Program-made: the position numbers and the translations under genes
The notes under the pieces: model-generated
The model's input: only the letters and a program-made list of their open reading frames with translations
Told to the model about the DNA's origin: nothing
The model's database searches: none
Source: Alicyclobacillus acidiphilus NBRC 100859
GTDB lineage: Bacteria > Bacillota > Bacilli > Alicyclobacillales > Alicyclobacillaceae
Assembly (NCBI RefSeq): GCF_001544355.1
Contig: NZ_BCQI01000015.1
Location: 1-64,000 of the forward strand
Direction of reading: 5' to 3'
Length of the DNA stretch: 64,000 nucleotides
Shown: positions 1 through 64,000 of the stretch, in pieces
Position numbering within the stretch: the stretch's first letter is position 1
Layout of the letters: each line of letters starts with the position of its first letter

Positions 1-31
1 GGCCCGAATCGCGCCATTCCGTGGGAAGGAA

Positions 32-112
32 GGCAAATAAGCGGCTGAGGGCCGCCTATTTGCCTATTGCCCGGCCCTGTCACCGAAATAAGCGGGTGAG
101 GGCCGTCTATTT
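32..112. repeat. Two copies of a 27-bp imperfect palindrome
   Basis: Two nearly identical 27-bp elements lie at 35-61 and 86-112 (25 of 27 positions the same, 51 bp apart). Each begins AAATAAGCGG, has a GAGGGCC centre and ends CTATTT, so each can fold into a hairpin; the first extends to GGCAAATAAGCGGC / GCCGCCTATTTGCC at 32-64. No T-run follows, so neither is a classical terminator. They look like a small dispersed palindromic element, which is an inference because no other copy was seen in this window. Confidence 0.6.
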
Positions 113-122
113 GGCCCATCCC

Positions 123-196
123 TTCGCCCTCGCCTTCGCCCTCGCCTTCGCCCGCCGTCGCGATCGCGCCACATCGCCGTCGCGATCGCGTCATCT
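123..196. repeat. Short tandem repeats, 12-bp and 22-bp units
   Basis: TTCGCCCTCGCC is repeated head to tail at 123-134 and 135-146 with a partial third copy to 153. Directly after it, a 22-bp unit that begins CGCCGTCGCGATCGCG occurs twice (153-174 and 175-196). Each 22-bp unit contains the palindrome CGCGATCGCG. The stretch is strongly GC-biased and produces open frames on both strands with low-complexity R/A/S-rich translations, which are not credible proteins. Confidence 0.7.
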
Positions 197-493
197 CGCG
201 CCACCGCGAAAGGGACTTTCGTCCCTTTTCGCCAAGTCCACGATATCGACAAGGTACTTTTTCACCTTTATGAGGGGCTATGAGCGTGGACAAATGGCTT
301 CGCGGCAACATGGTACACTCGCACATGTAGAAGCTGGATCCGGATATAGAGGGGTATCATGGTAAAAGTGGATCGCGGTCGAGACCTGTCCAATACTACA
401 GATCTCGACTGTGAGATACGGGACCACGCAATGCGCCCTATCTGTATAGTGGAACATATCCTACTTGCGACTGTGTATATTGCCGCATCCGCA
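197..493. other. Apparently non-coding stretch
   Basis: Several open frames cross this stretch on both strands, but none has family-like sequence, a convincing ribosome site and consistent codon use together. The best candidate is a plus-strand frame starting at 359 behind AGAGGGG, with a hydrophobic middle; it overlaps the leftward small ORF at 494-628 and is not supported further. No terminator or RNA gene was recognised. Confidence 0.4.
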
Positions 494-628
494 TTAGGAC
501 ACCTTGTTCTGTACATTCTTTCGATGGCGAATCCATGCACGACTTACCAAGCGCATAGCCAGTTGCTCATCGTGAACCGTATCGACGATGACTCTCCCAA
601 ACACCTTGAAGAATTCTAATTGAGTCAT
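494..628 (-). CDS. Small ORF of 44 residues behind a LexA-type promoter
   Basis: The frame runs leftward from ATG at 628 to TAA at 494 and encodes 44 residues beginning MTQLEFFKVFGRVIVD and ending in a basic tail (RAWIRHRKNVQNKVS). A ribosome site AGGGTG lies nine bases upstream (643-638). A promoter with an SOS box in its spacer sits just before it (663-692). The protein is not recognised. SOS operons of Bacillota often carry very small checkpoint proteins such as YneA, but no similarity to YneA (a signal or membrane segment plus LysM) is visible. It could also be a non-coding SOS transcript. The promoter is much better supported than the protein. Confidence 0.4.
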   Translation of the reverse strand: MTQLEFFKVFGRVIVDTVHDEQLAMRLVSRAWIRHRKNVQNKVS

Positions 629-662
629 AGCAGGCACCACCCTGATCGAAGTCTGTGAGGCA

Positions 663-692
663 ACTATAACAGAACGTACGTTCGCTTTGCAA
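663..692 (-). promoter_or_regulatory. Sigma-A promoter with an SOS box in the spacer, reading left
   Basis: Read on the minus strand, TTGCAA (692-687) is followed after 18 bases by TATAGT (668-663). The spacer contains AGAACGTACGTTCG at 671-684 as read on the plus strand. This agrees with the Bacillus LexA/DinR consensus CGAACRNRYGTTYG at every position except the first. An operator between -35 and -10 is classical repressor geometry. The promoter points at the 44-residue ORF and away from the menC-like gene. Confidence 0.65.
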
Positions 693-779
693 CTCATACG
701 TGGCCGGTTGCACATTTTCATATGGGAGTGTAACGTCCGTATGTGATGACAGAACGGCTACGGGAACTGGGGGATTCGA

Positions 780-1922
780 ATGCGCGTGGACAGTTGCATA
801 CTTCGGCGGATCGAGCTGCCTCTGCGGGAGCCTATGCGTACCGCATACGGGATGGTGGATGCGAAGAGCGCAATCATCGTCGAGGTTCGGACAAGCACGG
901 GTGCAGTCGGTGTGGCTGAATGTGTTGCTATGGCCGAGCCGGGGTACACCGAAGAAACCGTTGAGACGGCTTGGGTGGTGATCGTCAGGCATATTCTTCC
1001 CCTTCTGAACCAGATACAACGCAGCAAATCCGAGCTTGATCCAAAGGGTTTGATCCGCGAGTTGGACCGGATTCGGGGAAATCGCATGGCCAAAGCTGGG
1101 GTGGAAATGGCGGTTTGGGACGCGTGGGCGGCGGAGACGCGGCGGCCGTTGCATGAACTGATCGGTGGCAGCGAGCGAGATGTTGAGGTCGGCATCAGTT
1201 TGGGAATGTACGCCGATCCCGGCGCGCTGCGGGAACGGGTAGAGGCGGCGAAGGAACAAGGCTACCGCAGAATCAAACTGAAGATCGCACCGGGTCAGGA
1301 TCTCGTCCCAATCCGGACCATTCGGGAAATGTTTCCCGAACTGCCGCTGATGGCGGATGCCAATAGTGCGTATCAGATGGCGCAGATCGAGAGAATTCGG
1401 CAAATGGACGAATGGAGACTGATGATGATCGAACAGCCGTTAGCGTATGACGATCTTGTCGATCACGCCGCCCTTCAATCGATCATCGACACGCCCATCT
1501 GCCTGGACGAGAGTATTCGTTCTGCTGAGGACGTAAGGCGTGTCGCTGATATCGGTGCCTGTCGCATCGTGAACGTGAAGCCAGGACGCCTGGGTGGTTT
1601 CTCAGAGACAATCCAGTTGCATGAGACGGCCGTGTCCAACGGGATAGGTCTCTGGTGCGGTGGGATGTACGAAACTGGCGTTGGACGTTTGCACAATCTG
1701 GCGGTGTGCAGTTTGCCAGGATTCTTGTTGCCGACCGACAATGGCCCGAGCGATCGCTATTTTGCAAGAGACATTCTCACTGAACCCGTGCGTTTCTCCC
1801 GGCCTGGGTATTTGACAGTTGAACCGATGTGCGGCGTTGCGACCAAGGTCGATTGGGAGATGCTCGATTTCATCACGGCGGATCGGCACGTCTATCGATT
1901 CGACACATCAAATCGAGCTTAG
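780..1922 (+). CDS. menC: o-Succinylbenzoate synthase / N-acylamino acid racemase family protein
   Basis: This 380-residue protein belongs to the muconate-lactonising branch of the enolase superfamily, OSBS/NAAAR subgroup. The catalytic set is complete: K166-L-K168 for the two active-site lysines, metal ligands D193 (MADANS), E218 (MIEQPL) and D243 (LDES), and K267 (NVKPGR). The late GGMYETGVGR motif is typical of the subgroup. OSBS makes the menaquinone precursor o-succinylbenzoate; relatives racemise N-acylamino acids, and many enzymes do both. No other men gene is nearby, so the physiological role is open. The ATG at 780 follows a G-rich site (GGGGG about five bases upstream). The gene stands alone before ftsE. 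Confidence 0.8.
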   Translation: MRVDSCILRRIELPLREPMRTAYGMVDAKSAIIVEVRTSTGAVGVAECVAMAEPGYTEETVETAWVVIVRHILPLLNQIQRSKSELDPKGLIRELDRIRGNRMAKAGVEMAVWDAWAAETRRPLHELIGGSERDVEVGISLGMYADPGALRERVEAAKEQGYRRIKLKIAPGQDLVPIRTIREMFPELPLMADANSAYQMAQIERIRQMDEWRLMMIEQPLAYDDLVDHAALQSIIDTPICLDESIRSAEDVRRVADIGACRIVNVKPGRLGGFSETIQLHETAVSNGIGLWCGGMYETGVGRLHNLAVCSLPGFLLPTDNGPSDRYFARDILTEPVRFSRPGYLTVEPMCGVATKVDWEMLDFITADRHVYRFDTSNRA

Positions 1923-2109
1923 TCTCCTCTTGGGCATGACAGCCCCCTAAGCCCCTCTCCGAATTATGGTAAATGCATTTGTGAACAGGAATTTTGGCGA
2001 ATGGGGTCGAATCTATGAATTCAGCCACTCGACGCATGGCACGAAGTGTCTGATTGTGCTGAACAGCCAACCCATCGAGCCATATGGTGTAGAGGAGTCG
2101 AATTCAACA

Positions 2110-2796
2110 GTGATAGAAATGCAGGATGTCTGGAAGGAATACCCTAATGGGACGCAAGCCCTCAACGGCATCTCTGTACATATTCAAAAGGGTGAGTTTG
2201 TTTACGTTGTGGGTCCCAGCGGTGCAGGCAAATCCACGTTTATCAAGTTGATGTACAGGGAAGTTCGGCCGACGAAGGGACACATTTTCGTCAACGGTTT
2301 CAATATCGAACGGTTAAAGGATCGCAAGATTCCATTGCTGCGTCGGAGCATCGGCGTCGTCTTTCAAGATTTCAAACTGCTTCCAAAACTCACTGCGGCA
2401 GAAAATGTCGCCTTCGCTCTTGAAGTGATTGGATTATCCCCCCGGCAAATTCGCAAGCGTGTCGCTGACGTGCTTGCCCAGGTCGGGCTGGAGGACAAAA
2501 TGAACATGTTGCCTTCGCAATTGTCCGGCGGCGAGCAGCAGCGTGTTGCGGTTGCCCGTTCACTTGCGAACAATCCGGCTGTGATCATCGCGGACGAGCC
2601 GACTGGAAACCTCGATCCCGACACTTCGTGGGGCATTATGCGCTTGTTCCAGCGAATCAACGATCGGGGAACGACTATCGTGATGGCCACACACAACCGC
2701 GAGATTGTCAATTCGATGCGGCGGCGGGTGATTGCCATCGAACAGGGAACCATTGTTCGGGACGAGCAGAGAGGGAACTACGGATATGATGACTAA
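2110..2796 (+). CDS. ftsE: Cell division ATP-binding protein FtsE
   Basis: FtsE is the cytoplasmic ATPase of FtsEX, which controls peptidoglycan hydrolases from inside the cell. The protein has Walker A GPSGAGKST, an ABC signature LSGGEQQRVAVAR and Walker B VIIADEPTGNLD. The frame is open further upstream to 1966, but FtsE proteins begin close to VIEMQDVWKEYPNG, so GTG at 2110 is preferred. This gives 228 residues, the usual size, with GAGGAG at 2092-2097. The stop overlaps the ftsX start, which indicates translational coupling. The 187 bases before it hold no other gene. Confidence 0.93.
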   Translation: MIEMQDVWKEYPNGTQALNGISVHIQKGEFVYVVGPSGAGKSTFIKLMYREVRPTKGHIFVNGFNIERLKDRKIPLLRRSIGVVFQDFKLLPKLTAAENVAFALEVIGLSPRQIRKRVADVLAQVGLEDKMNMLPSQLSGGEQQRVAVARSLANNPAVIIADEPTGNLDPDTSWGIMRLFQRINDRGTTIVMATHNREIVNSMRRRVIAIEQGTIVRDEQRGNYGYDD

Positions 2797-3676
2797 ATGG
2801 GTCAGGCACCTTAGAGAAGGCATCAGGAATGTCATCCGGAATGGCTGGATGTCCTTTGCAGCGTTGAGCGCCGTGATCGTGACCCTGGCAGTGTTGGGAT
2901 TTTCGCTGATCCTCACGTTCAACGTCCAACAAATGTCCACCAGCGTCGCGAACCAGTTGGAGTTCAGCGCGTTTCTCGATGTGAACGCTTCGAATCAAAT
3001 CGGGCAGCAGGTGGCGGATCAGATTCGCCAGATGCCCGACGTCTCGTCCGTGCAGGTGATTAGCAAGAACGAAGGCATGGCCGAGATGAAGAAGGAACTC
3101 GGGTCGGAGATGAGCGATGTTCTCAATGCGTTCAAGCAAAATCCGTTACCGATTCAGCTTGTCGTCAAGCCGAAGGATCCGCATGAGATCACTGCTGTCG
3201 CTGATCAAGTGAAATTGATTCACGGCATCGCGGCCGTGCGAGACCCGCATCAACTCGCGAGCGCCATTTTCCGCACGCTGGATGTGATTCGGGATGTTGG
3301 GGTTGTCTTCGTGGTTGCCTTGTTAATCACGTCGATGTTCTTGATTTCCAATACGATTCGCATCACAATCTTTTCACGGCGCAGAGAAATTGAGATTATG
3401 AAACTCGTAGGGGCGACCAATTGGTTCATTCGATGGCCGTTTATCGTCGAAGGCATGCTGATTGGATTCTTTGGCTCCATCATCCCGGTTGCACTTTTGG
3501 CTGTCGGGTATCGATCACTCTATGCCCACGCCAAAGGCCAATTTTCCGGACTCGCGTTTCCACTCGTTCCGGCGGGCACGCTTACCATCAAGTTGGCGGT
3601 CATACTCGTCGCGATTGGATTGGTCATCGGCCTTTGGGGCGGCACCATGTCCGTTCGCAAGTTCTTGCGCGTCTAA
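2786..3676 (+). CDS. ftsX: Cell division protein FtsX
   Basis: FtsX is the membrane partner of FtsE. The 296 residues show the family layout: a short cytoplasmic start (MMTKWVRHLREGIRNVIRNGW), a first membrane helix (about residues 22-44), an extracellular domain of roughly 120 residues that would contact a cell-wall hydrolase, then three C-terminal helices. A conserved SRRREIEIMKLVGATNWFIR cytoplasmic loop precedes the third helix. The start at 2786 (or the adjacent ATG at 2789) lies inside the ftsE end and has GAGAGGG upstream. In B. subtilis FtsEX drives CwlO; no CwlO-like gene is in this window. Confidence 0.93.
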   Translation: MMTKWVRHLREGIRNVIRNGWMSFAALSAVIVTLAVLGFSLILTFNVQQMSTSVANQLEFSAFLDVNASNQIGQQVADQIRQMPDVSSVQVISKNEGMAEMKKELGSEMSDVLNAFKQNPLPIQLVVKPKDPHEITAVADQVKLIHGIAAVRDPHQLASAIFRTLDVIRDVGVVFVVALLITSMFLISNTIRITIFSRRREIEIMKLVGATNWFIRWPFIVEGMLIGFFGSIIPVALLAVGYRSLYAHAKGQFSGLAFPLVPAGTLTIKLAVILVAIGLVIGLWGGTMSVRKFLRV

Positions 3677-3709
3677 TTACTGGATTCATGGAGAGAAGGG
3701 ACACGTCGG

Positions 3710-4987
3710 ATGCATCTCACAACTGCAGGAGATTGGTGGACAATCGCTTGGATCGCCATCTTGACGTTTCTCCTGAACCCGCTTCATTACGTGGTGACAG
3801 GTCTCGTCATTTGGGATTTAACGCGTAACGTCAAGCTGGAGCGCGATTGGTTTGGCGTAAGAGTCACGCGAATTGGCAAGACGCTCTTGGTCCGCTATGC
3901 CAAATCCTGCTTGGTTGGGCTGCTTGCGTCCGTTGCTCTTTTGGCCATTGGTGTCGAAGTCAGTTGGCAAAGTATGCTCTACGTCACGCTCATGGCATTG
4001 GTTCTGGGATTGATTCGATCGCGCTTTGCCGCGACACCGTTTGCCATTTCCGCGTCGCTTATCCTGAGTGAACTGACAAAGGTGCTGCCACTGCCGAAGA
4101 CGGGCGCGTGGCACGGCGTTGTGCAAGTGATACAGTCGGTTCAAGCAGGTCCGTGGCTCGCCATTGGCGCTGTCTGCAGTCTGGCGGAACTGGTCATGAC
4201 GATGTGGAACGCCCATGACGCTGTTCTGCCAACCCTGGTGACTTCGAGACGCGGGCGACGCATCGGGGCACTCAAACTGCAACTTGGATTTGTGGTGCCG
4301 GTTGTCACGTGGATGACACCTATTCACCATCATGCCGTTGTGATCGATTGGTCCGTACATCCCTGGCTGTTTGCCAATTGGCCGCCCATCTCATTCGGAG
4401 CGCTGCCATTGGTGTTTGGTATACACGCGTTGCTGACATCGCTCGATCCCGCGCGCGTGCTTCGCCAGTTGAGTTACCTTCAGTTGATCGTGGTGCTCGT
4501 CTTTATTGCGGGATTCACAGCAGGCCATTGGCTGTGGCCTGCGTACCAATGGTACACGGCCGTTGTGGTCATTGTGCTGTTCGAAGTGTTTCGATTTCTT
4601 TGGCGACGCACCGACGCTGGCATGGAACCGATGTGTGCCCCCGACACTCGCGGACTGAGGGTGTTGTACACCATCCGTAATTCACTCAGTGCCAAATTAG
4701 GTGTCAGGCCCGGGGAAATTGTGACACATGTGAACCAGATTCCGGTTCACACCGAGTATGATCTGCACTTTGCCATGGAACAGAATCCGGCGTACGCCAA
4801 ATTCCAGGTGATTGATACTCGGGGCGAGCTGCGCCTCGTCAGCAGTCCGGTATTCGAAGGCGAACGCCATCAGTTGGGGCTGTTGCTGGTGGTGCCGAGT
4901 GACGAACCTGCAATGCGGCTGAGGCGGCCGTTTGGACTGTTGGAGACGCTCTACCTGCGGCGAGCGAAACGGCACGATAGTGAATGA
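3710..4987 (+). CDS. minJ: Multi-pass membrane protein with C-terminal PDZ domain, MinJ-like
   Basis: The 425-residue protein has about seven to eight hydrophobic helices over residues 10-310 and a C-terminal soluble part (about 325-405). That part has PDZ features (GLRVLYTIRNSLSAKLGVRPGEIV, then HTEYDLHFAMEQ). This is the design of MinJ of B. subtilis, which links DivIVA to MinD and is encoded just downstream of ftsEX. There the protease gene ctpB lies between ftsX and minJ; here it is missing and this gene follows ftsX by 33 bases. The ATG at 3710 was kept although the Shine-Dalgarno (GAGAGAAGGG) is somewhat far. MinJ function is inferred from architecture and neighbourhood. Confidence 0.65.
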   Translation: MHLTTAGDWWTIAWIAILTFLLNPLHYVVTGLVIWDLTRNVKLERDWFGVRVTRIGKTLLVRYAKSCLVGLLASVALLAIGVEVSWQSMLYVTLMALVLGLIRSRFAATPFAISASLILSELTKVLPLPKTGAWHGVVQVIQSVQAGPWLAIGAVCSLAELVMTMWNAHDAVLPTLVTSRRGRRIGALKLQLGFVVPVVTWMTPIHHHAVVIDWSVHPWLFANWPPISFGALPLVFGIHALLTSLDPARVLRQLSYLQLIVVLVFIAGFTAGHWLWPAYQWYTAVVVIVLFEVFRFLWRRTDAGMEPMCAPDTRGLRVLYTIRNSLSAKLGVRPGEIVTHVNQIPVHTEYDLHFAMEQNPAYAKFQVIDTRGELRLVSSPVFEGERHQLGLLLVVPSDEPAMRLRRPFGLLETLYLRRAKRHDSE

Positions 4988-5049
4988 CCGTGAGGAATGC
5001 ATGACATGATTCACGAAATAGCAGTCGTTCGTGTTTGGGAGGCCCTGAT

Positions 5050-5847
5050 ATGGATTTAGCGACGATACTAGGCTTGGTTATCGCATTAGTCGGACTGCTC
5101 GGCGGTTTTATCATGGACAAAGGCTCTCTTGCGTCGCTTATCCAGCCATCTGCGGCCCTCATCGTCTTTGGCGGAACCATTGGCGCTACGTTGCTGTCCA
5201 ATCGGATGAAATCTTTTACGTCCATCGTGCGGTACCTGATGATTGCCTTCTTTGACAAGACGAAACCGCCGCACGGCACCATCGATTTGCTGGTGGAAAT
5301 GGCGATGATCGCTCGACGGGAAGGCATTCTCGCGCTTGAGGACAAGGTTGACGAATTTGACGATCCCTTTCTGAAGAACGGCGTTCGGCTCATCGTGGAC
5401 GGAGTCGATCCGGAGTTGGTCAAGCAGATGCTCGAGATTGAGGTGTCATTCATCGAGCAACGGCACGAGATCGGCGTGACGTTGTTTGAATCCGCCGCAG
5501 GTTTCGCTCCGACGATGGGAATCATCGGTACGGTCATGGGGCTCGTTCACGTCCTCGGGAGTCTCGACGATGTGAGTACCTTGGGGCCGGAAATCGCTAC
5601 TGCTTTTATCGCAACCTTGTACGGCGTTGCGAGCGCAAACGTGTTTTGGATGCCTATCGCCAACAAGCTGCGCGTGCGCTCGCAGGACGAACTGCTTGAA
5701 CGAGAAATGACCATCGAAGGTATCCTGTCGATCCAAGCAGGTGAAAATCCAACCGTGCTTCGTCAGAAGTTGCTGTCGTTCCTGGCTGAATCCAATCGCG
5801 AAGGAAAAGGAGTGGGGACTCCGGATGGAGAGACGGCAAAGGCGTAG
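5050..5847 (+). CDS. motA: Flagellar motor stator protein MotA
   Basis: MotA is the four-helix stator subunit that couples ion flow to torque with MotB. At 265 residues it is of normal length. It starts MDLATILGLVIALVGLLGGF and has the conserved cytoplasmic loop with charged residues (MAMIARREGILALED), then two long helices ending with GFAPTMGIIGTVMGLVHVLG and ATAFIATLYGVASANVFWMPIANKL. The start ATG at 5050 has GGGAGG seven bases upstream. motB follows with overlap. Whether H+ or Na+ is used cannot be told from the sequence alone. No flagellar structural gene is in the window. Confidence 0.92.
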   Translation: MDLATILGLVIALVGLLGGFIMDKGSLASLIQPSAALIVFGGTIGATLLSNRMKSFTSIVRYLMIAFFDKTKPPHGTIDLLVEMAMIARREGILALEDKVDEFDDPFLKNGVRLIVDGVDPELVKQMLEIEVSFIEQRHEIGVTLFESAAGFAPTMGIIGTVMGLVHVLGSLDDVSTLGPEIATAFIATLYGVASANVFWMPIANKLRVRSQDELLEREMTIEGILSIQAGENPTVLRQKLLSFLAESNREGKGVGTPDGETAKA

Positions 5848-6658
5848 CCGCAATGGGACGGGACGTCGTCAAAACCACGAGCGCTGGCTGGTCACATATT
5901 CTGACCTGATCACGCTGCTCCTTGTCTTTTTCGTCGTGATGTTCGCCATGTCTTCCATCGACAAAGTCCGTTTTGCGACATTGGCTGAATCATTGTACCA
6001 AGCGACACACCCTGGGCAGCAAATTCCGCTTCAGGGTCTTGGCACGACATCGTTGCTCGACAGCGGGGATCAGAACTCGGGCGAGGATTTCCCTAGTAAT
6101 TTAAACAATCCGTCAGGTAAGTCGAATACACTACAACAACAGCAAAATCCAACGTCGGATCAAATTCAATTGGACGACTTGATGAAGGAGATCCAATCTT
6201 ACATTGCGCTGCACAATTTGAGCAATGAAGTCAAGGTAGCCGACCAAGCGCGCGGTATTCAAATTACAATGAAAGACGTCGCGCTGTTCAATACGGGACA
6301 GGCCGTATTACTGCCGCAAGCGAAGCACATTATTTCGGGATTCGTGCCGTTCTTCAAAAAGGTGCCTAACAATATCGTCGTGGAAGGATTTACGGACAAT
6401 CAACCGATTCATACGGCGATTTACCCGTCGAACTGGGAGTTGTCCGCCGCGCGCGCAATGAGCGTCGTCCATTTTCTGAGCAACGCCGGGGTAACTCCGT
6501 CTAGGCTCTCTGGCACGGGGTACGGACAGTACCAAAGCGCCGCTCCGAATACCACTGCGGCAGGACGTCAGGAAAACCGCAGAGTCAACATCGTCGTTCT
6601 GCGCCGCAATCTATCGCCGGATACGTCTGCGGCCCAGCCAACCTCTGCCAAACATTGA
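5825..6658 (+). CDS. motB: Flagellar motor stator protein MotB
   Basis: MotB anchors the stator to peptidoglycan. Starting from ATG 5825 the 277-residue protein has a basic N-terminus, a single membrane helix with the proton-accepting Asp in TYSDLITLLLVFFVVMFAMSS, and a Q/N-rich linker (about residues 80-125). A C-terminal OmpA-like peptidoglycan-binding domain follows (VVEGFTDNQPI ... SNWELSAARAMSVVHFL ... GRQENRRVNIVVLR). The start lies inside the motA end, with AAGGAG about 12 bases upstream. The frame is open further back but would then run through motA. The stop overlaps the -35 box of the uvrB promoter. Confidence 0.93.
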   Translation: MERRQRRSRNGTGRRQNHERWLVTYSDLITLLLVFFVVMFAMSSIDKVRFATLAESLYQATHPGQQIPLQGLGTTSLLDSGDQNSGEDFPSNLNNPSGKSNTLQQQQNPTSDQIQLDDLMKEIQSYIALHNLSNEVKVADQARGIQITMKDVALFNTGQAVLLPQAKHIISGFVPFFKKVPNNIVVEGFTDNQPIHTAIYPSNWELSAARAMSVVHFLSNAGVTPSRLSGTGYGQYQSAAPNTTAAGRQENRRVNIVVLRRNLSPDTSAAQPTSAKH

Positions 6659-6683
6659 ACGCCTCCCCGATCTTCTCTATAAT
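6655..6683 (+). promoter_or_regulatory. Sigma-A promoter upstream of uvrB
   Basis: TTGAAC at 6655-6660, 17 bases, then a perfect TATAAT at 6678-6683. The -35 box overlaps the motB stop codon. Transcription would start near 6690, about 28 bases before the LexA-type dyad. A second candidate, an extended -10 (TGCTATGTT, 6748-6756), lies downstream of the dyad. Confidence 0.6.
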
Positions 6684-6713
6684 GCGAGAGGTACGAATTA
6701 AATTGTTGGATCC

Positions 6714-6738
6714 AAAGGGAACAAGTGTTCCCTTTTTG
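6714..6738 (+). promoter_or_regulatory. LexA box (SOS operator), also a possible terminator
   Basis: The dyad AAAGGGAACA-AG-TGTTCCCTTT contains GGAACAAGTGTTCC at 6718-6731, an excellent match to the DinR/LexA consensus core GAAC-RNRY-GTTC. Five T residues follow (6733-6737), so the same dyad could end motAB transcription. uvrB is LexA-controlled in B. subtilis, which favours the operator reading; both may apply. Confidence 0.65.
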
Positions 6739-6800
6739 TCGTTTGCATGCTATGTTCTACGTACAGCGATTTTCGGGACTTCCACCAGACGGGAGTGAGC

Positions 6801-8792
6801 ATGATGTCGATGCAAGACGGAAAGTTTGAACTCGTGTCGGATTACAAGCCGCAGGGAGATCAACCCGCGGCTATTGAAGCCCTGGTCGACGGCGTCGATT
6901 CCGGACTCCGGCACCAAACGCTGCTCGGCGTTACAGGCTCCGGTAAGACGTTCACCATGGCGAATATCATAGCGGAGTTGAACAGACCCACACTGGTGAT
7001 TGCTCACAACAAAACACTGGCCGCCCAATTGGCGGCTGAGTTTCGGGCGTTCTTCCCGAACAACGCAGTGGAATACTTCGTGAGTTACTATGACTACTAC
7101 CAGCCGGAAGCGTACATTCCGTCGACGGATACGTATATCGAGAAAGACGCCAAGATCAACGACGAAATCGACAAGATGAGGCACTCTGCCACCGCGGCAA
7201 TCCTCGAGCGAAACGACGTGCTTGTCGTGGCGAGTGTATCCGCGATCTACGGTTTAGGCAGCCCAAAAGAATATGCTGAACACGTATTGTCTTTGCGAGT
7301 TGGGTCGATCATGGACAGGAACCAGATTCTTCGCCGACTCGTCGACATGCAATACGAGCGAAACGATATCAACTTCGTTCGGGGCACGTTTCGCGTTCGG
7401 GGCGACGTGATCGAAATTTTCCCGGCGTCGCGCGACGAGAACGCGATTCGGGTGGAACTATTCGGCGATGAGATCGATCGGATCGCGGAAATTCACGTAG
7501 TGACCGGTGAAGTGGTCGCCAAACGGAATCACGTCAGCATCTTTCCAGCATCCCACTTCGTGACTTCGCGCCCGCGTTTGGAGGCTGCCATTGCCAGGAT
7601 TAAAGACGAACTGCGGGAGCGTCTGCAGGAATTGCGCGCGAACGGGAAGCTGTTGGAGGCGCAGCGTCTCGAACAGCGAACGATGTACGATATTGAAATG
7701 ATGATGGAGATTGGTTTTTGTTCGGGCATCGAGAACTATTCGAGACACCTGGAAGGAAGAGCGGCTGGAGAACCGCCCAACACGCTCCTTGACTATTTCC
7801 CGCCGGGATTTCTGACGTTGATTGACGAGTCGCACGTCACGCTGCCGCAGATCCGAGGGATGTACGGTGGTGACAGGACGCGGAAACTGACCTTGATCGA
7901 TCACGGTTTCCGGCTGCCCTCCGCAGCCGACAACCGCCCGCTGACGTTTGAGGAATTTGAGCGCACCGTCGGTCAGTGCATCTACGTCAGCGCCACGCCG
8001 GGACCATACGAGGAAGAGCATCAGCAGCGGATCGTCGAACAGATCATTCGGCCCACGGGCCTGCTTGATCCGATTATTCACGTTCGCCCAATCAAGGGCC
8101 AAATTGATGATTTGGTGAGCGAGATTCGCGAACGGGTTCGCAAGGACGAACGTGTCTTGGTGACGACCTTGACGAAGAAGATGGCTGAAGATTTGACAGA
8201 TTACATGAAGGAAATTGGGATCAAGGTTCGTTACCTTCATTCGGACATCAAGACGATTGAACGAATGGTGATTCTGCGCGACTTGCGGCGGGGCGTGTTC
8301 GACGTGCTTGTGGGCATCAACCTGCTGCGGGAAGGGCTCGACTTGCCAGAAGTCTCGCTCGTTGCGATTCTCGACGCGGACAAGGAAGGATTCCTGCGGG
8401 CCCATCGGTCACTGATCCAGACCATCGGGCGCGCAGCGCGGAACGCGAATGGAACGGTCATTATGTATGCGGATAAAATCACGGACTCGATGCGGATCGC
8501 TATCGAGGAGACGGAGCGGCGCCGCGCCAAGCAGGAAGCCTACAACAAGGAGCACGGCATTACCCCTGAAACGATTCACAAAGCGGTTCGGGATGTTGTC
8601 GAGTCCACGAAGGTAGCGGAGACCGAGGAAGAATACGTCGCAGTCGCAGAGCAGGCACAAAGGTTGGGAAAGAGAGAACGCCAAGATCTCATCAAGAAAC
8701 TCGAACAAGAGATGCGGGCGGCAGCGAAGGAATTGCAGTTTGAACGCGCCGCGCAGCTTCGCGATATGATTGCGGAACTGGACGCGTCGTAG
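6801..8792 (+). CDS. uvrB: Excinuclease ABC subunit UvrB
   Basis: UvrB is the damage-verifying helicase-like subunit of nucleotide excision repair. The 663 residues contain Walker [11 protein letters not shown] near residue 45, the beta-hairpin region ([23 protein letters not shown]), DESH-type motif II (LIDESHVT), helicase motif VI (QTIGRAARN) and the C-terminal UVR domain ([22 protein letters not shown]) that contacts UvrC. The longest frame begins at 6747, but [15 protein letters not shown] at 6801 with GGGAG about six bases before it is family-like. It is co-directional with uvrA, 88 bases downstream, and preceded by an SOS box. Confidence 0.97.
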
Positions 8793-8880
8793 GGGAGAGG
8801 CAACGTCAGTACAGGCAGCGGCTTTCGAAATTCTCTTCGCGATTACCATTGAATGAAATGAAATGAGGGACAAGGTCGAG

Positions 8881-11751
8881 ATGCCTCAGGAGTACATTCA
8901 CGTTCGGGGCGCACGCGCTCACAATTTAAAAAACGTTGACGTGCGAATTCCTCGGGATAAATTTGTCGTCGTCACTGGGCTGAGCGGGTCAGGCAAGTCG
9001 TCGCTCGCGTTCGATACCATCTACGCGGAAGGACAGCGCAGGTATGTCGAATCCCTGTCTGCCTATGCCAGACAATTCCTCGGCCAGATGGACAAGCCGG
9101 ATGTCGATGGGATCGATGGTCTCTCGCCTGCTATCTCTATTGATCAGAAGACGACCAGCAGAAATCCGCGATCGACCGTAGGAACGGTCACGGAGATCTA
9201 CGATTACTTGCGGCTGTTGTTCGCACGAGTGGGCCACCCGTTCTGCCCGAACTGTGATATTCCCATCACTTCGCAAACGGTTGAACAAATGGTGGATCGG
9301 ATTTTACAGCTCCCTGAGCGCACCCGCTTGCAAATTCTGGCTCCGATCGTGCGGGGTCGCAAGGGTGAGCATCAGAAAGTGCTTGAATCGATGCGGAAAG
9401 CGGGCTATGTCCGCATGCGCATCGACGGCGAGATTCGCGAATTGGAAGAAGATATTTCGCTCGAGAAGAACAAGAAGCACACGCTCGAAGTGGTCGTCGA
9501 CAGGCTCGTTGTGAAAGATGACATCGGAAGCCGTTTGGCGGACTCGTTGGAGTCGGCTCTCGGTCTTGGCGGCGGAATCGTGATTGTCGACGTGATCGAC
9601 GGCGAGGAATTGATGTTCAGCCAGAACGCCGCCTGCCCAAATTGCGGTTTTAGCGTGGAGGAATTGGCGCCGCGCATGTTTTCGTTCAACAGTCCGTTTG
9701 GCGCGTGTGAAACGTGTCTCGGACTTGGTGTGAATATGGAAGTCGACGAGATGTTGGTCGTGCCGAATCCTTCGCTGAGCATTTCGGAGGGGGGCATTGT
9801 TCCGTGGGCAGGATCGACCTCGACGTATTATCCGCAATTGCTGAAGTCCGCGTGCCGGACGTTTGGTATCGACACGGAAGTGCCTATCTCCGAATTGCCC
9901 GCGGAAGCGTTGCAAACCTTGTTCTATGGTTCTGGGCAGCCGATTCAGTTTGAATACGAAAACGACTTCGGTCAGCGTAAAGTCGCGCAAGTGCAGTTTG
10001 AGGGTGTGATCCCCAATCTTGAGCGGCGTTATCGCGACACGAGCTCAGACTCGATTCGGGAATTTATCGAAGGTTTTATGAGCGCGAAACCCTGTCCTGC
10101 TTGTAAGGGAAAGCGGCTTAAGCCGCAAAGTCTGTCGGTTCGCATAGCGGATCGGAACATCGCCGACGTCACCGCCCTTTCGGTGGGAGACGCCTTGGCT
10201 TTCTTCGAATCGTTGACGCTCTCTGAAAAGGAGATGCAGATTGCTCGCCAGATCCTTAAAGAAATCTCCAGCCGACTTGGATTTCTGCGAGACGTGGGTC
10301 TGGATTATTTGACTTTGTCCAGATCGGCAGGGACGCTGTCAGGGGGCGAAGCGCAGCGCATTCGATTGGCGACGCAGTTGGGCTCATCGCTCATGGGTGT
10401 TCTGTATATCCTGGACGAGCCTAGCATTGGCCTGCATCAACGCGACAACGAGCGACTCATTCGTACGTTGGAGAACATGCGCGATTTAGGCAATACACTC
10501 ATTGTGGTGGAGCACGACGAAGACACGATGCTCGCGTCAGACTATATCATCGATATGGGCAAGGGCGCAGGGGTGCACGGCGGCGAGGTTATCAGCCAGG
10601 GCACGCCGCGTCAAGTCATGGAGGATCCCGAGTCTATCACTGGCCAGTATTTGTCTGGCCGCAAATTCATTCCTGTCCCATCGAAGCGTCGCAAGCCTGA
10701 TCATCGATGGATTGAAGTTCGTCGGGCTCGGGAAAACAATTTGAAAGGGATCAACGTAAAGATTCCAATCGGGGTATTCACATGCGTTACAGGTGTATCT
10801 GGCTCTGGCAAGTCGACGTTGGTCAACGAGATTCTGCACAAGGCCTTGGCCAGGGACTTGAATCGGGCTCGCGTTCGTCCGGGACTTCACGACAGCATCA
10901 CCGGGATAGAGCATTTGGATAAGGTCGTTGACATCGACCAATCTCCGATTGGCCGCACGCCGAGGTCGAATCCTGCGACGTATACGGGCGTCTTCGACGA
11001 CATCCGAGATTTGTTTGCGACGACCAACGAGGCGAAGATGCGCGGCTACAAAAAGGGGAGATTCTCATTCAACGTTCGCGGTGGGCGTTGCGAGGCATGT
11101 CGGGGAGACGGCATCATCAAGATTGAGATGCACTTTCTACCGGATGTCTACGTACCTTGCGAAGTTTGCAAAGGGAAACGATACAACCGCGAGACGCTTG
11201 AGGTCCGATTTAAGGGGAAAAACATCGCCGAGGTATTGGAGATGACTGTCGAGGATGCCTTGGAATTTTTCGAGAACATCCCGCGCATTCACCGGAAACT
11301 GCAGACGTTGATGGACGTTGGTCTTGGTTACATGCAGCTTGGGCAGCCTGCGACCACGTTGTCGGGCGGCGAGGCGCAGCGGGTGAAGCTTGCTTCCGAA
11401 CTGCACCGCCGGAGCACGGGTCGAACACTGTACATCCTGGACGAACCGACGACGGGCCTGCACGTGGCTGATATCGAACGGCTCTTGACCGTCTTGCATC
11501 GGCTCGTTGACAATGGAGATACCGTGTTGATTATCGAGCACAATCTGGATGTTATCAAAACTGCCGACTATCTTGTGGACCTGGGGCCAGAAGGCGGAGA
11601 TAAGGGCGGAGAGTTAGTGGCTCAGGGCACGCCTGAAGAAGTGTGCCAAGTCAAGGCGTCCTATACGGGACGATTCTTGAAACCTATCTTGGAGCGGGAC
11701 ATCGCTCGGGCAAATGGGCTGATGTTGCAGGCGGCACAGAGGTCTGTGTGA
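8881..11751 (+). CDS. uvrA: Excinuclease ABC subunit UvrA
   Basis: UvrA is the DNA-damage sensor ATPase that loads UvrB. The protein of 956 residues has both ABC modules: [14 protein letters not shown] and [14 protein letters not shown] as Walker A, and [16 protein letters not shown] and [16 protein letters not shown] as signatures. It also has Zn-binding CPNCD / CPNCGF and C-x2-C groups including [22 protein letters not shown] 8881 gives [18 protein letters not shown], matching the usual start; an ATG at 8863 is possible but lacks a ribosome site. It probably shares the SOS-controlled transcript with uvrB. Confidence 0.97.
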
Positions 11752-11821
11752 CGATTGCACAGTTTGACGACTGCATATAGATGTTGACTCGAACGTCGAA
11801 ATTTCGTCGGGGGCGAGGCAG

Positions 11822-12772
11822 ATGAGTACACCGCGCGGAGTGAGTGTCGGACAATTGGTGAAGGACTTGGACTTGCGAGTGTTTAACGCTTCTTCCGACT
11901 TGGACAGGATGATTCACACTCGAGACATCAATCGACCCGGCTTGGCTCTGGCCGGGTATCTTCGGTATCATCCAGCGGAGCGAGTTCAGATCTTGGGGCG
12001 AACGGAGCTCTCATTCTTGCGCGGCATGAACGAGAAAGAGAAAGCCTTGCGTGTATTTGCGTTCTGCTCCTATCAGCAGACTCCCTGCATCCTGATCACG
12101 CGCGGTGATACTCCGCCACCCGTACTGCTGCAAGAAGCTACCTCAAAACGGATTCCGGTGTTGGGTACCAATATGGTGACGACACGTCTGACCGCCGCCA
12201 TCTCGAATTATCTCGAAGAACGGCTGGCGCCGGAGACGCTTCAGCACGGAGTCCTCGTCGATGTCTATGGTATCGGTATTCTGATCACTGGCTCGAGCGG
12301 AATTGGGAAGAGCGAGACCGGATTGGAACTGATTAAACGCGGCCATCGATTGGTAGCGGACGATGCCGTGGTCATCCGGCAGATTTCTGATGAAAGCCTG
12401 ATCGGCAGCGCCCCGCCGTTGCTTCAGCATTTATTGGAAATTCGAGGACTTGGGGTATTGAACGCGATGACGTTGTTTGGAGCAGGCGCAGTCCGTACGC
12501 ACAAGCGAATCTCTCTGGTCATTCACTTGGAAGCGTGGAGGGAGAACCACGCTTATGATCGTCTGGGTATTGATCAGGAGACGATGAAGATTCTCGATTT
12601 GGAAGTGCCTATGGTCACGGTCCCGGTCCGCCCCGGTCGAAACCTTGCGGTGATTGTGGAAGTGGCGGCCATGAACTTCCGACTGAAGGGCATGGGATTG
12701 GACGCTGCTCGTGCGTTTACGGCGGAACTCGAAAACGTGATCGCGGCCCAAGGAGAAGGAAATACCACGTAA
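11822..12772 (+). CDS. hprK: HPr kinase/phosphorylase
   Basis: HprK phosphorylates Ser46 of HPr and Crh at high glycolytic flux and removes the phosphate otherwise, which feeds CcpA-mediated carbon catabolite control. The 316-residue protein has the N-terminal HprK domain and a C-terminal kinase domain with P-loop GSSGIGKSETGLEL, the ADD motif (LVADDAVV), and the family signature LEIRGLGVLNA. The P-loop has Ser where B. subtilis has Asp (GDSGVGKS); the functional effect is unknown. The ribosome site is GGGGCGAGG before ATG 11822. Its likely substrate crh is encoded at 22.0 kb. Confidence 0.95.
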   Translation: MSTPRGVSVGQLVKDLDLRVFNASSDLDRMIHTRDINRPGLALAGYLRYHPAERVQILGRTELSFLRGMNEKEKALRVFAFCSYQQTPCILITRGDTPPPVLLQEATSKRIPVLGTNMVTTRLTAAISNYLEERLAPETLQHGVLVDVYGIGILITGSSGIGKSETGLELIKRGHRLVADDAVVIRQISDESLIGSAPPLLQHLLEIRGLGVLNAMTLFGAGAVRTHKRISLVIHLEAWRENHAYDRLGIDQETMKILDLEVPMVTVPVRPGRNLAVIVEVAAMNFRLKGMGLDAARAFTAELENVIAAQGEGNTT

Positions 12773-12960
12773 CGGCACCCAGTCTACGATACGCCGCCTA
12801 CGATTGCCTCAACGTTCTTAGAATTGGGACAAGGCCCCTCTGAATACAATCGATAGAGAATGGGGGTGGATGTGAATAAACTGCAAACTCACTAGGATTT
12901 CGCAATTCCGTGTCGAATCGAGTCTAAAATAGTTTTACACGGATTGGGGGCTCCATAAGG

Positions 12961-14301
12961 GTGAATTGGTCTGTACCCCGGTTGATTGTCAAACAGGGGT
13001 GGGCAGTACTCAACCATTTGAAGACACTTGTCGTTTCTCGTGACGCTCTTCATATTCGTGCTTCTCATAAGCAGGTTCAGACACGACGATTTCGAACTTC
13101 GAGCGCGGTTGGCGGAAGCCTTCTCGTGCTAGTGCTCGGTGGCTATCCCATCTATCAGCAGATCTCTCAGTCCGAACAATGGTTGCAGGTTTACCGACAC
13201 GGCAGGTTGATTGGTGTCGTACCTGACCGCTCCGACATTGAAAACAGCATGGAGAGATTGGCGGAAGGCTTTCACGTTTCGCTTCAAATGTCTCCAGTTC
13301 ACACAGTAGTCCCGAAGACGTACAATTGGCGACCTGTCCAACAACTGCCGACGAAAGCTTCGGCTATTTTGGTCAATGGAAAGCCGATTGTTTACACCCC
13401 AAGTTCCAAAACATCCAACAGTGTGTTGAAGAGAATAATGCAATCGCTTACATTGGGCCTTCCTCACGCGATCGCGCAGAACAGCCACTTTATGGGGCGC
13501 GTTCAAGTCGTGGAAACGACCGTTCCAGTTGCAAGTATTCTTCAACCCACTGCCGCAGAGCGGTATCTGCTCGACGTGTCGGATGGCACGAACATCTCGT
13601 CGAGAGGCTCTTTGCCATCCATGGGCCGAACAATGGCCGCGTTTAAGGTGAACTGGCACCCGCGCATCTCGGTCGAGTCCGATATTCAAGAAAAGCGGGT
13701 CGTATCGGTTCCATATCCGGTTGTTTACAAAAAGAACCCCGATATGCCAGTTGGTCAAACAAAGGTGCTGACGAGCGGACAGGACGGAACGATCCGGGAG
13801 AATGTTCGTATCACCTATGTCAACGGCTCGCAACAAGATGAGCACGTCTTGCGCAAGTCTATCCTGACCAAGCCGAAAACCGAGGTGGTAGAGGAAGGGA
13901 CCAATTCAGGTGTTGCGACTGGGCAGTGGATATGGCCCACTGTTGGGGATGTCATTACGTCGCCGTTCGGTTGGCGAGATCTCGATGGGAAACACGAATT
14001 TCACCCTGGAATCGACATTGGGGTGCCGATCGGAACGCCGATTTACGCCACCAACAACGGCACGGTGCTGTCCGCTGGATGGAACGACGGCGGGTACGGA
14101 AATTGGGTTGAGATTGACAATGGAGGGGGGATTACGACCGTTTTCGGCCATATGTCAAAGGTCGTGGCGACAACTGGAGAGATTGTGTACAAGGGCGAAC
14201 TGATTGGCTATTCCGGGGACACGGGCGACGCCACTGGACCGCATCTGCACTATGAGGTGCGCGTCAACGGAACGCCGGTTCCACCGTTGAAGTACACGTA
14301 A
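12961..14301 (+). CDS. Membrane-anchored M23 peptidase with G5 domain
   Basis: A cell-wall endopeptidase or LytM-type protein of 446 residues. It has a cytoplasmic N-terminus of about 45 residues, one membrane helix (SAVGGSLLVLVLGGYPIY), a long extracytoplasmic part including a G5 domain (about 240-315, VVSVPYPVVYKKNPDMPVGQTKVLTSGQDG), and a C-terminal M23 domain. The zinc ligands are visible as FHPGIDIG (H-x3-D) and the GPHLHYEV motif (H-x-H), so it should be catalytically active. The GTG start follows an AAGG/GGGGG-rich site. It resembles spore or cell-wall hydrolases of Bacillota; the exact role is not known. A strong terminator follows. Confidence 0.8.
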   Translation: MNWSVPRLIVKQGWAVLNHLKTLVVSRDALHIRASHKQVQTRRFRTSSAVGGSLLVLVLGGYPIYQQISQSEQWLQVYRHGRLIGVVPDRSDIENSMERLAEGFHVSLQMSPVHTVVPKTYNWRPVQQLPTKASAILVNGKPIVYTPSSKTSNSVLKRIMQSLTLGLPHAIAQNSHFMGRVQVVETTVPVASILQPTAAERYLLDVSDGTNISSRGSLPSMGRTMAAFKVNWHPRISVESDIQEKRVVSVPYPVVYKKNPDMPVGQTKVLTSGQDGTIRENVRITYVNGSQQDEHVLRKSILTKPKTEVVEEGTNSGVATGQWIWPTVGDVITSPFGWRDLDGKHEFHPGIDIGVPIGTPIYATNNGTVLSAGWNDGGYGNWVEIDNGGGITTVFGHMSKVVATTGEIVYKGELIGYSGDTGDATGPHLHYEVRVNGTPVPPLKYT

Positions 14302-14338
14302 CCTTACGGGCCGTGATGGGAAACGGCGGCGTTCGCAG

Positions 14339-14386
14339 AAAAGTGGGGTTGCCCTTTGTATCTGTGCAAAGGGCAACCCCACTTTT
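14339..14386. terminator. Bidirectional rho-independent terminator
   Basis: A perfect 20-bp stem (AAAAGTGGGGTTGCCCTTTG and its complement) with an eight-base loop (TATCTGTG). The A-run on the left arm and T-run on the right arm make it usable from both sides. It separates the convergent M23 peptidase gene and argS. Confidence 0.9.
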
Positions 14387-14440
14387 GATGACCGATGATC
14401 TATAGCCGATGATCTACCACCGATGATCCTGTTGCGGGCG

Positions 14441-16135
14441 TTACATCTCTTCCGGCGCGTCGAGGCCGATCAGATAGAGCGCCTTGGCGAGCACCTTGCG
14501 TGTTGCGTCCGTCAGGGCCAATCGAGCGCTGCGAGTCGGTTCATCGGATTGCAGTATGGGATTGTTGTGATAAAAACGATTGAACGCGTGGCACACTTGC
14601 AGGATAAAGCGAGCCATGACGGACGGATCGTATTCGTCAACCGCGCGTTCAAGTGTCTCGTCCGCTTGGCTGAGTTGAACAATCAATCCCCATTCGATCT
14701 CGTTCGGTACATATCCAGCTGGCCAGGCTGTCTCACGCGTTTCGGCCTTGCGCAGTACGCTGCATGCGCGTGCGTGCGTGTACTGCACGTATGGCCCCGT
14801 CTCACCGTCAAAGTTGAGGACGTCCTCGTAGCGGAAATCGACTTCATGAATCCTGTACGTCTTCAGGTCGTTGAAGATGACTGCGCCGACGCCGACTGAG
14901 CGTGCTACTTCCTGTTTGTTGGCGAGATTGGGATTCTTGTCCTCGATAATTTTGGCGGCTTCTTCGATCGCTTTGGTCAGAACATCCTCGAGATACACAA
15001 CGTGACCGCGACGGGTCGAGAGTCGCTCACCGTTGAACTTCATCAGACCGAACGCAACATGCGTGCAATTTTTTGCATAGTCGCGACCCATCAGTTCAAG
15101 CACTTTAAATACCTGCTGAAAATGCAGCTTCTGCTCGGCGCCTACGACGTACACAAGTGTGTCCGCTCCCAGCACGCGATGGCGATATTCCGCCGAGGCC
15201 AAGTCGCGAGTGGGGTAGATGGATGTTCCGTCCGATTTTAAGATGAGGCACGGCGGCATGCCGTACTCGGACAAATCGACGACTTCCGCACCGTCGTCTT
15301 CAACGAGCAGTCCTTTTTCGCGGAGTTCGTTGACCACGGCGTCCATCTTGTCCGTGTAGAAGCTCTCGCCTAAATAGTGGTCAAATTCCACGCCAAGGAG
15401 TTGATACGTCTCCTTGAATGCCTTGAGGCTCTCCTCAATAAACCACTTCCAAAGGCGGATTGCCTCTTCGTTTCCTTCTTCGAGCTGCTTGAACCAATAC
15501 CGTCCTTCGTCTTCCAACGCGGGATCTTTTTCGGCCTCCTCGTGGAATCGAACATACAGTTTGAACAACTCGCGGATGGGGTTGGCACGAACTTTCTCTT
15601 CGTCGCCCCAGCGCATGTACGCGGCGATATTTTTGCCAAACTGTGTGCCCCAGTCTCCGAGGTGGTTCAGGCCCTCGACGTGAAAACCATCCTCGCGCAT
15701 CATTCGGACGATGGATTGTCCAATGATGGTGGAACGCAAGTGGCCCACGCCAAACGGCTTCGCGATGTTCGGCGCCGAGTAGTCGACCACCGCGGTTCGG
15801 CCCTTCCCGCGTTCCGAAGAAAACAGCCCGTGCACATCGTTGATGCTCTTGGTCACCACATGTTCCGCAAATGCGCCTTTGGCCAAACGGATATTCAAAA
15901 AGCCGCCGGAAGGCGCCGCTTCTTCAATTTCGTTCAATTTTGCCAATGAGGCGGCTAGTTCTTCGGCAATTTGCGCAGGGCTCTTGCGCAGCGACTTGGC
16001 CAATTTGAAGCAGGGCAACGCGAGATCGCCCATGTCCGCATTGGGTGGGTATTCCAACATGCCGATCACGACGGATTCGTCGAGACCGCTCACTTTTGCC
16101 ACTTCTGCGGCGATAACGCCTTTGATTTCCTTCAC
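14441..16135 (-). CDS. argS: Arginyl-tRNA synthetase
   Basis: A class I tRNA synthetase of 564 residues that charges tRNA-Arg. The HIGH motif appears as SAPNIAKPFGVGHLRST, and the KMSKS-loop equivalent is degenerate (NGERLSTRRGHVV), as in many ArgS. A C-terminal all-helical anticodon-binding DALR domain ends FYHNNPILQS...ALYLIGLDAPEEM. Translation starts at GTG 16135 with GGGAGGAT upstream on the minus strand. It stands between co-directional plus-strand genes, so it interrupts the otherwise Bacillus-like order. No T-box was recognised in front of it. Confidence 0.95.
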   Translation of the reverse strand: MKEIKGVIAAEVAKVSGLDESVVIGMLEYPPNADMGDLALPCFKLAKSLRKSPAQIAEELAASLAKLNEIEEAAPSGGFLNIRLAKGAFAEHVVTKSINDVHGLFSSERGKGRTAVVDYSAPNIAKPFGVGHLRSTIIGQSIVRMMREDGFHVEGLNHLGDWGTQFGKNIAAYMRWGDEEKVRANPIRELFKLYVRFHEEAEKDPALEDEGRYWFKQLEEGNEEAIRLWKWFIEESLKAFKETYQLLGVEFDHYLGESFYTDKMDAVVNELREKGLLVEDDGAEVVDLSEYGMPPCLILKSDGTSIYPTRDLASAEYRHRVLGADTLVYVVGAEQKLHFQQVFKVLELMGRDYAKNCTHVAFGLMKFNGERLSTRRGHVVYLEDVLTKAIEEAAKIIEDKNPNLANKQEVARSVGVGAVIFNDLKTYRIHEVDFRYEDVLNFDGETGPYVQYTHARACSVLRKAETRETAWPAGYVPNEIEWGLIVQLSQADETLERAVDEYDPSVMARFILQVCHAFNRFYHNNPILQSDEPTRSARLALTDATRKVLAKALYLIGLDAPEEM

Positions 16136-16296
16136 GTATGATCCTCCCGCACTGAATCCCCGGACGGACGTTGTCTCGGAGTCGCTCTTGTCCGCTCATT
16201 TGGGGTGACTTTTTCTAAATTACTATGATTGTCGCACAAATTCCATGGATGCCAAACCTGTCTTACAATATATCACGACAGAATCCGCGCAGACAC

Positions 16297-16325
16297 TTCG
16301 CCTGGATTCGGGGATGTGGTATACT
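16297..16325 (+). promoter_or_regulatory. Candidate extended -10 promoter for the TPR gene
   Basis: TGG-TATACT (TATACT at 16320-16325) is an extended -10 element. A weak -35, TTCGCC at 16297-16302, lies 17 bases upstream. It sits about 77 bases before the chosen start of the TPR gene. Confidence 0.4.
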
Positions 16326-16401
16326 TTTTTCACCAGTTCACATAACGTCTTCATTTAAGATATGTCCACCGCATGCGAACCGGGGTTGTAGGAGGTGCCT
16401 G

Positions 16402-18129
16402 ATGGACAATCGTCGTCATCGCTCAAAGTCGACTGGCAACCGTGGAAACGTGATCGCAATCAACCTGGACGCTTCTTACTTTTTTGAACGAGGCGTTCGC
16501 TTCTTGCAGCGAAATGAATTGACGAAAGCTCTGAAGGCATTTCGCAAGACTGTCGAGTACGAGCCGAACAATCCGGTCAACTATTGTAATCTTGCTGGCG
16601 TTCTGTCTGAGATGGGGGACTTTGAGGCATCGAACGAACTGTTGGAACACGTTCTTAGCAATTTGGATCCCAACATGACGGAATGTCAGTTCTATCTTGC
16701 GAACAATTACGCCAACATGGGCGAGTACGATACGGCCGAAGAGTATGTGCTTCGGTATCTGGACGCGGATCCGAATGGCGAATACGCCGACGACGCCGAA
16801 GAGATGCTCGACATCTTGCTCGACGAGTTTGGCGGCGGTCGGGCCTTGCAGAAGTGGGAAGAGGAAAAGCGCAAAATCGAAACCGTTGCGGCCACCAAGG
16901 ACGGGCGGTACTTCCTTGAAAATGGACAGTTTGAGGCTGCTGTGGAATGGCTTGAGCAAGTCATCCGCGACGAGCCCGACAACTACGCGGCCTGCAACAA
17001 TCTCTGTCTCGCGTACTACTACACGGGGCAGCACGACAAGGCGCTTGCCCTGGCTGACGAGGTTTTGTACAGGCAGCCGGACAACATTCATGCGCTTTGC
17101 AATCGGGCGATTCTGCTGAATCATTTTGGCTGGCGCGACATGTTGGAAGCCGCAGTGGAACCGTTGACCAAGGTCTTTCCACTGCACTATGACCTCGCGA
17201 TGAAAGTCGGTACGACCTTGGGTCTCATCGGCTATCACCACGAGGCCTTGTTGACCTTCCGTCGCTTGATGAAGGTGCTGTTGCCGGTTGAACCCGTTCT
17301 GTTGCACGCGGCGGCCGCGGCGGCCGCGAACAGCGGCGAATGGCAGCTTGCCGAACGGTACTGGCAGTCGTTGCGCCGAGATCCCGACTATAAGCACGTG
17401 GCCGAGTATTACTTGCAGCGGCTTGAGGCCGCAAGGCGAGATCGCACGGCTATGAAAGTCAGTTATCAGTTGGATTTGCCGGTCGAAGCTCAGCTTGCCG
17501 AAGTGAAGGATAAACTGAAGCAGCATGGGCTGGACGAATGGCGGAGAGATCCGCTGTTGCGCGCGTCTTTGTACTGGGGACTGCGGCATGGCAACCATGA
17601 AACGCGCCGCCGCGTCATTCGGGCTCTCGCCGTCGTTGCGGATGACGATGCGGAGAAGGCGCTTAGGCTCTTTTTGGCGCGCAAGGACATCGACGAAACT
17701 TTGCGGTTGTTCGCCATCGTGGCGTTGAAGCGAATTTCCGCCAAAGGGAATGTGCGCGTGTGGATCGGGAATGAGTTCCAAGACCTCAATTTGGATGAAG
17801 TCGATCACGACATTATTTTCGAGCTCAATCCGAATTGGCGGCGAGTTTGGGAATCTGCCGAGCAGTGGTTGCAGAGGAATCGCCTGACCCGCCTCGTCCC
17901 GGAAGCGAAACGCCTTTGGATAACTTATCTTTACGATATGTTTCTGCATGTTCATCGCAGGATTGGCAAGACCGACATTTGGGTGGCTGGTTTGCTGTAT
18001 ATTTCTCTGCGGTATTTCGGCGTCAACATCGTACAAAAAGAACTTGCGGATGAGTTCCACGTGTCGCCGTCGTCTATCCGGAAGTGCTCGTCGAGGTTGG
18101 AGGAGATCCTGCTCACAGCGGGGGTTTAA
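16402..18129 (+). CDS. TPR-repeat protein, YvcD-like, with a C-terminal cyclin/TFIIB-like segment
   Basis: The 575-residue protein has an N-terminal run of tetratricopeptide repeats (about 25-330; for example YFFERGVRFLQRNELTKALKAFRKTVEYEPNNP and NYAACNNLCLAYYYTGQHDKALALADEVL). A HEAT-like stretch follows (about 390-445, RRRVIRALAVVADDDAEKALRLFLARKD). The C-terminal 50 residues (WVAGLLYISLRYFGVNIVQ ... VSPSSIRKCSSRLEEIL) resemble a cyclin-fold helix-turn-helix of TFIIB type. ATG 16402 with GGAGG upstream was chosen over a longer frame from 16225. Its position before NUDIX-rapZ-glmR matches yvcD of B. subtilis; trxB, present there, is absent here. A regulatory or scaffolding role is inferred. 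Confidence 0.65.
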   Translation: MDNRRHRSKSTGNRGNVIAINLDASYFFERGVRFLQRNELTKALKAFRKTVEYEPNNPVNYCNLAGVLSEMGDFEASNELLEHVLSNLDPNMTECQFYLANNYANMGEYDTAEEYVLRYLDADPNGEYADDAEEMLDILLDEFGGGRALQKWEEEKRKIETVAATKDGRYFLENGQFEAAVEWLEQVIRDEPDNYAACNNLCLAYYYTGQHDKALALADEVLYRQPDNIHALCNRAILLNHFGWRDMLEAAVEPLTKVFPLHYDLAMKVGTTLGLIGYHHEALLTFRRLMKVLLPVEPVLLHAAAAAAANSGEWQLAERYWQSLRRDPDYKHVAEYYLQRLEAARRDRTAMKVSYQLDLPVEAQLAEVKDKLKQHGLDEWRRDPLLRASLYWGLRHGNHETRRRVIRALAVVADDDAEKALRLFLARKDIDETLRLFAIVALKRISAKGNVRVWIGNEFQDLNLDEVDHDIIFELNPNWRRVWESAEQWLQRNRLTRLVPEAKRLWITYLYDMFLHVHRRIGKTDIWVAGLLYISLRYFGVNIVQKELADEFHVSPSSIRKCSSRLEEILLTAGV

Positions 18130-18241
18130 CCTCTTGCCGACTGATTCAGCAGATTTTTTAATGAAATGTAACACGATTGAAACATGGGGTGGTTAGGATA
18201 AGGTTGTAGCACATTTGACCCCCTTTTATATAATCCATTTT

Positions 18242-18269
18242 GGCGTCCGATGAGGGCGCCGCTTTTTTT
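18242..18269 (+). terminator. Rho-independent terminator after the TPR gene
   Basis: GGCGTCC-GATGA-GGGCGCC forms a seven-base stem with one G-U pair and a five-base loop, followed by GC and seven T. A perfect TATAAT at 18229-18234 lies just in front but has no suitable -35. Confidence 0.75.
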
Positions 18270-18369
18270 CGTCTTTTTATTGGATGAAACAAATCTCAGC
18301 TTCAGGTTGTCCCTAACTGGTCTAGAGACAATCGAAAATGCTATGCTCTAGATGAGTGAGGTGGACACC

Positions 18370-18864
18370 TTGCAGATCATTGTCAATTGTTTCGTCGCTT
18401 GGGAAGATGGCTTTGTCATGCTGCAAAAACCGCGTCGCGGGTGGTGGTATCTTCCTGGCGGCAAAGTGGAGGATGACGAATTGTGGCGCCAGGCGGCGAT
18501 TCGTGAATTTCATGAAGAGTCCGGTCTGACCATCCAGGATGCTGAATTGCGAGGCGTGTACCGAGTTCACATCGACGCGAGCGAGGACAGTCCGGCGAAA
18601 GAGAGAATGATTGCTCAATTTGTCGGTCGAAATCCGAGCGGCACGTTGCTTGCGGAACACCGCGAAGGTCGACTTGCCGTCATCCGTGAGAGGGAACTTG
18701 AGCAATTGCCCATGGACGAGGGTGATCGTATGATGCTGAAACAGACCCTCGCCGCAGAGGCTAAAGGGATTTCATGTGTTTCGTTCGGGAGATTCCGATA
18801 CGATGCCGAGCATCGGCTGCTGGCTTGGGAGATGGATTCCGCAGTTGGATTCGAGTCGATTTGA
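18370..18864 (+). CDS. NUDIX hydrolase, YvcI-like
   Basis: A nucleoside-diphosphate-X hydrolase with an intact NUDIX box GGKVEDDELWRQAAIREFHEESGL (G-x5-E-x7-REx2EExGL). Its start, LQIIVNCFVAWEDGFVMLQKPRRGWWYLPGG, closely resembles YvcI-type proteins. TTG at 18370 is preferred because GAGGTGG lies six bases upstream. An in-frame ATG at 18352 exists but has no ribosome site. The protein has 164 residues. It precedes rapZ by 28 bases, as yvcI precedes yvcJ in B. subtilis, so the two are probably co-transcribed. The substrate is unknown. Confidence 0.85.
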   Translation: MQIIVNCFVAWEDGFVMLQKPRRGWWYLPGGKVEDDELWRQAAIREFHEESGLTIQDAELRGVYRVHIDASEDSPAKERMIAQFVGRNPSGTLLAEHREGRLAVIRERELEQLPMDEGDRMMLKQTLAAEAKGISCVSFGRFRYDAEHRLLAWEMDSAVGFESI

Positions 18865-18892
18865 TGCAGAATCGAAGGAGGGGTGATGGGCG

Positions 18893-19768
18893 GTGACGAC
18901 TACTTCTCTCCAGACGCTTGTGCTTACCGGAATGTCGGGCGCGGGAAAATCAGTCGCTATGCAGGCGCTTGAAGACTTGGGCTTCTTTTGTGTGGACAAC
19001 ATGCCACCCGCGTTGATTCCTCGTTTGTTGGATATGGCGGATCGGACCTCGGGAAAATTGGCGAAAATGGCTTTTGCATGCGACTTGCGCGGTGGTGAAC
19101 TGTTCGAACCGTTGCTCTTGACATTGAAGGAACTGCGGGATCGCTTGGACGGGGAAGTCACGCTCATCTTTCTCGACGCGGACGACGCCGCGCTTGTTCG
19201 CCGCTACAAAGAATCTCGCCGCCGTCATCCACTCGCTGCGGAACACGGCGCCCGCCTGTTGGAGAGCATCCAACAGGAGCGGCAGGTGCTGTCGGCGATT
19301 CGGGCGGCGGCAGACGTCGTGATCGATACGAGCAACACGTCGGTGAGCCAGTTGAAGCAGGAACTGAGCCGGCGTTTTCTGCACAACGCGGTTGGCATGC
19401 CTGTTCACATCGTTTCATTTGGATTCAAGTACGGCGTTCCGCTTGACGCGGACATGGTGTTTGACGTGCGTTTTCTGCCGAATCCGCATTACATCGACGA
19501 TCTGCGGCCGTTTACAGGCGAAGAGAAGCCTGTGTTTGACTACGTGATGCAGTGGCCCGCCACCCAAACGTTTTTGAAAAAGACGGAAGACATTTTGGAT
19601 TTTTTGATTCCGGAATATCAGCGGGAGGGGAAGAGCCAGTTGGTTGTGGCGATTGGCTGCACGGGGGGAAGACACCGTTCCGTCGCCGTGGCTCGGGAGA
19701 TCGCCAGACACTTAAAGTCAACCACGGATGTCGAGTTGACGCACCGCGATTATAGGCGGGAGGGCTGA
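18893..19768 (+). CDS. rapZ: RNase adapter / nucleotide-binding protein RapZ (YvcJ)
   Basis: This 291-residue protein has an N-terminal P-loop (LTGMSGAGKSVAMQALEDLGFFCVDNMPP) and the C-terminal RapZ domain with GCTGGRHRSVAVARE. In enterobacteria RapZ directs RNase E to the small RNA GlmZ. In Bacillota YvcJ is a GTP/ATP hydrolase linked to competence, and no GlmZ is known. GTG 18893 lies behind GAAGGAGGGG. Only three bases separate it from glmR, so co-translation is likely. The rapZ-glmR-whiA-crh order is conserved across Bacillota. Confidence 0.95.
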   Translation: MTTTSLQTLVLTGMSGAGKSVAMQALEDLGFFCVDNMPPALIPRLLDMADRTSGKLAKMAFACDLRGGELFEPLLLTLKELRDRLDGEVTLIFLDADDAALVRRYKESRRRHPLAAEHGARLLESIQQERQVLSAIRAAADVVIDTSNTSVSQLKQELSRRFLHNAVGMPVHIVSFGFKYGVPLDADMVFDVRFLPNPHYIDDLRPFTGEEKPVFDYVMQWPATQTFLKKTEDILDFLIPEYQREGKSQLVVAIGCTGGRHRSVAVAREIARHLKSTTDVELTHRDYRREG

Positions 19769-19771
19769 TTT

Positions 19772-20932
19772 ATGCGTCAATGGTGGTTGTTGGCTTGGAC
19801 CATCGCTTGCTTTGGCATCGGTATCTTGGCGGGTGTCGTGCGTCTGTCAAAGTGGCCGCACGCCACATTCCTTGGGCTTGCTGTTCTGCTTGCGGCCGTC
19901 GTCCTGCTGGCATTCGGCTGGTGGTCAGACATGCGGCAGATCAGACGTCGGGCCAAGTGGCAGGAGCGGCGATTGAAGATTGTCGCAATGGGCGGAGGTA
20001 CCGGCCTTTCGACGATACTTCGCGGATTGAAAGAGTTTCAAGTCGACTTGACGGCCGTGGTCACGGTTGCCGACGACGGAGGAAGTTCTGGACGGCTTCG
20101 CAACGACTTCGCCATGCCGCCGCCGGGCGACATTCGGAACTGTCTCGTGGCGTTGGCGGATACGGAACCGCTCCTGGAACGGCTCCTCCAATATCGATTC
20201 CACGCTGGCGAAGGATTGGAAGGACACAGTTTCGGCAACCTTTTCCTAGCAGCCATGACACATATCATGGGCGACTTTGAGTCTGCCGTACGCGAAACCA
20301 GCCGTGTTCTCGCGGTTCGGGGCAAAGTGCTTCCGGCAGTGAAGGAGGATGTCAGGCTGCGGGCCCACTTGACCGATGGCAAGGTCGTCGAAGGCGAATC
20401 CAACATCCCGCTCGCGGGCGGGCAGATTGAAAAGTTGGAATTGGTGCCGCAAAATCTCGAGCCGCTGCCGGATGTACTGAAGGCGATTGAACATGCGGAC
20501 GCAATCGTCGTCGGTCCGGGCAGTTTGTACACGAGTGTCCTCCCCAATCTTCTTGTGCCGGGGATGGTCGACGCCATCGAGAAGAGCAAGGCGCGCAAGA
20601 TCTACGTGTGCAACGTCATGACACAGCCTGGCGAGACGGACAACTTGTCCGCTTCCAGTCACGTCAAGGCCATTCAACGCCATATTGGCAAAAAGCTGTT
20701 CGACTACGTGTTGGTCAATGCTGCGCCGTTGCCCGACGAGGCTTTGGCGAAATATCAGTCGCAGCAAAGTTATCCGGTGCGCGTCGATATCGAGGAATTG
20801 AATCGCCTTGGCCTGAAGGTAATTGCGAGGGATTTTGTTCACTATGCCACGTATGCGCATCACGACAGTCGGAAAGTGGCGGAACAAATCGTCAGCTTGT
20901 TGGGGTATGAGCGGGAAAAGAGCCGGAGTTAG
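19772..20932 (+). CDS. glmR: Gluconeogenesis factor GlmR (YvcK) with an N-terminal membrane extension
   Basis: GlmR/YvcK binds UDP-sugars and controls carbon flow to cell-wall precursors through GlmS. The core starts at about residue 68 (LKIVAMGGGTGLSTILRGLK) and holds TVADDGGSSGRLR, PPPGDIRNCLVALA, GHSFGNLFLAA and IVVGPGSLYTSVLPNLLV, all typical. The first 65 residues are not in B. subtilis YvcK (about 317 residues in total). They form two hydrophobic helices (WWLLAWTIACFGIGILAGVV and ATFLGLAVLLAAVVLLAFGWW), so this version should be membrane-tethered. ATG 19772 has GGGAGGG in front, and no alternative start near residue 68 has a comparable site. Confidence 0.92.
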   Translation: MRQWWLLAWTIACFGIGILAGVVRLSKWPHATFLGLAVLLAAVVLLAFGWWSDMRQIRRRAKWQERRLKIVAMGGGTGLSTILRGLKEFQVDLTAVVTVADDGGSSGRLRNDFAMPPPGDIRNCLVALADTEPLLERLLQYRFHAGEGLEGHSFGNLFLAAMTHIMGDFESAVRETSRVLAVRGKVLPAVKEDVRLRAHLTDGKVVEGESNIPLAGGQIEKLELVPQNLEPLPDVLKAIEHADAIVVGPGSLYTSVLPNLLVPGMVDAIEKSKARKIYVCNVMTQPGETDNLSASSHVKAIQRHIGKKLFDYVLVNAAPLPDEALAKYQSQQSYPVRVDIEELNRLGLKVIARDFVHYATYAHHDSRKVAEQIVSLLGYEREKSRS

Positions 20933-20943
20933 GGGGGAAGTCG

Positions 20944-21888
20944 ATGTCGTTCGCCGCAGAGACCAAAAAAGAACTGACACAGTTGTCATCCGATCCGGCG
21001 GAGTCCAGACACGAGCTCATGGCTATCGTCGCGCTCGCTTCCACCGTCACGACGATCGACGGCCGACAGCAACTGGCGATCGAGACAGAGAATGTTGCGA
21101 CCGCGCGACGAATATATACATTACTGAAAACGTTTTTTCAAGTTCAACCCGAGGTCGTTGTTCGCAAGAAGATGCGGTTGAAGAAGAATCATGTGTACGC
21201 AGTTCGTTTGACTGGCTCGCAGGCGGAAACCGTTCTCGAGGATCTGGGTTACAAGGGAGCGTGGGCTGACGGCCCGTTGGCGCCGAACTGGGTCGTTTCC
21301 GCCGAGGATGCTTTGCAGCGGGCTTTTCTACGAGGTTCCTTTCTTGCCAGCGGATCCGTGAATTCCCCAGGAAGTCCGTCCTATCATCTCGAGATTTACT
21401 CACCCAATCAGGAACTGGGACGTATTTTGGTTGATTTGATGAATTCTTACGATCTCCACGCGAGAATGACGCCTCGCAAGAAAGGTTTTATCGTTTATCT
21501 CAAAGAAGGCGAGAAAATCGTCGATTTTTTGAACCTGATTGGTGCTGTCCGAGCTTTGCTGAAATTTGAAGACACTCGCATCATCAAAGGAATGAGAAAT
21601 CAGGTCAATCGGTTGGTCAACTGTGAAACGGCCAATATGAACAAGACCATTTCAGCGGCGGTTCGTCAAATGGAACACATTCGGGTGATTCAAAATCGCG
21701 GCGGCCTCGAAAGCTTGCCGGAGCATCTGAGAGAAGTTGCGGAGGCGAGAATCCGCCATCCGGAGGCGAACCTGCAAGAGCTGAGCAAACGGCTCGGCGG
21801 CAGGGTGTCCAAATCGGGGTTGAATCATCGATTCAAACGGATTGAGGACATCGCCAACGGACTTCGAATGAATCCGCCCAAGCACTAA
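20944..21888 (+). CDS. whiA: Sporulation/cell-division regulator WhiA
   Basis: WhiA is a DNA-binding protein with a homing-endonuclease-like fold fused to a helix-turn-helix. In streptomycetes it is essential for sporulation septation; in B. subtilis it affects division and chromosome segregation. The 314 residues show the N-terminal domain (MSFAAETKKELTQL), LAGLIDADG-like segments (LQRAFLRGSFLASGSVNSPGSPSYHLEI), NRLVNCETANMNKTISAAVRQ, and the C-terminal HTH (ANLQELSKRLGGRVSKSGLNHRFKRI). The start ATG 20944 lies 11 bases after the glmR stop with GGGGGGAAG between. Confidence 0.96.
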   Translation: MSFAAETKKELTQLSSDPAESRHELMAIVALASTVTTIDGRQQLAIETENVATARRIYTLLKTFFQVQPEVVVRKKMRLKKNHVYAVRLTGSQAETVLEDLGYKGAWADGPLAPNWVVSAEDALQRAFLRGSFLASGSVNSPGSPSYHLEIYSPNQELGRILVDLMNSYDLHARMTPRKKGFIVYLKEGEKIVDFLNLIGAVRALLKFEDTRIIKGMRNQVNRLVNCETANMNKTISAAVRQMEHIRVIQNRGGLESLPEHLREVAEARIRHPEANLQELSKRLGGRVSKSGLNHRFKRIEDIANGLRMNPPKH

Positions 21889-21977
21889 AAGGCTTCGAAC
21901 GCGCAAGACTGTCAGGGATTCGTCAAATTCTTGCGGCAGATTAGCTTACAATGGCCTATGGGTGAGGGATCCCGGCG

Positions 21978-21986
21978 TGATATACT
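21978..21986 (+). promoter_or_regulatory. Candidate extended -10 promoter for crh
   Basis: TGA-TATACT at 21978-21986 with no good -35 box. It is about 34 bases upstream of the crh start, so crh may have its own transcript besides read-through from whiA. Confidence 0.4.
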
Positions 21987-22019
21987 TGTGACAATACATT
22001 CAGGAATTTGGTGATGCGT

Positions 22020-22283
22020 ATGGTGCAGAAGGAAGCGACCGTCCGTTTGCAAGGTGGTTTATTTGCACGCGCGGCTGCCAAGTTTGTGCAAGCGGCGACG
22101 CACTTTAAGTCGGAAATATTCATTGAGAAGGACGGCCGATCCGTCAACGCCAAGAGCATCATGGGCGTCATGTCGCTGGCGATTGCATCGGGACAGCGCG
22201 TGACCATCCAAGCCTCCGGGCCGGACGAAAGTCATGCGGTCGACGAACTCGTCACGTTCATTGAGTCGGATCAACTTCCGTAA
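22020..22283 (+). CDS. crh: Crh-type HPr paralogue, lacking the catalytic histidine
   Basis: This 87-residue HPr-fold protein keeps the regulatory Ser46 in NAKSIMGVMSLAI, the site used by HprK. The PTS phospho-carrier His15 is replaced by Phe (GGLFARAA instead of GIHARPA), and Pro18 is Ala. It therefore cannot relay phosphate in the PTS and should act like Crh, a CcpA corepressor when Ser46 is phosphorylated. B. subtilis Crh has Gln15. The ATG at 22020 gives family numbering and follows GGTGAT; ATG 22014 with AGGAA is an alternative. Its place after whiA is as in B. subtilis. Confidence 0.9.
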   Translation: MVQKEATVRLQGGLFARAAAKFVQAATHFKSEIFIEKDGRSVNAKSIMGVMSLAIASGQRVTIQASGPDESHAVDELVTFIESDQLP

Positions 22284-22374
22284 ATCCTCCTCGGTCTAAC
22301 GCTGCCATCCTTTGTTCTGTCCTATGGGACTGGGTCATAAACTGGTCACAGGGGCTTACAAAGGAGGTGCGTTC

Positions 22375-22938
22375 ATGCGTTCCTCAAGAATGCGCCTTGG
22401 TCGTCGTCATCGGTTCCCAACTTGGGTGCTGATCATCCTGGGCGTTTGTGTAGTTCTTTTCATGTTCGAGGCATATCGGCTGGTTATGCCGTTTGTTGCT
22501 CGTAATCCTCTGTACCACGAAGTGAATTTTGGTCAAAAAATCATTGATGATTGGGAATACGAAGGAGAGGATCCGGAAGGATACCTCCAATTTTACAACG
22601 AGAAGACTGGTGAACCTGCCATTCTCCCGCCCAATTCCAAACTCTTCGGTGCAGATGGCAAATGGGTCGTGATTGAACGAGCGGACGCGGCATCTCTGAC
22701 GTATGCGGAACCTCTGGAAAGCGCGCCGCCGTACTGGTATCTGGTGATGCTCGGCATTGTCGGCGGGTTTCTCTGGTTCATGATTCATCGCCGCAAAGTG
22801 GCGAAACGGGGCAGAATGAATTTGGCCAAGTCGGCCAACCGTTCCCTCAACGCCATGTTTGGTGGCGGGGATCCCGTTCACGTGAAGACGAAGCGTTTTC
22901 GACCCGCCAGGACGCAAAAGCGCCGCCGTTACCCATAG
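22375..22938 (+). CDS. Unknown membrane protein with two helices and a basic tail
   Basis: The gene is not recognised. The 187-residue protein begins with a basic stretch (MRSSRMRLGRRHRF) and has a first helix TWVLIILGVCVVLFMFEAY. An outer-face domain of about 90 residues follows, rich in acidic and aromatic residues (IIDDWEYEGEDPEGYLQFYNEKTGEPAILPPNSKLF). A second helix (PYWYLVMLGIVGGFLWFMI) leads to a strongly basic C-terminal tail of about 45 residues ending RPARTQKRRRYP. ATG 22375 is preceded by AAAGGAGGTG, an excellent ribosome site. It follows crh and precedes a DUF402 gene. The basic tail could bind nucleic acid or the membrane surface, but that is speculation. Confidence 0.7.
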   Translation: MRSSRMRLGRRHRFPTWVLIILGVCVVLFMFEAYRLVMPFVARNPLYHEVNFGQKIIDDWEYEGEDPEGYLQFYNEKTGEPAILPPNSKLFGADGKWVVIERADAASLTYAEPLESAPPYWYLVMLGIVGGFLWFMIHRRKVAKRGRMNLAKSANRSLNAMFGGGDPVHVKTKRFRPARTQKRRRYP

Positions 22939-23026
22939 GTGAAGACGCTGGTTTGACTTTGTGTTTTCCGCAACTCATGGTAGTCTATAGGGAAAAGCGG
23001 ATTTCGCGGAGTCAGGAGGGGCGTGT

Positions 23027-23542
23027 GTGGCGCTTCGAACAGGCCGCGTTCAGCAAATCCACAAGCGGGAAGAGCGCGGAATCGACCGATCGAATGAGCC
23101 GTTCACCATCGACAAGTTTTTTCGGCGACCTGGACTGGTCGTCGTGGAACGCCCCGCCTTTGAGCATGGCTATAGCAATCACATGCGTGAAATTTACCCA
23201 CAATGGGGCATTGCGGTTAGTACTTGCATGAACCAAGGGGTGCCTGTGAAGCATCCGAGGCTCCGTTTTGACCATTACGTCGATTTGGTGAAGGTTTGGG
23301 AAGATCAAGAATACATCTACGTCGAAGATATGTATGTGGACGTGCTGCTCTATGAGCGGTCATACTATCACGTGATTGATCTCGAGGAATTCGGGGAAGC
23401 TTTATTTACGCGGCAGGTGAGTATGGCTGAAGCTCGGCGAGTTTTGGATAACACGCAGCGCTTCGTCGACAGTATGAAGCGCAGTAAGCTGTCGTATCAG
23501 GTTTGGAAACACAAGTATGGCATACATCGGAAGTATCCATAA
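23027..23542 (+). CDS. DUF402 family protein
   Basis: The 171-residue protein matches the DUF402 layout: a beta-rich body with aromatic patches (WGIAVSTCMNQGVPV; FDHYVDLVKVWEDQEYIYVEDMYVDVLLY) and then YYHVIDLEEFGEALFTRQVSMAEARRVLDNTQRFVD, with the conserved acidic D-x-D/E residues. Some members of the family hydrolyse nucleoside di- or triphosphates with a metal ion; the substrate here is unknown. Start GTG 23027 has GGAGGGG upstream. A second, shorter DUF402 protein is encoded at 31461-31952. Confidence 0.7.
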   Translation: MALRTGRVQQIHKREERGIDRSNEPFTIDKFFRRPGLVVVERPAFEHGYSNHMREIYPQWGIAVSTCMNQGVPVKHPRLRFDHYVDLVKVWEDQEYIYVEDMYVDVLLYERSYYHVIDLEEFGEALFTRQVSMAEARRVLDNTQRFVDSMKRSKLSYQVWKHKYGIHRKYP

Positions 23543-23546
23543 TGCG

Positions 23547-23571
23547 CCCCAGAAGCGGTTCGCCTCTGGGG
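23547..23571. terminator. Hairpin between convergent genes
   Basis: CCCCAGA-A-GCG-GTT-CGC-C-TCTGGGG forms an almost continuous ten-base stem with one mismatch and a three-base loop. There is no T-run on either side, so termination is plausible but not certain. It lies between the DUF402 gene and the small minus-strand gene. Confidence 0.45.
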
Positions 23572-23584
23572 ACGCCACACCAGC

Positions 23585-23809
23585 TTATTCCTGAATTTCA
23601 CTCATCACGTCCTGTGCGATTTTCATGGCGTCTGTGCCCTCGCCTATTGCTTTAGACGCTTTCCCTTGCATCTGCCGAACGGCTTCCCACGCGGCAATCC
23701 CTACACTTGCCCCAATAAACAACGCGGTCATCGTTCCCATCCCACTGCGACGCTGTGGCATCATTCGATGGCGTGCGGCACCTGCGACCGTGTTCAACAT
23801 ATTCCACAT
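23585..23809 (-). CDS. Small membrane protein, 74 residues
   Basis: The gene is not recognised. The protein has a basic, Met-rich N-terminus (MWNMLNTVAGAARHRMMPQRRSGMG), one hydrophobic helix (TMTALFIGASVGIAAWEAV) and an acidic amphipathic C-terminus (GEGTDAMKIAQDVMSEIQE). ATG 23809 has GGAGGTG six bases upstream on the minus strand. A start at 23818 is open but would sit inside the ribosome site. The layout resembles the small YtxH-like or spore-associated membrane proteins of bacilli, without a firm match. It is divergent from mutY and convergent with the DUF402 gene. Confidence 0.6.
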   Translation of the reverse strand: MWNMLNTVAGAARHRMMPQRRSGMGTMTALFIGASVGIAAWEAVRQMQGKASKAIGEGTDAMKIAQDVMSEIQE

Positions 23810-23928
23810 GGACAGCACCTCCCGGATCGTATTGTGCCCTGCTTTACGTCAGGTATGTCGGACTGGCTGCCGTTGCGCCATCGATATATGATGGAGCCAG
23901 AGCGTGACGCCAGGAGGTTTTACATTTA

Positions 23929-25107
23929 TTGAACTCAGAAGAAAGCTTGGACCTTTTATCTCATACATTAGTAACGTGGTATCGGAATCACGCGAGGGAC
24001 TTGCCGTGGCGGCGCACATCGTCGCCGTACGCGATTCTCGTAAGTGAAACGATGTTGCAGCAGACTCGGGTCGAGACGGTCATTCCATATTATCATCGAT
24101 TCTTGGACGCGTTTCCCACGCCGAAGGCCTTGGCCGACGCCGACGAGCAGCACGTGCTCAAGCTCTGGGAGGGGCTCGGATATTACCGGCGGGCTCGCAA
24201 TCTGCAACGCGCGATGCAGATCATACGCGATCACCATGCCGGCTCGATTCCAGAGGATATCGAGGCGATCCGAAGTTTACCTGGCGTCGGGGCATACACC
24301 GCGGGCGCTGTGATGAGCATCGCGTTCAACCGGCCTTACGCCGCTGTCGACGGCAATGTCCTGCGGGTCATGGCGCGCTACCTCGGCATCGTCGATCCGG
24401 TGGATCAAACGCCTACCAAGCGGGCTATCGAAGCGAGTGTTCAGTCCGCCATCGAACATTCAGAGCCGCGACTGTTCACGCAAGCGTTGATGGAACTCGG
24501 AGCCATGATCTGTGTGCCGCGCAAGCCGCAATGTCTCGTGTGTCCTGTCGCCAGTGGATGCGCGGCGTTTGCTTCGGGCCAAGCCGCCGAACTGCCGGTC
24601 AAGACACCGAAGAAGGCAAGACGGGTGGTCACTGTGGTGGCGCTGTGGATCGAGCGAAATGGTGAGCTTCTCGTGGAACAGCGAGCTGCTGACGGGCTGC
24701 TGGCGAACATGTGGCAGCTGCCAGCTATCGAATCGACGGCGCCGATCGCGATGGAGCAAACAAGCGAGGTGTTACGGCTCGCGCGCGCGCGATTGAATCA
24801 GTACCGAACCGTGGACGGAGGGGTGGATGCAGGCCTTCCTATGTCGGACGAATGGGCTGGCGAGGGTGGCACGATGATCCATGAATCGCCCACGGATTTT
24901 GTGTTGATGACCTCCGAGCGGCACGTCTTCACGCATTTGGAGTGGAACGTGATTGTCGTTCGGCCAGTCGGCTATCACAATCTCCCCATCGAGGACCTGC
25001 CTCCGAACGCCAGGATGGTGCCAGTCGAAGATCTGCGTTCATTGGTTTGGCCGAAGGTGTATTCGACAATACTGCAAAGGTTGGCCCGGTTTGAAACGGG
25101 CAACTAA
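23929..25107 (+). CDS. mutY: A/G-specific adenine DNA glycosylase MutY
   Basis: MutY removes adenine mispaired with 8-oxoguanine. The 392 residues hold SETMLQQTRVETVIPYY, the helix-hairpin-helix LPGVGAYTAGAVMSIAF and the catalytic Asp in AVDGNVLRVMARYLGI. The Fe-S cluster ligands are C-x6-C-x2-C-x5-C (CVPRKPQCLVCPVASGC). A C-terminal NUDIX-like domain from about residue 225 recognises 8-oxoG (ERNGELLVEQRAADGLLANMWQLPA). The start TTG 23929 is uncommon but has AGGAGG 11 bases upstream. Nth, encoded at 38.6 kb, is a related glycosylase. Confidence 0.95.
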   Translation: MNSEESLDLLSHTLVTWYRNHARDLPWRRTSSPYAILVSETMLQQTRVETVIPYYHRFLDAFPTPKALADADEQHVLKLWEGLGYYRRARNLQRAMQIIRDHHAGSIPEDIEAIRSLPGVGAYTAGAVMSIAFNRPYAAVDGNVLRVMARYLGIVDPVDQTPTKRAIEASVQSAIEHSEPRLFTQALMELGAMICVPRKPQCLVCPVASGCAAFASGQAAELPVKTPKKARRVVTVVALWIERNGELLVEQRAADGLLANMWQLPAIESTAPIAMEQTSEVLRLARARLNQYRTVDGGVDAGLPMSDEWAGEGGTMIHESPTDFVLMTSERHVFTHLEWNVIVVRPVGYHNLPIEDLPPNARMVPVEDLRSLVWPKVYSTILQRLARFETGN

Positions 25108-25167
25108 ATTTGACATTATCATTGCGTGATCACGCATTTTGGCTGTGCAAACCGAAGGAGGATGCTC

Positions 25168-25818
25168 ATGCAAAGTTACAGCTTGTCGCAAAACAAGGTG
25201 CTTAGCCGCGTCTTTTTGGGACTGTGCGGAACATTGCTTGCTTCCATGTGCGGGGTGATTTTTGCGACGCAGTTGCCGTATAGCTTGATCCGGTGGCTCG
25301 TGGTGCTTGAAATTTGCATGTTCTTTGTCGCTATGTTTATGCAGACCAGGCGATCCATTGGTTTCGGGTTCGTCTACGCGTTCACGTTTGTGTCAGGTAT
25401 GACGCTCTGGCCCGTGATCAGCTACTATGCGACCACGCTCGGCGCGGGGCTCGTCATTCAGGCCATCGCGGTCACGGCGGGTTCCTTCCTGGCTACCGCC
25501 GTCATTGCATCGAGATCGTCGATGGATTTTTCGTTTTTGCGGGGTTTTTTGTTGGTAGGATCGATCGCGTTGCTCTTGATGATGATCGTTTCGTTGTTCA
25601 CGGGCTTTTCATCGACGATGGAACTGACGTATTCGCTGCTTGGTATCGCCATTTTCGTCGGGTATATCCTGTTCGACGTCAACCGCATCGCCCGTTATGG
25701 AGTCTCAGAACAGTATGTGCCGTGGATCGTGCTGTCGCTCTATCTCGACTTCGTCAACCTGTTCCTCTTCATCCTGCGGTTGATGGGCGTGCTGGGCGGA
25801 TCGTCCAACCGCCGATGA
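25168..25818 (+). CDS. BAX inhibitor-1 (UPF0005) family membrane protein
   Basis: An integral membrane protein of 216 residues with about seven helices. The last segment VPWIVLSLYLDFVNLFLFILRLMG is the signature of the BI-1/TMBIM family, whose B. subtilis member YetJ is a pH-sensitive calcium leak. ILFDVNRIARYG supplies the conserved Asp in helix six. The start ATG 25168 lies seven bases after GAAGGAGG; the in-frame ATG at 25162 is too close to that site. It stands between mutY and the leuS leader. The physiological role is not clear from context. Confidence 0.8.
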   Translation: MQSYSLSQNKVLSRVFLGLCGTLLASMCGVIFATQLPYSLIRWLVVLEICMFFVAMFMQTRRSIGFGFVYAFTFVSGMTLWPVISYYATTLGAGLVIQAIAVTAGSFLATAVIASRSSMDFSFLRGFLLVGSIALLLMMIVSLFTGFSSTMELTYSLLGIAIFVGYILFDVNRIARYGVSEQYVPWIVLSLYLDFVNLFLFILRLMGVLGGSSNRR

Positions 25819-25832
25819 AGGCAAAGTGCTGA

Positions 25833-25860
25833 TTGCAAATGGGCGGACTTTGCGTATACT
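25833..25860 (+). promoter_or_regulatory. Sigma-A promoter of the leuS T-box leader
   Basis: TTGCAA at 25833-25838, 16 bases, TATACT at 25855-25860. Transcription would begin near 25867, just before the T-box stem I region. Confidence 0.65.
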
Positions 25861-25866
25861 TTGAAT

Positions 25867-26130
25867 AAACGCATAGATGTCCGTTGATGCGCAACACGGC
25901 CTGTAAAGCACTTTCAGAGACCCGGTGGCTGGTGCAAATCGGGAGTGCCTAGGCTTCGCTCGGCGCGGAGGATCTCGTCTGAAACGGCGGCGGGCCGTCT
26001 AGGTGCCGTCATCGAAGTAGGGTGGGACGCGACCTGGCGTTACAGGTGAGTGGGAGCTGTAATCGGGCTTCAAGATAGGTGGTACCACGGGGAACTCTCG
26101 TCCTATAATACGGGCGGGAGTTTTTCTTTT
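25867..26130 (+). ncRNA. T-box leader (riboswitch) controlling leuS
   Basis: The leader reads uncharged tRNA to decide between termination and read-through. Stem I features are visible at about 25914-25945 (CAGAGACCCGGTGGCTGGTG then AAATCGGG). CTC at 25974-25976 in GGATCTCGTCTG is a plausible leucine specifier. Stem III is ACCTG-GCGTTA-CAGGT at about 26031-26046. The T-box is AGGTGGTACCACGG at 26077-26090. The terminator is AACTCTCGTCC / GGGCGGGAGTT plus T-run at 26093-26127. A second T-box-like string, AGGGTGGGACGCG, lies at 26019-26031. The specifier assignment is by eye and uncertain; the T-box itself is clear and fits the leuS gene behind it. Confidence 0.9.
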
Positions 26131-26201
26131 GACGGCGTCGCATGGTGCAAGGTGGGACCAGCCAATCATCCGAAGGAGATAGAGATTAGGGGGAACGGAA
26201 G

Positions 26202-28616
26202 ATGGACTTGGAATATCGTCCACAGGAGATTGAACGAAAATGGAAGGAAGTATGGCGAACAACCGGGGTTCACAAGGCGCACGGCCATACGAACAAACCG
26301 AAGTACTACTGTCTGGACATGTTCCCGTACCCTTCCGGCAATGGATTGCATGTCGGCCACTGGCGAGGGTACACGATCTCGGACGTGTGGAGCCGTTACA
26401 AACGTCTGCTGGGCTATGAGATTTTGCATCCGATGGGTTGGGACGCGTTCGGGCTGCCGGCTGAAAACTACGCGATTCAAAACGGCATCCATCCGCGAGT
26501 CGCCACAGAGAAAAATATCGCGAACTTCAAACGCCAGTTGGAAGAGATCGGGGCGATGTACGATTGGGATCGCGAAGTGAACACCACCGATCCCGACTAC
26601 TACCGCTGGACTCAATACTTCTTCGTCAAGATGTTTGAGCGGGGACTGGCGTATCGCAAGAAGATGCCGATTAACTGGTGTCCGAGCTGCAAAACGGGGC
26701 TCGCCAACGAGGAAGTTGTCGACGGGCGTTGTGATCGATGCGGCGCCGAGGTCACCAAGCGCGAGATGTACCAGTGGATGCTTAAGATCACAGCGTATGC
26801 GGATCGTCTGCTGGACGATCTCGACAAACTGGACTGGCCCGAGCATGTCAAACGGATGCAGCGAGCCTGGATTGGCCGCAGTGAAGGCGCGCGCATTCGC
26901 TTCAAAGTCGACGGCTCCACGGACGAGATCGAAGTGTTTTCGACGCGTCCGGATACGATTTACGGAGCTACATATATGGTGTTGGCTCCTGAACACCCGT
27001 TGGTTCAGTCGATCACGACGGAAGATCGGCAGGCCGACGTCGAACGATACGTCGAGGAGTCGCTTCGCAAGTCGAATATCGAACGCCAGGTCGTCGACAA
27101 GACGAAAACTGGGGTATTCACGGGGGCGTATGTGAAGCATCCGCTCGTCGACAGAAAGCTTCCAGTGTGGGTCGCCGACTACGTGCTGATGGATTACGGC
27201 ACCGGCGCGATTATGGCGGTGCCTGCCCACGACGAACGAGATTTTGAATTCGCCAAGCAGTTTGGTCTCGACATCATTCCAGTGGTTCAGCCAGAGGATG
27301 GCGAAGCTGAAGAACTGTATACGGGCGATGGCCGAATGATCAATTCCGAGTCGCTCAACGGTCTTGGCGTCGAAGAAGCGAAACGCGAGGCCGTCAAGTT
27401 GCTGAGCGCGACGGGGCAGGCGGAAGCGACCGTAAACTACCGTTTGCGCGACTGGGTATTCGCAAGGCAGCGCTATTGGGGCGAACCGATTCCTATCGTT
27501 CACTGCGACATGTGCGGCCCAGTCGCTGTGCCGGAGGACCAGTTGCCCGTCACATTGCCGGAAGTCGAGCGATATGAGCCGACAGGCACAGGGGAGTCGC
27601 CGCTCGCCGCGATCGAATCGTTCGTCAACACGACTTGCCCGAAGTGCGGGGGCCCGGCGAAGCGGGAAACCGACACGATGCCGCAATGGGCGGGATCCTG
27701 CTGGTACTTCCTTCGCTACGCGGATCCGCACAACCACGAAGCGCCGTTCTCGCAAGAGGCGATCCACTACTGGCTGCCGGTCGACATGTATATTGGCGGC
27801 GTCGAACACGCGGTGCTGCACTTGCTCTACTCGCGCTTTTACGTGAAGTTCATCCACGATCTGGGGCTGATCCAGTTCGACGAACCGTTCCAACGGCTGT
27901 TCACGCAAGGAATGATCACGTTGAATGGCGCGAAGATGAGCAAATCCAAAGGCAACGTCGTCAACCCGGATGATATTATCGCGACTTATGGGGTCGACGC
28001 GCTGCGGATGTACGAAATGTTTGTGGGACCGCCGGAAGACGAAGCCGAGTGGAATACAAACGGACTCGAAGGCGTGGCGAGATTCTTGGGGAGGACCTTC
28101 CGGCTCGTCGCGGGGCACGCGGCACATCCAGTTCCGGGACGCGATTCCTTGCACAAGCTGCGGCATCGCTTTGTGGCAACGCTGACCGAGCGGATGGAGA
28201 GTTTTCGCTTCAACACGTCCGTGAGTGCGTTTATGGAATACGTCAACGCGTTGTCGAACGAAGCCAAACAAGGTCTCGATCCGGACACCTTGGAGACGCT
28301 GACCATCGCCATCAGCCCGTTTGCGCCGCACCTCGGCGAAGAGTTGTGGTCGCTGCTCGGGCACAAGGAGTCCGTCTTTGAAGCTGCGTGGCCGACGTAC
28401 GACGAAACATGGCTCAAGGACGACGAAGTGGAAATTGCCATTCAGATTAACGGCCGCGTCAGGGGAAAGTTGGTCGTCGCCGCCGATATTTCCGAAGCCG
28501 ACGCGATCGCGCTGGCCAAACGCGCACCTGACATCCAGGAATGGGTGCAAGGCAAGGAGATTGTCAAAGAGCTCTACGTGAAAGGACGACTGGTCAACAT
28601 CGTCGTCAAGGGCTGA
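26202..28616 (+). CDS. leuS: Leucyl-tRNA synthetase
   Basis: A class I synthetase of 804 residues. The HIGH motif is [12 protein letters not shown] (HVGH at residues 50-53). There is a zinc-type insert ([22 protein letters not shown]), a CP1 editing domain including TGAYVKHPL and [19 protein letters not shown], and the KMSKS loop [18 protein letters not shown] near residue 578. The C-terminal domain ends with a typical [23 protein letters not shown] 26202 follows a GGGGGAACGGAAG site. It is regulated by the T-box leader directly upstream. The very long open frame on the opposite strand is a shadow. Confidence 0.98.
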
Positions 28617-28699
28617 GCAGGGAAACGGATTGCGATTTGCGAATGATCTGGAGGACGGCAGAATTCGGTAAAAGCTATCGGGATCGAGAGGAGCTGAGC

Positions 28700-29398
28700 A
28701 TGATGGATGGGTATTCCGTCGATGGGCGAAAGTTGTACATGCGAATTGCCGACGAAATACGGAACCTGATTGAACTTGGCAAATTTCGTCCCGGGGAGAA
28801 ACTGCCGACCCTCCAATCGCTCGCGGATCAATTTTCCTGCAGTCGGGCCACGATTCGCGAAGCTTTGGGCGCTTTGCGCGGCCAGGGTTTGGTGGAAATT
28901 CGCCATGGCGACGGCACCTACGTGAGGACGGCGTCGGTCGAAATGTGGATGCAGCCGTTGGACGCCGCCATTTTGCTGGGGACGAACCAGGTTGTCCAAC
29001 TGATTGAACTGCAGACGGCCATTCTCGCCGGCATCGCCCACGCTGCTGCGAAGCGGCGAGCGACACAGGATTATTCGGCCTTGTCGCGGGCGTTGTTCGA
29101 ATTGGAGGCTTCAGGTCGGCACAGTGAACACCGCATTGCGAGCGAATTGCACTTTTACGCGGTGCTGGCCGAATGCGCCCAAAATCAGGTTTTGGAAAAT
29201 ACCTTTCGCGTCTTGCAGGAAGCCTTGCGGAGCAGCCTTCGCCTGTTAAACCCAAAGCGGGATCTTGGTTTGCACACTTGTCGTGCGCTGTACGATGCAG
29301 TCCAGATGGAGCGGGCGGACGTCGCCCGTGAGGTTGTCTACGCGTATGGGGAAGAACTGATCCGGGCTGTACGGCCCCAAAAATTTCGCATGGACTGA
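28700..29398 (+). CDS. GntR-family regulator, FadR/FCD type
   Basis: The 232-residue protein has an N-terminal winged helix (about 10-75: KLYMRIADEIRNLIELGKFRPGEKLPTLQSLADQFSCSRATIREALGALRGQGLVEIRHGDGTYVR) and a C-terminal helical ligand domain of FCD type (AILAGIAHAAAKRRA... ELHFYAVLAECAQNQVLENTFRVLQEALR). FCD regulators usually sense small carboxylic acids. The start ATG 28700 has GAGAGGAG upstream; the frame is open into leuS but that part is not protein-like. The regulated genes are not apparent: the next gene has its own promoter and a cre site. Confidence 0.85.
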   Translation: MMDGYSVDGRKLYMRIADEIRNLIELGKFRPGEKLPTLQSLADQFSCSRATIREALGALRGQGLVEIRHGDGTYVRTASVEMWMQPLDAAILLGTNQVVQLIELQTAILAGIAHAAAKRRATQDYSALSRALFELEASGRHSEHRIASELHFYAVLAECAQNQVLENTFRVLQEALRSSLRLLNPKRDLGLHTCRALYDAVQMERADVAREVVYAYGEELIRAVRPQKFRMD

Positions 29399-29409
29399 TG
29401 CGATAGCCG

Positions 29410-29438
29410 TTCTCTAAATCAGGAATTCGTGATATACT
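29410..29438 (+). promoter_or_regulatory. Sigma-A promoter of the RCK-like gene
   Basis: TTCTCT at 29410-29415, 17 bases, and the extended -10 TGA-TATACT (TATACT at 29433-29438). The start point would be near 29445, exactly at the cre site, so the first in-frame ATG at 29444 would be outside the message. Confidence 0.6.
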
Positions 29439-29444
29439 GATTCA

Positions 29445-29458
29445 TGAAAGCGCTATCA
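29445..29458 (+). promoter_or_regulatory. CcpA binding site (cre)
   Basis: TGAAAGCGCTATCA agrees at every position with the cre consensus TGWAARCGYTWNCW, and it is flanked by A/T on both sides. It overlaps the predicted transcription start, the usual place for repression. HprK and Crh, which activate CcpA, are encoded in the same window. Confidence 0.65.
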
Positions 29459-29488
29459 AAACATTGTGCCTGCGAAAGGTTGATTTAC

Positions 29489-29917
29489 ATGGTGCAGAAG
29501 GTGCTTGTCGCTGCTTGTTCTGAAGAGGATCGGCAGTTGGTTGAACAAGCGATGCGCGAAGGTCTCTACGTGAAGGTATTAGATTGCTTCGAGGAACTCC
29601 ATAATAAAGTGAAGACGTGGTATCCACAATCGACGATACAGGTGCCAGCACATAAAACTTCTGTACGGACTGCTGTAGAAGCAGAAGGTTTTGACGTTGC
29701 TATCGTACGTGAGACGGCTCACGACTTTATTCGTTCGGCATTGTTGGTTCAGGCGCTCCGTGAATCTGGTGTTGGTCAGGTCATTCTGTTCTGCAGGGAC
29801 GCTGCTCGTACTCAACTCTATCGCCGCTGCGGCGCGCATCGGGTATTGGTCATCAGTCCTGGGGAAGATGTTTGGAATCGGTTGACCCCGTTTCTGTCCA
29901 CACATATCACCGCCTAA
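29489..29917 (+). CDS. Stand-alone, degenerate RCK_N (TrkA-N)-like protein
   Basis: The 142 residues resemble the Rossmann-type RCK_N domain of KtrA/TrkA potassium-channel regulators. VQKVLVAACSEEDRQLVEQAMREGLYVKVLDCFEEL sits where beta1-alphaA-beta2 is expected. FDVAIVRETAHDFIRSALLVQALRESGVGQVILFCRD and ARTQLYRRCGAHRVLVISPGEDVWNRLTPFL align by eye with the second half (usually GADRVI-PE). The dinucleotide-binding GxGxxG is missing (AACSEED), and there is no RCK_C domain, so ligand binding may be lost. ATG 29489 with GAAAGG upstream was chosen because ATG 29444 precedes the transcript start. A cre site suggests glucose repression. The family assignment is tentative. Confidence 0.55.
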   Translation: MVQKVLVAACSEEDRQLVEQAMREGLYVKVLDCFEELHNKVKTWYPQSTIQVPAHKTSVRTAVEAEGFDVAIVRETAHDFIRSALLVQALRESGVGQVILFCRDAARTQLYRRCGAHRVLVISPGEDVWNRLTPFLSTHITA

Positions 29918-29923
29918 CTGCAG

Positions 29924-29959
29924 CCAGCTCCTCGCCGGGCGCCTTCGGCGAGGAGCTGG
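29924..29959. terminator. Long perfect hairpin after the RCK-like gene
   Basis: CCAGCTCCTCGCCG and its complement form a perfect 14-bp stem with an eight-base loop (GGCGCCTT). No T-run follows on the plus strand. It may end the upstream transcript or protect its 3' end. Confidence 0.5.
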
Positions 29960-30122
29960 ACTCGCATCAAAAGGCTCCACAAGCTCGTCTGTCCAATCCA
30001 CGTATCCAACTTGCATGTTCGGTGTGCTATCATAAGTGTGCATCGATGTAGTGCGTCGATATGGTTCAACATGGTTCAAGATCTCGAACGATGGCCAGTT
30101 CGACTACCTGGAGGCGAGGGCA

Positions 30123-30317
30123 GTGTCGGCTTCAATTCGTTTTATGTTCTTTTGTGTCGCGTTGTTTACGATGGCATTTCTAGCGGCAGGATCCATGTTG
30201 ATGGCGGTTGGCCATCATGATCTGCTTGTAACCCTAAGCTTTGTGTTAGGCATAGCGCTTGCTGGGCTGGGTTTTGCGATGCGCAGGCGTTTTGTCAAGC
30301 CACCAACTGCTGATTGA
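30123..30317 (+). CDS. Small two-helix membrane protein, 64 residues
   Basis: From GTG 30123, with GGAGGCGAGGG upstream, the frame encodes two hydrophobic helices (IRFMFFCVALFTMAFLAAGSML and LLVTLSFVLGIALAGLGFAM) and a short basic tail (RRRFVKPPTAD). The size and shape resemble YlaF/DUF5325-type small membrane proteins of bacilli, but that is not certain. A longer frame begins at 30036 but lacks a ribosome site. An extended -10 (TGC-TATCAT, 30025-30033) lies about 90 bases upstream. It is followed at 15 bases by ytvI, so the two probably form one unit. Confidence 0.55.
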   Translation: MSASIRFMFFCVALFTMAFLAAGSMLMAVGHHDLLVTLSFVLGIALAGLGFAMRRRFVKPPTAD

Positions 30318-30332
30318 GAAGGGGCGCTTTGT

Positions 30333-31460
30333 TTGCGAGCGGGCGAACGTGAAGTTCGAATTCGCAGGTATTTGTGGCGAGTCCTCGAGGTCACTATCAT
30401 GCTGGCGTTCATTGCGCTGGTGGTTGTAACTCTCACCTATCTCATGAAGTACATTATGCCGTTCGTCATTGGTTGGGTTTTCGCAATTCTACTGATCCCG
30501 ATTGAGCGATGGGTCGAACGGCGGGGCATTCGACGAATGCCTGCGGTATTAATCGTGATGATTTTTGCGGTCTTGTTGGCTTTGGCGATCTCGATAGGTT
30601 TGATCATCGGCACGCTTCGCGAAGCCTCTTCGTTCGTGACGCACAGCGAGTCGTTTTTCCGCGATGAAATGCGAGATTTTCGCAGGAGCCTTGCGAGCGG
30701 GCAGGCCTTGTTTGGACAGTTGCCGCCGCAGATTGCCAATTCCGTGCAATCGGCCGCCGTACAGTTCTCTCACAGTGTCGAAGCTAGTATCCACAAAGTC
30801 GTTACTTCCATCGTATCGATTGTGGCCCATCTCCCTGACACGTTGTTCATTTTCGTGATTTCCGTGATCACGGCCTTCTTCATTCTACTCCGCCGCGAAC
30901 AAATGCTGGCATTCGTGTATCGGCTTATGCCGCCGGGTTGGGCGCCCAAGCTGGATATCGTATTTGCCGACATGGAACGGGCGTTCCTCGGCACCATTCG
31001 GGTTCAGTTTATCCTGATGTGCATGTCAGCCGTACTTGGCGTGACAGGGATGCTCATCTTGCATTTTCCGTACGCGGTGCTGCTTGGCATTTTGTTTGCG
31101 CTGACAGGGCTCGTTCCGATTCTCGGGTCGGCGTTGTTGACTGTGCCATGGGCCATCGGCGCCTTATTGGTCGGGGATACTTCAACCGCCGTCAAGGTGC
31201 TGGCGCTTCAAGTCGTGATTTCTTTGATCCGACACGCGATCGAACCGAAGATCCTTGCGGACAGTGTGGGTTTGAATACATTGACCACGCTTTTTGGCCT
31301 CTACGTCGGGTTGAAGGCGCTCGGCATTCTCGGACTGTTTCTGGGGCCGATTATGCTGATTGGGGCCAGAGGATTATTGAGTACCCGGCTGTTCGTGGAT
31401 TTCCTGCCGCAGGAGAAGATCATCATCGCGCGGGACGGCGATGATCCAGGAGGGGAGTAA
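30333..31460 (+). CDS. ytvI: YtvI-like sporulation membrane protein, AI-2E transporter family
   Basis: The 375-residue protein has the AI-2E family layout. Two N-terminal helices (TIMLAFIALVVVTLTYLM... VIGWVFAILLIPIERWVE) and a helical extramembrane region (about 85-170) come first. A C-terminal bundle follows with FALTGLVPILGSALLTVPWAIGALLVGD and HAIEPKILADSVGLNTLTTLFGLYVGLKALGILGLFLGPI. Proteins of this subtype in spore-formers are called YtvI and are expressed in sporulation; the transported substrate is unknown. TTG 30333 is the best start, with AAGGGG eight bases before. The downstream DUF402 gene begins at the very next base after the stop. Confidence 0.8.
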   Translation: MRAGEREVRIRRYLWRVLEVTIMLAFIALVVVTLTYLMKYIMPFVIGWVFAILLIPIERWVERRGIRRMPAVLIVMIFAVLLALAISIGLIIGTLREASSFVTHSESFFRDEMRDFRRSLASGQALFGQLPPQIANSVQSAAVQFSHSVEASIHKVVTSIVSIVAHLPDTLFIFVISVITAFFILLRREQMLAFVYRLMPPGWAPKLDIVFADMERAFLGTIRVQFILMCMSAVLGVTGMLILHFPYAVLLGILFALTGLVPILGSALLTVPWAIGALLVGDTSTAVKVLALQVVISLIRHAIEPKILADSVGLNTLTTLFGLYVGLKALGILGLFLGPIMLIGARGLLSTRLFVDFLPQEKIIIARDGDDPGGE

Positions 31461-31952
31461 ATGCGTCTCGTGAGCATTCATGCGGACGGGACCGCCCACC
31501 GAATCTGGTCCGAAGCGATTTCCACGCACACATTTGGGGCGTACTGGATTCGCCCGAACACGTCCGTGTATGACGCGAACGGAAGGGTGTGGAGCAGTGA
31601 TTTCCCTGTCGTTGGCCTGTTTTGGCCGAATCAGTTCTATCAGGTGTTCCTCCTGCTCAAATCCGACAGAACGGACTATTACGCCAATGTGATCGCCCCG
31701 CCGCTGTTCGGCGAACAGGTGACCTTTATCGATCTCGATCTCGACGTGATCGTCGAAAATGGCCTGGTCCAACTGGCGGATATCGAAGAATTTGAGGCTC
31801 GCAAGGACAGGTATCCAGTTGCATGGATTCAACAGGCGGAACAGGCAGCGCGGACGTTGCAGACGTTGGCGGAGGCGTCTGCGGGGCCGTTTCGGCCCGC
31901 CTTGGCGGAATCTTGGCGGGCCTATGTGAATCGGCACGGTCAACTGCTTTGA
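31461..31952 (+). CDS. DUF402 family protein, second copy
   Basis: A 163-residue protein with the DUF402 pattern: ISTHTFGAYWIRPNTSVYDANGRVWSSDFPVV as the aromatic beta core, then FIDLDLDVIVENGLVQLADIEEFEARKDRYPVAWIQQAEQAARTLQTL carrying the conserved acidic residues and the C-terminal helix. The family includes nucleoside phosphate hydrolases. The start ATG 31461 directly abuts the ytvI stop and has GGAGGGG upstream, so the genes are co-translated. Its end overlaps the rsfA end by 13 bases, tail to tail. It is only distantly similar to the DUF402 protein at 23.0 kb. Confidence 0.7.
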   Translation: MRLVSIHADGTAHRIWSEAISTHTFGAYWIRPNTSVYDANGRVWSSDFPVVGLFWPNQFYQVFLLLKSDRTDYYANVIAPPLFGEQVTFIDLDLDVIVENGLVQLADIEEFEARKDRYPVAWIQQAEQAARTLQTLAEASAGPFRPALAESWRAYVNRHGQLL

Positions 31953-32512
31953 CGGGCGGGATCGCCAAGTAGTTTCCGGGCGCGTTCCATAATGGCAAAG
32001 AGCGTGCGAGAGTCCTCTTCCAACTGTTCGGGGCTGAACGGCTGCTCAGCCGGTTGCTGCACCGAGTTGAGCTGCTCTTCCAAAGCCTCGACTCGCTGAC
32101 TGAGGAGGGCCTTCTCGTTTTCGATTTGTTGCACATATGCCCGAAGTTTTTGATACTGCGCATCGTACGTTTGAAGGAACTCGATGACGTCGCTCATCGA
32201 CTCGCTTACTGGTTCTCGGGACGAGTTCGGCTGAGACGTGGTTGAAGATACCGCATTCACCGAGGGCTGGGTGGTTTGTTTGCGGGCTCGTTTCGCGTCT
32301 TCGATCTCGCTCCGATAATGTTTTCTGACGACGCCATTCCAGCGATAGCCACACGCGGCCGGGGTTCGACCCAAGAGACTCGCCGCTTCTTCGAACGCTT
32401 TGAGTTGCGTACTTCCCGTCCGAATGTGAGTAAGCACGAGTTCGGCCAAACGTGTATCATCGTCTGGTGTCCACGCATCGGAACGTGTCGCCCATTTCTC
32501 AACCGTTTGCAA
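31940..32512 (-). CDS. rsfA: Prespore-specific transcriptional regulator RsfA family
   Basis: The 190-residue protein has an N-terminal Myb/SANT-like DNA-binding domain (WTPDDDTRLAELVLTHIRTGSTQLKAFEEAASLLGRTPAACGYRWNGVVRKHY). A polar linker follows, then a coiled coil (about 120-155, YVQQIENEKALLSQRVEALEEQLNSV). This is the RsfA layout; in B. subtilis RsfA tunes sigma-F dependent genes in the forespore. It starts at TTG 32512 behind GAGGGAGGAATT. A sigma-F-like promoter sits about 30-60 bases upstream on the same strand, and a sigma-A-like overlapping alternative (TTGTAC-N16-TATAGT, 32563-32536) is also visible. Confidence 0.85.
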   Translation of the reverse strand: MQTVEKWATRSDAWTPDDDTRLAELVLTHIRTGSTQLKAFEEAASLLGRTPAACGYRWNGVVRKHYRSEIEDAKRARKQTTQPSVNAVSSTTSQPNSSREPVSESMSDVIEFLQTYDAQYQKLRAYVQQIENEKALLSQRVEALEEQLNSVQQPAEQPFSPEQLEEDSRTLFAIMERARKLLGDPARQSS

Positions 32513-32542
32513 GGCAATTCCTCCCTCTAGTCGGTACTATAG

Positions 32543-32572
32543 CTTTATTGCCATGGTGTACAAGATTTATAC
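32543..32572 (-). promoter_or_regulatory. Sigma-F-like promoter of rsfA
   Basis: Read on the minus strand, GTATA (32572-32568) is followed after 15 bases by GGCAATAAAG (32552-32543). The sigma-F consensus is GYATA-N15-GGNNANANTR; only the T at position nine of the -10 differs. The distance to the TTG start (about 30 bases) fits. rsfA is sigma-F dependent in B. subtilis, so the match is expected from family knowledge. Confidence 0.55.
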
Positions 32573-32679
32573 CCTTCCTACTGGGCTGTTTACTTACATG
32601 CTATGTTTGGTTTTTGAATTCGTGACAGAGTTCCAGTCAAAATTTCGTAGAAGCCTGAAATGGACTCTTTTAGTTCGGG

Positions 32680-32709
32680 TTGACGTAGGGTGAAACAGAA
32701 CAGGAGTTC
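32680..32709 (+). promoter_or_regulatory. Candidate LexA box upstream of mrfA
   Basis: GAACAGGAGTTC at 32698-32709 has the two perfect half sites of a Bacillus SOS box, with one deviation in the central RNRY. TTGACG at 32680-32685 lies 12 bases upstream and could be a -35, which would put the box over the -10 region; no good -10 is seen. It is about 80 bases before mrfA. Confidence 0.4.
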
Positions 32710-32786
32710 GCATCGTCGGCGTCGAATGTTGTCAGGATAGTGATACGTCGTCGCACTGTCGAAGGACACTTGGGGGACGGTTTTTT

Positions 32787-35072
32787 ATGAATTTGGATCA
32801 GCTGTTGCACGAATGGAAGCGAGACGAACAATTCGTCGAGCAGGTCGCCGCGTGGCGCGTAACGCCGGCTCGTTTGGGCCAATATCGGGAGATCCCAGGC
32901 TCGGTGCACCAAGAGGTGCGGTTCGCGCTCGAACAGCGCGGCATTCAGTCCTTGTACAGCCATCAGGCAGAGGCCTGGGAAGTTGCCGCACGCGGACAGG
33001 ATCTCGTGGTGGTCACGCCCACGGCAAGCGGCAAGACCCTCTGTTACAACCTTCCGATATTAGATCAAATTTGCAAAAATCCTGCCACAAGGGCGCTCTA
33101 TATTTTTCCAACCAAAGCGCTCGCGCAGGATCAAGTCGCCGAATTACACGGACTGCTAGGCCACGTCAAGACGCAGATTCAGTCCTTTACATACGATGGC
33201 GACACGCCTGTCAACGCCAGGCAAAAGATTCGCGAGGCGGGGCAAATTGTCGTGACCAATCCCGACATGCTGCACTCGGCCATTTTGCCGCATCACACCA
33301 AATGGCTGAAGCTGTTCGAGAATCTGCGCTACATCGTGATCGACGAAACCCACATGTATCGGGGGGTATTCGGGAGCCACTTCGCGAACGTCATCCGCCG
33401 CTTGCTGCGAATATGCGAGTTCTACGGCGCGCGTCCGCAGTTCATCATGAGTTCGGCAACCATCGCCAATCCAGGAGAGCTGGCGCACTGGTTGACGGGC
33501 CGGGAGATTCACGTGATTGGCGAGTCAGGGGCGCCGCAGGGGGAAAGGCACACCATCTTGTACAATCCGCCCATCGTGCAGCCTCAACTGGGGCTTCGCG
33601 CTTCGTCGCTGCAGACAGCCAGACGGCTTGGCGGGCGCTTGTTGCGCGAGGGCATCGCGACAATTGCTTTCGTAAAGACCAGAACCCAGGTCGAAGTGCT
33701 TGCGTCTTACCTGAAGAGCGACGCGCGCGAGCGTCAACGCGGCGAAATTGTGGGGTATCGCGGCGGGTATCTGCCGCATGAACGCAGGCGGATTGAGCGA
33801 GGATTGCGCGCCGGCGAGATCACAGGTGTCGTCAGTACAAACGCCCTGGAGTTAGGCGTCGACATCGGATCGCTCGACGCGGCCATCACCGTCGGTTACC
33901 CCGGCTCCATCGCTTCGATTCTGCAGCAGAGCGGTCGTGCGGGTCGAAGGAAAGGCGTGTCGCTCTCGTTGGTGATTGCCAATGCCTCCGCCTTGGATCA
34001 ATACCTGATGGCGCATCCAGAGGCGCTCTTGGAATCGTCCCCGGAATCGGCCAGAATTTACCCCGACAATTTGCTGATCTTGATGGATCACTTGAAATGC
34101 GCGGCGTACGAACTGCCGTTTGCCGCAGACGAGCAGTTTGCGGTGGAGACCACCGCGGAACTCTTGGAGTATTTGGCGGATGCGCGCGTACTTCATCGCG
34201 GTCGGGACGCGAAATTCTACTGGATGTCCGACGCCTTGCCTTCCCAAGGCGTCTCGCTGCGCAGCGCGTCGCAGGAAAATGTCGTGATCATCGATCAGAC
34301 AGATACTGCACATCCCGTGGTCATCGGCGAAACGGACCGTTTCGGCGCCCTGACCACACTGCACGAGGAGGCCATTTACCTCCATCAGTCGAAATCGTAT
34401 CAGGTGGAACGACTCGATCTCGACAACGGCAAGGCGTTCGTTCGCCGCGTCGACTGCGACTACTACACCGATGCGGAGTTGGCGGTACGGCTGCAGGTCT
34501 TGGACGAGCTCGAAGTCGTAGAGCAGGATACCGCGGTTCATCGTTTCGGAGAAGTGGCTGTAAACGCCACGCCGACGCTGTTCAAGAAGATCAAGTTCGA
34601 TACGCACGAGAACCTCGGTTGGGGAAGGATCTATTTGCCGGAAGCGGAATTGCACACGACCGCGTATTGGTGTTCGTTCGCCGAGTCGTCGTTCGATTTT
34701 AGCCAAGACGATTGGGAATCGGCTTTGAAAGGCTTTGGCCATGTGCTGAAACACGCTGGCGCTCTGCACTGCATGTGTGCGCCGAGCGATCTGCATGCGA
34801 CGGTACAGGTCAAAGATCCGTTGCACGGCCGCCCCAGCGCGTACGTGTACGACGCGTACCCCGGGGGGATTGGTCTCGCCGAACGAATGTTCCGAGACAG
34901 AGATCTGATCCTACGTTCTTCTTTCGACATGATTCGAGCTTGCGCCTGTGAGAGTGGCTGCCCCAGTTGCGTAGGACCAGGACAGGTGGATGAAGGGCTG
35001 AAGGATCGCGTTCTGCAGTTACTCCACTCGCTTGTGGTCGACGGTTTGTCTCTTGCAGAGCGAGGAGTGTGA
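32787..35072 (+). CDS. mrfA: DEAD/DEAH helicase MrfA (YprA)
   Basis: MrfA is a superfamily 2 helicase which in B. subtilis works with the exonuclease MrfB to repair mitomycin C adducts independently of UvrA. The 761 residues include motif I TPTASGKT, motif II VIDETHMYRG, motif III SSATIANP, motif IV-VI elements (TNALELGVDIGSLDAAI, QQSGRAGRRKG) and a C-terminal MZB domain. That domain has the four-cysteine site CACESGCPSC preceded by AYVYDAYPGGIGLAE. ATG 32787 has GGGGGAC about ten bases before it. The stop overlaps the longest mrfB frame. A SOS-like box lies upstream. Confidence 0.93.
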   Translation: MNLDQLLHEWKRDEQFVEQVAAWRVTPARLGQYREIPGSVHQEVRFALEQRGIQSLYSHQAEAWEVAARGQDLVVVTPTASGKTLCYNLPILDQICKNPATRALYIFPTKALAQDQVAELHGLLGHVKTQIQSFTYDGDTPVNARQKIREAGQIVVTNPDMLHSAILPHHTKWLKLFENLRYIVIDETHMYRGVFGSHFANVIRRLLRICEFYGARPQFIMSSATIANPGELAHWLTGREIHVIGESGAPQGERHTILYNPPIVQPQLGLRASSLQTARRLGGRLLREGIATIAFVKTRTQVEVLASYLKSDARERQRGEIVGYRGGYLPHERRRIERGLRAGEITGVVSTNALELGVDIGSLDAAITVGYPGSIASILQQSGRAGRRKGVSLSLVIANASALDQYLMAHPEALLESSPESARIYPDNLLILMDHLKCAAYELPFAADEQFAVETTAELLEYLADARVLHRGRDAKFYWMSDALPSQGVSLRSASQENVVIIDQTDTAHPVVIGETDRFGALTTLHEEAIYLHQSKSYQVERLDLDNGKAFVRRVDCDYYTDAELAVRLQVLDELEVVEQDTAVHRFGEVAVNATPTLFKKIKFDTHENLGWGRIYLPEAELHTTAYWCSFAESSFDFSQDDWESALKGFGHVLKHAGALHCMCAPSDLHATVQVKDPLHGRPSAYVYDAYPGGIGLAERMFRDRDLILRSSFDMIRACACESGCPSCVGPGQVDEGLKDRVLQLLHSLVVDGLSLAERGV

Positions 35073-35077
35073 GCAAC

Positions 35078-36331
35078 GTGGCGCGAAGCCTATTGGACAA
35101 GGTCCGGGCGCTCCAGGAGAGCGTCTCTGGCAGAGAGACAAGCCCATTGCCGACAGATGATCGGGATCTGCTTGGCGAGCGCTTGGATGGGCATGTGCAC
35201 GATCCATCCACAGAGCTGCTGGCGGCGGGATTTTCCCGGATCGAGACGCCGTTTGGCCATTGTTGGTGCCGTACGACCCCGTTCGATGTCTGCACGCGCC
35301 ACGGTGACGCGCTGTTTCGCGACTTTCTGGAACTCGAGGCGGGGGGACTGTCGCGGCTCTTAGGGAGCAGACTGGACATCGGTTCCGTTCGGTTTTACGA
35401 CACCGAGACAAATGGTCTCGGAACAGGCGCGGGAACACTTCCGTTTTTGCACAGTGTAGGGTATTTCGCCGAGGACGAATTTTGCGTGGCGCAGTATTTC
35501 GTCGACGATTACGACGCCGAAGCGGCCGTCCTGTACGCCATGGAGAGCAATCATTTCACGGACGGAGACGCGATTTTGGTAAGTTACAACGGCAAGTCGT
35601 TCGACTGGCCGTTGCTGCAAAGCCGCCGAGTGATGAGGCAGTTGGCGAAACTATCGGTCAAACATCTGGATCTCCTGCATCCGAGTCGGCGCCTGTGGAA
35701 ACATGAATTGCCGTCGGTGAAACTGGCGGAGATCGAGCGGCATGTACTGAACGTCGAGCGCGAACACGACTTGCCTGGCAGTGAGGCTCCGGCCCGCTAT
35801 TTCGAGTACTTGGAAAGCCGTTCGTTTGACGTAATGGAAGATGTCTTTCGGCACAATCTGCTCGACGTGTGTTCGCTTGTCGCCCTGTGCGTCAAGATCA
35901 GCCACTTGATTGACGGTGTCGCGGAAGCCAGCGGGGGGCGGACACATCTTGCTTTGGCGACTTGGTTTGACGCGTGGCACGATATCCAAGCGGCCGGAAT
36001 CGCGTATCGCAACGCCGTCAACGCGCGGGACGCGGACTGGCGGAGTTTCTGGCTCTACAGCTTGTTTCTCAAAAGGCAAGGGGCTTTGGAAGAAGCTGCT
36101 TCCATCTGGACCACACTGGCTGACCAGGCTCCCGGGCAGCCTGAGCCGGCCATCGAACTGGCCAAGTACTATGAACATCACGTGCGAGATTTTGCCGCAG
36201 CCTTGGCGATTGTAGAGAAGACGCTGAACCAGCATGGCGTGTCGCCGCCGTTGGCTGCGGCCCTGGAATATCGGTTGGCGCGTATTCAGAGGAAACTTGC
36301 GCAACAGTGCAAGGGCGCAGGCTGGAGTTGA
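35078..36331 (+). CDS. mrfB: DEDDh exonuclease MrfB (YprB)
   Basis: MrfB is the metal-dependent exonuclease partner of MrfA. The RNase-H-like domain (about 105-275) has DEDDh motifs FYDTETNGLGTGAGT (D-x-E), SYNGKSFDWPLLQSR (D) and FRHNLLDVCSLV (H-x4-D). The C-terminal 110 residues form TPR-like helices (WFDAWHDIQAAGIAYRNAVNARDADWRSFWLYSLFLKRQGALEEAASIW). GTG 35078 with GAGGAG ten bases upstream is preferred over GTG 35069, which overlaps the mrfA stop and is only one base from that site. This gives 417 residues. It is co-transcribed with mrfA. Confidence 0.9.
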   Translation: MARSLLDKVRALQESVSGRETSPLPTDDRDLLGERLDGHVHDPSTELLAAGFSRIETPFGHCWCRTTPFDVCTRHGDALFRDFLELEAGGLSRLLGSRLDIGSVRFYDTETNGLGTGAGTLPFLHSVGYFAEDEFCVAQYFVDDYDAEAAVLYAMESNHFTDGDAILVSYNGKSFDWPLLQSRRVMRQLAKLSVKHLDLLHPSRRLWKHELPSVKLAEIERHVLNVEREHDLPGSEAPARYFEYLESRSFDVMEDVFRHNLLDVCSLVALCVKISHLIDGVAEASGGRTHLALATWFDAWHDIQAAGIAYRNAVNARDADWRSFWLYSLFLKRQGALEEAASIWTTLADQAPGQPEPAIELAKYYEHHVRDFAAALAIVEKTLNQHGVSPPLAAALEYRLARIQRKLAQQCKGAGWS

Positions 36332-36409
36332 CGAACCTTGCGCTGGAACAGCGCGTTGTCTAGATTAAGTTTAAGATGTTGTCTGATGTTTTATCAGGGA
36401 GGTATGTCC

Positions 36410-37048
36410 GTGTTTTCAGGGTTTGACGAAGCGGATTTCGAAGTGTTTTCCATACCTGGTCTTGATTCGAGAATGAACGCCTTGAAAGCGCGGACCCGTC
36501 CTAAGTTGGAAGAGTTGGGACGCCACTTCTCGGCTTTTCTGTCTCCCCGCGTCCAGGAGCAGATGTACGCGCACGTGGCAAAGCACGCCCGCAGAACGGT
36601 GAATCCTCCGGATGACACGTGGGTCGCGTTCAGCGCCAACGCGCGGGGATATAAGCAGCATCCGCATTTTCAGATTGGACTTTGGAGTACACACGTCTTC
36701 ATCACGTTCGGCTATATTTACGAAGCGACGGGAAAGGCCGCGTACGGCGCGTATCTCGAGCGTTTGGCCGAGGACATCGTCAAGTGGATGCCAGACGATT
36801 TCGTCTACATTCCAGATCACACCAGTCGTGAATGTGTGCCGTCGAGTGAAGTGTCCGCAGGCGAACTTAGAACGTTCGGCCAGCGTTTGCAGACGTATAA
36901 AGGTGCGGAGTTGCTCGTTGGGCGGAGGATCGAGCGGGACGACGCCGTTCGGATGTCTGGTCAGGCGTTGATCGACACGGCTGAGCAAACGTTCGAGGCG
37001 TTGATTCCGCTCTACCGCGAGGCGACTGTCTCCGGCCAGGTTCGGTAA
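36410..37048 (+). CDS. yktB: DUF1054 family protein YktB
   Basis: The 212-residue protein matches the DUF1054/YktB family in length and in its motifs VFSGFDEADFEVFSIPGLDSRM, DDTWVAFSANARGYKQHPHFQIGLW, VFITFGYIYEA and EVSAGELRTFGQRL. The function is unknown; family members are cytosolic. GTG 36410 has GGGAGG seven bases upstream. The in-frame ATG at 36404 sits too close to that site, and the open frame back to 36338 is not family-like. It stands alone between mrfB and the phosphoesterase gene. Confidence 0.85.
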   Translation: MFSGFDEADFEVFSIPGLDSRMNALKARTRPKLEELGRHFSAFLSPRVQEQMYAHVAKHARRTVNPPDDTWVAFSANARGYKQHPHFQIGLWSTHVFITFGYIYEATGKAAYGAYLERLAEDIVKWMPDDFVYIPDHTSRECVPSSEVSAGELRTFGQRLQTYKGAELLVGRRIERDDAVRMSGQALIDTAEQTFEALIPLYREATVSGQVR

Positions 37049-37117
37049 GCTCGGCCTACCGTCGCGAGGAAACGCATACTATACACTGTCGTCTCGCCAA
37101 CCTGAAGAGGTGACCGC

Positions 37118-38560
37118 GTGCGCATACATTTCTTACACATGAACGACGTTCATAGTCAGATAGAGAGTTACATGAGGCTCGGCCACGAGCTTCGTCGGCT
37201 GCGATCACGACTCCTGAACGACAGTGACGCCGTCTTTACGTTTGACATCGGCGACGTGCTGGATCGGGTGCGGCCAGAAACGGAAGCCACGATGGGGCTG
37301 CTCAACGCGGAGATGATGGCCGCGATTGAGGTGGACGGTTGGGTCTTCGGCAACAACGAAGGCCTGACCATTCCTGTGGCAGACTGGAGCGTTCTGGCGG
37401 AACGGTCGAAAGCGAATGTGTTTGGGACCAATTTGAGGGACGACAGCGGCCAGCCGTTCCCCTGCTTCGTGGATTATAAGACGTACGCCGTCGGCGGTAT
37501 CGCGATTGGGATATTCGGTCTGACACCGGCTTACACGCTGCCCTATCGGATGTTGGGCGTTCAGCCAGCCGATCCGTTCCAGCGCGCGCAAGAAGCCGCC
37601 CGTCAGTTGCGGGCTGCAGGTGTCGATGTCGTCGTGTGTCTCTCGCACCTGGGCCTTCATGATGATCGGAAGTTGGCTTCGCAAGTTCCCGGCATCGACG
37701 TGATCCTCGGCGGTCATACGCACCAATTCATGCCGGAGGCCGAACGGGTCGGCAGCACGTACATCTTTCAACCAGGCAAGCACGCGAGGGCATTCGGCCA
37801 TACCATCGTCGAGATCGATCCGGTGTCCCGCGACATCCAGGTCGTCAGTCGTCCGATGCTCGTCCATCACGACACGCCGTTCGATCCGGCAATGGAGCAG
37901 GTGTATCGTCGATATCGCCGCCACATCGAGGAAGTCCTGCATCGGCGCGTCGCCTCTCTGCCGAGTCGCCTGCCCGTGCTGTACGACGACGAGTCGAGCT
38001 TTGCGAATCTGCTCGCCGACGTGCTGTACGACGAATTCCATGGCGATCTCGCCGTGATGATGACCGGCGCCTTGAACGCGAGTCTGCTGCCAGGCGACGT
38101 GTCGCTCGACGCGTTGCTCGGAGCTTGTCCGACGCCGACCAGGCCCATTGTGGTCAGTCTGACGGGCCAGGAGATCTGGGACGCAATCGAACAAGCGATT
38201 CAGCCAGAGACATTCGACAAGCACGGTCTGGGGTTTGGTTTTCGGGGTGGCAAAATTGGCTATTTGGTCGTGTCCGGGGCGGTGATCGAATATGCGGAAT
38301 CGATCGACGGCCGTCACCACGTGAGCCGAATTGTCATTGGCGACGAGACGCTCCACCCCGACAGTATGTATCGAGTGATTACATGCGAATACTTATGGCT
38401 CTCCCCGGTGTTCGCCAGCTTTCACAACGCCAGGGCAATCGATTACCAAGAGCCGTTGGTCCGCGAGGTTTTGTTGGCACGTTTAGGCGACGAGGGGCGG
38501 ATCGCTCGAGCCATGACCCGTCGGTATGTACCTGCGGCGTCGGTTGCGAACACGCTGTGA
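37118..38560 (+). CDS. yunD: Cytosolic metallophosphoesterase, 5'-nucleotidase-like (YunD)
   Basis: The 480-residue protein has a calcineurin-like metallophosphoesterase domain with LHMNDVHSQ (D-x-H), DIGDVLD, GNNEGLTI (the Asn-type GNxE found in YunD), LSHLGLHDD and GGHTHQF. A C-terminal 5'-nucleotidase domain follows (about 275-450, FANLLADVLYDEFHGDLAVMMTGALNASLLPGDVS). There is no signal peptide, so unlike the secreted UshA type it should act in the cytosol. GTG 37118 lies behind GAAGAGGTGA. The natural substrate is not known. It is followed at 33 bases by nth. Confidence 0.85.
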   Translation: MRIHFLHMNDVHSQIESYMRLGHELRRLRSRLLNDSDAVFTFDIGDVLDRVRPETEATMGLLNAEMMAAIEVDGWVFGNNEGLTIPVADWSVLAERSKANVFGTNLRDDSGQPFPCFVDYKTYAVGGIAIGIFGLTPAYTLPYRMLGVQPADPFQRAQEAARQLRAAGVDVVVCLSHLGLHDDRKLASQVPGIDVILGGHTHQFMPEAERVGSTYIFQPGKHARAFGHTIVEIDPVSRDIQVVSRPMLVHHDTPFDPAMEQVYRRYRRHIEEVLHRRVASLPSRLPVLYDDESSFANLLADVLYDEFHGDLAVMMTGALNASLLPGDVSLDALLGACPTPTRPIVVSLTGQEIWDAIEQAIQPETFDKHGLGFGFRGGKIGYLVVSGAVIEYAESIDGRHHVSRIVIGDETLHPDSMYRVITCEYLWLSPVFASFHNARAIDYQEPLVREVLLARLGDEGRIARAMTRRYVPAASVANTL

Positions 38561-38593
38561 TCCATCGCTCATGTCGCGGAAGGAGATCATCAA

Positions 38594-39301
38594 GTGGCTT
38601 TGTTGACCAAACGTGAAACGGCGGTCGTGATCGAGCGGCTGGCTGAAATCTACCCTGACGCCAAATGCGCGTTGAACTTCACGACGCCGTTCGAACTGTT
38701 GATTGCGACGATGCTTTCCGCGCAATGCACCGATGTGCGCGTCAATATGGTGACGGAAAAGCTGTTCAAGAAATATCGCGGCCCGGAAGCGTACGCTGGG
38801 TTGGCGCCTGCCGAACTGGAGGAGGACATTCGGGAGGTCGGGTTGTTTCGGACCAAGGCGCAAAATATTGTGGCAACGTCCAATCTCCTGCTTGAGCGCT
38901 ACGGCGGGGAGGTTCCGGCGGATCGGGAGGCCCTGGTCGAATTGCCAGGCGTGGGCAGGAAGACGGCGAATGTCGTACTGTCCAACGCGTTTGGACTGCC
39001 GGCTTTTGCCGTGGATACCCATGTGCTGCGAGTGACCAATCGCATTGGAATTGCGGACAGTTCTGATCCACTCAAGACCGAAGAGCAAGCTTGCTGGCGC
39101 ATTCCAAGGGAAGATTGGTCGCGCGCGCATCATCTGTTCATCCACCACGGTCGAAACATCTGCGTGGCGAGAACGCCCAAGTGTCAGGTGTGCCCGATTA
39201 CAGATGTTTGTCAATACTACGCGAAGTCCCTGCGGGAGGCGGCTCGCGCGGAGAAGGCGAAACCAAAGCGGACCGCCGCACTGCGGTCAAGCGGCAATTA
39301 G
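38594..39301 (+). CDS. nth: Endonuclease III
   Basis: Nth is a bifunctional glycosylase/AP lyase for oxidised pyrimidines. The 235 residues contain TMLSAQCTDVRVN, the helix-hairpin-helix with the catalytic Lys (LPGVGRKTANVVLSNAF), the catalytic Asp in AVDTHVLRVTNRIG, and the Fe-S ligands C-x6-C-x2-C-x5-C (CVARTPKCQVCPITDVC). A basic tail of about 15 residues extends beyond the usual end. GTG 38594 has GAAGGAG upstream. It is co-directional with yunD and the YpmS-like gene. Confidence 0.95.
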   Translation: MALLTKRETAVVIERLAEIYPDAKCALNFTTPFELLIATMLSAQCTDVRVNMVTEKLFKKYRGPEAYAGLAPAELEEDIREVGLFRTKAQNIVATSNLLLERYGGEVPADREALVELPGVGRKTANVVLSNAFGLPAFAVDTHVLRVTNRIGIADSSDPLKTEEQACWRIPREDWSRAHHLFIHHGRNICVARTPKCQVCPITDVCQYYAKSLREAARAEKAKPKRTAALRSSGN

Positions 39302-39322
39302 ATTGAACCAGGAGGTCGTGTC

Positions 39323-39922
39323 ATGTGGTGGAAACGGGCATTCATCATCCTTTTCGGCATCAATTTGCTGATCTGCGCAGCTGGTTTGATCGCTTGGAAC
39401 GCCCTTCCTAATCATGCCCCAAGCCAAACGGTTTCGCCTGCGAAAACACCGGCGGGTGCGCCTTCCGTCGATGTCGTGATCGGGCAAGACGCAGTGAACG
39501 CTTACCTGGCGTACGCGATCCAGCAAGAAGCCGATCTACGGCAGATCGTCGAGGGAGCTCACGTTCAATTTGCGACAAACTGGGATTGCGATTTCTACAT
39601 CGACGTCCTCGGCAAAGCGATGCCGTTCCATCTGACGATCACGCCGCTGATCGAAAATGGAAACATGCTCCTGCACGTCGAGAAGGCGTCCATGGCATCG
39701 ATTCCGATTCCGAATCCAATCTTGTTCTCCCTTCTCGGACGCGCGCGTTGGCCGAACTGGATTCAAACGGATGCCGGTCACGACAATCTCGATATCAACT
39801 TCACGTCCCGACCCCAACAGCCATTCGGCGTGCGAGCCGTACAATATTCACCTGAGACTCAACAATTGACGATGCAAATCACGATCTCACCCAATACGCT
39901 CATGAAATCGACGAATTCCTGA
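39323..39922 (+). CDS. YpmS-like membrane-anchored protein (DUF2140)
   Basis: The 199-residue protein starts with one membrane helix (WWKRAFIILFGINLLICAAGLIAWNAL), a P/A/S-rich linker (about 30-50), and an outer domain. That domain contains VDVVIGQDAVNAYLAYAIQQEADLRQIVEGAHVQF, VLGKAMPFHLTITPLIENGNMLLHVEKASMASIPIP and a C-terminal VQYSPETQQLTMQITISP, the pattern of YpmS/DUF2140. The function is unknown. The ribosome site AGGAGG precedes ATG 39323. It lies directly before the germinant receptor operon but likely belongs to the nth unit. Confidence 0.75.
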   Translation: MWWKRAFIILFGINLLICAAGLIAWNALPNHAPSQTVSPAKTPAGAPSVDVVIGQDAVNAYLAYAIQQEADLRQIVEGAHVQFATNWDCDFYIDVLGKAMPFHLTITPLIENGNMLLHVEKASMASIPIPNPILFSLLGRARWPNWIQTDAGHDNLDINFTSRPQQPFGVRAVQYSPETQQLTMQITISPNTLMKSTNS

Positions 39923-39950
39923 CCTCTTTGCCTCAAACGGCCTTCTCATT

Positions 39951-39980
39951 GGATAACTTGGGCACTCCTTTCACACTCTA
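39951..39980 (+). promoter_or_regulatory. Sigma-G-like promoter of the germinant receptor operon
   Basis: GGATA at 39951-39955, 18 bases, CACTCTA at 39974-39980. The sigma-G consensus is GHATR-N17/18-CATWMTA, so this matches 4 of 5 and 6 of 7 positions with correct spacing. ger operons are sigma-G controlled in bacilli. The implied start near 39987 leaves room for a leader only if translation begins at 40023. Confidence 0.4.
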
Positions 39981-40022
39981 CAGGGTGACGACATGCTATT
40001 GAAAGTGTGGAGGGTGGCACTT

Positions 40023-41834
40023 GTGAATCGAATATTCGGAGGTGCCGTGAAGCGGCTGCTGACCGTCGACGACAGCGTATTGGACGAACAATTCTCGCTG
40101 GAGAACGACAATCTGGACTCGAGCTATCAATTCGGCCCGAGTGAAGCGCCGCCTGAGGAAGTCAACTTTACCACAGCGGAAAACATGAATTACCGCACCA
40201 ACAAACGGGTGTCCATGAAGAAATTCTTACAGCGCGGCGAGCAGGAATACCACGCTGCCGTCGACAAGGCGAGGATTGGACACGACGTCGAAATACCAAC
40301 ACACTTGGAGGACATGCGCGCCAAGTTGGAGCGGGCGTTTCACATGCCCCAGAACAAGGACATTGTGGTTCGGGAATTCCAAGTGGGCGTGGAAGGCAAT
40401 TCAAAATGGTCCGGCATGGTCGTGTTTGTCGACGGGCTGGCGGATAAGAACGTCATCAATCTGTCCATTCTCGAACCCCTGATGATTCTCACGCACCTGA
40501 CCGATGCGCAACCGGAGCGCACCATGAAGTACGTCGCCGACAAAATGGTGCCAGGAAACCAGTCGGTGTTCGTCGACTCGTGGGCTGATTTGGTCAACAA
40601 CGTATTGACAGGTTCCACAATCCTGTGGCTCGAGCACTGTTCCTCGGCTCTCGTCATTGAGACGAAAGGTTGGGAGCACCGAAGCGTATCATCCCCGCAA
40701 ACGGAGGCGGTTGTGCGAGGTTCGCACGACGCGTTTACGGAGAGTTTCCGAACCAACACAGGCCTCGTTCGATCCCGGTTACGCACCGAGCACCTGGTCA
40801 CGGAGATCATCAGTGTCGGCAACCTGGCTCGGACAGACATCGGCATCATGTATGTCCATGGATTGACCAATCCCAGTCTCGTGCGCGAAGTTCGAAAGCG
40901 AATTTCTGAGATCGACGTCGATTTCTTGATGGACAGCGGCATGTTGGAGCAGTTCATCGAGGACAAACCGAGCATGTTGATCCCGCAGGTGATGGCTACA
41001 GAACGGCCGGATCGGGTTGCCGCCTCGCTCGCAGAGGGGTACGTCGCGATTTTCGTTGGCAACACGCCGTTTTGCCTCATCGTTCCCGTCGTTCTATGGT
41101 CGCTGATTCATACGTCGGAAGACACGAATATTCGTTACCTGCCTGGCACGTTTATGCGCGTGCTGCGGATGATTGCTCTGTTCACGGCTCTATTGCTGCC
41201 ATCGCTGTACGTCGCCGTCACGAATTATCATTCCGAGATGCTGCCGACCGACCTGATGTTGGCCATTGCCGGAAGCCGCGAGCAGGTACCGTTTCCTGTG
41301 GTGGTCGAAGTGTTGCTGATGGAATTCGCCATCGAGCTGATCCGCGAAGCTGGGATACGCATTCCCAGCGTGATCGGTCCGACCATCGGCATTGTCGGCG
41401 CGTTGATTATCGGGCAGGCGGCCGTGCAAGCAGGGATCGTGAGTCCGCTGCTCGTCATCGTGATCGCCACAACCGCGCTCGCTTCGTTTGCACTTCCGAA
41501 CTACGAGCTGAGTATGGGCGTGCGCGTATTGCGTTTCGCATTTTTGGTGGCTGGTGCCATCCTGGGGTTTTATGGGATTTGCATCCTGCTTTGTGTGTAC
41601 GTGGTTCGGCTCTCAATGCAAAAGTCGTTTGGCGTGCCCATCCTGTCGCCTGTCGCTCCCAACAGTGGATCGGCTCGCGACGTGATCGTGCGAGGACCGC
41701 TGTGGGGAATGAACAAGCGTCCGACATTCCTGCATCCGTTGCGCAGTTGGAGGCAGAATCCCATCACGAGACCGTGGAGCCAAACCACGGAGAAGCGAGC
41801 TGGCATCGGTTTTGGAAGGAGGAGATCGGATTGA
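40023..41834 (+). CDS. Spore germination protein, GerA family (receptor A subunit)
   Basis: A GerA-type subunit of 603 residues. It has a hydrophilic N-terminal part (about 1-330) with a family pattern (DIVVREFQVGVEGNSKWSGMVVFVDGLADK, LVRSRLRTEHLVTEIISVGNLARTDIGIMYVHGLTNP). About five helices follow (for example FMRVLRMIALFTALLLPSLYVAVTNYH and SVIGPTIGIVGALIIGQAAVQAGIVSPLLVIVIATTALASFALP), then a basic cytoplasmic tail. A subunits oligomerise into nutrient-gated ion channels in the inner spore membrane. GTG 40023 with GGAGGGTGG is preferred over ATG 39993. The stop overlaps the next start (TTGA). Confidence 0.9.
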   Translation: MNRIFGGAVKRLLTVDDSVLDEQFSLENDNLDSSYQFGPSEAPPEEVNFTTAENMNYRTNKRVSMKKFLQRGEQEYHAAVDKARIGHDVEIPTHLEDMRAKLERAFHMPQNKDIVVREFQVGVEGNSKWSGMVVFVDGLADKNVINLSILEPLMILTHLTDAQPERTMKYVADKMVPGNQSVFVDSWADLVNNVLTGSTILWLEHCSSALVIETKGWEHRSVSSPQTEAVVRGSHDAFTESFRTNTGLVRSRLRTEHLVTEIISVGNLARTDIGIMYVHGLTNPSLVREVRKRISEIDVDFLMDSGMLEQFIEDKPSMLIPQVMATERPDRVAASLAEGYVAIFVGNTPFCLIVPVVLWSLIHTSEDTNIRYLPGTFMRVLRMIALFTALLLPSLYVAVTNYHSEMLPTDLMLAIAGSREQVPFPVVVEVLLMEFAIELIREAGIRIPSVIGPTIGIVGALIIGQAAVQAGIVSPLLVIVIATTALASFALPNYELSMGVRVLRFAFLVAGAILGFYGICILLCVYVVRLSMQKSFGVPILSPVAPNSGSARDVIVRGPLWGMNKRPTFLHPLRSWRQNPITRPWSQTTEKRAGIGFGRRRSD

Positions 41835-42982
41835 CGCAGAGTGCGCGGAGAAACGCCAAAGTTCCTTCGAATGAGATGACGGCGATGCTGATTATCTTCG
41901 TCGCCACCAACGCGTTCCTGACGTATCCACGGTACATCAGCCGGAACGCGTATGAAGCCGCCTGGATGGAACCCGTGCTGTCCGGTGCGCTCACGTTGAT
42001 CCTGTTCCTGATTGTTGAATTCTTGCTTCGAAAGTATTTTCGCAACCTGGACATCGTCGAAGTGTCCAAAGAGGTGTTCGGACGTTTTGGGGCAGGCTGC
42101 GTCGCATTGCTGTTCTCTCTGTATTTCCTCTGCTCCACTGCAGCGGTCATGCGCGAGTTCACCGAGAATGTCGTGAGTACCGTCCTACCCGCGACGCCGC
42201 TCATCTTCGTCGGAGCGGTCTTTATGTTTGCTGTTGGCTACATCGCTTACGCTGGCATTGAAGGCATCTGTCGCGCTTCGTTTATCTTTCTTCCGCTTCT
42301 GCTCGTCGGCTTGGTGGCTGTTTGCCTGATGACGATGAATTGGTGGCACCCCTATTTTCTGCTTCCGCTTTGGGGAACTGGCGTTGACCGGGTGTTTGTC
42401 GGTTCGTTCCAGTACGCGTCGATCTTTGCCAACGTCCTCCTTCTGACCATCATCTATCCCCATGTCCACGACACGCGGGCGACGCGCCGCATGGGGGTTG
42501 TCAGCATCTCTGTGTCAACCTGTCTCTTAGTGGCGCTCATGCTCACGTATCACATGGTGTTTCCTCCGGAGGAGACTGGCAAAACGACATTCGCTCTGTA
42601 TCGATTGGCGCGGATCATCCATATGGGACCATTCTTTCAGCGTTTGGAGAGCATTTTCGTCTTCCTTTGGGTGACCGCAGCGACCATCCGCATGTCGGTC
42701 ACGTTGTGGGGTGCTGCCTACCTCTTGAGCAAGGCTTTCAACTGGTCGTCCTATCGGCCGGCAATTCCGTCGTTGGTGCTGATTTCGTTTTCGATGGGCA
42801 TGTGGGCAGACAGTTGGGTCCAAGTGATCGATCTCGACGGCAAGTACCTGTTGCGCTGGGGATGGACGGTCGTCTTCGCGCTGCCGCTCGTCATCCTCTT
42901 GCTGGGATCGACGGTGCGTGCGATCCGGCGCGATCGCGCGGACGAACACGATGACAACGGAGGGCGGATGAGACGTGCTTAA
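41831..42982 (+). CDS. Spore germination permease, GerB family (receptor B subunit)
   Basis: A 383-residue APC-superfamily permease with ten helices, from SNEMTAMLIIFVATNAFLTYPRYI to WTVVFALPLVILLLGSTVRAI. GerB subunits bind the amino acid or sugar germinant. TTG 41831 overlaps the gerA stop and has GGAGGAGAT upstream. The frame is open much further back to 41072, but that part runs through gerA and is not protein-like. No GerC lipoprotein gene follows; instead a tiny membrane gene overlaps the end. The germinant cannot be deduced. Confidence 0.9.
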   Translation: MTQSARRNAKVPSNEMTAMLIIFVATNAFLTYPRYISRNAYEAAWMEPVLSGALTLILFLIVEFLLRKYFRNLDIVEVSKEVFGRFGAGCVALLFSLYFLCSTAAVMREFTENVVSTVLPATPLIFVGAVFMFAVGYIAYAGIEGICRASFIFLPLLLVGLVAVCLMTMNWWHPYFLLPLWGTGVDRVFVGSFQYASIFANVLLLTIIYPHVHDTRATRRMGVVSISVSTCLLVALMLTYHMVFPPEETGKTTFALYRLARIIHMGPFFQRLESIFVFLWVTAATIRMSVTLWGAAYLLSKAFNWSSYRPAIPSLVLISFSMGMWADSWVQVIDLDGKYLLRWGWTVVFALPLVILLLGSTVRAIRRDRADEHDDNGGRMRRA

Positions 42983-43148
42983 ATTCTGTTCGTTGATGGT
43001 CATACCTGTCCTTGTGTTTTTTTATACGATGTCGTTTTCGCGCTGGCTCGCGAAACGGGCCGGCACAGGCGCATATGTCTCAGCCGCCATGCTAGGTGTG
43101 ATATCCTTAGGTGTAAGTGCAGTCACCATCTGGCGTTTGGTGATGTAA
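42975..43148 (+). CDS. Small two-helix membrane protein, candidate germinant-receptor D subunit
   Basis: A 57-residue frame from GTG 42975 to TAA 43146-43148 overlaps the gerB end by eight bases and has GGAGGGCGG upstream. It encodes two hydrophobic segments (FCSLMVIPVLVFFYTMSF and AYVSAAMLGVISLGVSAVTIW) joined by a basic loop (SRWLAKRAGTG). In several Bacillus ger operons a fourth gene encodes a 2-helix D subunit of 60-80 residues that modulates the receptor. Size, topology and overlap fit that role, which is inferred. Confidence 0.6.
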   Translation: MLKFCSLMVIPVLVFFYTMSFSRWLAKRAGTGAYVSAAMLGVISLGVSAVTIWRLVM

Positions 43149-43160
43149 GGGGGATAGCCC

Positions 43161-43601
43161 ATGGAAGAGCTGCAAGAAGTGACCATCTATACGGATGGCG
43201 CCTGTTCGCGCAACCCGGGACCGGGCGGATGGGCGGCCGTCCTTAAGTATAACGAACATGTTCGAGAGATATCGGGCGGCGAAAAGCATACAACGAATCA
43301 GCGCATGGAAATTCAGGCGGTCGTCGCGGCGCTCGAGTCGTTAAAGAAGCCATGCCGGGTCACCATTCATTCGGATTCCGCCTACGTTGTCAATTGTTTA
43401 ACGCAAAAGTGGTACGTGAAGTGGCAGAAGAACGGTTGGACCAACAGCAAAGGCGAACCCGTTCAGAATCGGGACCTGTGGGAAGCTTTGCTCGCGGCGA
43501 TCCAACCTCATCAGGTGTCGTTCAAAAAGGTTAAAGGTCACGCCGGTGTCGCGTGGAACGAGCGCTGTGACCAGTTGGCGAGGGCGGCCGTGCCGCGATG
43601 A
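43161..43601 (+). CDS. rnhA: Ribonuclease HI
   Basis: RNase HI cleaves RNA in RNA-DNA hybrids. The 146 residues carry all four acidic active-site residues: IYTDGACSRNPGPGGW (D), QRMEIQAVVAALE (E), IHSDSAYVVNCL (D) and NERCDQLARAA (D). It also has the basic handle-like region QKWYVKWQKNGWTNSKGEPVQNRDLW. ATG 43161 follows AAGGGGG. The stop overlaps the queG start (ATGA), so the two are translationally coupled. Confidence 0.95.
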   Translation: MEELQEVTIYTDGACSRNPGPGGWAAVLKYNEHVREISGGEKHTTNQRMEIQAVVAALESLKKPCRVTIHSDSAYVVNCLTQKWYVKWQKNGWTNSKGEPVQNRDLWEALLAAIQPHQVSFKKVKGHAGVAWNERCDQLARAAVPR

Positions 43602-44785
43602 CGGATCGGACGCATGCCATCGCGTATGAAACCATCGTGCAACTGGCTGAGGAAGCAGGTCTCCCTGAAATCGGCGTCACCGACGCCTCCGCGTTTGCCG
43701 AACTCGTACCAGTGCTGCAAGCATACGAAGCTCGGGGCAGGACAGGCTTCGAGTCCGGGACCATTGAAGAGCGTGTGTCTCCACATCTTCTCCTGGACGG
43801 GGCAAGGTCGATCATCGTCGCGACGCTGCCGTATTTGACACCGGAATCGCGGTCTGCGATGCGCCAACATCCCGTGGGCAGGACATATGGAAGCGTCTCG
43901 GTCTACGCCTATGGCGTCGACTATCACACCGTTCTTCATGAACGCCTGGATGCCTTGCGCAAGCGTATCGAGGAGACAACGGGTCGGCGACTTCGTGTGA
44001 AGTTCGCCATTGACACCTCGCCGCTGGTGGATCGGCGCGTCGCAGAGCGGGCGGGCATTGGCTGGATCGGCAAGAACGGACTGTTGTACAGCCGCCGCTA
44101 TGGTTCATACGTGTTCATCGGATCGATGATCACGGACCTCGAGATTTCCGGCGCGGCATCGAAACCGATGGATGTAGGCGCACACTGTGATTCGTGCCAA
44201 CGGTGTATCCTGGCATGTCCTACTGGAGCAATTCTCGCACCGGGCGTCATTGATGCCACGCGCTGTTTGTCGTATGTTACACAAATGAAGGGCATGATTC
44301 CGCTCGAGTTTCGGAAGTTGATGGGACGGCGCATTTGGGGCTGCGACGTCTGTCAGACGTCCTGTCCGGAGAACAGACGTGCGGAACTGTCCATGGTTGA
44401 CTTGTTTCGTCCCGAAGACGAACTCGCGTACCCGGAGCTGATTGGAATTTTGGCGTTGTCAGGTCGCCAATTTGAGCGAACATATGGTCATACCGCCTTA
44501 GCCTGGCGAGGGCTGCGGACACTGCAGCGGAACGCGCTGATCATTCTCGGCAATATCGGCAAAGCTGAATCGCTTCCGCACATCGCGCCCTTTTTGGGAC
44601 ATGCTCGCCCGGAATTACGTGCGAGCGCCGCGTGGGCCTGTGGTGAAATCGGTGGCAATGAAGCACGGACGCTGTTGCGGAACAGCTTGGAGACGGAGCA
44701 GGAGCAGTGGGTCCGCGACGAAATGGAACGGGGGCTGATGCGTTGTGAGGAACGTCGTGATCGACAGAATGGCTCGGATTGCTGA
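43598..44785 (+). CDS. queG: Epoxyqueuosine reductase
   Basis: QueG reduces epoxyqueuosine to queuosine in tRNA, the last step of Q synthesis, with cobalamin and two 4Fe-4S clusters. The 395-residue protein holds GIGWIGKNGLLYSRRYGSYVFIG, the ferredoxin-like ligands CDSCQRCILACPTGAI and CDVCQTSCPEN, and C-terminal HEAT-like helices (LRTLQRNALIILGNIGKAESLPHIAPFLGHARPELRASAAWACGEIGG). No other queuosine gene is in the window. It overlaps rnhA upstream and ogt downstream. Confidence 0.95.
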   Translation: MTDRTHAIAYETIVQLAEEAGLPEIGVTDASAFAELVPVLQAYEARGRTGFESGTIEERVSPHLLLDGARSIIVATLPYLTPESRSAMRQHPVGRTYGSVSVYAYGVDYHTVLHERLDALRKRIEETTGRRLRVKFAIDTSPLVDRRVAERAGIGWIGKNGLLYSRRYGSYVFIGSMITDLEISGAASKPMDVGAHCDSCQRCILACPTGAILAPGVIDATRCLSYVTQMKGMIPLEFRKLMGRRIWGCDVCQTSCPENRRAELSMVDLFRPEDELAYPELIGILALSGRQFERTYGHTALAWRGLRTLQRNALIILGNIGKAESLPHIAPFLGHARPELRASAAWACGEIGGNEARTLLRNSLETEQEQWVRDEMERGLMRCEERRDRQNGSDC

Positions 44786-45287
44786 GGACGATTTGGCATC
44801 GGGAGAATTGAGCACGCCCTTTGGTCCATTCTATGTAGTGGCCAGTCGCGATGGCGTCATTCATGCGGATTGGAATGGCTTTCTGGCCAAGGGGGCTGGG
44901 GAGCTGTCCACTCGACAAACGAATGGTGGACAAGCGCGGGCCATGATCGAATGGGCCTTCGCTGAGCTGGAGGAGTATTTCGTTGGCAAACGAGTTTCCT
45001 TTACTGTACCAGTCCGTGTCTCGGGAACGCCGTTTCAAGAGGCGGTGTGGGCGGCTTTGATGGAAATTCCGTATGGTGAAACGAGATCGTACCGCGACAT
45101 CGCGCTCGCCGTTGGATCGCCCAAGGCGGTGCGCGCGGTCGGACAGGCGAACCGCGCGAATCGGGTCGCTGTGATTATCCCTTGTCACAGAGTGATTGGG
45201 CAAAGCGGCAAACTGGTTGGTTACGCCGGCTCAGCGGTTCACCTGAAGGCAGGCCTGCTCGAAATTGAGCGAACGGTCAAGATTTAG
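44757..45287 (+). CDS. ogt: Methylated-DNA--protein-cysteine methyltransferase
   Basis: A suicide alkyl-transferase of about 176 residues that repairs O6-alkylguanine. The acceptor Cys lies in NRVAVIIPCHRVIGQSGKLVGYAGS. The DNA-binding helix-turn-helix SYRDIALAVGSPKAVRAVGQANRAN with its Arg finger is present. The N-terminal domain (FGPFYVVASRDGVIHADW) is short, as in Ogt. The start is uncertain: GTG 44757 has GAGG six bases upstream; GTG 44745 and ATG 44769 are in the same frame. It overlaps the queG end, and its own end overlaps the convergent CotS-like gene by 11 bases. Confidence 0.92.
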   Translation: MIDRMARIAEDDLASGELSTPFGPFYVVASRDGVIHADWNGFLAKGAGELSTRQTNGGQARAMIEWAFAELEEYFVGKRVSFTVPVRVSGTPFQEAVWAALMEIPYGETRSYRDIALAVGSPKAVRAVGQANRANRVAVIIPCHRVIGQSGKLVGYAGSAVHLKAGLLEIERTVKI

Positions 45288-46575
45288 CTTCCACGCTTAA
45301 ATCGCGGATTTGTTCTGCGAGCGACGAGAGAAACGCCTTTCGCCGATCCGCTTGCAGCGCGTATTGTTGCAAATCGTCGAGCTGCTCCTGGCTCGCGTAG
45401 TAGTTGTAGCGCGTATGCGCAAGCCGCCACGGGAGATAGGGAAACCGCAGCAACGCTTCCACCAGTTTGTACTCCGCTTTTGGTATGGAACGGACAGAGT
45501 CAAAGTGCAGGAAGCATGCGTAGGCAAAATGTCCGTCCCAATCGGTCGTCTGGAAGCTTCGCCGCAGTAAATGGGCGATATCCAGGGCTCTTGGCGCGAA
45601 CGTCGACAAGTCGAAGTCGATCAGAGCGACATGGTGATCAGGTGTGTAGAGACAGTTGCCTGGCGTCACGTCCAAATGACAAAGTCCTGCGTTTCGCCTG
45701 TCGCTCTCCAGGAATTCCACGCACTCGCGCGATTGCAAAATCTGCAGGCACTCTGCACTGTCGTCCAGCAACGCCGGCTTGAGCGTGACCAACAGCCTGT
45801 CAAACTCGTCGGGATCGCGCTTCGCATCCGCCCGTATGATCATTCGCCGCAAGTCCCGGTTTCTTTGCTGCATGAGGCCGAACAGATCGTACACGTCGTC
45901 TGGTGTGAACTTCTCCGACGAAAAGCCTTTGGTCGCCTCGTGGAATTGCGCGAGCGTGTAAGCGGTTTGCGCCACGTGTTCCGCTGACGCAAAATTCGCG
46001 TTCTGCCCATCGATCCACGACGTGGCATAATACGTCTTTCCCTCGTACACGAAGACCGGTGATTTTGCCTTGGTGAAATAAAATGGGGCAAAGCGGGAAA
46101 AGCCTTGTTTCTTGGCCCAGTTCAATGCCCGGTGGATAAACCAAACGCGTTTCGCAGGAATGTCCGTTTCTTTGACGGCAAAATGCCGACCGTCCTGAAG
46201 GGTCACCTTTAAGGCCCCGGGAACGCGTTCCGTGTGCGCTATCTTCCACTCATACTGATCCAGAACGCGCTCGGGAATGTCGGAATTCCGGTGTGATCGC
46301 GTCGCGTTCGCAGGTTGGCGGCGTACAGTGTCCAAGTTGTCAGTCGCTGACGTGTGCCGATCTCGCTCCCTCTCACGTTGTGCACGCGGCTTTGCCGCCG
46401 ATGCAGTCGCAGATTTGGATGTGTGCGCAGAGTTCCCGCTTGCCGTGGTATTTGGCGCATATGCTTGCGATACCGGAGATTCGGCCTCCTGGTTCATGAA
46501 GTAGGGGGGCTTGGTTAATTCAGCGACAACAAATTGCAGCCAGTCGGGCATATTGGTTCGTTTTGGCTTAGGCAA
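45277..46575 (-). CDS. CotS-like spore coat kinase-fold protein
   Basis: The protein has about 432 residues. Its N-terminus is P/S/A/Q-rich and disordered (about 25-105). A CotS/aminoglycoside-phosphotransferase-fold domain follows with YEWKIAHTERVPGALKVTLQDGRHFAVKET, the catalytic-loop equivalent GLCHLDVTPGNCLY and the metal-loop equivalent VALIDFDLSTFAPRALDIAHLLRR. CotS proteins sit in the spore coat and may be pseudo- or active kinases; D and N residues are kept here. TTG 46575 with AGGGGTG upstream is preferred over GTG 46584. A CATAGGCTA string (46613-46605) resembles a sigma-K -10 but has no matching -35. Confidence 0.75.
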   Translation of the reverse strand: MPKPKRTNMPDWLQFVVAELTKPPYFMNQEAESPVSQAYAPNTTASGNSAHTSKSATASAAKPRAQRERERDRHTSATDNLDTVRRQPANATRSHRNSDIPERVLDQYEWKIAHTERVPGALKVTLQDGRHFAVKETDIPAKRVWFIHRALNWAKKQGFSRFAPFYFTKAKSPVFVYEGKTYYATSWIDGQNANFASAEHVAQTAYTLAQFHEATKGFSSEKFTPDDVYDLFGLMQQRNRDLRRMIIRADAKRDPDEFDRLLVTLKPALLDDSAECLQILQSRECVEFLESDRRNAGLCHLDVTPGNCLYTPDHHVALIDFDLSTFAPRALDIAHLLRRSFQTTDWDGHFAYACFLHFDSVRSIPKAEYKLVEALLRFPYLPWRLAHTRYNYYASQEQLDDLQQYALQADRRKAFLSSLAEQIRDLSVEAKS

Positions 46576-46651
46576 TGTACTCACCCCTGAGTGTGGGATG
46601 ATGATAGCCTATGCATGCGCGAATCGTTTTGCCGGGACAATCGCCCAAATC

Positions 46652-46686
46652 AAAAAGGCTGTTCCTCGACGGTACGAGGAACAGCC
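46652..46686 (-). terminator. Rho-independent terminator of the dehydrogenase gene
   Basis: On the minus strand GGCTGTTCCTCG-TACCGT-CGAGGAACAGCC forms a perfect 12-bp stem with a six-base loop, followed by TTTTTGATTTG. It lies ten bases after the dehydrogenase stop. Confidence 0.88.
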
Positions 46687-46696
46687 CGCGAACACA

Positions 46697-47785
46697 TCAC
46701 ATGTTGTCGCCAATTGTGCTCCACACTTCGCGCTTGGTGCGCACCCGGCGGATCACTTCGTCCGTAAATTCGGTGGTGCTGGAGCTGCCTCCGAGGTCCG
46801 AGGTCCGATGTCCGTCGATGATTGCTTCGAGCGTCGATTCGTAAATGGCTCTGGATACGACATGAGCTTGCTTGTCGTTGTGATATCCCAGCAATGCGGC
46901 AGCTGCCAAAATCATGGCCATCGGATTGGCGATGTTCTTGCCAAACAGGCTGGGAGCCGTGCCGTGAGGCGCTTCCGCCATCACAACGCTCGGTTTGAAG
47001 TCGTCGTCCAATGCCAGGAGCATGGATTCGGAGCCAGCAATCGAGCCAAACATTTGCAAGACGAGATCCGACAAGCAATCGCCGTCGCGATTGAGCGCTG
47101 GTATCACCAAGGGCTCACCCGCCTTGACGAGAAGCAGGGCGTACGTCGCGTCGATCAACTGCGGCTCGTACTGAACATCTGGAAACTGGGCCGCGGCGGC
47201 GTCCATTTCCTCTTTGAGCATGCCTTCATAGATGGGGCTCACGGTGTACTTTGGACCGCCAAACACTTTCGCGTTGAGACGCTTCGCGTGTTGAAACGCG
47301 TATTTCGCGACACCACGGCAGATGGATCGCGAGATCTTCTCCGTCCGGTACGCGTACTCGTCGCCGTTCTCAGTCTGTTCACGCCATTCTTTGGCACCGT
47401 ACGCATCGTCCACCGCCATCCGCACGACGGAGATCGGCGAATACACGCCAACCGGCGGCGCAATGCCCGGGATCCGTCGGCCCGTTCTGACGATGACGGT
47501 CCCGTTGATTTCCTTGCGGAGGATGGCGTTCGGACTGCCGACGTCGCCCTTGGTCTCCGGGGTGATGGTTGCTGCTTTCAGTCCGAGTCCGGACTTCCGC
47601 ATTGCTGCGGCCGCGTCAAAGACGACTTCGTTTTTGGTCTTTCTCCGGTTTTCCAAGCTCAAGTCGAACCGTTCAAATGCGACATCGTAACCAGTCACAT
47701 CTGGCGACAGTACGCGCAAGGCCTGCTCGAGCAGTTCCTGACCGGTTTGGTCTCCTTCCATCACGACGATGGTTGGTTTCGTCAT
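46697..47785 (-). CDS. Isocitrate/isopropylmalate dehydrogenase family protein
   Basis: A beta-decarboxylating dehydrogenase of 362 residues. Family marks are SPNAILRKEINGTVIVRTGR (substrate arginines), SICRGVAKYAFQHAKR, the Lys in GGPKYTVSP, the Asp in LIDATYALLLV, and EAPHGTAPSLFGKNIANPMAMILAAAALLGY for nucleotide and substrate binding. The usual N-x-x-GDI-x-SD segment is NRDGDCLSDLVLQMFGSIAGSESMLL, an unusual form. It does not look like standard LeuB or Icd, so the substrate is open. ATG 47785 has GAGGTGAAGAG upstream; the open frame to 47812 is shorter on evidence. It follows the iclR gene by 60 bases and is probably in its operon. Confidence 0.75.
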   Translation of the reverse strand: MTKPTIVVMEGDQTGQELLEQALRVLSPDVTGYDVAFERFDLSLENRRKTKNEVVFDAAAAMRKSGLGLKAATITPETKGDVGSPNAILRKEINGTVIVRTGRRIPGIAPPVGVYSPISVVRMAVDDAYGAKEWREQTENGDEYAYRTEKISRSICRGVAKYAFQHAKRLNAKVFGGPKYTVSPIYEGMLKEEMDAAAAQFPDVQYEPQLIDATYALLLVKAGEPLVIPALNRDGDCLSDLVLQMFGSIAGSESMLLALDDDFKPSVVMAEAPHGTAPSLFGKNIANPMAMILAAAALLGYHNDKQAHVVSRAIYESTLEAIIDGHRTSDLGGSSSTTEFTDEVIRRVRTKREVWSTIGDNM

Positions 47786-47845
47786 TCTCTTCACCTCTAT
47801 ATCTGTTCTCATCTGCTGGCACTACTCGGCTTGATCCGATACAAA

Positions 47846-48637
47846 TTAGTGCGAAAGCATCTTGGTCAGCCATTCGGCGGACGTGATCAAGGCATCTACG
47901 TGCTGCTGCATTTTTTCCAGCGTCAACCTGGAGACTGGACCTGAAACCGCGAGGGCGGCAACGCATTCGTGGTTTCTGCCAAACACAGGAGCAGCCATGG
48001 CAGCAGCGCCGGCATCGCGCTCCTGGATACTGACGGCGTAACCATCCAAGCGTATTTTGTCCAACTGTGCCCGCAATTCGCTTCGATCAAAATCAGAAGG
48101 GAGTTGCTCGCGATTCAACACCTCTTCGACGACAGCGTCGTCCGCGAATGCCAGCAAAACTTTGCCGCCCGCCCCCACATAAAGCGGATACGTCTTGCCA
48201 ATGGCAACGACATTGCGAATGGGTTCGGTGCTTTCGACTGCCTGGATTCGAATTCGTTCGATCCCGCTGCGGATGTACAAACTGATGGTCTCACCCGTGA
48301 GATCGCGCAGCTTCGTCATCTCCGACAGGGCAAGTGTCGTAAGCTCGTCAGACAAATATACGTTCCCCAATAGTTCAAGAATGCTCCAACCGAGTATGTA
48401 CTTGTCTGAACCGTGCTGGCGGCGGACGAATCCTTTTGCCTGCAGCGAAAGCAACAGCCGATGCGCCGTACTCTTGTGCAAATTCACTTCCCGGGCGATT
48501 TCACTCAAGCTCAATTCGCGAGGCGATTTAGCGAAATAGAGCAAGATATCGAGGGCCCGTTCCACCGCACGCACCGTTGCAGCCGGTGTCTCGGAGGAGA
48601 AATCGGACAAGCAGGGTCGCCCCCTCTGTTTCGTCAT
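47846..48637 (-). CDS. IclR-family transcriptional regulator
   Basis: The 263-residue protein has the N-terminal winged helix (ATVRAVERALDILLYFAKSPRELSLSEIAREVNLHKSTAHRLLLSLQAKGFVRRQ) and the C-terminal GAF-like effector domain (LRDLTGETISLYIRSGIERIRIQAVES ... YPLYVGAGGKVLLAFA ... GYAVSIQERDAGAAAMAAPVF). IclR proteins usually control catabolism of small organic acids. The downstream dehydrogenase is the likely target. ATG 48637 is chosen; its ribosome site is weak. A TATACT -10 box and an AGTAT-N3-ATACT dyad lie about 25 bases upstream. Confidence 0.9.
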   Translation of the reverse strand: MTKQRGRPCLSDFSSETPAATVRAVERALDILLYFAKSPRELSLSEIAREVNLHKSTAHRLLLSLQAKGFVRRQHGSDKYILGWSILELLGNVYLSDELTTLALSEMTKLRDLTGETISLYIRSGIERIRIQAVESTEPIRNVVAIGKTYPLYVGAGGKVLLAFADDAVVEEVLNREQLPSDFDRSELRAQLDKIRLDGYAVSIQERDAGAAAMAAPVFGRNHECVAALAVSGPVSRLTLEKMQQHVDALITSAEWLTKMLSH

Positions 48638-48658
48638 GCAAAACGAATTCCGGTCGTT

Positions 48659-48671
48659 AGTATACCATACT
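48659..48671 (-). promoter_or_regulatory. Candidate -10 region and dyad upstream of iclR
   Basis: On the minus strand TGG-TATACT is an extended -10 (TATACT at 48664-48659). It is embedded in the 13-bp dyad AGTAT-ACC-ATACT. A regulator site over its own promoter would be typical for IclR autoregulation, but this is an inference from one short dyad. Confidence 0.35.
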
Positions 48672-48707
48672 TGACCGAGGCGAATCACGTTTGCCTATTG
48701 GAAATGC

Positions 48708-48734
48708 ACGTGTCACGGCGAATGTCATAGTATA
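48708..48734 (+). promoter_or_regulatory. Sigma-K-like promoter of the amidase-domain gene
   Basis: AC at 48708-48709, 16 bases, then CATAGTATA at 48726-48734, matching the sigma-K pattern AC-N16-CATANNNTA exactly. The expected start near 48741 leaves about 20 bases before GTG 48763. Confidence 0.5.
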
Positions 48735-48762
48735 GTCGTGTGACATAACGAGGTGATGCTGC

Positions 48763-49734
48763 GTGAAATCCCCTATAGAAGCGGTTCAGAGGTATTTTGA
48801 CGCTCGTACGGATGTGTGGCTGTCGTGTGATTCGACAGCTTTCTTCGACTTGAGTCGGCCTTCGAAGCAGGAAAAGTGGATAGCCCGTCTGGTTCGTCAG
48901 GCGGAACGCAAGCGCAAAGCGTACCAACTTCAAGGCAAACGGCTGCTTCGCGCTCATTCGAAGGTGAACATCATGCAGTTGAACATGTCGGACGACGAGA
49001 CCTCGGCGAACGTGGTCGCGGAGGAACAGATCTTTTGGACGTATACCGACGCAAGGGAGATTGGCGTCGAATGCCGTACGATTCACCATCGACAAGATTG
49101 GGTCTGGGTGGAAGACGATTGGCGATTGCGACACGCGGAGGAATCCAGCGATGGCCGGGCCCTGGCCGAGGAGGTTCGCGACGCCTCGGTTCATACGCCT
49201 CTGCGGCTGCCCGCGCATCACTATCGAGCGGGGGGGACGTACGATCGCCTTCGTGCCACCCGATACGCGGACGTCTGGTGGGATTCGGCCAATCCAAGAT
49301 ATCCGAAGTTCAGTGATGATTGTACGAATTTCATTTCACAATGTCTGCACGCCGGCGGCATTCCGATGCAGGGCGAGGGGGACAGGATTAACGGATGGTG
49401 GATTCGTTCCACGAACCCTGTCTCCAACCAGTGGAGCTATTCATGGACGATGTCAAACGCGCTCTACCGTTTTGTCCGGAAATCGCTTGGCGGCGAGCTC
49501 GTGGGGCGGGCCAGTGAACTCAAAATGGGCGATTTGATCTTCTATGATTGGGATGGTTCCGGAACGTATCATCATTCGACCATCGTCACCGAGTTCGATC
49601 ACAACGGCGAGCCATTGGTCAACGCACATACCGACGACAGTTTTCACCGTCCGTATTTGTACTACGACAGCCGCGCGTGGACGCCATCCACGAAGTACGC
49701 GTTCGTGCACTTGCCTGATCAACTGTCGAATTGA
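48763..49734 (+). CDS. Amidase-domain (Amidase_6) protein, YhbB-like
   Basis: The 323 residues consist of an N-terminal alpha+beta part (about 1-140) and a C-terminal putative amidase domain of the Amidase_6 type. YAD-type repeats (RYADVWWDSANPRYPKFSDDCTNFISQCLHAGGIPM) give the catalytic Cys in DCTNFISQ, with His in TYHHSTIVTEF and LVNAHTDD. No signal peptide is visible, which fits action in the mother cell or spore rather than secretion. GTG 48763 lies behind GAGGTGATG. A sigma-K-like promoter is in front, so it may act late in sporulation on the spore coat or cortex; this is an inference. Confidence 0.75.
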   Translation: MKSPIEAVQRYFDARTDVWLSCDSTAFFDLSRPSKQEKWIARLVRQAERKRKAYQLQGKRLLRAHSKVNIMQLNMSDDETSANVVAEEQIFWTYTDAREIGVECRTIHHRQDWVWVEDDWRLRHAEESSDGRALAEEVRDASVHTPLRLPAHHYRAGGTYDRLRATRYADVWWDSANPRYPKFSDDCTNFISQCLHAGGIPMQGEGDRINGWWIRSTNPVSNQWSYSWTMSNALYRFVRKSLGGELVGRASELKMGDLIFYDWDGSGTYHHSTIVTEFDHNGEPLVNAHTDDSFHRPYLYYDSRAWTPSTKYAFVHLPDQLSN

Positions 49735-49789
49735 TCCGGAACGCCGGAGTTGGATTTTTGTCGCCGGCTGGTTCCGCCAAACCATCCAG

Positions 49790-49798
49790 TGATACACT
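49790..49798 (+). promoter_or_regulatory. Candidate extended -10 promoter of trmL
   Basis: TGA-TACACT (TACACT at 49793-49798). The only -35 candidate, TTCCGC at 49772, is too close at 15 bases. It lies about 35 bases before the trmL start. Confidence 0.35.
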
Positions 49799-49831
49799 GA
49801 GCAGGGAACCAGAGTTGGAGGTACATGTCAC

Positions 49832-50296
49832 ATGCATATTGTTCTTGTCGAACCAGAGATTCCGGCCAATACGGGAAACATTTCACGAACCTGCGCTGTC
49901 ACAGGCAGTTCCCTGCACCTAATCCGTCCGCTCGGGTTTTCGACCGACGACAAACAACTGAAGCGGGCGGGTTTGGATTACTGGGATCTCTTGGACATCC
50001 ACTATCACGACTCCATTGAGGAGTTGTGGCAGCTTTATCCGAATGGAACGTATCACTATGCGTCGACCAAAGGAGGCAAATGGTACTCGGACGTTTCTTA
50101 TGGTTTGGACGACTTTCTTGTCTTTGGCAAGGAGACAAAGGGGCTGCCGCGGGAATTGATTGAGGCGCAGTACGACAAAGTCATTCGCATTCCGATGCGG
50201 AATGACGCGAAGGCGAGATCGTTGAACCTGTCCAACGCCGTGGCGATTGTCGCGTTCGAGGCGTATCGGCAACACGGATTTCCGGGCATGGTGTAG
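49832..50296 (+). CDS. trmL: tRNA (cytidine/uridine-2'-O-)-methyltransferase TrmL
   Basis: A SPOUT-class methyltransferase of 154 residues which 2'-O-methylates position 34 of leucine tRNAs. It starts MHIVLVEPEIPANTGNISRTCAVTG and has the trefoil-knot motifs FLVFGKETKGLPRELI and RIPMRNDAKARSLNLSNAVAIVAFEAYRQ. ATG 49832 follows TTGGAGGTAC. The HAD phosphatase gene starts ten bases after its stop, so the two probably share a message. Confidence 0.95.
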   Translation: MHIVLVEPEIPANTGNISRTCAVTGSSLHLIRPLGFSTDDKQLKRAGLDYWDLLDIHYHDSIEELWQLYPNGTYHYASTKGGKWYSDVSYGLDDFLVFGKETKGLPRELIEAQYDKVIRIPMRNDAKARSLNLSNAVAIVAFEAYRQHGFPGMV

Positions 50297-50306
50297 GAGG
50301 ACAAGC

Positions 50307-51017
50307 ATGGAGGCTATACTGTTCGATTTGGATGGAACACTGTTGCCGTTTGAGTTGGACGCGTTTATGAGCGCCTATTTTCGACACCTTGTTCCGCACC
50401 TGGCCGAGGTGAGGCCCGCTGACGAGATCGCGCATTGGATGCTCGGCGCGATGCAGCAAGTTGTGGAGAACGAGAGTCCGTTGTTGACCAACGAAGAGAA
50501 GTTTCGCAAGGCCTTGTTTGGGAGCGACACTTCGCTGGCGGAACAGATTTGGCCTTTATTCGTGCATTTCTATGAAACATCGTTTGAGGAACTGCGGCAT
50601 TTGACAAGACCGACAAAAATTGCGCGGGAAATATGTCGAACCGTCCAAGACAAAGGCTACAGGATCGCCTTGGCGACCAATCCGATTTTCCCAGGTATCG
50701 CGACTGCCGCGAGAATGCGTTGGGCCGGCATCGACGATATCCGTTTTGATTTTGTGACGACGATGGAAAATACCCACTTCTGCAAACCGAACCCGAAGTA
50801 CTTTTTGGAGGTTGCTGAGGCACTTGGCACACCGCCTGAATCATGCATCATGGTTGGAAACGATGTGCAGGAGGATGGGGCTGCTACATATGTGGGCATG
50901 GAGTGTTACTTGGTCAACGATTGTCGGATCGATCGCGGCCTGGGCACATTTCGCTGGGCAGGCGAAGGTTCACTGGAGGACACGCTTGCTTTCGTACGTG
51001 AACTTCCGAGCATCTGA
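50307..51017 (+). CDS. HAD-superfamily hydrolase
   Basis: A 236-residue phosphatase-type protein with motif I ILFDLDGTLLP (nucleophile Asp), motif II IALATNPIF (Thr), motif III Lys in CKPNPKYF and motif IV IMVGNDVQEDGAAT. A helical cap lies between motifs I and II (about 15-90). The substrate is not known. ATG 50307 has GGAGGAC upstream; the longer frame from 50247 lies inside trmL. It is convergent with lpdA. Confidence 0.85.
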   Translation: MEAILFDLDGTLLPFELDAFMSAYFRHLVPHLAEVRPADEIAHWMLGAMQQVVENESPLLTNEEKFRKALFGSDTSLAEQIWPLFVHFYETSFEELRHLTRPTKIAREICRTVQDKGYRIALATNPIFPGIATAARMRWAGIDDIRFDFVTTMENTHFCKPNPKYFLEVAEALGTPPESCIMVGNDVQEDGAATYVGMECYLVNDCRIDRGLGTFRWAGEGSLEDTLAFVRELPSI

Positions 51018-51037
51018 CGCGGGGAAAAAACATCACG

Positions 51038-51082
51038 CAAAAACGGCCAGTGTATGCGCGGTATTGCGATACACTGGCCGTT
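51038..51082 (-). terminator. Rho-independent terminator of the pdh operon
   Basis: ACGGCCAGTGTAT and its complement form a 13-bp stem around a 13-base loop. On the minus strand the stem is followed by TTTTTGCG. It lies 16 bases after the lpdA stop and can also serve the convergent HAD gene. Confidence 0.85.
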
Positions 51083-51097
51083 CGTGTGTACGAGATA

Positions 51098-52510
51098 TTA
51101 TCGGGTGATGATGTGGATAGGCTCTCCAAGACCAACCTCTGCGGCTTCTTCAACCATTTCGCCGAGTGTCGGGTGTGCGTGAATCGTGAGCGCGATATCT
51201 TCCAGCGTCGCGCTCATCTCGATAGCTAGGCCGAGTTCCGCGATCAGGTTTGACGCCTCGACGCCAACGACTTGCGCGCCTACCAGTACGCCGTTTTCCT
51301 TGTTGGCGATCAACTTCACAAAACCTGCGTCGGCATTGAGCGCCGTTGCACGACCGTTGGCCGCATACGGGAAGCGTCCGACAGAAATGTTGCCGTACTC
51401 CTTCTTGGCTTCGTCTTCCGACAGCCCGACGGATGCCATTTCCGGATCGGAGAACACGACCGACGGAATGCAACGGTAGTCGACGATGCTCGGCTTGCCA
51501 GCGATGGCTTCCGCCGCAACCTTGCCCTCGTACGATGCTTTGTGGGCCAGTGCCGCACCCGGAACGATGTCGCCGATCGCGTAGACGTTCGGATTGGTGG
51601 TCCGGCATTGCGCGTCGACTTTGATCAGGCCTTTTTCGCCAAGCTCAATGCCCGCGTCCTGAAGGCCAAGTTCATCAGTATTCGGGCGACGGCCGACGGT
51701 GACCAGGATATAGTCCGCCTCGATGGTCTTTTCTTCGCCAGCCTTGTTGGTGTAGGTCAGCTTCACAGACTCATCGGTTTCTTCGACAGACTTGGCCAAC
51801 GCGTTGGTCTCGATCTCGACGTTGTATTTCTTGAGATTGCGCTCGACGAGGCGAACCATCTGCTTGTCGAAGAGTGCGAGAATGCCGTCCAGTCCTTCGA
51901 TGATGGTGACCTGCGAACCGAATTTCGCAAACGTTTGGCCCAGTTCGACACCGATGTACCCACCGCCGACGACAATCAAGCGGCCTGGGACGTGATCGAG
52001 CGAAAGCGCGCCGGTCGAGTCGAGGACTCGCTTCGACAAGGGCAGGTTTTTCAGCTCAATCGGCCGGGAGCCTGTGGCGAGGATGCACTGCTGAAAGTGA
52101 ATGCGCTGTGCGCCGTTTTCGTGCATGACGCGCACTTCGTCCGGTTTCGTAAAGAACGCTTCACCGTTGATGACAGTGATCTTGTTACCTTTCAAAAGCG
52201 ACTCGACGCCGCCGGTCATTTTGTTGACGACCGACTGCTTCCACTCTTGAACCTTGGCGAAATCCAGCGTCGCCGACGTTTCCACACCAGGGAACGGCGA
52301 TTCTTTCGACGCCTCGTAGTGATGCGCCGCGGAGATCAGCGCCTTCGACGGAATGCAGCCGCGATTCAGGCAAACGCCGCCGAGTTCCGCCTTGTCGACA
52401 ATCGTGACCGATTTGCCCAATTGTGCGGCGCGAATTGCCGCCACGTAACCGCCAGGACCTGCACCAATGACAAGAACCTCAACTTCTTCGAGCATTTCAC
52501 CTACGACCAT
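51098..52510 (-). CDS. lpdA: Dihydrolipoyl dehydrogenase (E3)
   Basis: E3 reoxidises dihydrolipoyl groups with FAD and NAD+. The 470-residue protein has the FAD-binding [21 protein letters not shown], the redox disulfide [15 protein letters not shown], an NAD-binding [23 protein letters not shown], the second FAD site ([22 protein letters not shown]) and the catalytic His/Glu near [16 protein letters not shown] 52510 is preceded by GGAGGTGTGAGGC. It is the last gene of pdhABC-lpdA; only three bases separate it from pdhC. Confidence 0.96.
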
Positions 52511-52513
52511 GCC

Positions 52514-53821
52514 TCACACCTCCAAAAGTAACAGACGCGGATTTTCCAACAGACGCTTGATGTCATTCACGAATTGCTGACCGAGCGCACCGTCGATCAC
52601 GCGATGATCGAAGCTCAACGACAATGCCATCATTTGACCGACTGCAAACTCGCCGTCCCGGATAATTGGCTTTTCCGTGATGCGCCCGACGCCGAGGATG
52701 GCCACTTCCGGATAGTTGATAATCGGCGTGAAGAACATGCCGCCGGCTGAGCCGATGTTCGTGATCGATATCGTGCTGCCGCGCATTTCGTTCGGCGCAA
52801 GTTTGCCTGCGCGTCCGCGAGCGGCGAGATCGTTGATCTCCTGCGCGATATCCCACATGTTTTTCTTGTCCGCGTGCTTGACGACGGGAACCAGCAATCC
52901 CCGGTCCGTATCGGTCGCGATGCCGATATGGTAATAGTGCTTCAGCACGAGTTCCTGCTTTTCTTCGTCATACGAGGAGTTCAACTGCGGACGACTGCGC
53001 AGCGCCGCAATCAAAGCCTTGACGATGAAGGGCAGGTAGGTGATCTTGACGCCGCGCTGTTCTGCGACGGGCTTGATCTCCTTGCGAAGCTTCACGAGTT
53101 CCGTCACATCGACTTCGTCCATCAGCGTCACGTGCGGCGCCGTGTACTTGCTCTTGACCATCGCGCGAGCGATAGCTTGGCGAATCATCGGTAGCGGCAC
53201 ACGTTCTTCGATCTCGTCGCCCGCGACTTGCACGACCGTCGATCCGGTTGCTCCAGTACTGGTCTCTTCCTTGACTGCGGACTGACTTGGCGAAGCCGCG
53301 ACCGCAGAGCCGCCGTTCAGGAAGCCGTCGACGTCATCTTTCGTCACTTTGCCGTTGTTGCCCGTACCTTGCACGGAGCGAATGTCGACCCCGTGTTCAC
53401 GCGCGTAGCGGCGTACCCCAGGTGTAGCCAGAACCTGCTTGGCCGCGCTCGTGCCAGCGCCATCGTTTGCTGCTGCGGCCTGCGCAACAGGCTGAGCGGC
53501 AGGCTCGGAAGCCGCTTGCTTGGCAGGCTCTGCGGCTGGCTGTTCGTTACCGTGAGCGCTGTGCGAAGCCGGAACGTCGCCTGCCACTTCGATGGTGAGG
53601 ATGACGTCGCCAACGACGCATGTGCTGCCTTCCGCGACTTTGATTTCGACAACCTTGCCGCTGACCGGTGAAGGCAGCTCAACGAGCGATTTGTCGTTCT
53701 CGATCTCAGCGACGGCATCGTCTTCCTGGATGGTATCCCCGGGTTTTACCAACCATTTGCTGATTCTGCCTTCGTGGAGACCTTCTCCCAATTCCGGCAG
53801 CCCAAATTCAAATAATGCCAT
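52514..53821 (-). CDS. pdhC: Dihydrolipoyllysine acetyltransferase (E2) of pyruvate dehydrogenase
   Basis: E2 forms the core of the complex. The 435 residues comprise one lipoyl domain with the lipoylated Lys44 in [13 protein letters not shown] and an A/P/Q-rich swinging linker (about 85-130). A peripheral-subunit-binding domain ([35 protein letters not shown]) and the acetyltransferase core, with the catalytic [14 protein letters not shown], complete the protein. A GGGGGTG site precedes the ATG. It is paired with E1 (pdhA, pdhB) upstream and E3 downstream. Branched-chain specificity cannot be fully excluded, but the operon layout is that of pyruvate dehydrogenase. Confidence 0.92.
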
Positions 53822-53838
53822 GTGGCTTCACCCCCGTA

Positions 53839-54819
53839 TTAGAGACTCGTTACCTTGTTGAGCGTATCGACGATATATTGCGGCGTCGGGAGCCAGTCGT
53901 CTTCAATCATGCCGAACGGGTACACTGTGTCAGGCGGCGTAGCCCGAAGTACGGGCGCTTCCAGATGGTAGATGGCCTGTTCGTTGATTTGCGCGACAAT
54001 CTCCGCGGCGGCACCTGCCGAGCGTTGCGCCTCTTGCACGACAATGGCGCGATTGGTCTTTTGAATCGACTTCACGATGGTCTCGATATCGATAGGAGAG
54101 ATGGTGCGCAAGTCGATCACTTCGGCTTCCAAACCTTTCTCCTTCGACCACTGTTCGGCCGCTTTCACGGACGTCGCTACCATGGCCCCGTACGTGACGA
54201 TGGTGGCGTCTTTGCCTTCGCGAACGACGTTCGCGACGCCCAGTGGAATCGTGTACTCTTCCTCGGGAACCTCCTGGCGGAATGAACGGTAGAGCTTCAT
54301 GTGCTCGAGGAAGATCACTGGATCCGGATCGCGAATCGCAGACAACAGCAAACCTTTTGCGTCGTACGGCGAACTCGGGATGACCACCTTGACGCCGGGT
54401 GTCTGCAAGAAGAGTCCTTCCAAGCTGTCAGAGTGCAGTTCTGGCGTATGAACACCGCCGCCAAACGGAGACCGGATGGTCACCGGCGCACTGAAACGGC
54501 CTGCCGAGCGGTACCGCAGACGCGAGATCTGCCCTGCGATTTGGTCAAATGCCTCGAACACGAAACCGAAGAACTGAATCTCTGGAACTGGTCGAAATCC
54601 TTGGACCGCCAGACCGTTTGCCAAGCCGATGATGCCACTCTCGGCGAGCGGCGTGTCGAACACGCGGTCCTCTCCGTATTTCTTCTGAAGTCCCTCGGTT
54701 GCCCGGAAGACGCCGCCGTTGTGGCCGACGTCCTCGCCGAATACGAGAACGCGTTCGTCGCGTGCAAGTTCTAAGTCAAGCGCGTGCGTGATTGCTTGAA
54801 TCATCGTCATTTGTGCCAT
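53839..54819 (-). CDS. pdhB: Pyruvate dehydrogenase E1 beta subunit
   Basis: The 326-residue E1 beta subunit has [100 protein letters not shown] and [22 protein letters not shown]. It forms a tetramer with E1 alpha and completes the thiamine-diphosphate site. It starts two bases after the pdhA stop, so translation is probably coupled. Confidence 0.95.
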
Positions 54820-54821
54820 TC

Positions 54822-55976
<1,155 letters not shown>

Positions 55977-55996
55977 TTACGTATCCGCGAAATGTT

Positions 55997-56042
55997 CTGT
56001 TATAGAATAGATGGTCGTTATTTGTATAACAGTTTGGTGTAG
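55997..56042. repeat. Inverted repeat in the pdhA-esterase intergenic region
   Basis: CTGTTATA at 55997-56004 is matched by TATAACAG at 56035-56042, 30 bases apart. It lies between the divergent pdh promoter and the esterase gene. It could be an operator or chance. Confidence 0.3.
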
Positions 56043-56126
56043 CGCTTTCTTTCGCTTGTTCGACGCACTTTCTACGAACCTTCTGTACTATTTGTCGCAC
56101 GATTGCCCGAACGGAGGAGATTTCCC

Positions 56127-56864
56127 ATGACGAACCAACCTTCACGCAAAATTGAATCCCATGTGATTCATTCCATCCATTTGGGTGAAGACCGAACTGT
56201 CAAAGTGTTTGTTCCACCAATGCAGGACGCGAGTCAGAGACTGCCGATTGTCTACTGCCACGACGGAATCGAATTCTTCACGCACGGGCGCATCGCGACC
56301 ATTGCCAGTACGATGATAGCCGCCGGAGAAATACCGCCGTTTTTGATTGCCGGGATCGCTGTCAATATGGAGCATCGCAACGCGGACTACGCAATGGACG
56401 GTGTCCGGCATCGATCTTATCTGCAATTCGTGGCTGACGAGTGCATGCCATTCATGGAGGAGCGCTACGCCATCTCGCAAGGCAACCGCATGATGGCCGG
56501 AATTTCGCTTGGCGCCGTGGCCACCCTGAGCTTCGCGCTCAATTTCCCAGATGTGTTCGATCGACTGGTGCTCTTCTCCGGAGCGTACTTTCCGAGCGTG
56601 CAGGAACGTCTGCGCAAGGAGCGGGATTTGAGCCGGATATCGGCCTATATGTTCATCGGCGACGAGGAACACGAGTCACAGACGCCGTCGGGTATCTTCG
56701 ATTTCCTCACATACAACGAGACAATGCGTGATATCCTCGTCGATCGCGGTGCCGCGGTGGAATACGAAGTGGGGCCCGGAAACCATTTTTGGGGCGTCTG
56801 GCAGCGGCAAATTCCGACAGCCTTGCGCTGGATTGGACAACACATCCGCCCCAGCGCAGATTGA
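56127..56864 (+). CDS. Alpha/beta-hydrolase esterase
   Basis: The 245-residue protein resembles the putative esterase (esterase D / enterochelin esterase-like) group. VFVPPMQDASQRLPIVYCHDGIEFFTHGRI, the nucleophile elbow GISLGAVATLSFALNFPDVFDRLVLFSGAYFP (G-x-S-x-G), a late Asp region (YMFIGDEEHES) and His in GNHFWGVWQRQIPTALRWI are all in order. There is no signal peptide, so it is cytosolic. ATG 56127 has GGAGGAG upstream. The substrate is unknown. It is divergent from pdhA and convergent with the small minus-strand ORF. Confidence 0.8.
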   Translation: MTNQPSRKIESHVIHSIHLGEDRTVKVFVPPMQDASQRLPIVYCHDGIEFFTHGRIATIASTMIAAGEIPPFLIAGIAVNMEHRNADYAMDGVRHRSYLQFVADECMPFMEERYAISQGNRMMAGISLGAVATLSFALNFPDVFDRLVLFSGAYFPSVQERLRKERDLSRISAYMFIGDEEHESQTPSGIFDFLTYNETMRDILVDRGAAVEYEVGPGNHFWGVWQRQIPTALRWIGQHIRPSAD

Positions 56865-56867
56865 CAG

Positions 56868-57029
56868 TTACCCTTGCGTCTTCTGCTGCCGGGCGGAGTT
56901 TCTCGTCATCGCCGTCAACGTCTCGTCCGTGTTCTGATCGAATCGCTTGTCCTTTTGCGTGATGTCAGGGCCCGTCAACGCGATCGTCAGATCTTGCTTT
57001 TTGTCGTTGCGGCGCTTGTCTTGTGACAT
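56868..57029 (-). CDS. Small hydrophilic protein, 53 residues
   Basis: The gene is not recognised. The frame from ATG 57029 to TAA 56868 encodes a very charged and polar peptide (MSQDKRRNDKKQDLTIALTG ... QKDKRFDQNTDETLTAMTRN ... RQQKTQG) with no hydrophobic core. GGAGGGTG lies eight to nine bases upstream within AAAAAGGAGGGTG, a strong ribosome site. The composition recalls the minor small spore proteins of bacilli, but there is no sequence match to name. It ends four bases after the convergent esterase gene. Confidence 0.55.
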   Translation of the reverse strand: MSQDKRRNDKKQDLTIALTGPDITQKDKRFDQNTDETLTAMTRNSARQQKTQG

Positions 57030-57129
57030 CGAAGAGCACCCTCCTTTTTGATACGTCCTCCATTAATGTGCGCGTCCTCATTCGCCGCCATGCTTGTTCG
57101 AACCTGCCAAGCCATGCTCGATCCGGCCA

Positions 57130-57158
57130 ATATGGGCCGATCTTGCGCGGCATATAGG
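57130..57158 (+). promoter_or_regulatory. Weak sigma-E-like promoter before prkA
   Basis: ATA at 57130-57132, 18 bases, then CATATAGG at 57151-57158. The sigma-E pattern is ATA-N15/17-CATANNNT, so the spacing is one base long and the last T is missing. prkA is sigma-E dependent in B. subtilis, which is the main reason to note it. Nothing else was recognised in 57030-57275. Confidence 0.25.
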
Positions 57159-57275
57159 CAGGCATGGGCATGTGGTCAAGCACCACGCGAATAGGATGAA
57201 CAAAGGCGTCCAGTCTGTTGCAGGTCGCATCTTGGCGCTTCAGACATGCAACCGTATCTGGAGGAGGATGGAAAT

Positions 57276-59174
57276 ATGAGCTTTCTAGACAGATTGAATT
57301 CCTACCGTGCAGAAGAAGAAGGGCTCGTTTGGGAAGGAACTTTCGCGGATTACATGGAGATCGTTCGAGCGAATCCTGGTGTCGCGAAGACGGCGCATGC
57401 ACGCATTTACGACATGATCGCATCGCAGGGAATCGAGACAGACGCGGACGGGAATCGCCATTATCCGTTCTTTGAACGTGAAATGTATGGGCTGTCCGGG
57501 ACGCTGGAACGCCTGGTCGAGGAGTACTTCCACGCGGCCGCGCGCCGCCTCGATGTGCGCAAGCGGATCCTGCTCCTGATGGGACCCGTGAGCGGCGGCA
57601 AATCGACGATTGTCACGATGCTGAAGAGAGGGCTTGAACGATATTCCAGAACGCCAGAAGGGGCGTTGTACGCCATTCAGGACTGCCCGATGCACGAAGA
57701 TCCGCTGCATTTGGTTCCGCTTGAATTGCGCAAAGATTTTGAAGCTGAATTCGGAGTTCGCATCGAAGGCAACCTCTGCCCGAGCTGCCGCATGCGGCTG
57801 GAGACGGAATACGGCGGCAGAATCGAGGATGTGCCAGTCGAGCGCATTCTGTTGTCGGAGGATAAGCGAATTGGCATTGGCACCTTCAGCCCTTCCGATC
57901 CAAAGTCGCAGGATATCGCGGATCTGACCGGCAGCATCGATTTTTCGACGATCACGGAGTACGGATCGGAGTCCGATCCTCGCGCGTACCGGTTCGACGG
58001 CGAATTGAACAAGGCGAACCGGGGACTGATGGAGTTTCAGGAGATGCTGAAATGCGACGAGAAGTTTCTCTGGCACTTGCTCAGTCTAACGCAGGAAGGA
58101 AACTTCAAAGCAGGGCGGTTTGCCTTGATTTCCGCGGATGAGATGATTGTCGCCCACACGAACGAAGCGGAGTATCGGGCGTTTGTCTCCAACAAGAAGA
58201 ACGAGGCGCTCCAGTCCCGCATGATCGTCATGCCAGTTCCTTACAACCTGCGCGTCGACGATGAAGTCAAGATCTACGACAAGTTGGTTCACCAGAGCGA
58301 TCTCGCGCATGTCCACATCGCTCCGCACGCGCTGCGCACGGCTGCGATTTTCTCGATCCTGACGCGGTTGAAGGAATCCAAGAAGCAAGGCGTGGACTTA
58401 TTGAAGAAATTGTATTTATACAACGGTCAAACGGTCGAAGGCATGAAGGACGCCGACTTGAAAGAACTGCAAAACGAGTACCCGGACGAAGGCATGTCAG
58501 GCCTCGATCCTCGCTACATTATCAACCGCATTTCCACGGCACTCATCCGCAGAGACACACAGTGCATCAACGCGCTGGATGTGCTGCGCGCGATTCGCGA
58601 TGGATTGGATCAACACGCGTCCATCAGTGCCGAAGATCGCGAAAAGCTTCTCAATTTCATCGGCATGGCGAGACGCGAGTACGACGAAATGGCGAAGACG
58701 GAAGTGCAGAAGGCGTTTGTGTATTCGTTTGAGGAATCGGCGAAAACCTTGCTCGACAACTATCTCGACAACGTCGAAGCGTATTGCAACTGGCAGAAGA
58801 TCAAGGATCCTCTGACAGGCGAAGAACTCGATCCCGATGAACGCCTCATGCGCTCTATCGAAGAACAAATCGGCATCTCGGAGAACGCAAAACGGGCGTT
58901 TCGCGAGGAGATTCTGATTCGCATTTCCAGCTACGCGCGCCGCGGTAAACGGTTCGATTACAATTCGCACGAACGGCTGCGGGAGGCCATTGAAAAGAAA
59001 CTGTTCTCCGATCTGAAAGACGTCGTCAAGATTACAACTTCGTCGAAAACACCGGACGAAGCGCAGTTGAAGAAGATCAACGAGGTAACAGCCCGGCTCA
59101 TCGACGAACACGGATATTGCTCATCTTGTGCCAATGAATTGCTGAGGTATACAGGCAGTCTCTTGAATCGCTGA
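57276..59174 (+). CDS. prkA: PrkA family serine protein kinase / AAA+ protein
   Basis: A 632-residue protein almost identical in length to B. subtilis PrkA. An N-terminal AAA+ core with Walker A GPVSGGKSTIVTMLKRGLERY and a long central region (YGSESDPRAYRFDGELNKANRGLMEFQEMLKCDEKFLWHLLSLTQEGNF, LISADEMIVAHTNEAEY) precede the PrkA C-terminal domain (YLDNVEAYCNWQKIKDPLTGEELDPDERLMRSIEEQIGI). PrkA acts in sporulation, reported as a kinase and as a AAA+ protease. ATG 57276 has GGAGGAGG. It is followed by yhbH and spoVR, a triad also found as yeaG-yeaH-ycgB in E. coli. Confidence 0.95.
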   Translation: MSFLDRLNSYRAEEEGLVWEGTFADYMEIVRANPGVAKTAHARIYDMIASQGIETDADGNRHYPFFEREMYGLSGTLERLVEEYFHAAARRLDVRKRILLLMGPVSGGKSTIVTMLKRGLERYSRTPEGALYAIQDCPMHEDPLHLVPLELRKDFEAEFGVRIEGNLCPSCRMRLETEYGGRIEDVPVERILLSEDKRIGIGTFSPSDPKSQDIADLTGSIDFSTITEYGSESDPRAYRFDGELNKANRGLMEFQEMLKCDEKFLWHLLSLTQEGNFKAGRFALISADEMIVAHTNEAEYRAFVSNKKNEALQSRMIVMPVPYNLRVDDEVKIYDKLVHQSDLAHVHIAPHALRTAAIFSILTRLKESKKQGVDLLKKLYLYNGQTVEGMKDADLKELQNEYPDEGMSGLDPRYIINRISTALIRRDTQCINALDVLRAIRDGLDQHASISAEDREKLLNFIGMARREYDEMAKTEVQKAFVYSFEESAKTLLDNYLDNVEAYCNWQKIKDPLTGEELDPDERLMRSIEEQIGISENAKRAFREEILIRISSYARRGKRFDYNSHERLREAIEKKLFSDLKDVVKITTSSKTPDEAQLKKINEVTARLIDEHGYCSSCANELLRYTGSLLNR

Positions 59175-59195
59175 CACCCGCAAGGGGGGACGTCC

Positions 59196-60347
59196 GTGAG
59201 GACTTACTTTACGCTGCAGAGGGAAGATTGGTCGCTTCACCGGAAAGGACATCAGGACCAAGAACGGCACAAGGAGAAAGTCCGGGAAGCCATCAAAGAC
59301 AACTTGGCTGATTTGGTGAGCGATGAGAGCCTGATTATGAGTGACGGCAAACAAATCGTGAAAATTCCGATTCGGTCCTTGGAAGAGTACCGGATTCGTT
59401 ACAACCACCAAAAGGGGCGGCATGCCGGCACGGGGCAGGGCGACACGCAAGTGGGTGACATTGTCGCCCGCGGACGGCCCGACAAGAGCGGTACGCCCGG
59501 AACCGAAGGAGCAGGCGAGCAGCCTGGAGTCGACTACACGGAGGCTGAGGTGTCACTCGAAGACATCCAGAATGTTCTCTTCAAGGAATTGGAATTGCCC
59601 GATCTCGCCGACAAGGAAGCCCCGGATCTGACCGTCGACACGGTCGAGTTCCGGGACGTTCGAAAGAAAGGGTTGTCGAGCAACATCGACAAGAAGCGGA
59701 CGTTGCTCGAAGCCATCCGCCGAAATCAAAGAGCGGCCATTGACAAGGTCCGCATCTCCCCGGACGACTTGCGCTACAAGACGTGGGAAGACGTGCAAAA
59801 GCCTGATTCGAACGCTGTGATTCTCGCGATGATGGATCTGTCCGGTTCGATGGGGTTGTTCGAAAAATACTGTGCTAGAACATTCTTTTTTTGGATGGCC
59901 CGCTTCCTGGAAACGAAGTATGAAAATGTCCACATTCGCTATATCGCGCACCACACGGAGGCGCACGAAGTCAGTCAGGAGCATTTTTTCAACAAGGGGG
60001 AAAGCGGGGGGACCATTTGTTCCTCCGTCTACGAATACGCGCTCGGGATGATTCGAAGCGAATATCCGCCGGATCGATACAACATATACCCAATCCACTT
60101 TTCCGACGGCGACAACCTGACCTCGGACAATGAGAACTGCGTCAGGCTCGTGCGCGAACTGTGTGAAGTGTCGCAGATGTTCGGCTACGCGGAAGTCAAT
60201 CAATACAGCCGCTCGTCAACCTTGATGAGCGCCTACGGGAAACTGGAATTGCCCGTGTTTCGCAAGTTTGTGATTCGCGACAAGAGCGAAGTGTACGCGG
60301 CTTTAAAACACTTTTTCTCGCGGCGGGAAGGAGTGAAGAGCGCGTGA
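59196..60347 (+). CDS. yhbH: YhbH / DUF444 protein with a VWA domain
   Basis: A 383-residue stress and sporulation protein. The N-terminal part is charged with a G/T-rich linker ([20 protein letters not shown]). The C-terminal half is a von Willebrand A fold with the metal-binding MIDAS motif MMDLSGSMG and later [12 protein letters not shown]. YhbH/YeaH partners the PrkA kinase. GTG 59196 lies behind AAGGGGGGAC. Its stop overlaps the spoVR start (GTGA). Confidence 0.93.
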
Positions 60348-61792
60348 CGAACGAAGAGTTGGAACTGCTGGAAGAAAGCATTGATCAAATGACGGATCTC
60401 GCCAAGCGGTTTGGTCTGGATTTCTATCCGATGCGCTACGAAGTATGTCCTTCCGATATTATTTATACGTTCGGCGCTTATGGGATGCCCACCAGATTCC
60501 ATCATTGGTCGTTCGGGAAGAGTTTTCATCGGATGAAGCTCGATTACGATCTCGGCATGAGCCGCATCTATGAGCTGGTCATCAACTCGAATCCATGTTA
60601 CGCGTTTTTGCTGGACGGCAACACGTTGCTGCAAAACAAGACCGTATGTGCGCACGTGTTGGCGCACTGCGACTTCTTCAAGAACAATGCCACGTTTCGC
60701 TTCACGTCGCGGGACATGGTTGAGCGCATGGCGGCGAGTGCGGAGCGGATTTACCACTACGAGCTGAAATATGGCCGCAAGAAAGTCGAAGAGTTGATTG
60801 ACGCGGGGCTTGCGCTCTCTGAACACATCGACGCGTCGGCGGACGGCCGCAACGCGCGCAAGCTGGTCAAACAGCAGCAACATCTGCATCGCCGCGGTGA
60901 ATCCGCCAACGGGTTTAAGCGGGCGCAGGCGCAGACGCCGTACGACGACTTATGGGCGCTGGATCGAACGGAGCAGGCCGCGGCGCCTGCGCCCAAAACG
61001 CAGATCAATCCCCGCGCTGCGCAGAAGGACATCATGCTTTACGCGATTGAACATTCCCCCACGCTGGAGGAATGGGAGCGTGATATCTTATCCATTCTTC
61101 GCGAAGAGATGCTGTACTTCTGGCCCCAGTTGGAAACCAAGATCATGAATGAGGGCTGGGCAACCTATTGGCACCTGCGGATCATGAGAGAGATGAATCT
61201 CACGGACGAGGAAGCGGTGGAGTTCGCCAAAATGCATTCTGGTGTAGTGCTGCCTTCGCGGATGTCCATCAACCCATACCATCTGGGGCTCGCCATCTGG
61301 GAGGACATCGAACGCAGGTGGGATCATCCATCGGATGAAGAGCGCGAGAAATACGGTCGAGTTGGCGGACAGGGTAGAGAGAAGATGTTCGAGGTGCGCG
61401 AAATTGAAAATGACGCGTCGTTCCTTCGCAATTATCTCACCAAGCAGTTGATTGAAGATTTGGACCTGTATCTCTACCAAAAGGTCGGCAACGATTGGCG
61501 CGTCGTGGAAACGGACTGGGAAAAGGTTCGCGATACGCTTGTGGCCTCTCGCGTGAATGGAGGAATCCCGGTTCTCTATGTCGAGGACGGCGATTACAAC
61601 CGCAACGGCGAACTGTACGTGAAGCACGAATATGAAGGCGTGGAACTGGACATTCGCCATTTGGAGAAATCGATGCCATACTTTTATCGAGTGTGGGGAA
61701 GAACGAGCCACGTGGAAACCGTGGTGGAAGGCCGCGAGGTCGTCTTCACCTATGACGGGAAGAAGACGCAGAGAAGGTTTGTCAAAGATTGA
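60344..61792 (+). CDS. spoVR: SpoVR family protein
   Basis: The 482-residue protein contains the SpoVR signature: [68 protein letters not shown] and [17 protein letters not shown], with conserved His and Glu residues that suggest a metal site. In B. subtilis SpoVR affects spore cortex formation; the biochemistry is unknown. GTG 60344 overlaps the yhbH stop, so the prkA-yhbH-spoVR triad is one transcription unit. Confidence 0.95.
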
Positions 61793-61821
61793 CCACGTTC
61801 CGGTGCATAAAAGATCTGTTA

Positions 61822-61849
61822 TTGATTGTCGGAATGTGTAGACTATGAT
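61822..61849 (+). promoter_or_regulatory. Sigma-A promoter of the glycosyltransferase-cysC cluster
   Basis: TTGATT at 61822-61827, 16 bases, TATGAT at 61844-61849. The predicted start near 61856 is followed immediately by the dyad GATCCGG-N7-CCGGATC (61860-61880), which would form a hairpin at the 5' end of the message or serve as an operator. Confidence 0.55.
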
Positions 61850-61946
61850 AGAAGTGGTCGATCCGGTCCATGGCCGGATCGATCCGCCGACTATCGCAGC
61901 TCGGGTGCGAGCGGCGCATTGAGACGCATTGAATGGAGGCAAATCG

Positions 61947-63161
61947 GTGGGAGAGGCGACGAAAACCGTCCTCGTCATTTCATACTTGGCTCCGCCGCAA
62001 CTGGATGCGGAGGCCATTCTCGTCTGGAAGACGGTTCGCGAATTATCCCGGTATTTCCGCATTCAACTCGTGACGAGCAACGAGGGCCAGGGACAGGATC
62101 CGGAGATGGAGCTCCCGCGTGACGTATCCGTCGTGCTCGGCAGGACGTTGAAACCGAGCGGTACATTACTTCGCCGCGTGACGGACAAGCTGGTTGGATA
62201 CCTCGTAGACGAACACTACCTGTGGGCGAAGGTGAACCGCATTCCGCTTCAGGACGGGCATTTTGATCTCATCTATAGCCGATCCCAGCCTGGTTCGAGC
62301 CACATTCTCGCCTATCGGGTGAAGCAGGAGACTGGGAAGCCGTGGATTGCCCAATTTAGCGATCCGTGGGCCAACAACCCGTATCACAGCCATCATTCTG
62401 GATTCCGCAAGTCGTTCAACCGCAAGTGGGAACAACGCGTCGTGGAGACCGCCGATAAGCTGGTGTTTCCGACGCGGGAAATTCAGGCGATGTATGTAGA
62501 TTCGTATCCCCATTTGCCCATCCTGGAGAAATCGCTCATTTTGCCGCATCACTTCACGTCGGATCTGTATCCGAAACAGAGTGAAGAGCCTGTACGCGGT
62601 CCTGCGGACAAAGTGACCTTTTCGTATTTGGGCAGTTTCTACGGTTCTCGTTCCCCTGAACCGTTCCTCAAAGCGTTACAATACGTTTTGGACAAATTTC
62701 CAGAGTGGAAGGACAGGATTCAAATCAATTTGTATGGAAATGTGTCTTCCGGTTTTGCTGCCATGGTTGACGCATGCCCCGTGCCAATTGCCCGTGGGCG
62801 CGCCCCATATCTGGAAACCCTGAAGATGATGAGACAGTCCGATGTCCTGTTGTTGATCGACGCCCCGTCGGCGACTGGCTCAAATCCGTTTTTGGCCTCG
62901 AAGTTGATCGATTATCTCGGCGCAGGCAGGCGAATTCTCGGCATTACGGATGAGCAGGGCACCGCCGCCGACATTCTTCGCGAGAGCGGACATACAGTCG
63001 TCAGCCCGCGCGACGTCGATGGCATTGCAACGGCCATAGAACGATATATGGAGATTTGCCTTCGCGAGGGACGAACGGAAGTACCGATTCCAAATCAGTT
63101 CGAGACGAGGCAGGTCGTTGGCAAGTTGGCAAGTGTGATGCAAGAAATGATGCGAGATTGA
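61947..63161 (+). CDS. GT4-like glycosyltransferase
   Basis: A 404-residue glycosyltransferase of the GT-B fold. VLVISYLAPPQLDAEAILVWKTVRELSRYFRIQLVTS is the acceptor side. HFDLIYSRSQPGSSHILAYRVKQETGKPWIAQFSDPWANNPY, VTFSYLGSFYGSRSPEPFLKAL and SDVLLLIDAPSATGSNPFLASKLIDYLGAGRRILGITDEQGTAADIL give the donor-binding half with the E/D-x7-E-like region degenerate. GTG 61947 has GGAGGC upstream. The following genes make PAPS and use it, which places this enzyme in a sulfated glycan pathway by inference. Confidence 0.75.
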   Translation: MGEATKTVLVISYLAPPQLDAEAILVWKTVRELSRYFRIQLVTSNEGQGQDPEMELPRDVSVVLGRTLKPSGTLLRRVTDKLVGYLVDEHYLWAKVNRIPLQDGHFDLIYSRSQPGSSHILAYRVKQETGKPWIAQFSDPWANNPYHSHHSGFRKSFNRKWEQRVVETADKLVFPTREIQAMYVDSYPHLPILEKSLILPHHFTSDLYPKQSEEPVRGPADKVTFSYLGSFYGSRSPEPFLKALQYVLDKFPEWKDRIQINLYGNVSSGFAAMVDACPVPIARGRAPYLETLKMMRQSDVLLLIDAPSATGSNPFLASKLIDYLGAGRRILGITDEQGTAADILRESGHTVVSPRDVDGIATAIERYMEICLREGRTEVPIPNQFETRQVVGKLASVMQEMMRD

Positions 63162-63174
63162 GAGGGTACTTACG

Positions 63175-63777
63175 ATGAGTCAAGTGGTATGGCAACCGAC
63201 GCAGGTCACGAAGAAGGATCGCAGGATCCAAAATCAGCACTCCAGCTTTGTTCTTTGGCTGACCGGATTGTCCGGCGCAGGCAAATCGACAGTCGCGAGC
63301 GCTTTGGAATTGGAACTCCACCGCCGCGGGCTGCGGACGTATCTGCTGGACGGTGACAACCTGAGGCACGGCATCAACGCGGACCTGGGGTTTGCCCAGA
63401 AGGATCGCAGCGAGAATATCCGCCGCGTGTCAGAAATCGCGAAGCTGTTTGTCGACGCGGGCATGATTGTGATCGCCGGTTTGATCTCGCCCACTCGCGA
63501 GGACCGGGACAAGGCGCGGGCGCGCTTTGAGCAGAACGAGTTCTTCGAAGTGTTCATCGATTGCCCCGTGGAAGTGTGTAAAGAGCGCGACCCGAAGGGG
63601 CTGTACAAGAAGGCTTTGGCAGGCGAAATTCGCAACTTCACCGGGATCGACGCCGAATACGAAGTGCCGCTGCACCCCGATTTGACACTGCATACCAACA
63701 AGCAGTCTGTCGAAGAGTCCGTTCGGCAAATCATTCAGTTCCTTGAGGATAAAGGGCTTTTGACATTTTCGGCGTAG
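63175..63777 (+). CDS. cysC: Adenylyl-sulfate (APS) kinase
   Basis: CysC phosphorylates APS to PAPS. The 200-residue protein has the P-loop LTGLSGAGKSTVASALELEL, the substrate motif LLDGDNLRHGINADLGFAQKDRSENIRRVSEIAKLF, LISPTREDRDKARARF and the lid region DPKGLYKKALAGEIRNFTGIDAEYEVPLHPDL. It starts 14 bases after the glycosyltransferase stop. No sulfate adenylyltransferase or PAPS reductase gene is adjacent, so supply of a sulfotransferase is more likely than assimilation here. Confidence 0.95.
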   Translation: MSQVVWQPTQVTKKDRRIQNQHSSFVLWLTGLSGAGKSTVASALELELHRRGLRTYLLDGDNLRHGINADLGFAQKDRSENIRRVSEIAKLFVDAGMIVIAGLISPTREDRDKARARFEQNEFFEVFIDCPVEVCKERDPKGLYKKALAGEIRNFTGIDAEYEVPLHPDLTLHTNKQSVEESVRQIIQFLEDKGLLTFSA

Positions 63778-63818
63778 ATTGATCTACGCGGATCAACTCG
63801 AGAAAGAGGTGTGCCGCA

Positions 63819-64000
63819 ATGCCACGGCCAAATTTCTTTATCGTAGGCGCCGCGAAATCTGGGACGAGTTCGCTCGACAGGTATCTTGGACAACATCCCG
63901 AAGTGTATATTCCGCCCAAGAAGGAAGCGCACTTTTTTTCCATTCCTGACTTTCCGCCGGTGTTTCGCGGACCGGGCGACGAAGGGATGAACCAGTACAC
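63819..64000 (+). CDS. PAPS-dependent sulfotransferase (5' part, runs off the window)
   Basis: The first 60 residues are visible from ATG 63819 (ribosome site GAGGTG). They begin PRPNFFIVGAAKSGTSSLDRYLGQHPEVYIPPKKEAHFF. FIVGAAKSGTSSL is the 5'-phosphosulfate-binding loop of PAPS sulfotransferases, and HPEVYIPPKKEAHFF is the usual second block. The frame stays open to the end of the window. It directly follows cysC, whose product is its donor substrate. The acceptor is unknown; a surface glycan is likely from the neighbouring glycosyltransferase. Confidence 0.85.
   Translation, partial: MPRPNFFIVGAAKSGTSSLDRYLGQHPEVYIPPKKEAHFFSIPDFPPVFRGPGDEGMNQY

Follow-up and report, generated by a model that had tools for sequence, protein, structure and literature searches.

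The window analysed here (the whole stretch of 64,000 nucleotides from Alicyclobacillus acidiphilus NBRC 100859) carries an operon coding for the A subunit, the B subunit and a small D-type subunit of a GerA-type germinant receptor. We assign a probability of about 0.9 to the reading that these three genes belong with a fourth in an ordinary receptor of this type, whose C subunit is encoded by a gene relocated behind rsfA elsewhere in the same genome and is supplied in trans. Thus, the operon taken by itself is predicted to be misleading with regard to subunit composition: What appears to be a three-part receptor would be a four-part receptor with one moved gene.

The receptor operon, without its promoter, spans positions 39993-43148 and is tightly packed: gerB, which has a TTG start, overlaps the gerA stop by 4 nt, and the small gene in turn overlaps gerB by 8 nt (Table 1). 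These coordinates and the associated family matches bear out the content proposed by the first-pass annotation, namely gerA, gerB, a 57-codon gene that overlaps gerB and codes for a two-helix protein, no gerC, and then rnhA. The locus displays the A domain (PF03323) and the B component of the spore permease family that define GerA-type receptors, with the C component absent from the same operon; neither this locus nor the rest of the window's contig contains a GerC match. The encoded GerA matches the solved N-terminal domains 6o59 and 9prb and has one clear ortholog in 39 of the 41 genomes of the family (38 if only the high-scoring class is counted), with the orthologs scoring >500 bits and the paralogs <400.

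Table 1. Coordinates of the receptor genes, the promoter, the stand-alone gerC and the split gerA orthologs of relatives (window positions unless a genome or locus identifier is given; G000 is the window genome)
Feature	Position or locus	Strand	Remarks
sigma-G-type promoter, GGATA-N18-CACTCTA	39952..39981	+	conserved upstream of gerA
gerA, A subunit	39993..41834	+	613 aa; PF03323 581 bits vs cut-off 27
gerB, B subunit, spore permease family	41831..42982	+	383 aa; PF03845 151 bits; TIGR00912 158 bits vs 139.55
D-type small gene	42975..43148	+	GTG start, 57 aa, two hydrophobic helices
rnhA, neighbour outside receptor	43161..43601	+	PF00075 160 bits
stand-alone gerC	G000:C12:40046-41356		PF25198 + PF05504, lipobox TSGCFD
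split gerA halves, G008 (Alicyclobacillus fructus)	L076/L158
split gerA halves, G040	L091/L155		107 kb apart, one strand
split gerA halves, G053	L156/L157		93 kb apart, one strand
split gerA halves, G045	L160/L161
split gerA halves, G047	L162/L163

The same annotation had gone on to propose a receptor composed of A, B and D only, and this composition is not supported. A search for gerC elsewhere in the genome, run as a check on that proposal, recovered a full-length copy that has a lipobox and the two GerAC domains and is situated in the thiI locus directly behind the gene for an RsfA-family regulator. It is the only stand-alone gerC of the window genome and the ortholog of the C component of an ancestral operon described below. 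Its ortholog is present in each of the 41 genomes of the family, where it scores >190 bits as against <56 bits for the next-best GerC. In the sister family the ortholog is found in 15 of 18 genomes; one genome of that family (G043, 91% complete) is without both the A and the C of the window type. At the level of the genome a cognate C is accordingly encoded, given the orthology between the stand-alone gene and the gerC of A-B-C-D operons. By coordinates, a gerC ortholog never lies at the gerA locus in genomes of either family, and the two genes are 0.6-2.3 Mb apart in the 13 genomes where both are on one contig. A short gene (L007:2036-2551, minus strand of G000:C12) adjoins the stand-alone gerC in convergent orientation; this arrangement recurs in most genomes of the two families, and the short gene has no NCBIfam match.

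The window genome has eight GerA-family, seven GerB (plus two marginal permease) and seven GerC matches, which sort into six complete sets, one extra GerA, the A-B pair of the window and one stand-alone C. The eighth GerA-family protein (G000:C1:48758-50119) adjoins a complete A-C-B set and is perhaps SpoVAF-like. One of the receptor operons has a GerC match (G000:C59:6688-7170) listed with a single internal TAG stop, and that receptor may be broken. Among the plasmid records of Alicyclobacillus and Priestia, genes for GerA-type receptors are also carried by four Alicyclobacillus plasmid records.

The origin of the stand-alone gene became apparent when 22 stand-alone C proteins were aligned and the alignment was searched against 398 genomes of the class. 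Orthologs were recovered outside the order with E-values of 1e-100 to 1e-143, and in all 16 of the loci fetched they are part of a single operon of the form A-B-C-D, with all genes on the same strand and with A, B and D components orthologous to those of the window. When scored with profiles built from the window's order only, the A components of these loci reach 800-930 bits where the gene is complete and the D components 49-72 bits. Phylogenetic trees agree with these relationships: the stand-alone C is nested inside the A-B-C-D clade (branch support 95/94), with the genome's remaining six C proteins falling outside it, and the window A likewise falls inside the A-B-C-D lineage, to which none of the genome's other receptors belongs. 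Both four-gene loci that were read gene by gene are followed by rnhA, as in the window. The site now occupied by gerC is also recognisable: two outgroup genomes (L260, L261) have thiI-rsfA but no gerC there, as against the order thiI-rsfA-gerC in the window genome (L092). On the basis of these A-B-C-D orthologs outside the order, the A and C trees and the gerC-free thiI-rsfA of the outgroups, genome comparison establishes that gerC left an ancestral four-gene operon in the lineage of the window's order. In most of the family rsfA and gerC are kept together with a further small gene and an SDR gene behind gerC, and in most of the sister family gerC is flanked by this further gene or the SDR gene. 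A single move for both families is favoured, because these new neighbours of gerC are common to both of them; the C genes of the two families are not joined in one clade in the C tree.

The small gene of the operon proved to be a real and widely conserved component. Beyond the window, 47 related loci were detected with a profile and two more with tblastn; these are all of the complete loci of the two families, 11 of them contributed by the sister family, such that the gene lies 3' of gerB in every one of the 50 complete loci in the order, the window included. The frames are usually ~55-62 aa in length, and longer where an earlier start was taken. Evolution under protein-level constraint is indicated by the differences at the three codon positions (829/598/1615) and by a median dN/dS of ~0.12 over 38 usable same-genus pairs, for which dS is near saturation. 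The protein has the conserved pattern P-x5-YT-x2-F-x-RW; in an alignment of 19 rows no substitution affects P11 or Y17, and W24 is almost invariant. The predicted structural model consists of two helices, H2-28 and H31-56, with a pLDDT of 73 obtained from a shallow alignment. No family in Pfam or NCBIfam matched it above cut-off, and no D-like frame was found in a search near the other receptor genes of the window genome. In five genomes of the same genus rnhA is gone from the site and the A-B-small gene unit is intact, which implies that the small gene belongs with A and B. Its features are those of a D subunit, i.e. a size of 57-62 aa, two predicted membrane helices and a place directly behind gerB, or behind gerC where the operon has all four genes. 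Direct comparison was made with WP_013059999, a 76-aa candidate for GerUD on pBM700 chosen by length and position: the D profile scored it no better than shuffled sequences, proteins so short being able to diverge beyond detection. Taken together, these observations support the small gene as a conserved receptor gene that has the position and two-helix form of a D subunit.

Other explanations have to be set against the relocated C. The operon is without gerC in every genome of the order and D is kept everywhere, as might be expected of a true three-part A+B+D receptor that dropped C, with its role taken by D or B and the stand-alone gerC serving otherwise. We consider this very improbable: the C of the ancestral operon is the very gene that is retained in all 41 genomes of the family, published receptors fail when any one of A, B and C is missing (PMC11841064), and the presence of D in the four-gene operon means that it did not arise to replace C. 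With six other GerC proteins encoded in the genome, A and B might instead borrow the C of one of the other receptors, leaving the stand-alone protein as a shared or spare C. This too appears very improbable, given that the stand-alone C clusters with its counterparts from A-B-C-D receptors, apart from those six, and that its gene is conserved one-to-one with gerA.

A further alternative concerns the small frame alone, which in most genomes occupies the place between gerB and rnhA and might accordingly be a translated leader or spacer devoid of a receptor role and kept only for coupling to rnhA. However, the frame stays with A and B where rnhA is gone, is under selection at the protein level and comes after C where other families have the four-gene operon, and we accord this explanation hardly any likelihood. 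The assignment of the relocated C to the A and B of the window is thus the reading we adopt; we infer this pairing by orthology and elimination.

The sigma-G-like promoter that had been noticed ahead of the operon is conserved: the pattern GNATR-N17/18-CANNNTA is found upstream of 35 of 38 gerA orthologs, as against 0.3 expected from shuffles (maximum 3 in 100 shuffles). It also occurs upstream of 19 of 45 stand-alone gerC genes (expected 0.4); the copy of the window genome itself has no match to the strict sigma-G-type pattern. Based on these patterns upstream of the gerA and gerC orthologs, both the A-B-D and the stand-alone gerC units look to be forespore-expressed in the lineage. Under the relocated-C reading, we propose that a single operon of overlapping genes, driven by the sigma-G-type promoter, supplies A, B and D, that C is made in the forespore from a promoter of its own, and that C then joins the other three in the spore inner membrane. 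The resulting complex, of which C would be a necessary part, is predicted to act as a ligand-gated receptor with roles that follow the published GerA-type model: B would bind the germinant, A would be the ion channel and C the lipoprotein of the outer face (PMC11841064, PMC13170314), and D would tune sensitivity, as reported for D subunits (PMC4661057). Nothing that we found contradicts this model with C supplied in trans.

Receptors with D subunits are known from Bacillus megaterium (GerU/GerUD), from B. subtilis and B. megaterium (GerK/GerKD) and from B. cereus (GerI/GerID), and their A, B, lipoprotein C and small two-helix D are forespore products (PMC4661057, PMC13170314). The system described here resembles them in having the same four kinds of gene. 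They differ from it in that the window-type gerC lies far from A-B-D; further, the window D is without detectable similarity to the above GerUD candidate. A subunit gene detached from its operon also has parallels among the clostridia, e.g. gerKA-gerKC with a separate gerKB in C. perfringens, as well as monocistronic gerA genes and orphan gerB genes (PMC5083711). However, in the clostridia the detached gene is that for A or B, with gerKB being located next door in the opposite direction (PMC5083711), whereas here it is the gene for C, hundreds of kilobases away in all the genomes tested of two families. In the literature searched we found no report of a detached C, nor of the window locus in Alicyclobacillus. 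As C is under separate control from A-B-D in the whole order, which includes the juice-dwelling genus Alicyclobacillus, this lineage is a natural setting in which to ask whether the supply of C sets the number of receptors per spore. The A-B-C-D clade together with the small D family also provides a clean set for covariation-based modelling of the place of D in the complex.

The gerA gene itself is interrupted by large elements in five relatives of the window organism. The window copy is intact and contains, at about 41361-41405, the conserved motif IPSVIGPTIGIVGAL that is the insertion site in these five genomes, where the ortholog is split at the same codon, after GPTIGIVG (Table 1). In all five a large serine recombinase of 518-545 aa is encoded directly upstream of the 3' half of gerA, and joining the flanks in a simulated excision restores, in each case, an open frame through PT(I/M)GIVGAL coding for a protein of 577-691 aa. 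With a recombinase adjoining the split gene and halves that rejoin in frame, these five genomes carry candidate intervening elements comparable to skin in sigK, SP-beta in spsM, vfbin in spoVFB, gin in gerE and yin in yabG. The difference lies in the target, which codes for a germinant receptor subunit and stands behind a forespore-type promoter, and in the character of three of the elements, which are ICE-like rather than phage-like; gerA is not among the interrupted sporulation genes (the five just listed) named in the literature searched. A classification as prophages, for which XRE and IrrE-like genes spoke, was dropped, as three of the elements share VirB4-, coupling-protein-, T2SSE-, actin- or Replic_Relax (relaxase)-like genes that point to an ICE-like nature for these three of the five.

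It is conceivable, if on balance unlikely, that these elements constitute a germination switch, with the receptor working only where the element has left and with excision occurring in the developing forespore. Such an exit would take place in the surviving cell line, whereas the known elements are lost from the mother cell, which dies. The elements may instead do no more than disable the receptor. If the gerA elements were excised during sporulation, they would link mobile DNA directly to the germination decision.

The recombinase clade is narrowly distributed. Among the 59 genomes of the order it is intact in exactly the five with a split gerA, and a sixth has a fragment of it. A scan of a collection of ~85,000 species with two peptide patterns yielded four records, each from one of the split genomes, and otherwise distant relatives; a scan of viral contigs gave nothing close. 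The fragment (G024:C1:3196873-3197511, L278) is 326 aa in length, belongs to the same recombinase clade, lies ~145 kb from an intact gerA and is possibly the relic of an old element. In G047 a CRISPR cas6 gene starts no more than 75 bp from the element's left junction (L162:4050 onward) and is followed by cas-like frames, suggesting that this element may carry a CRISPR-Cas system.
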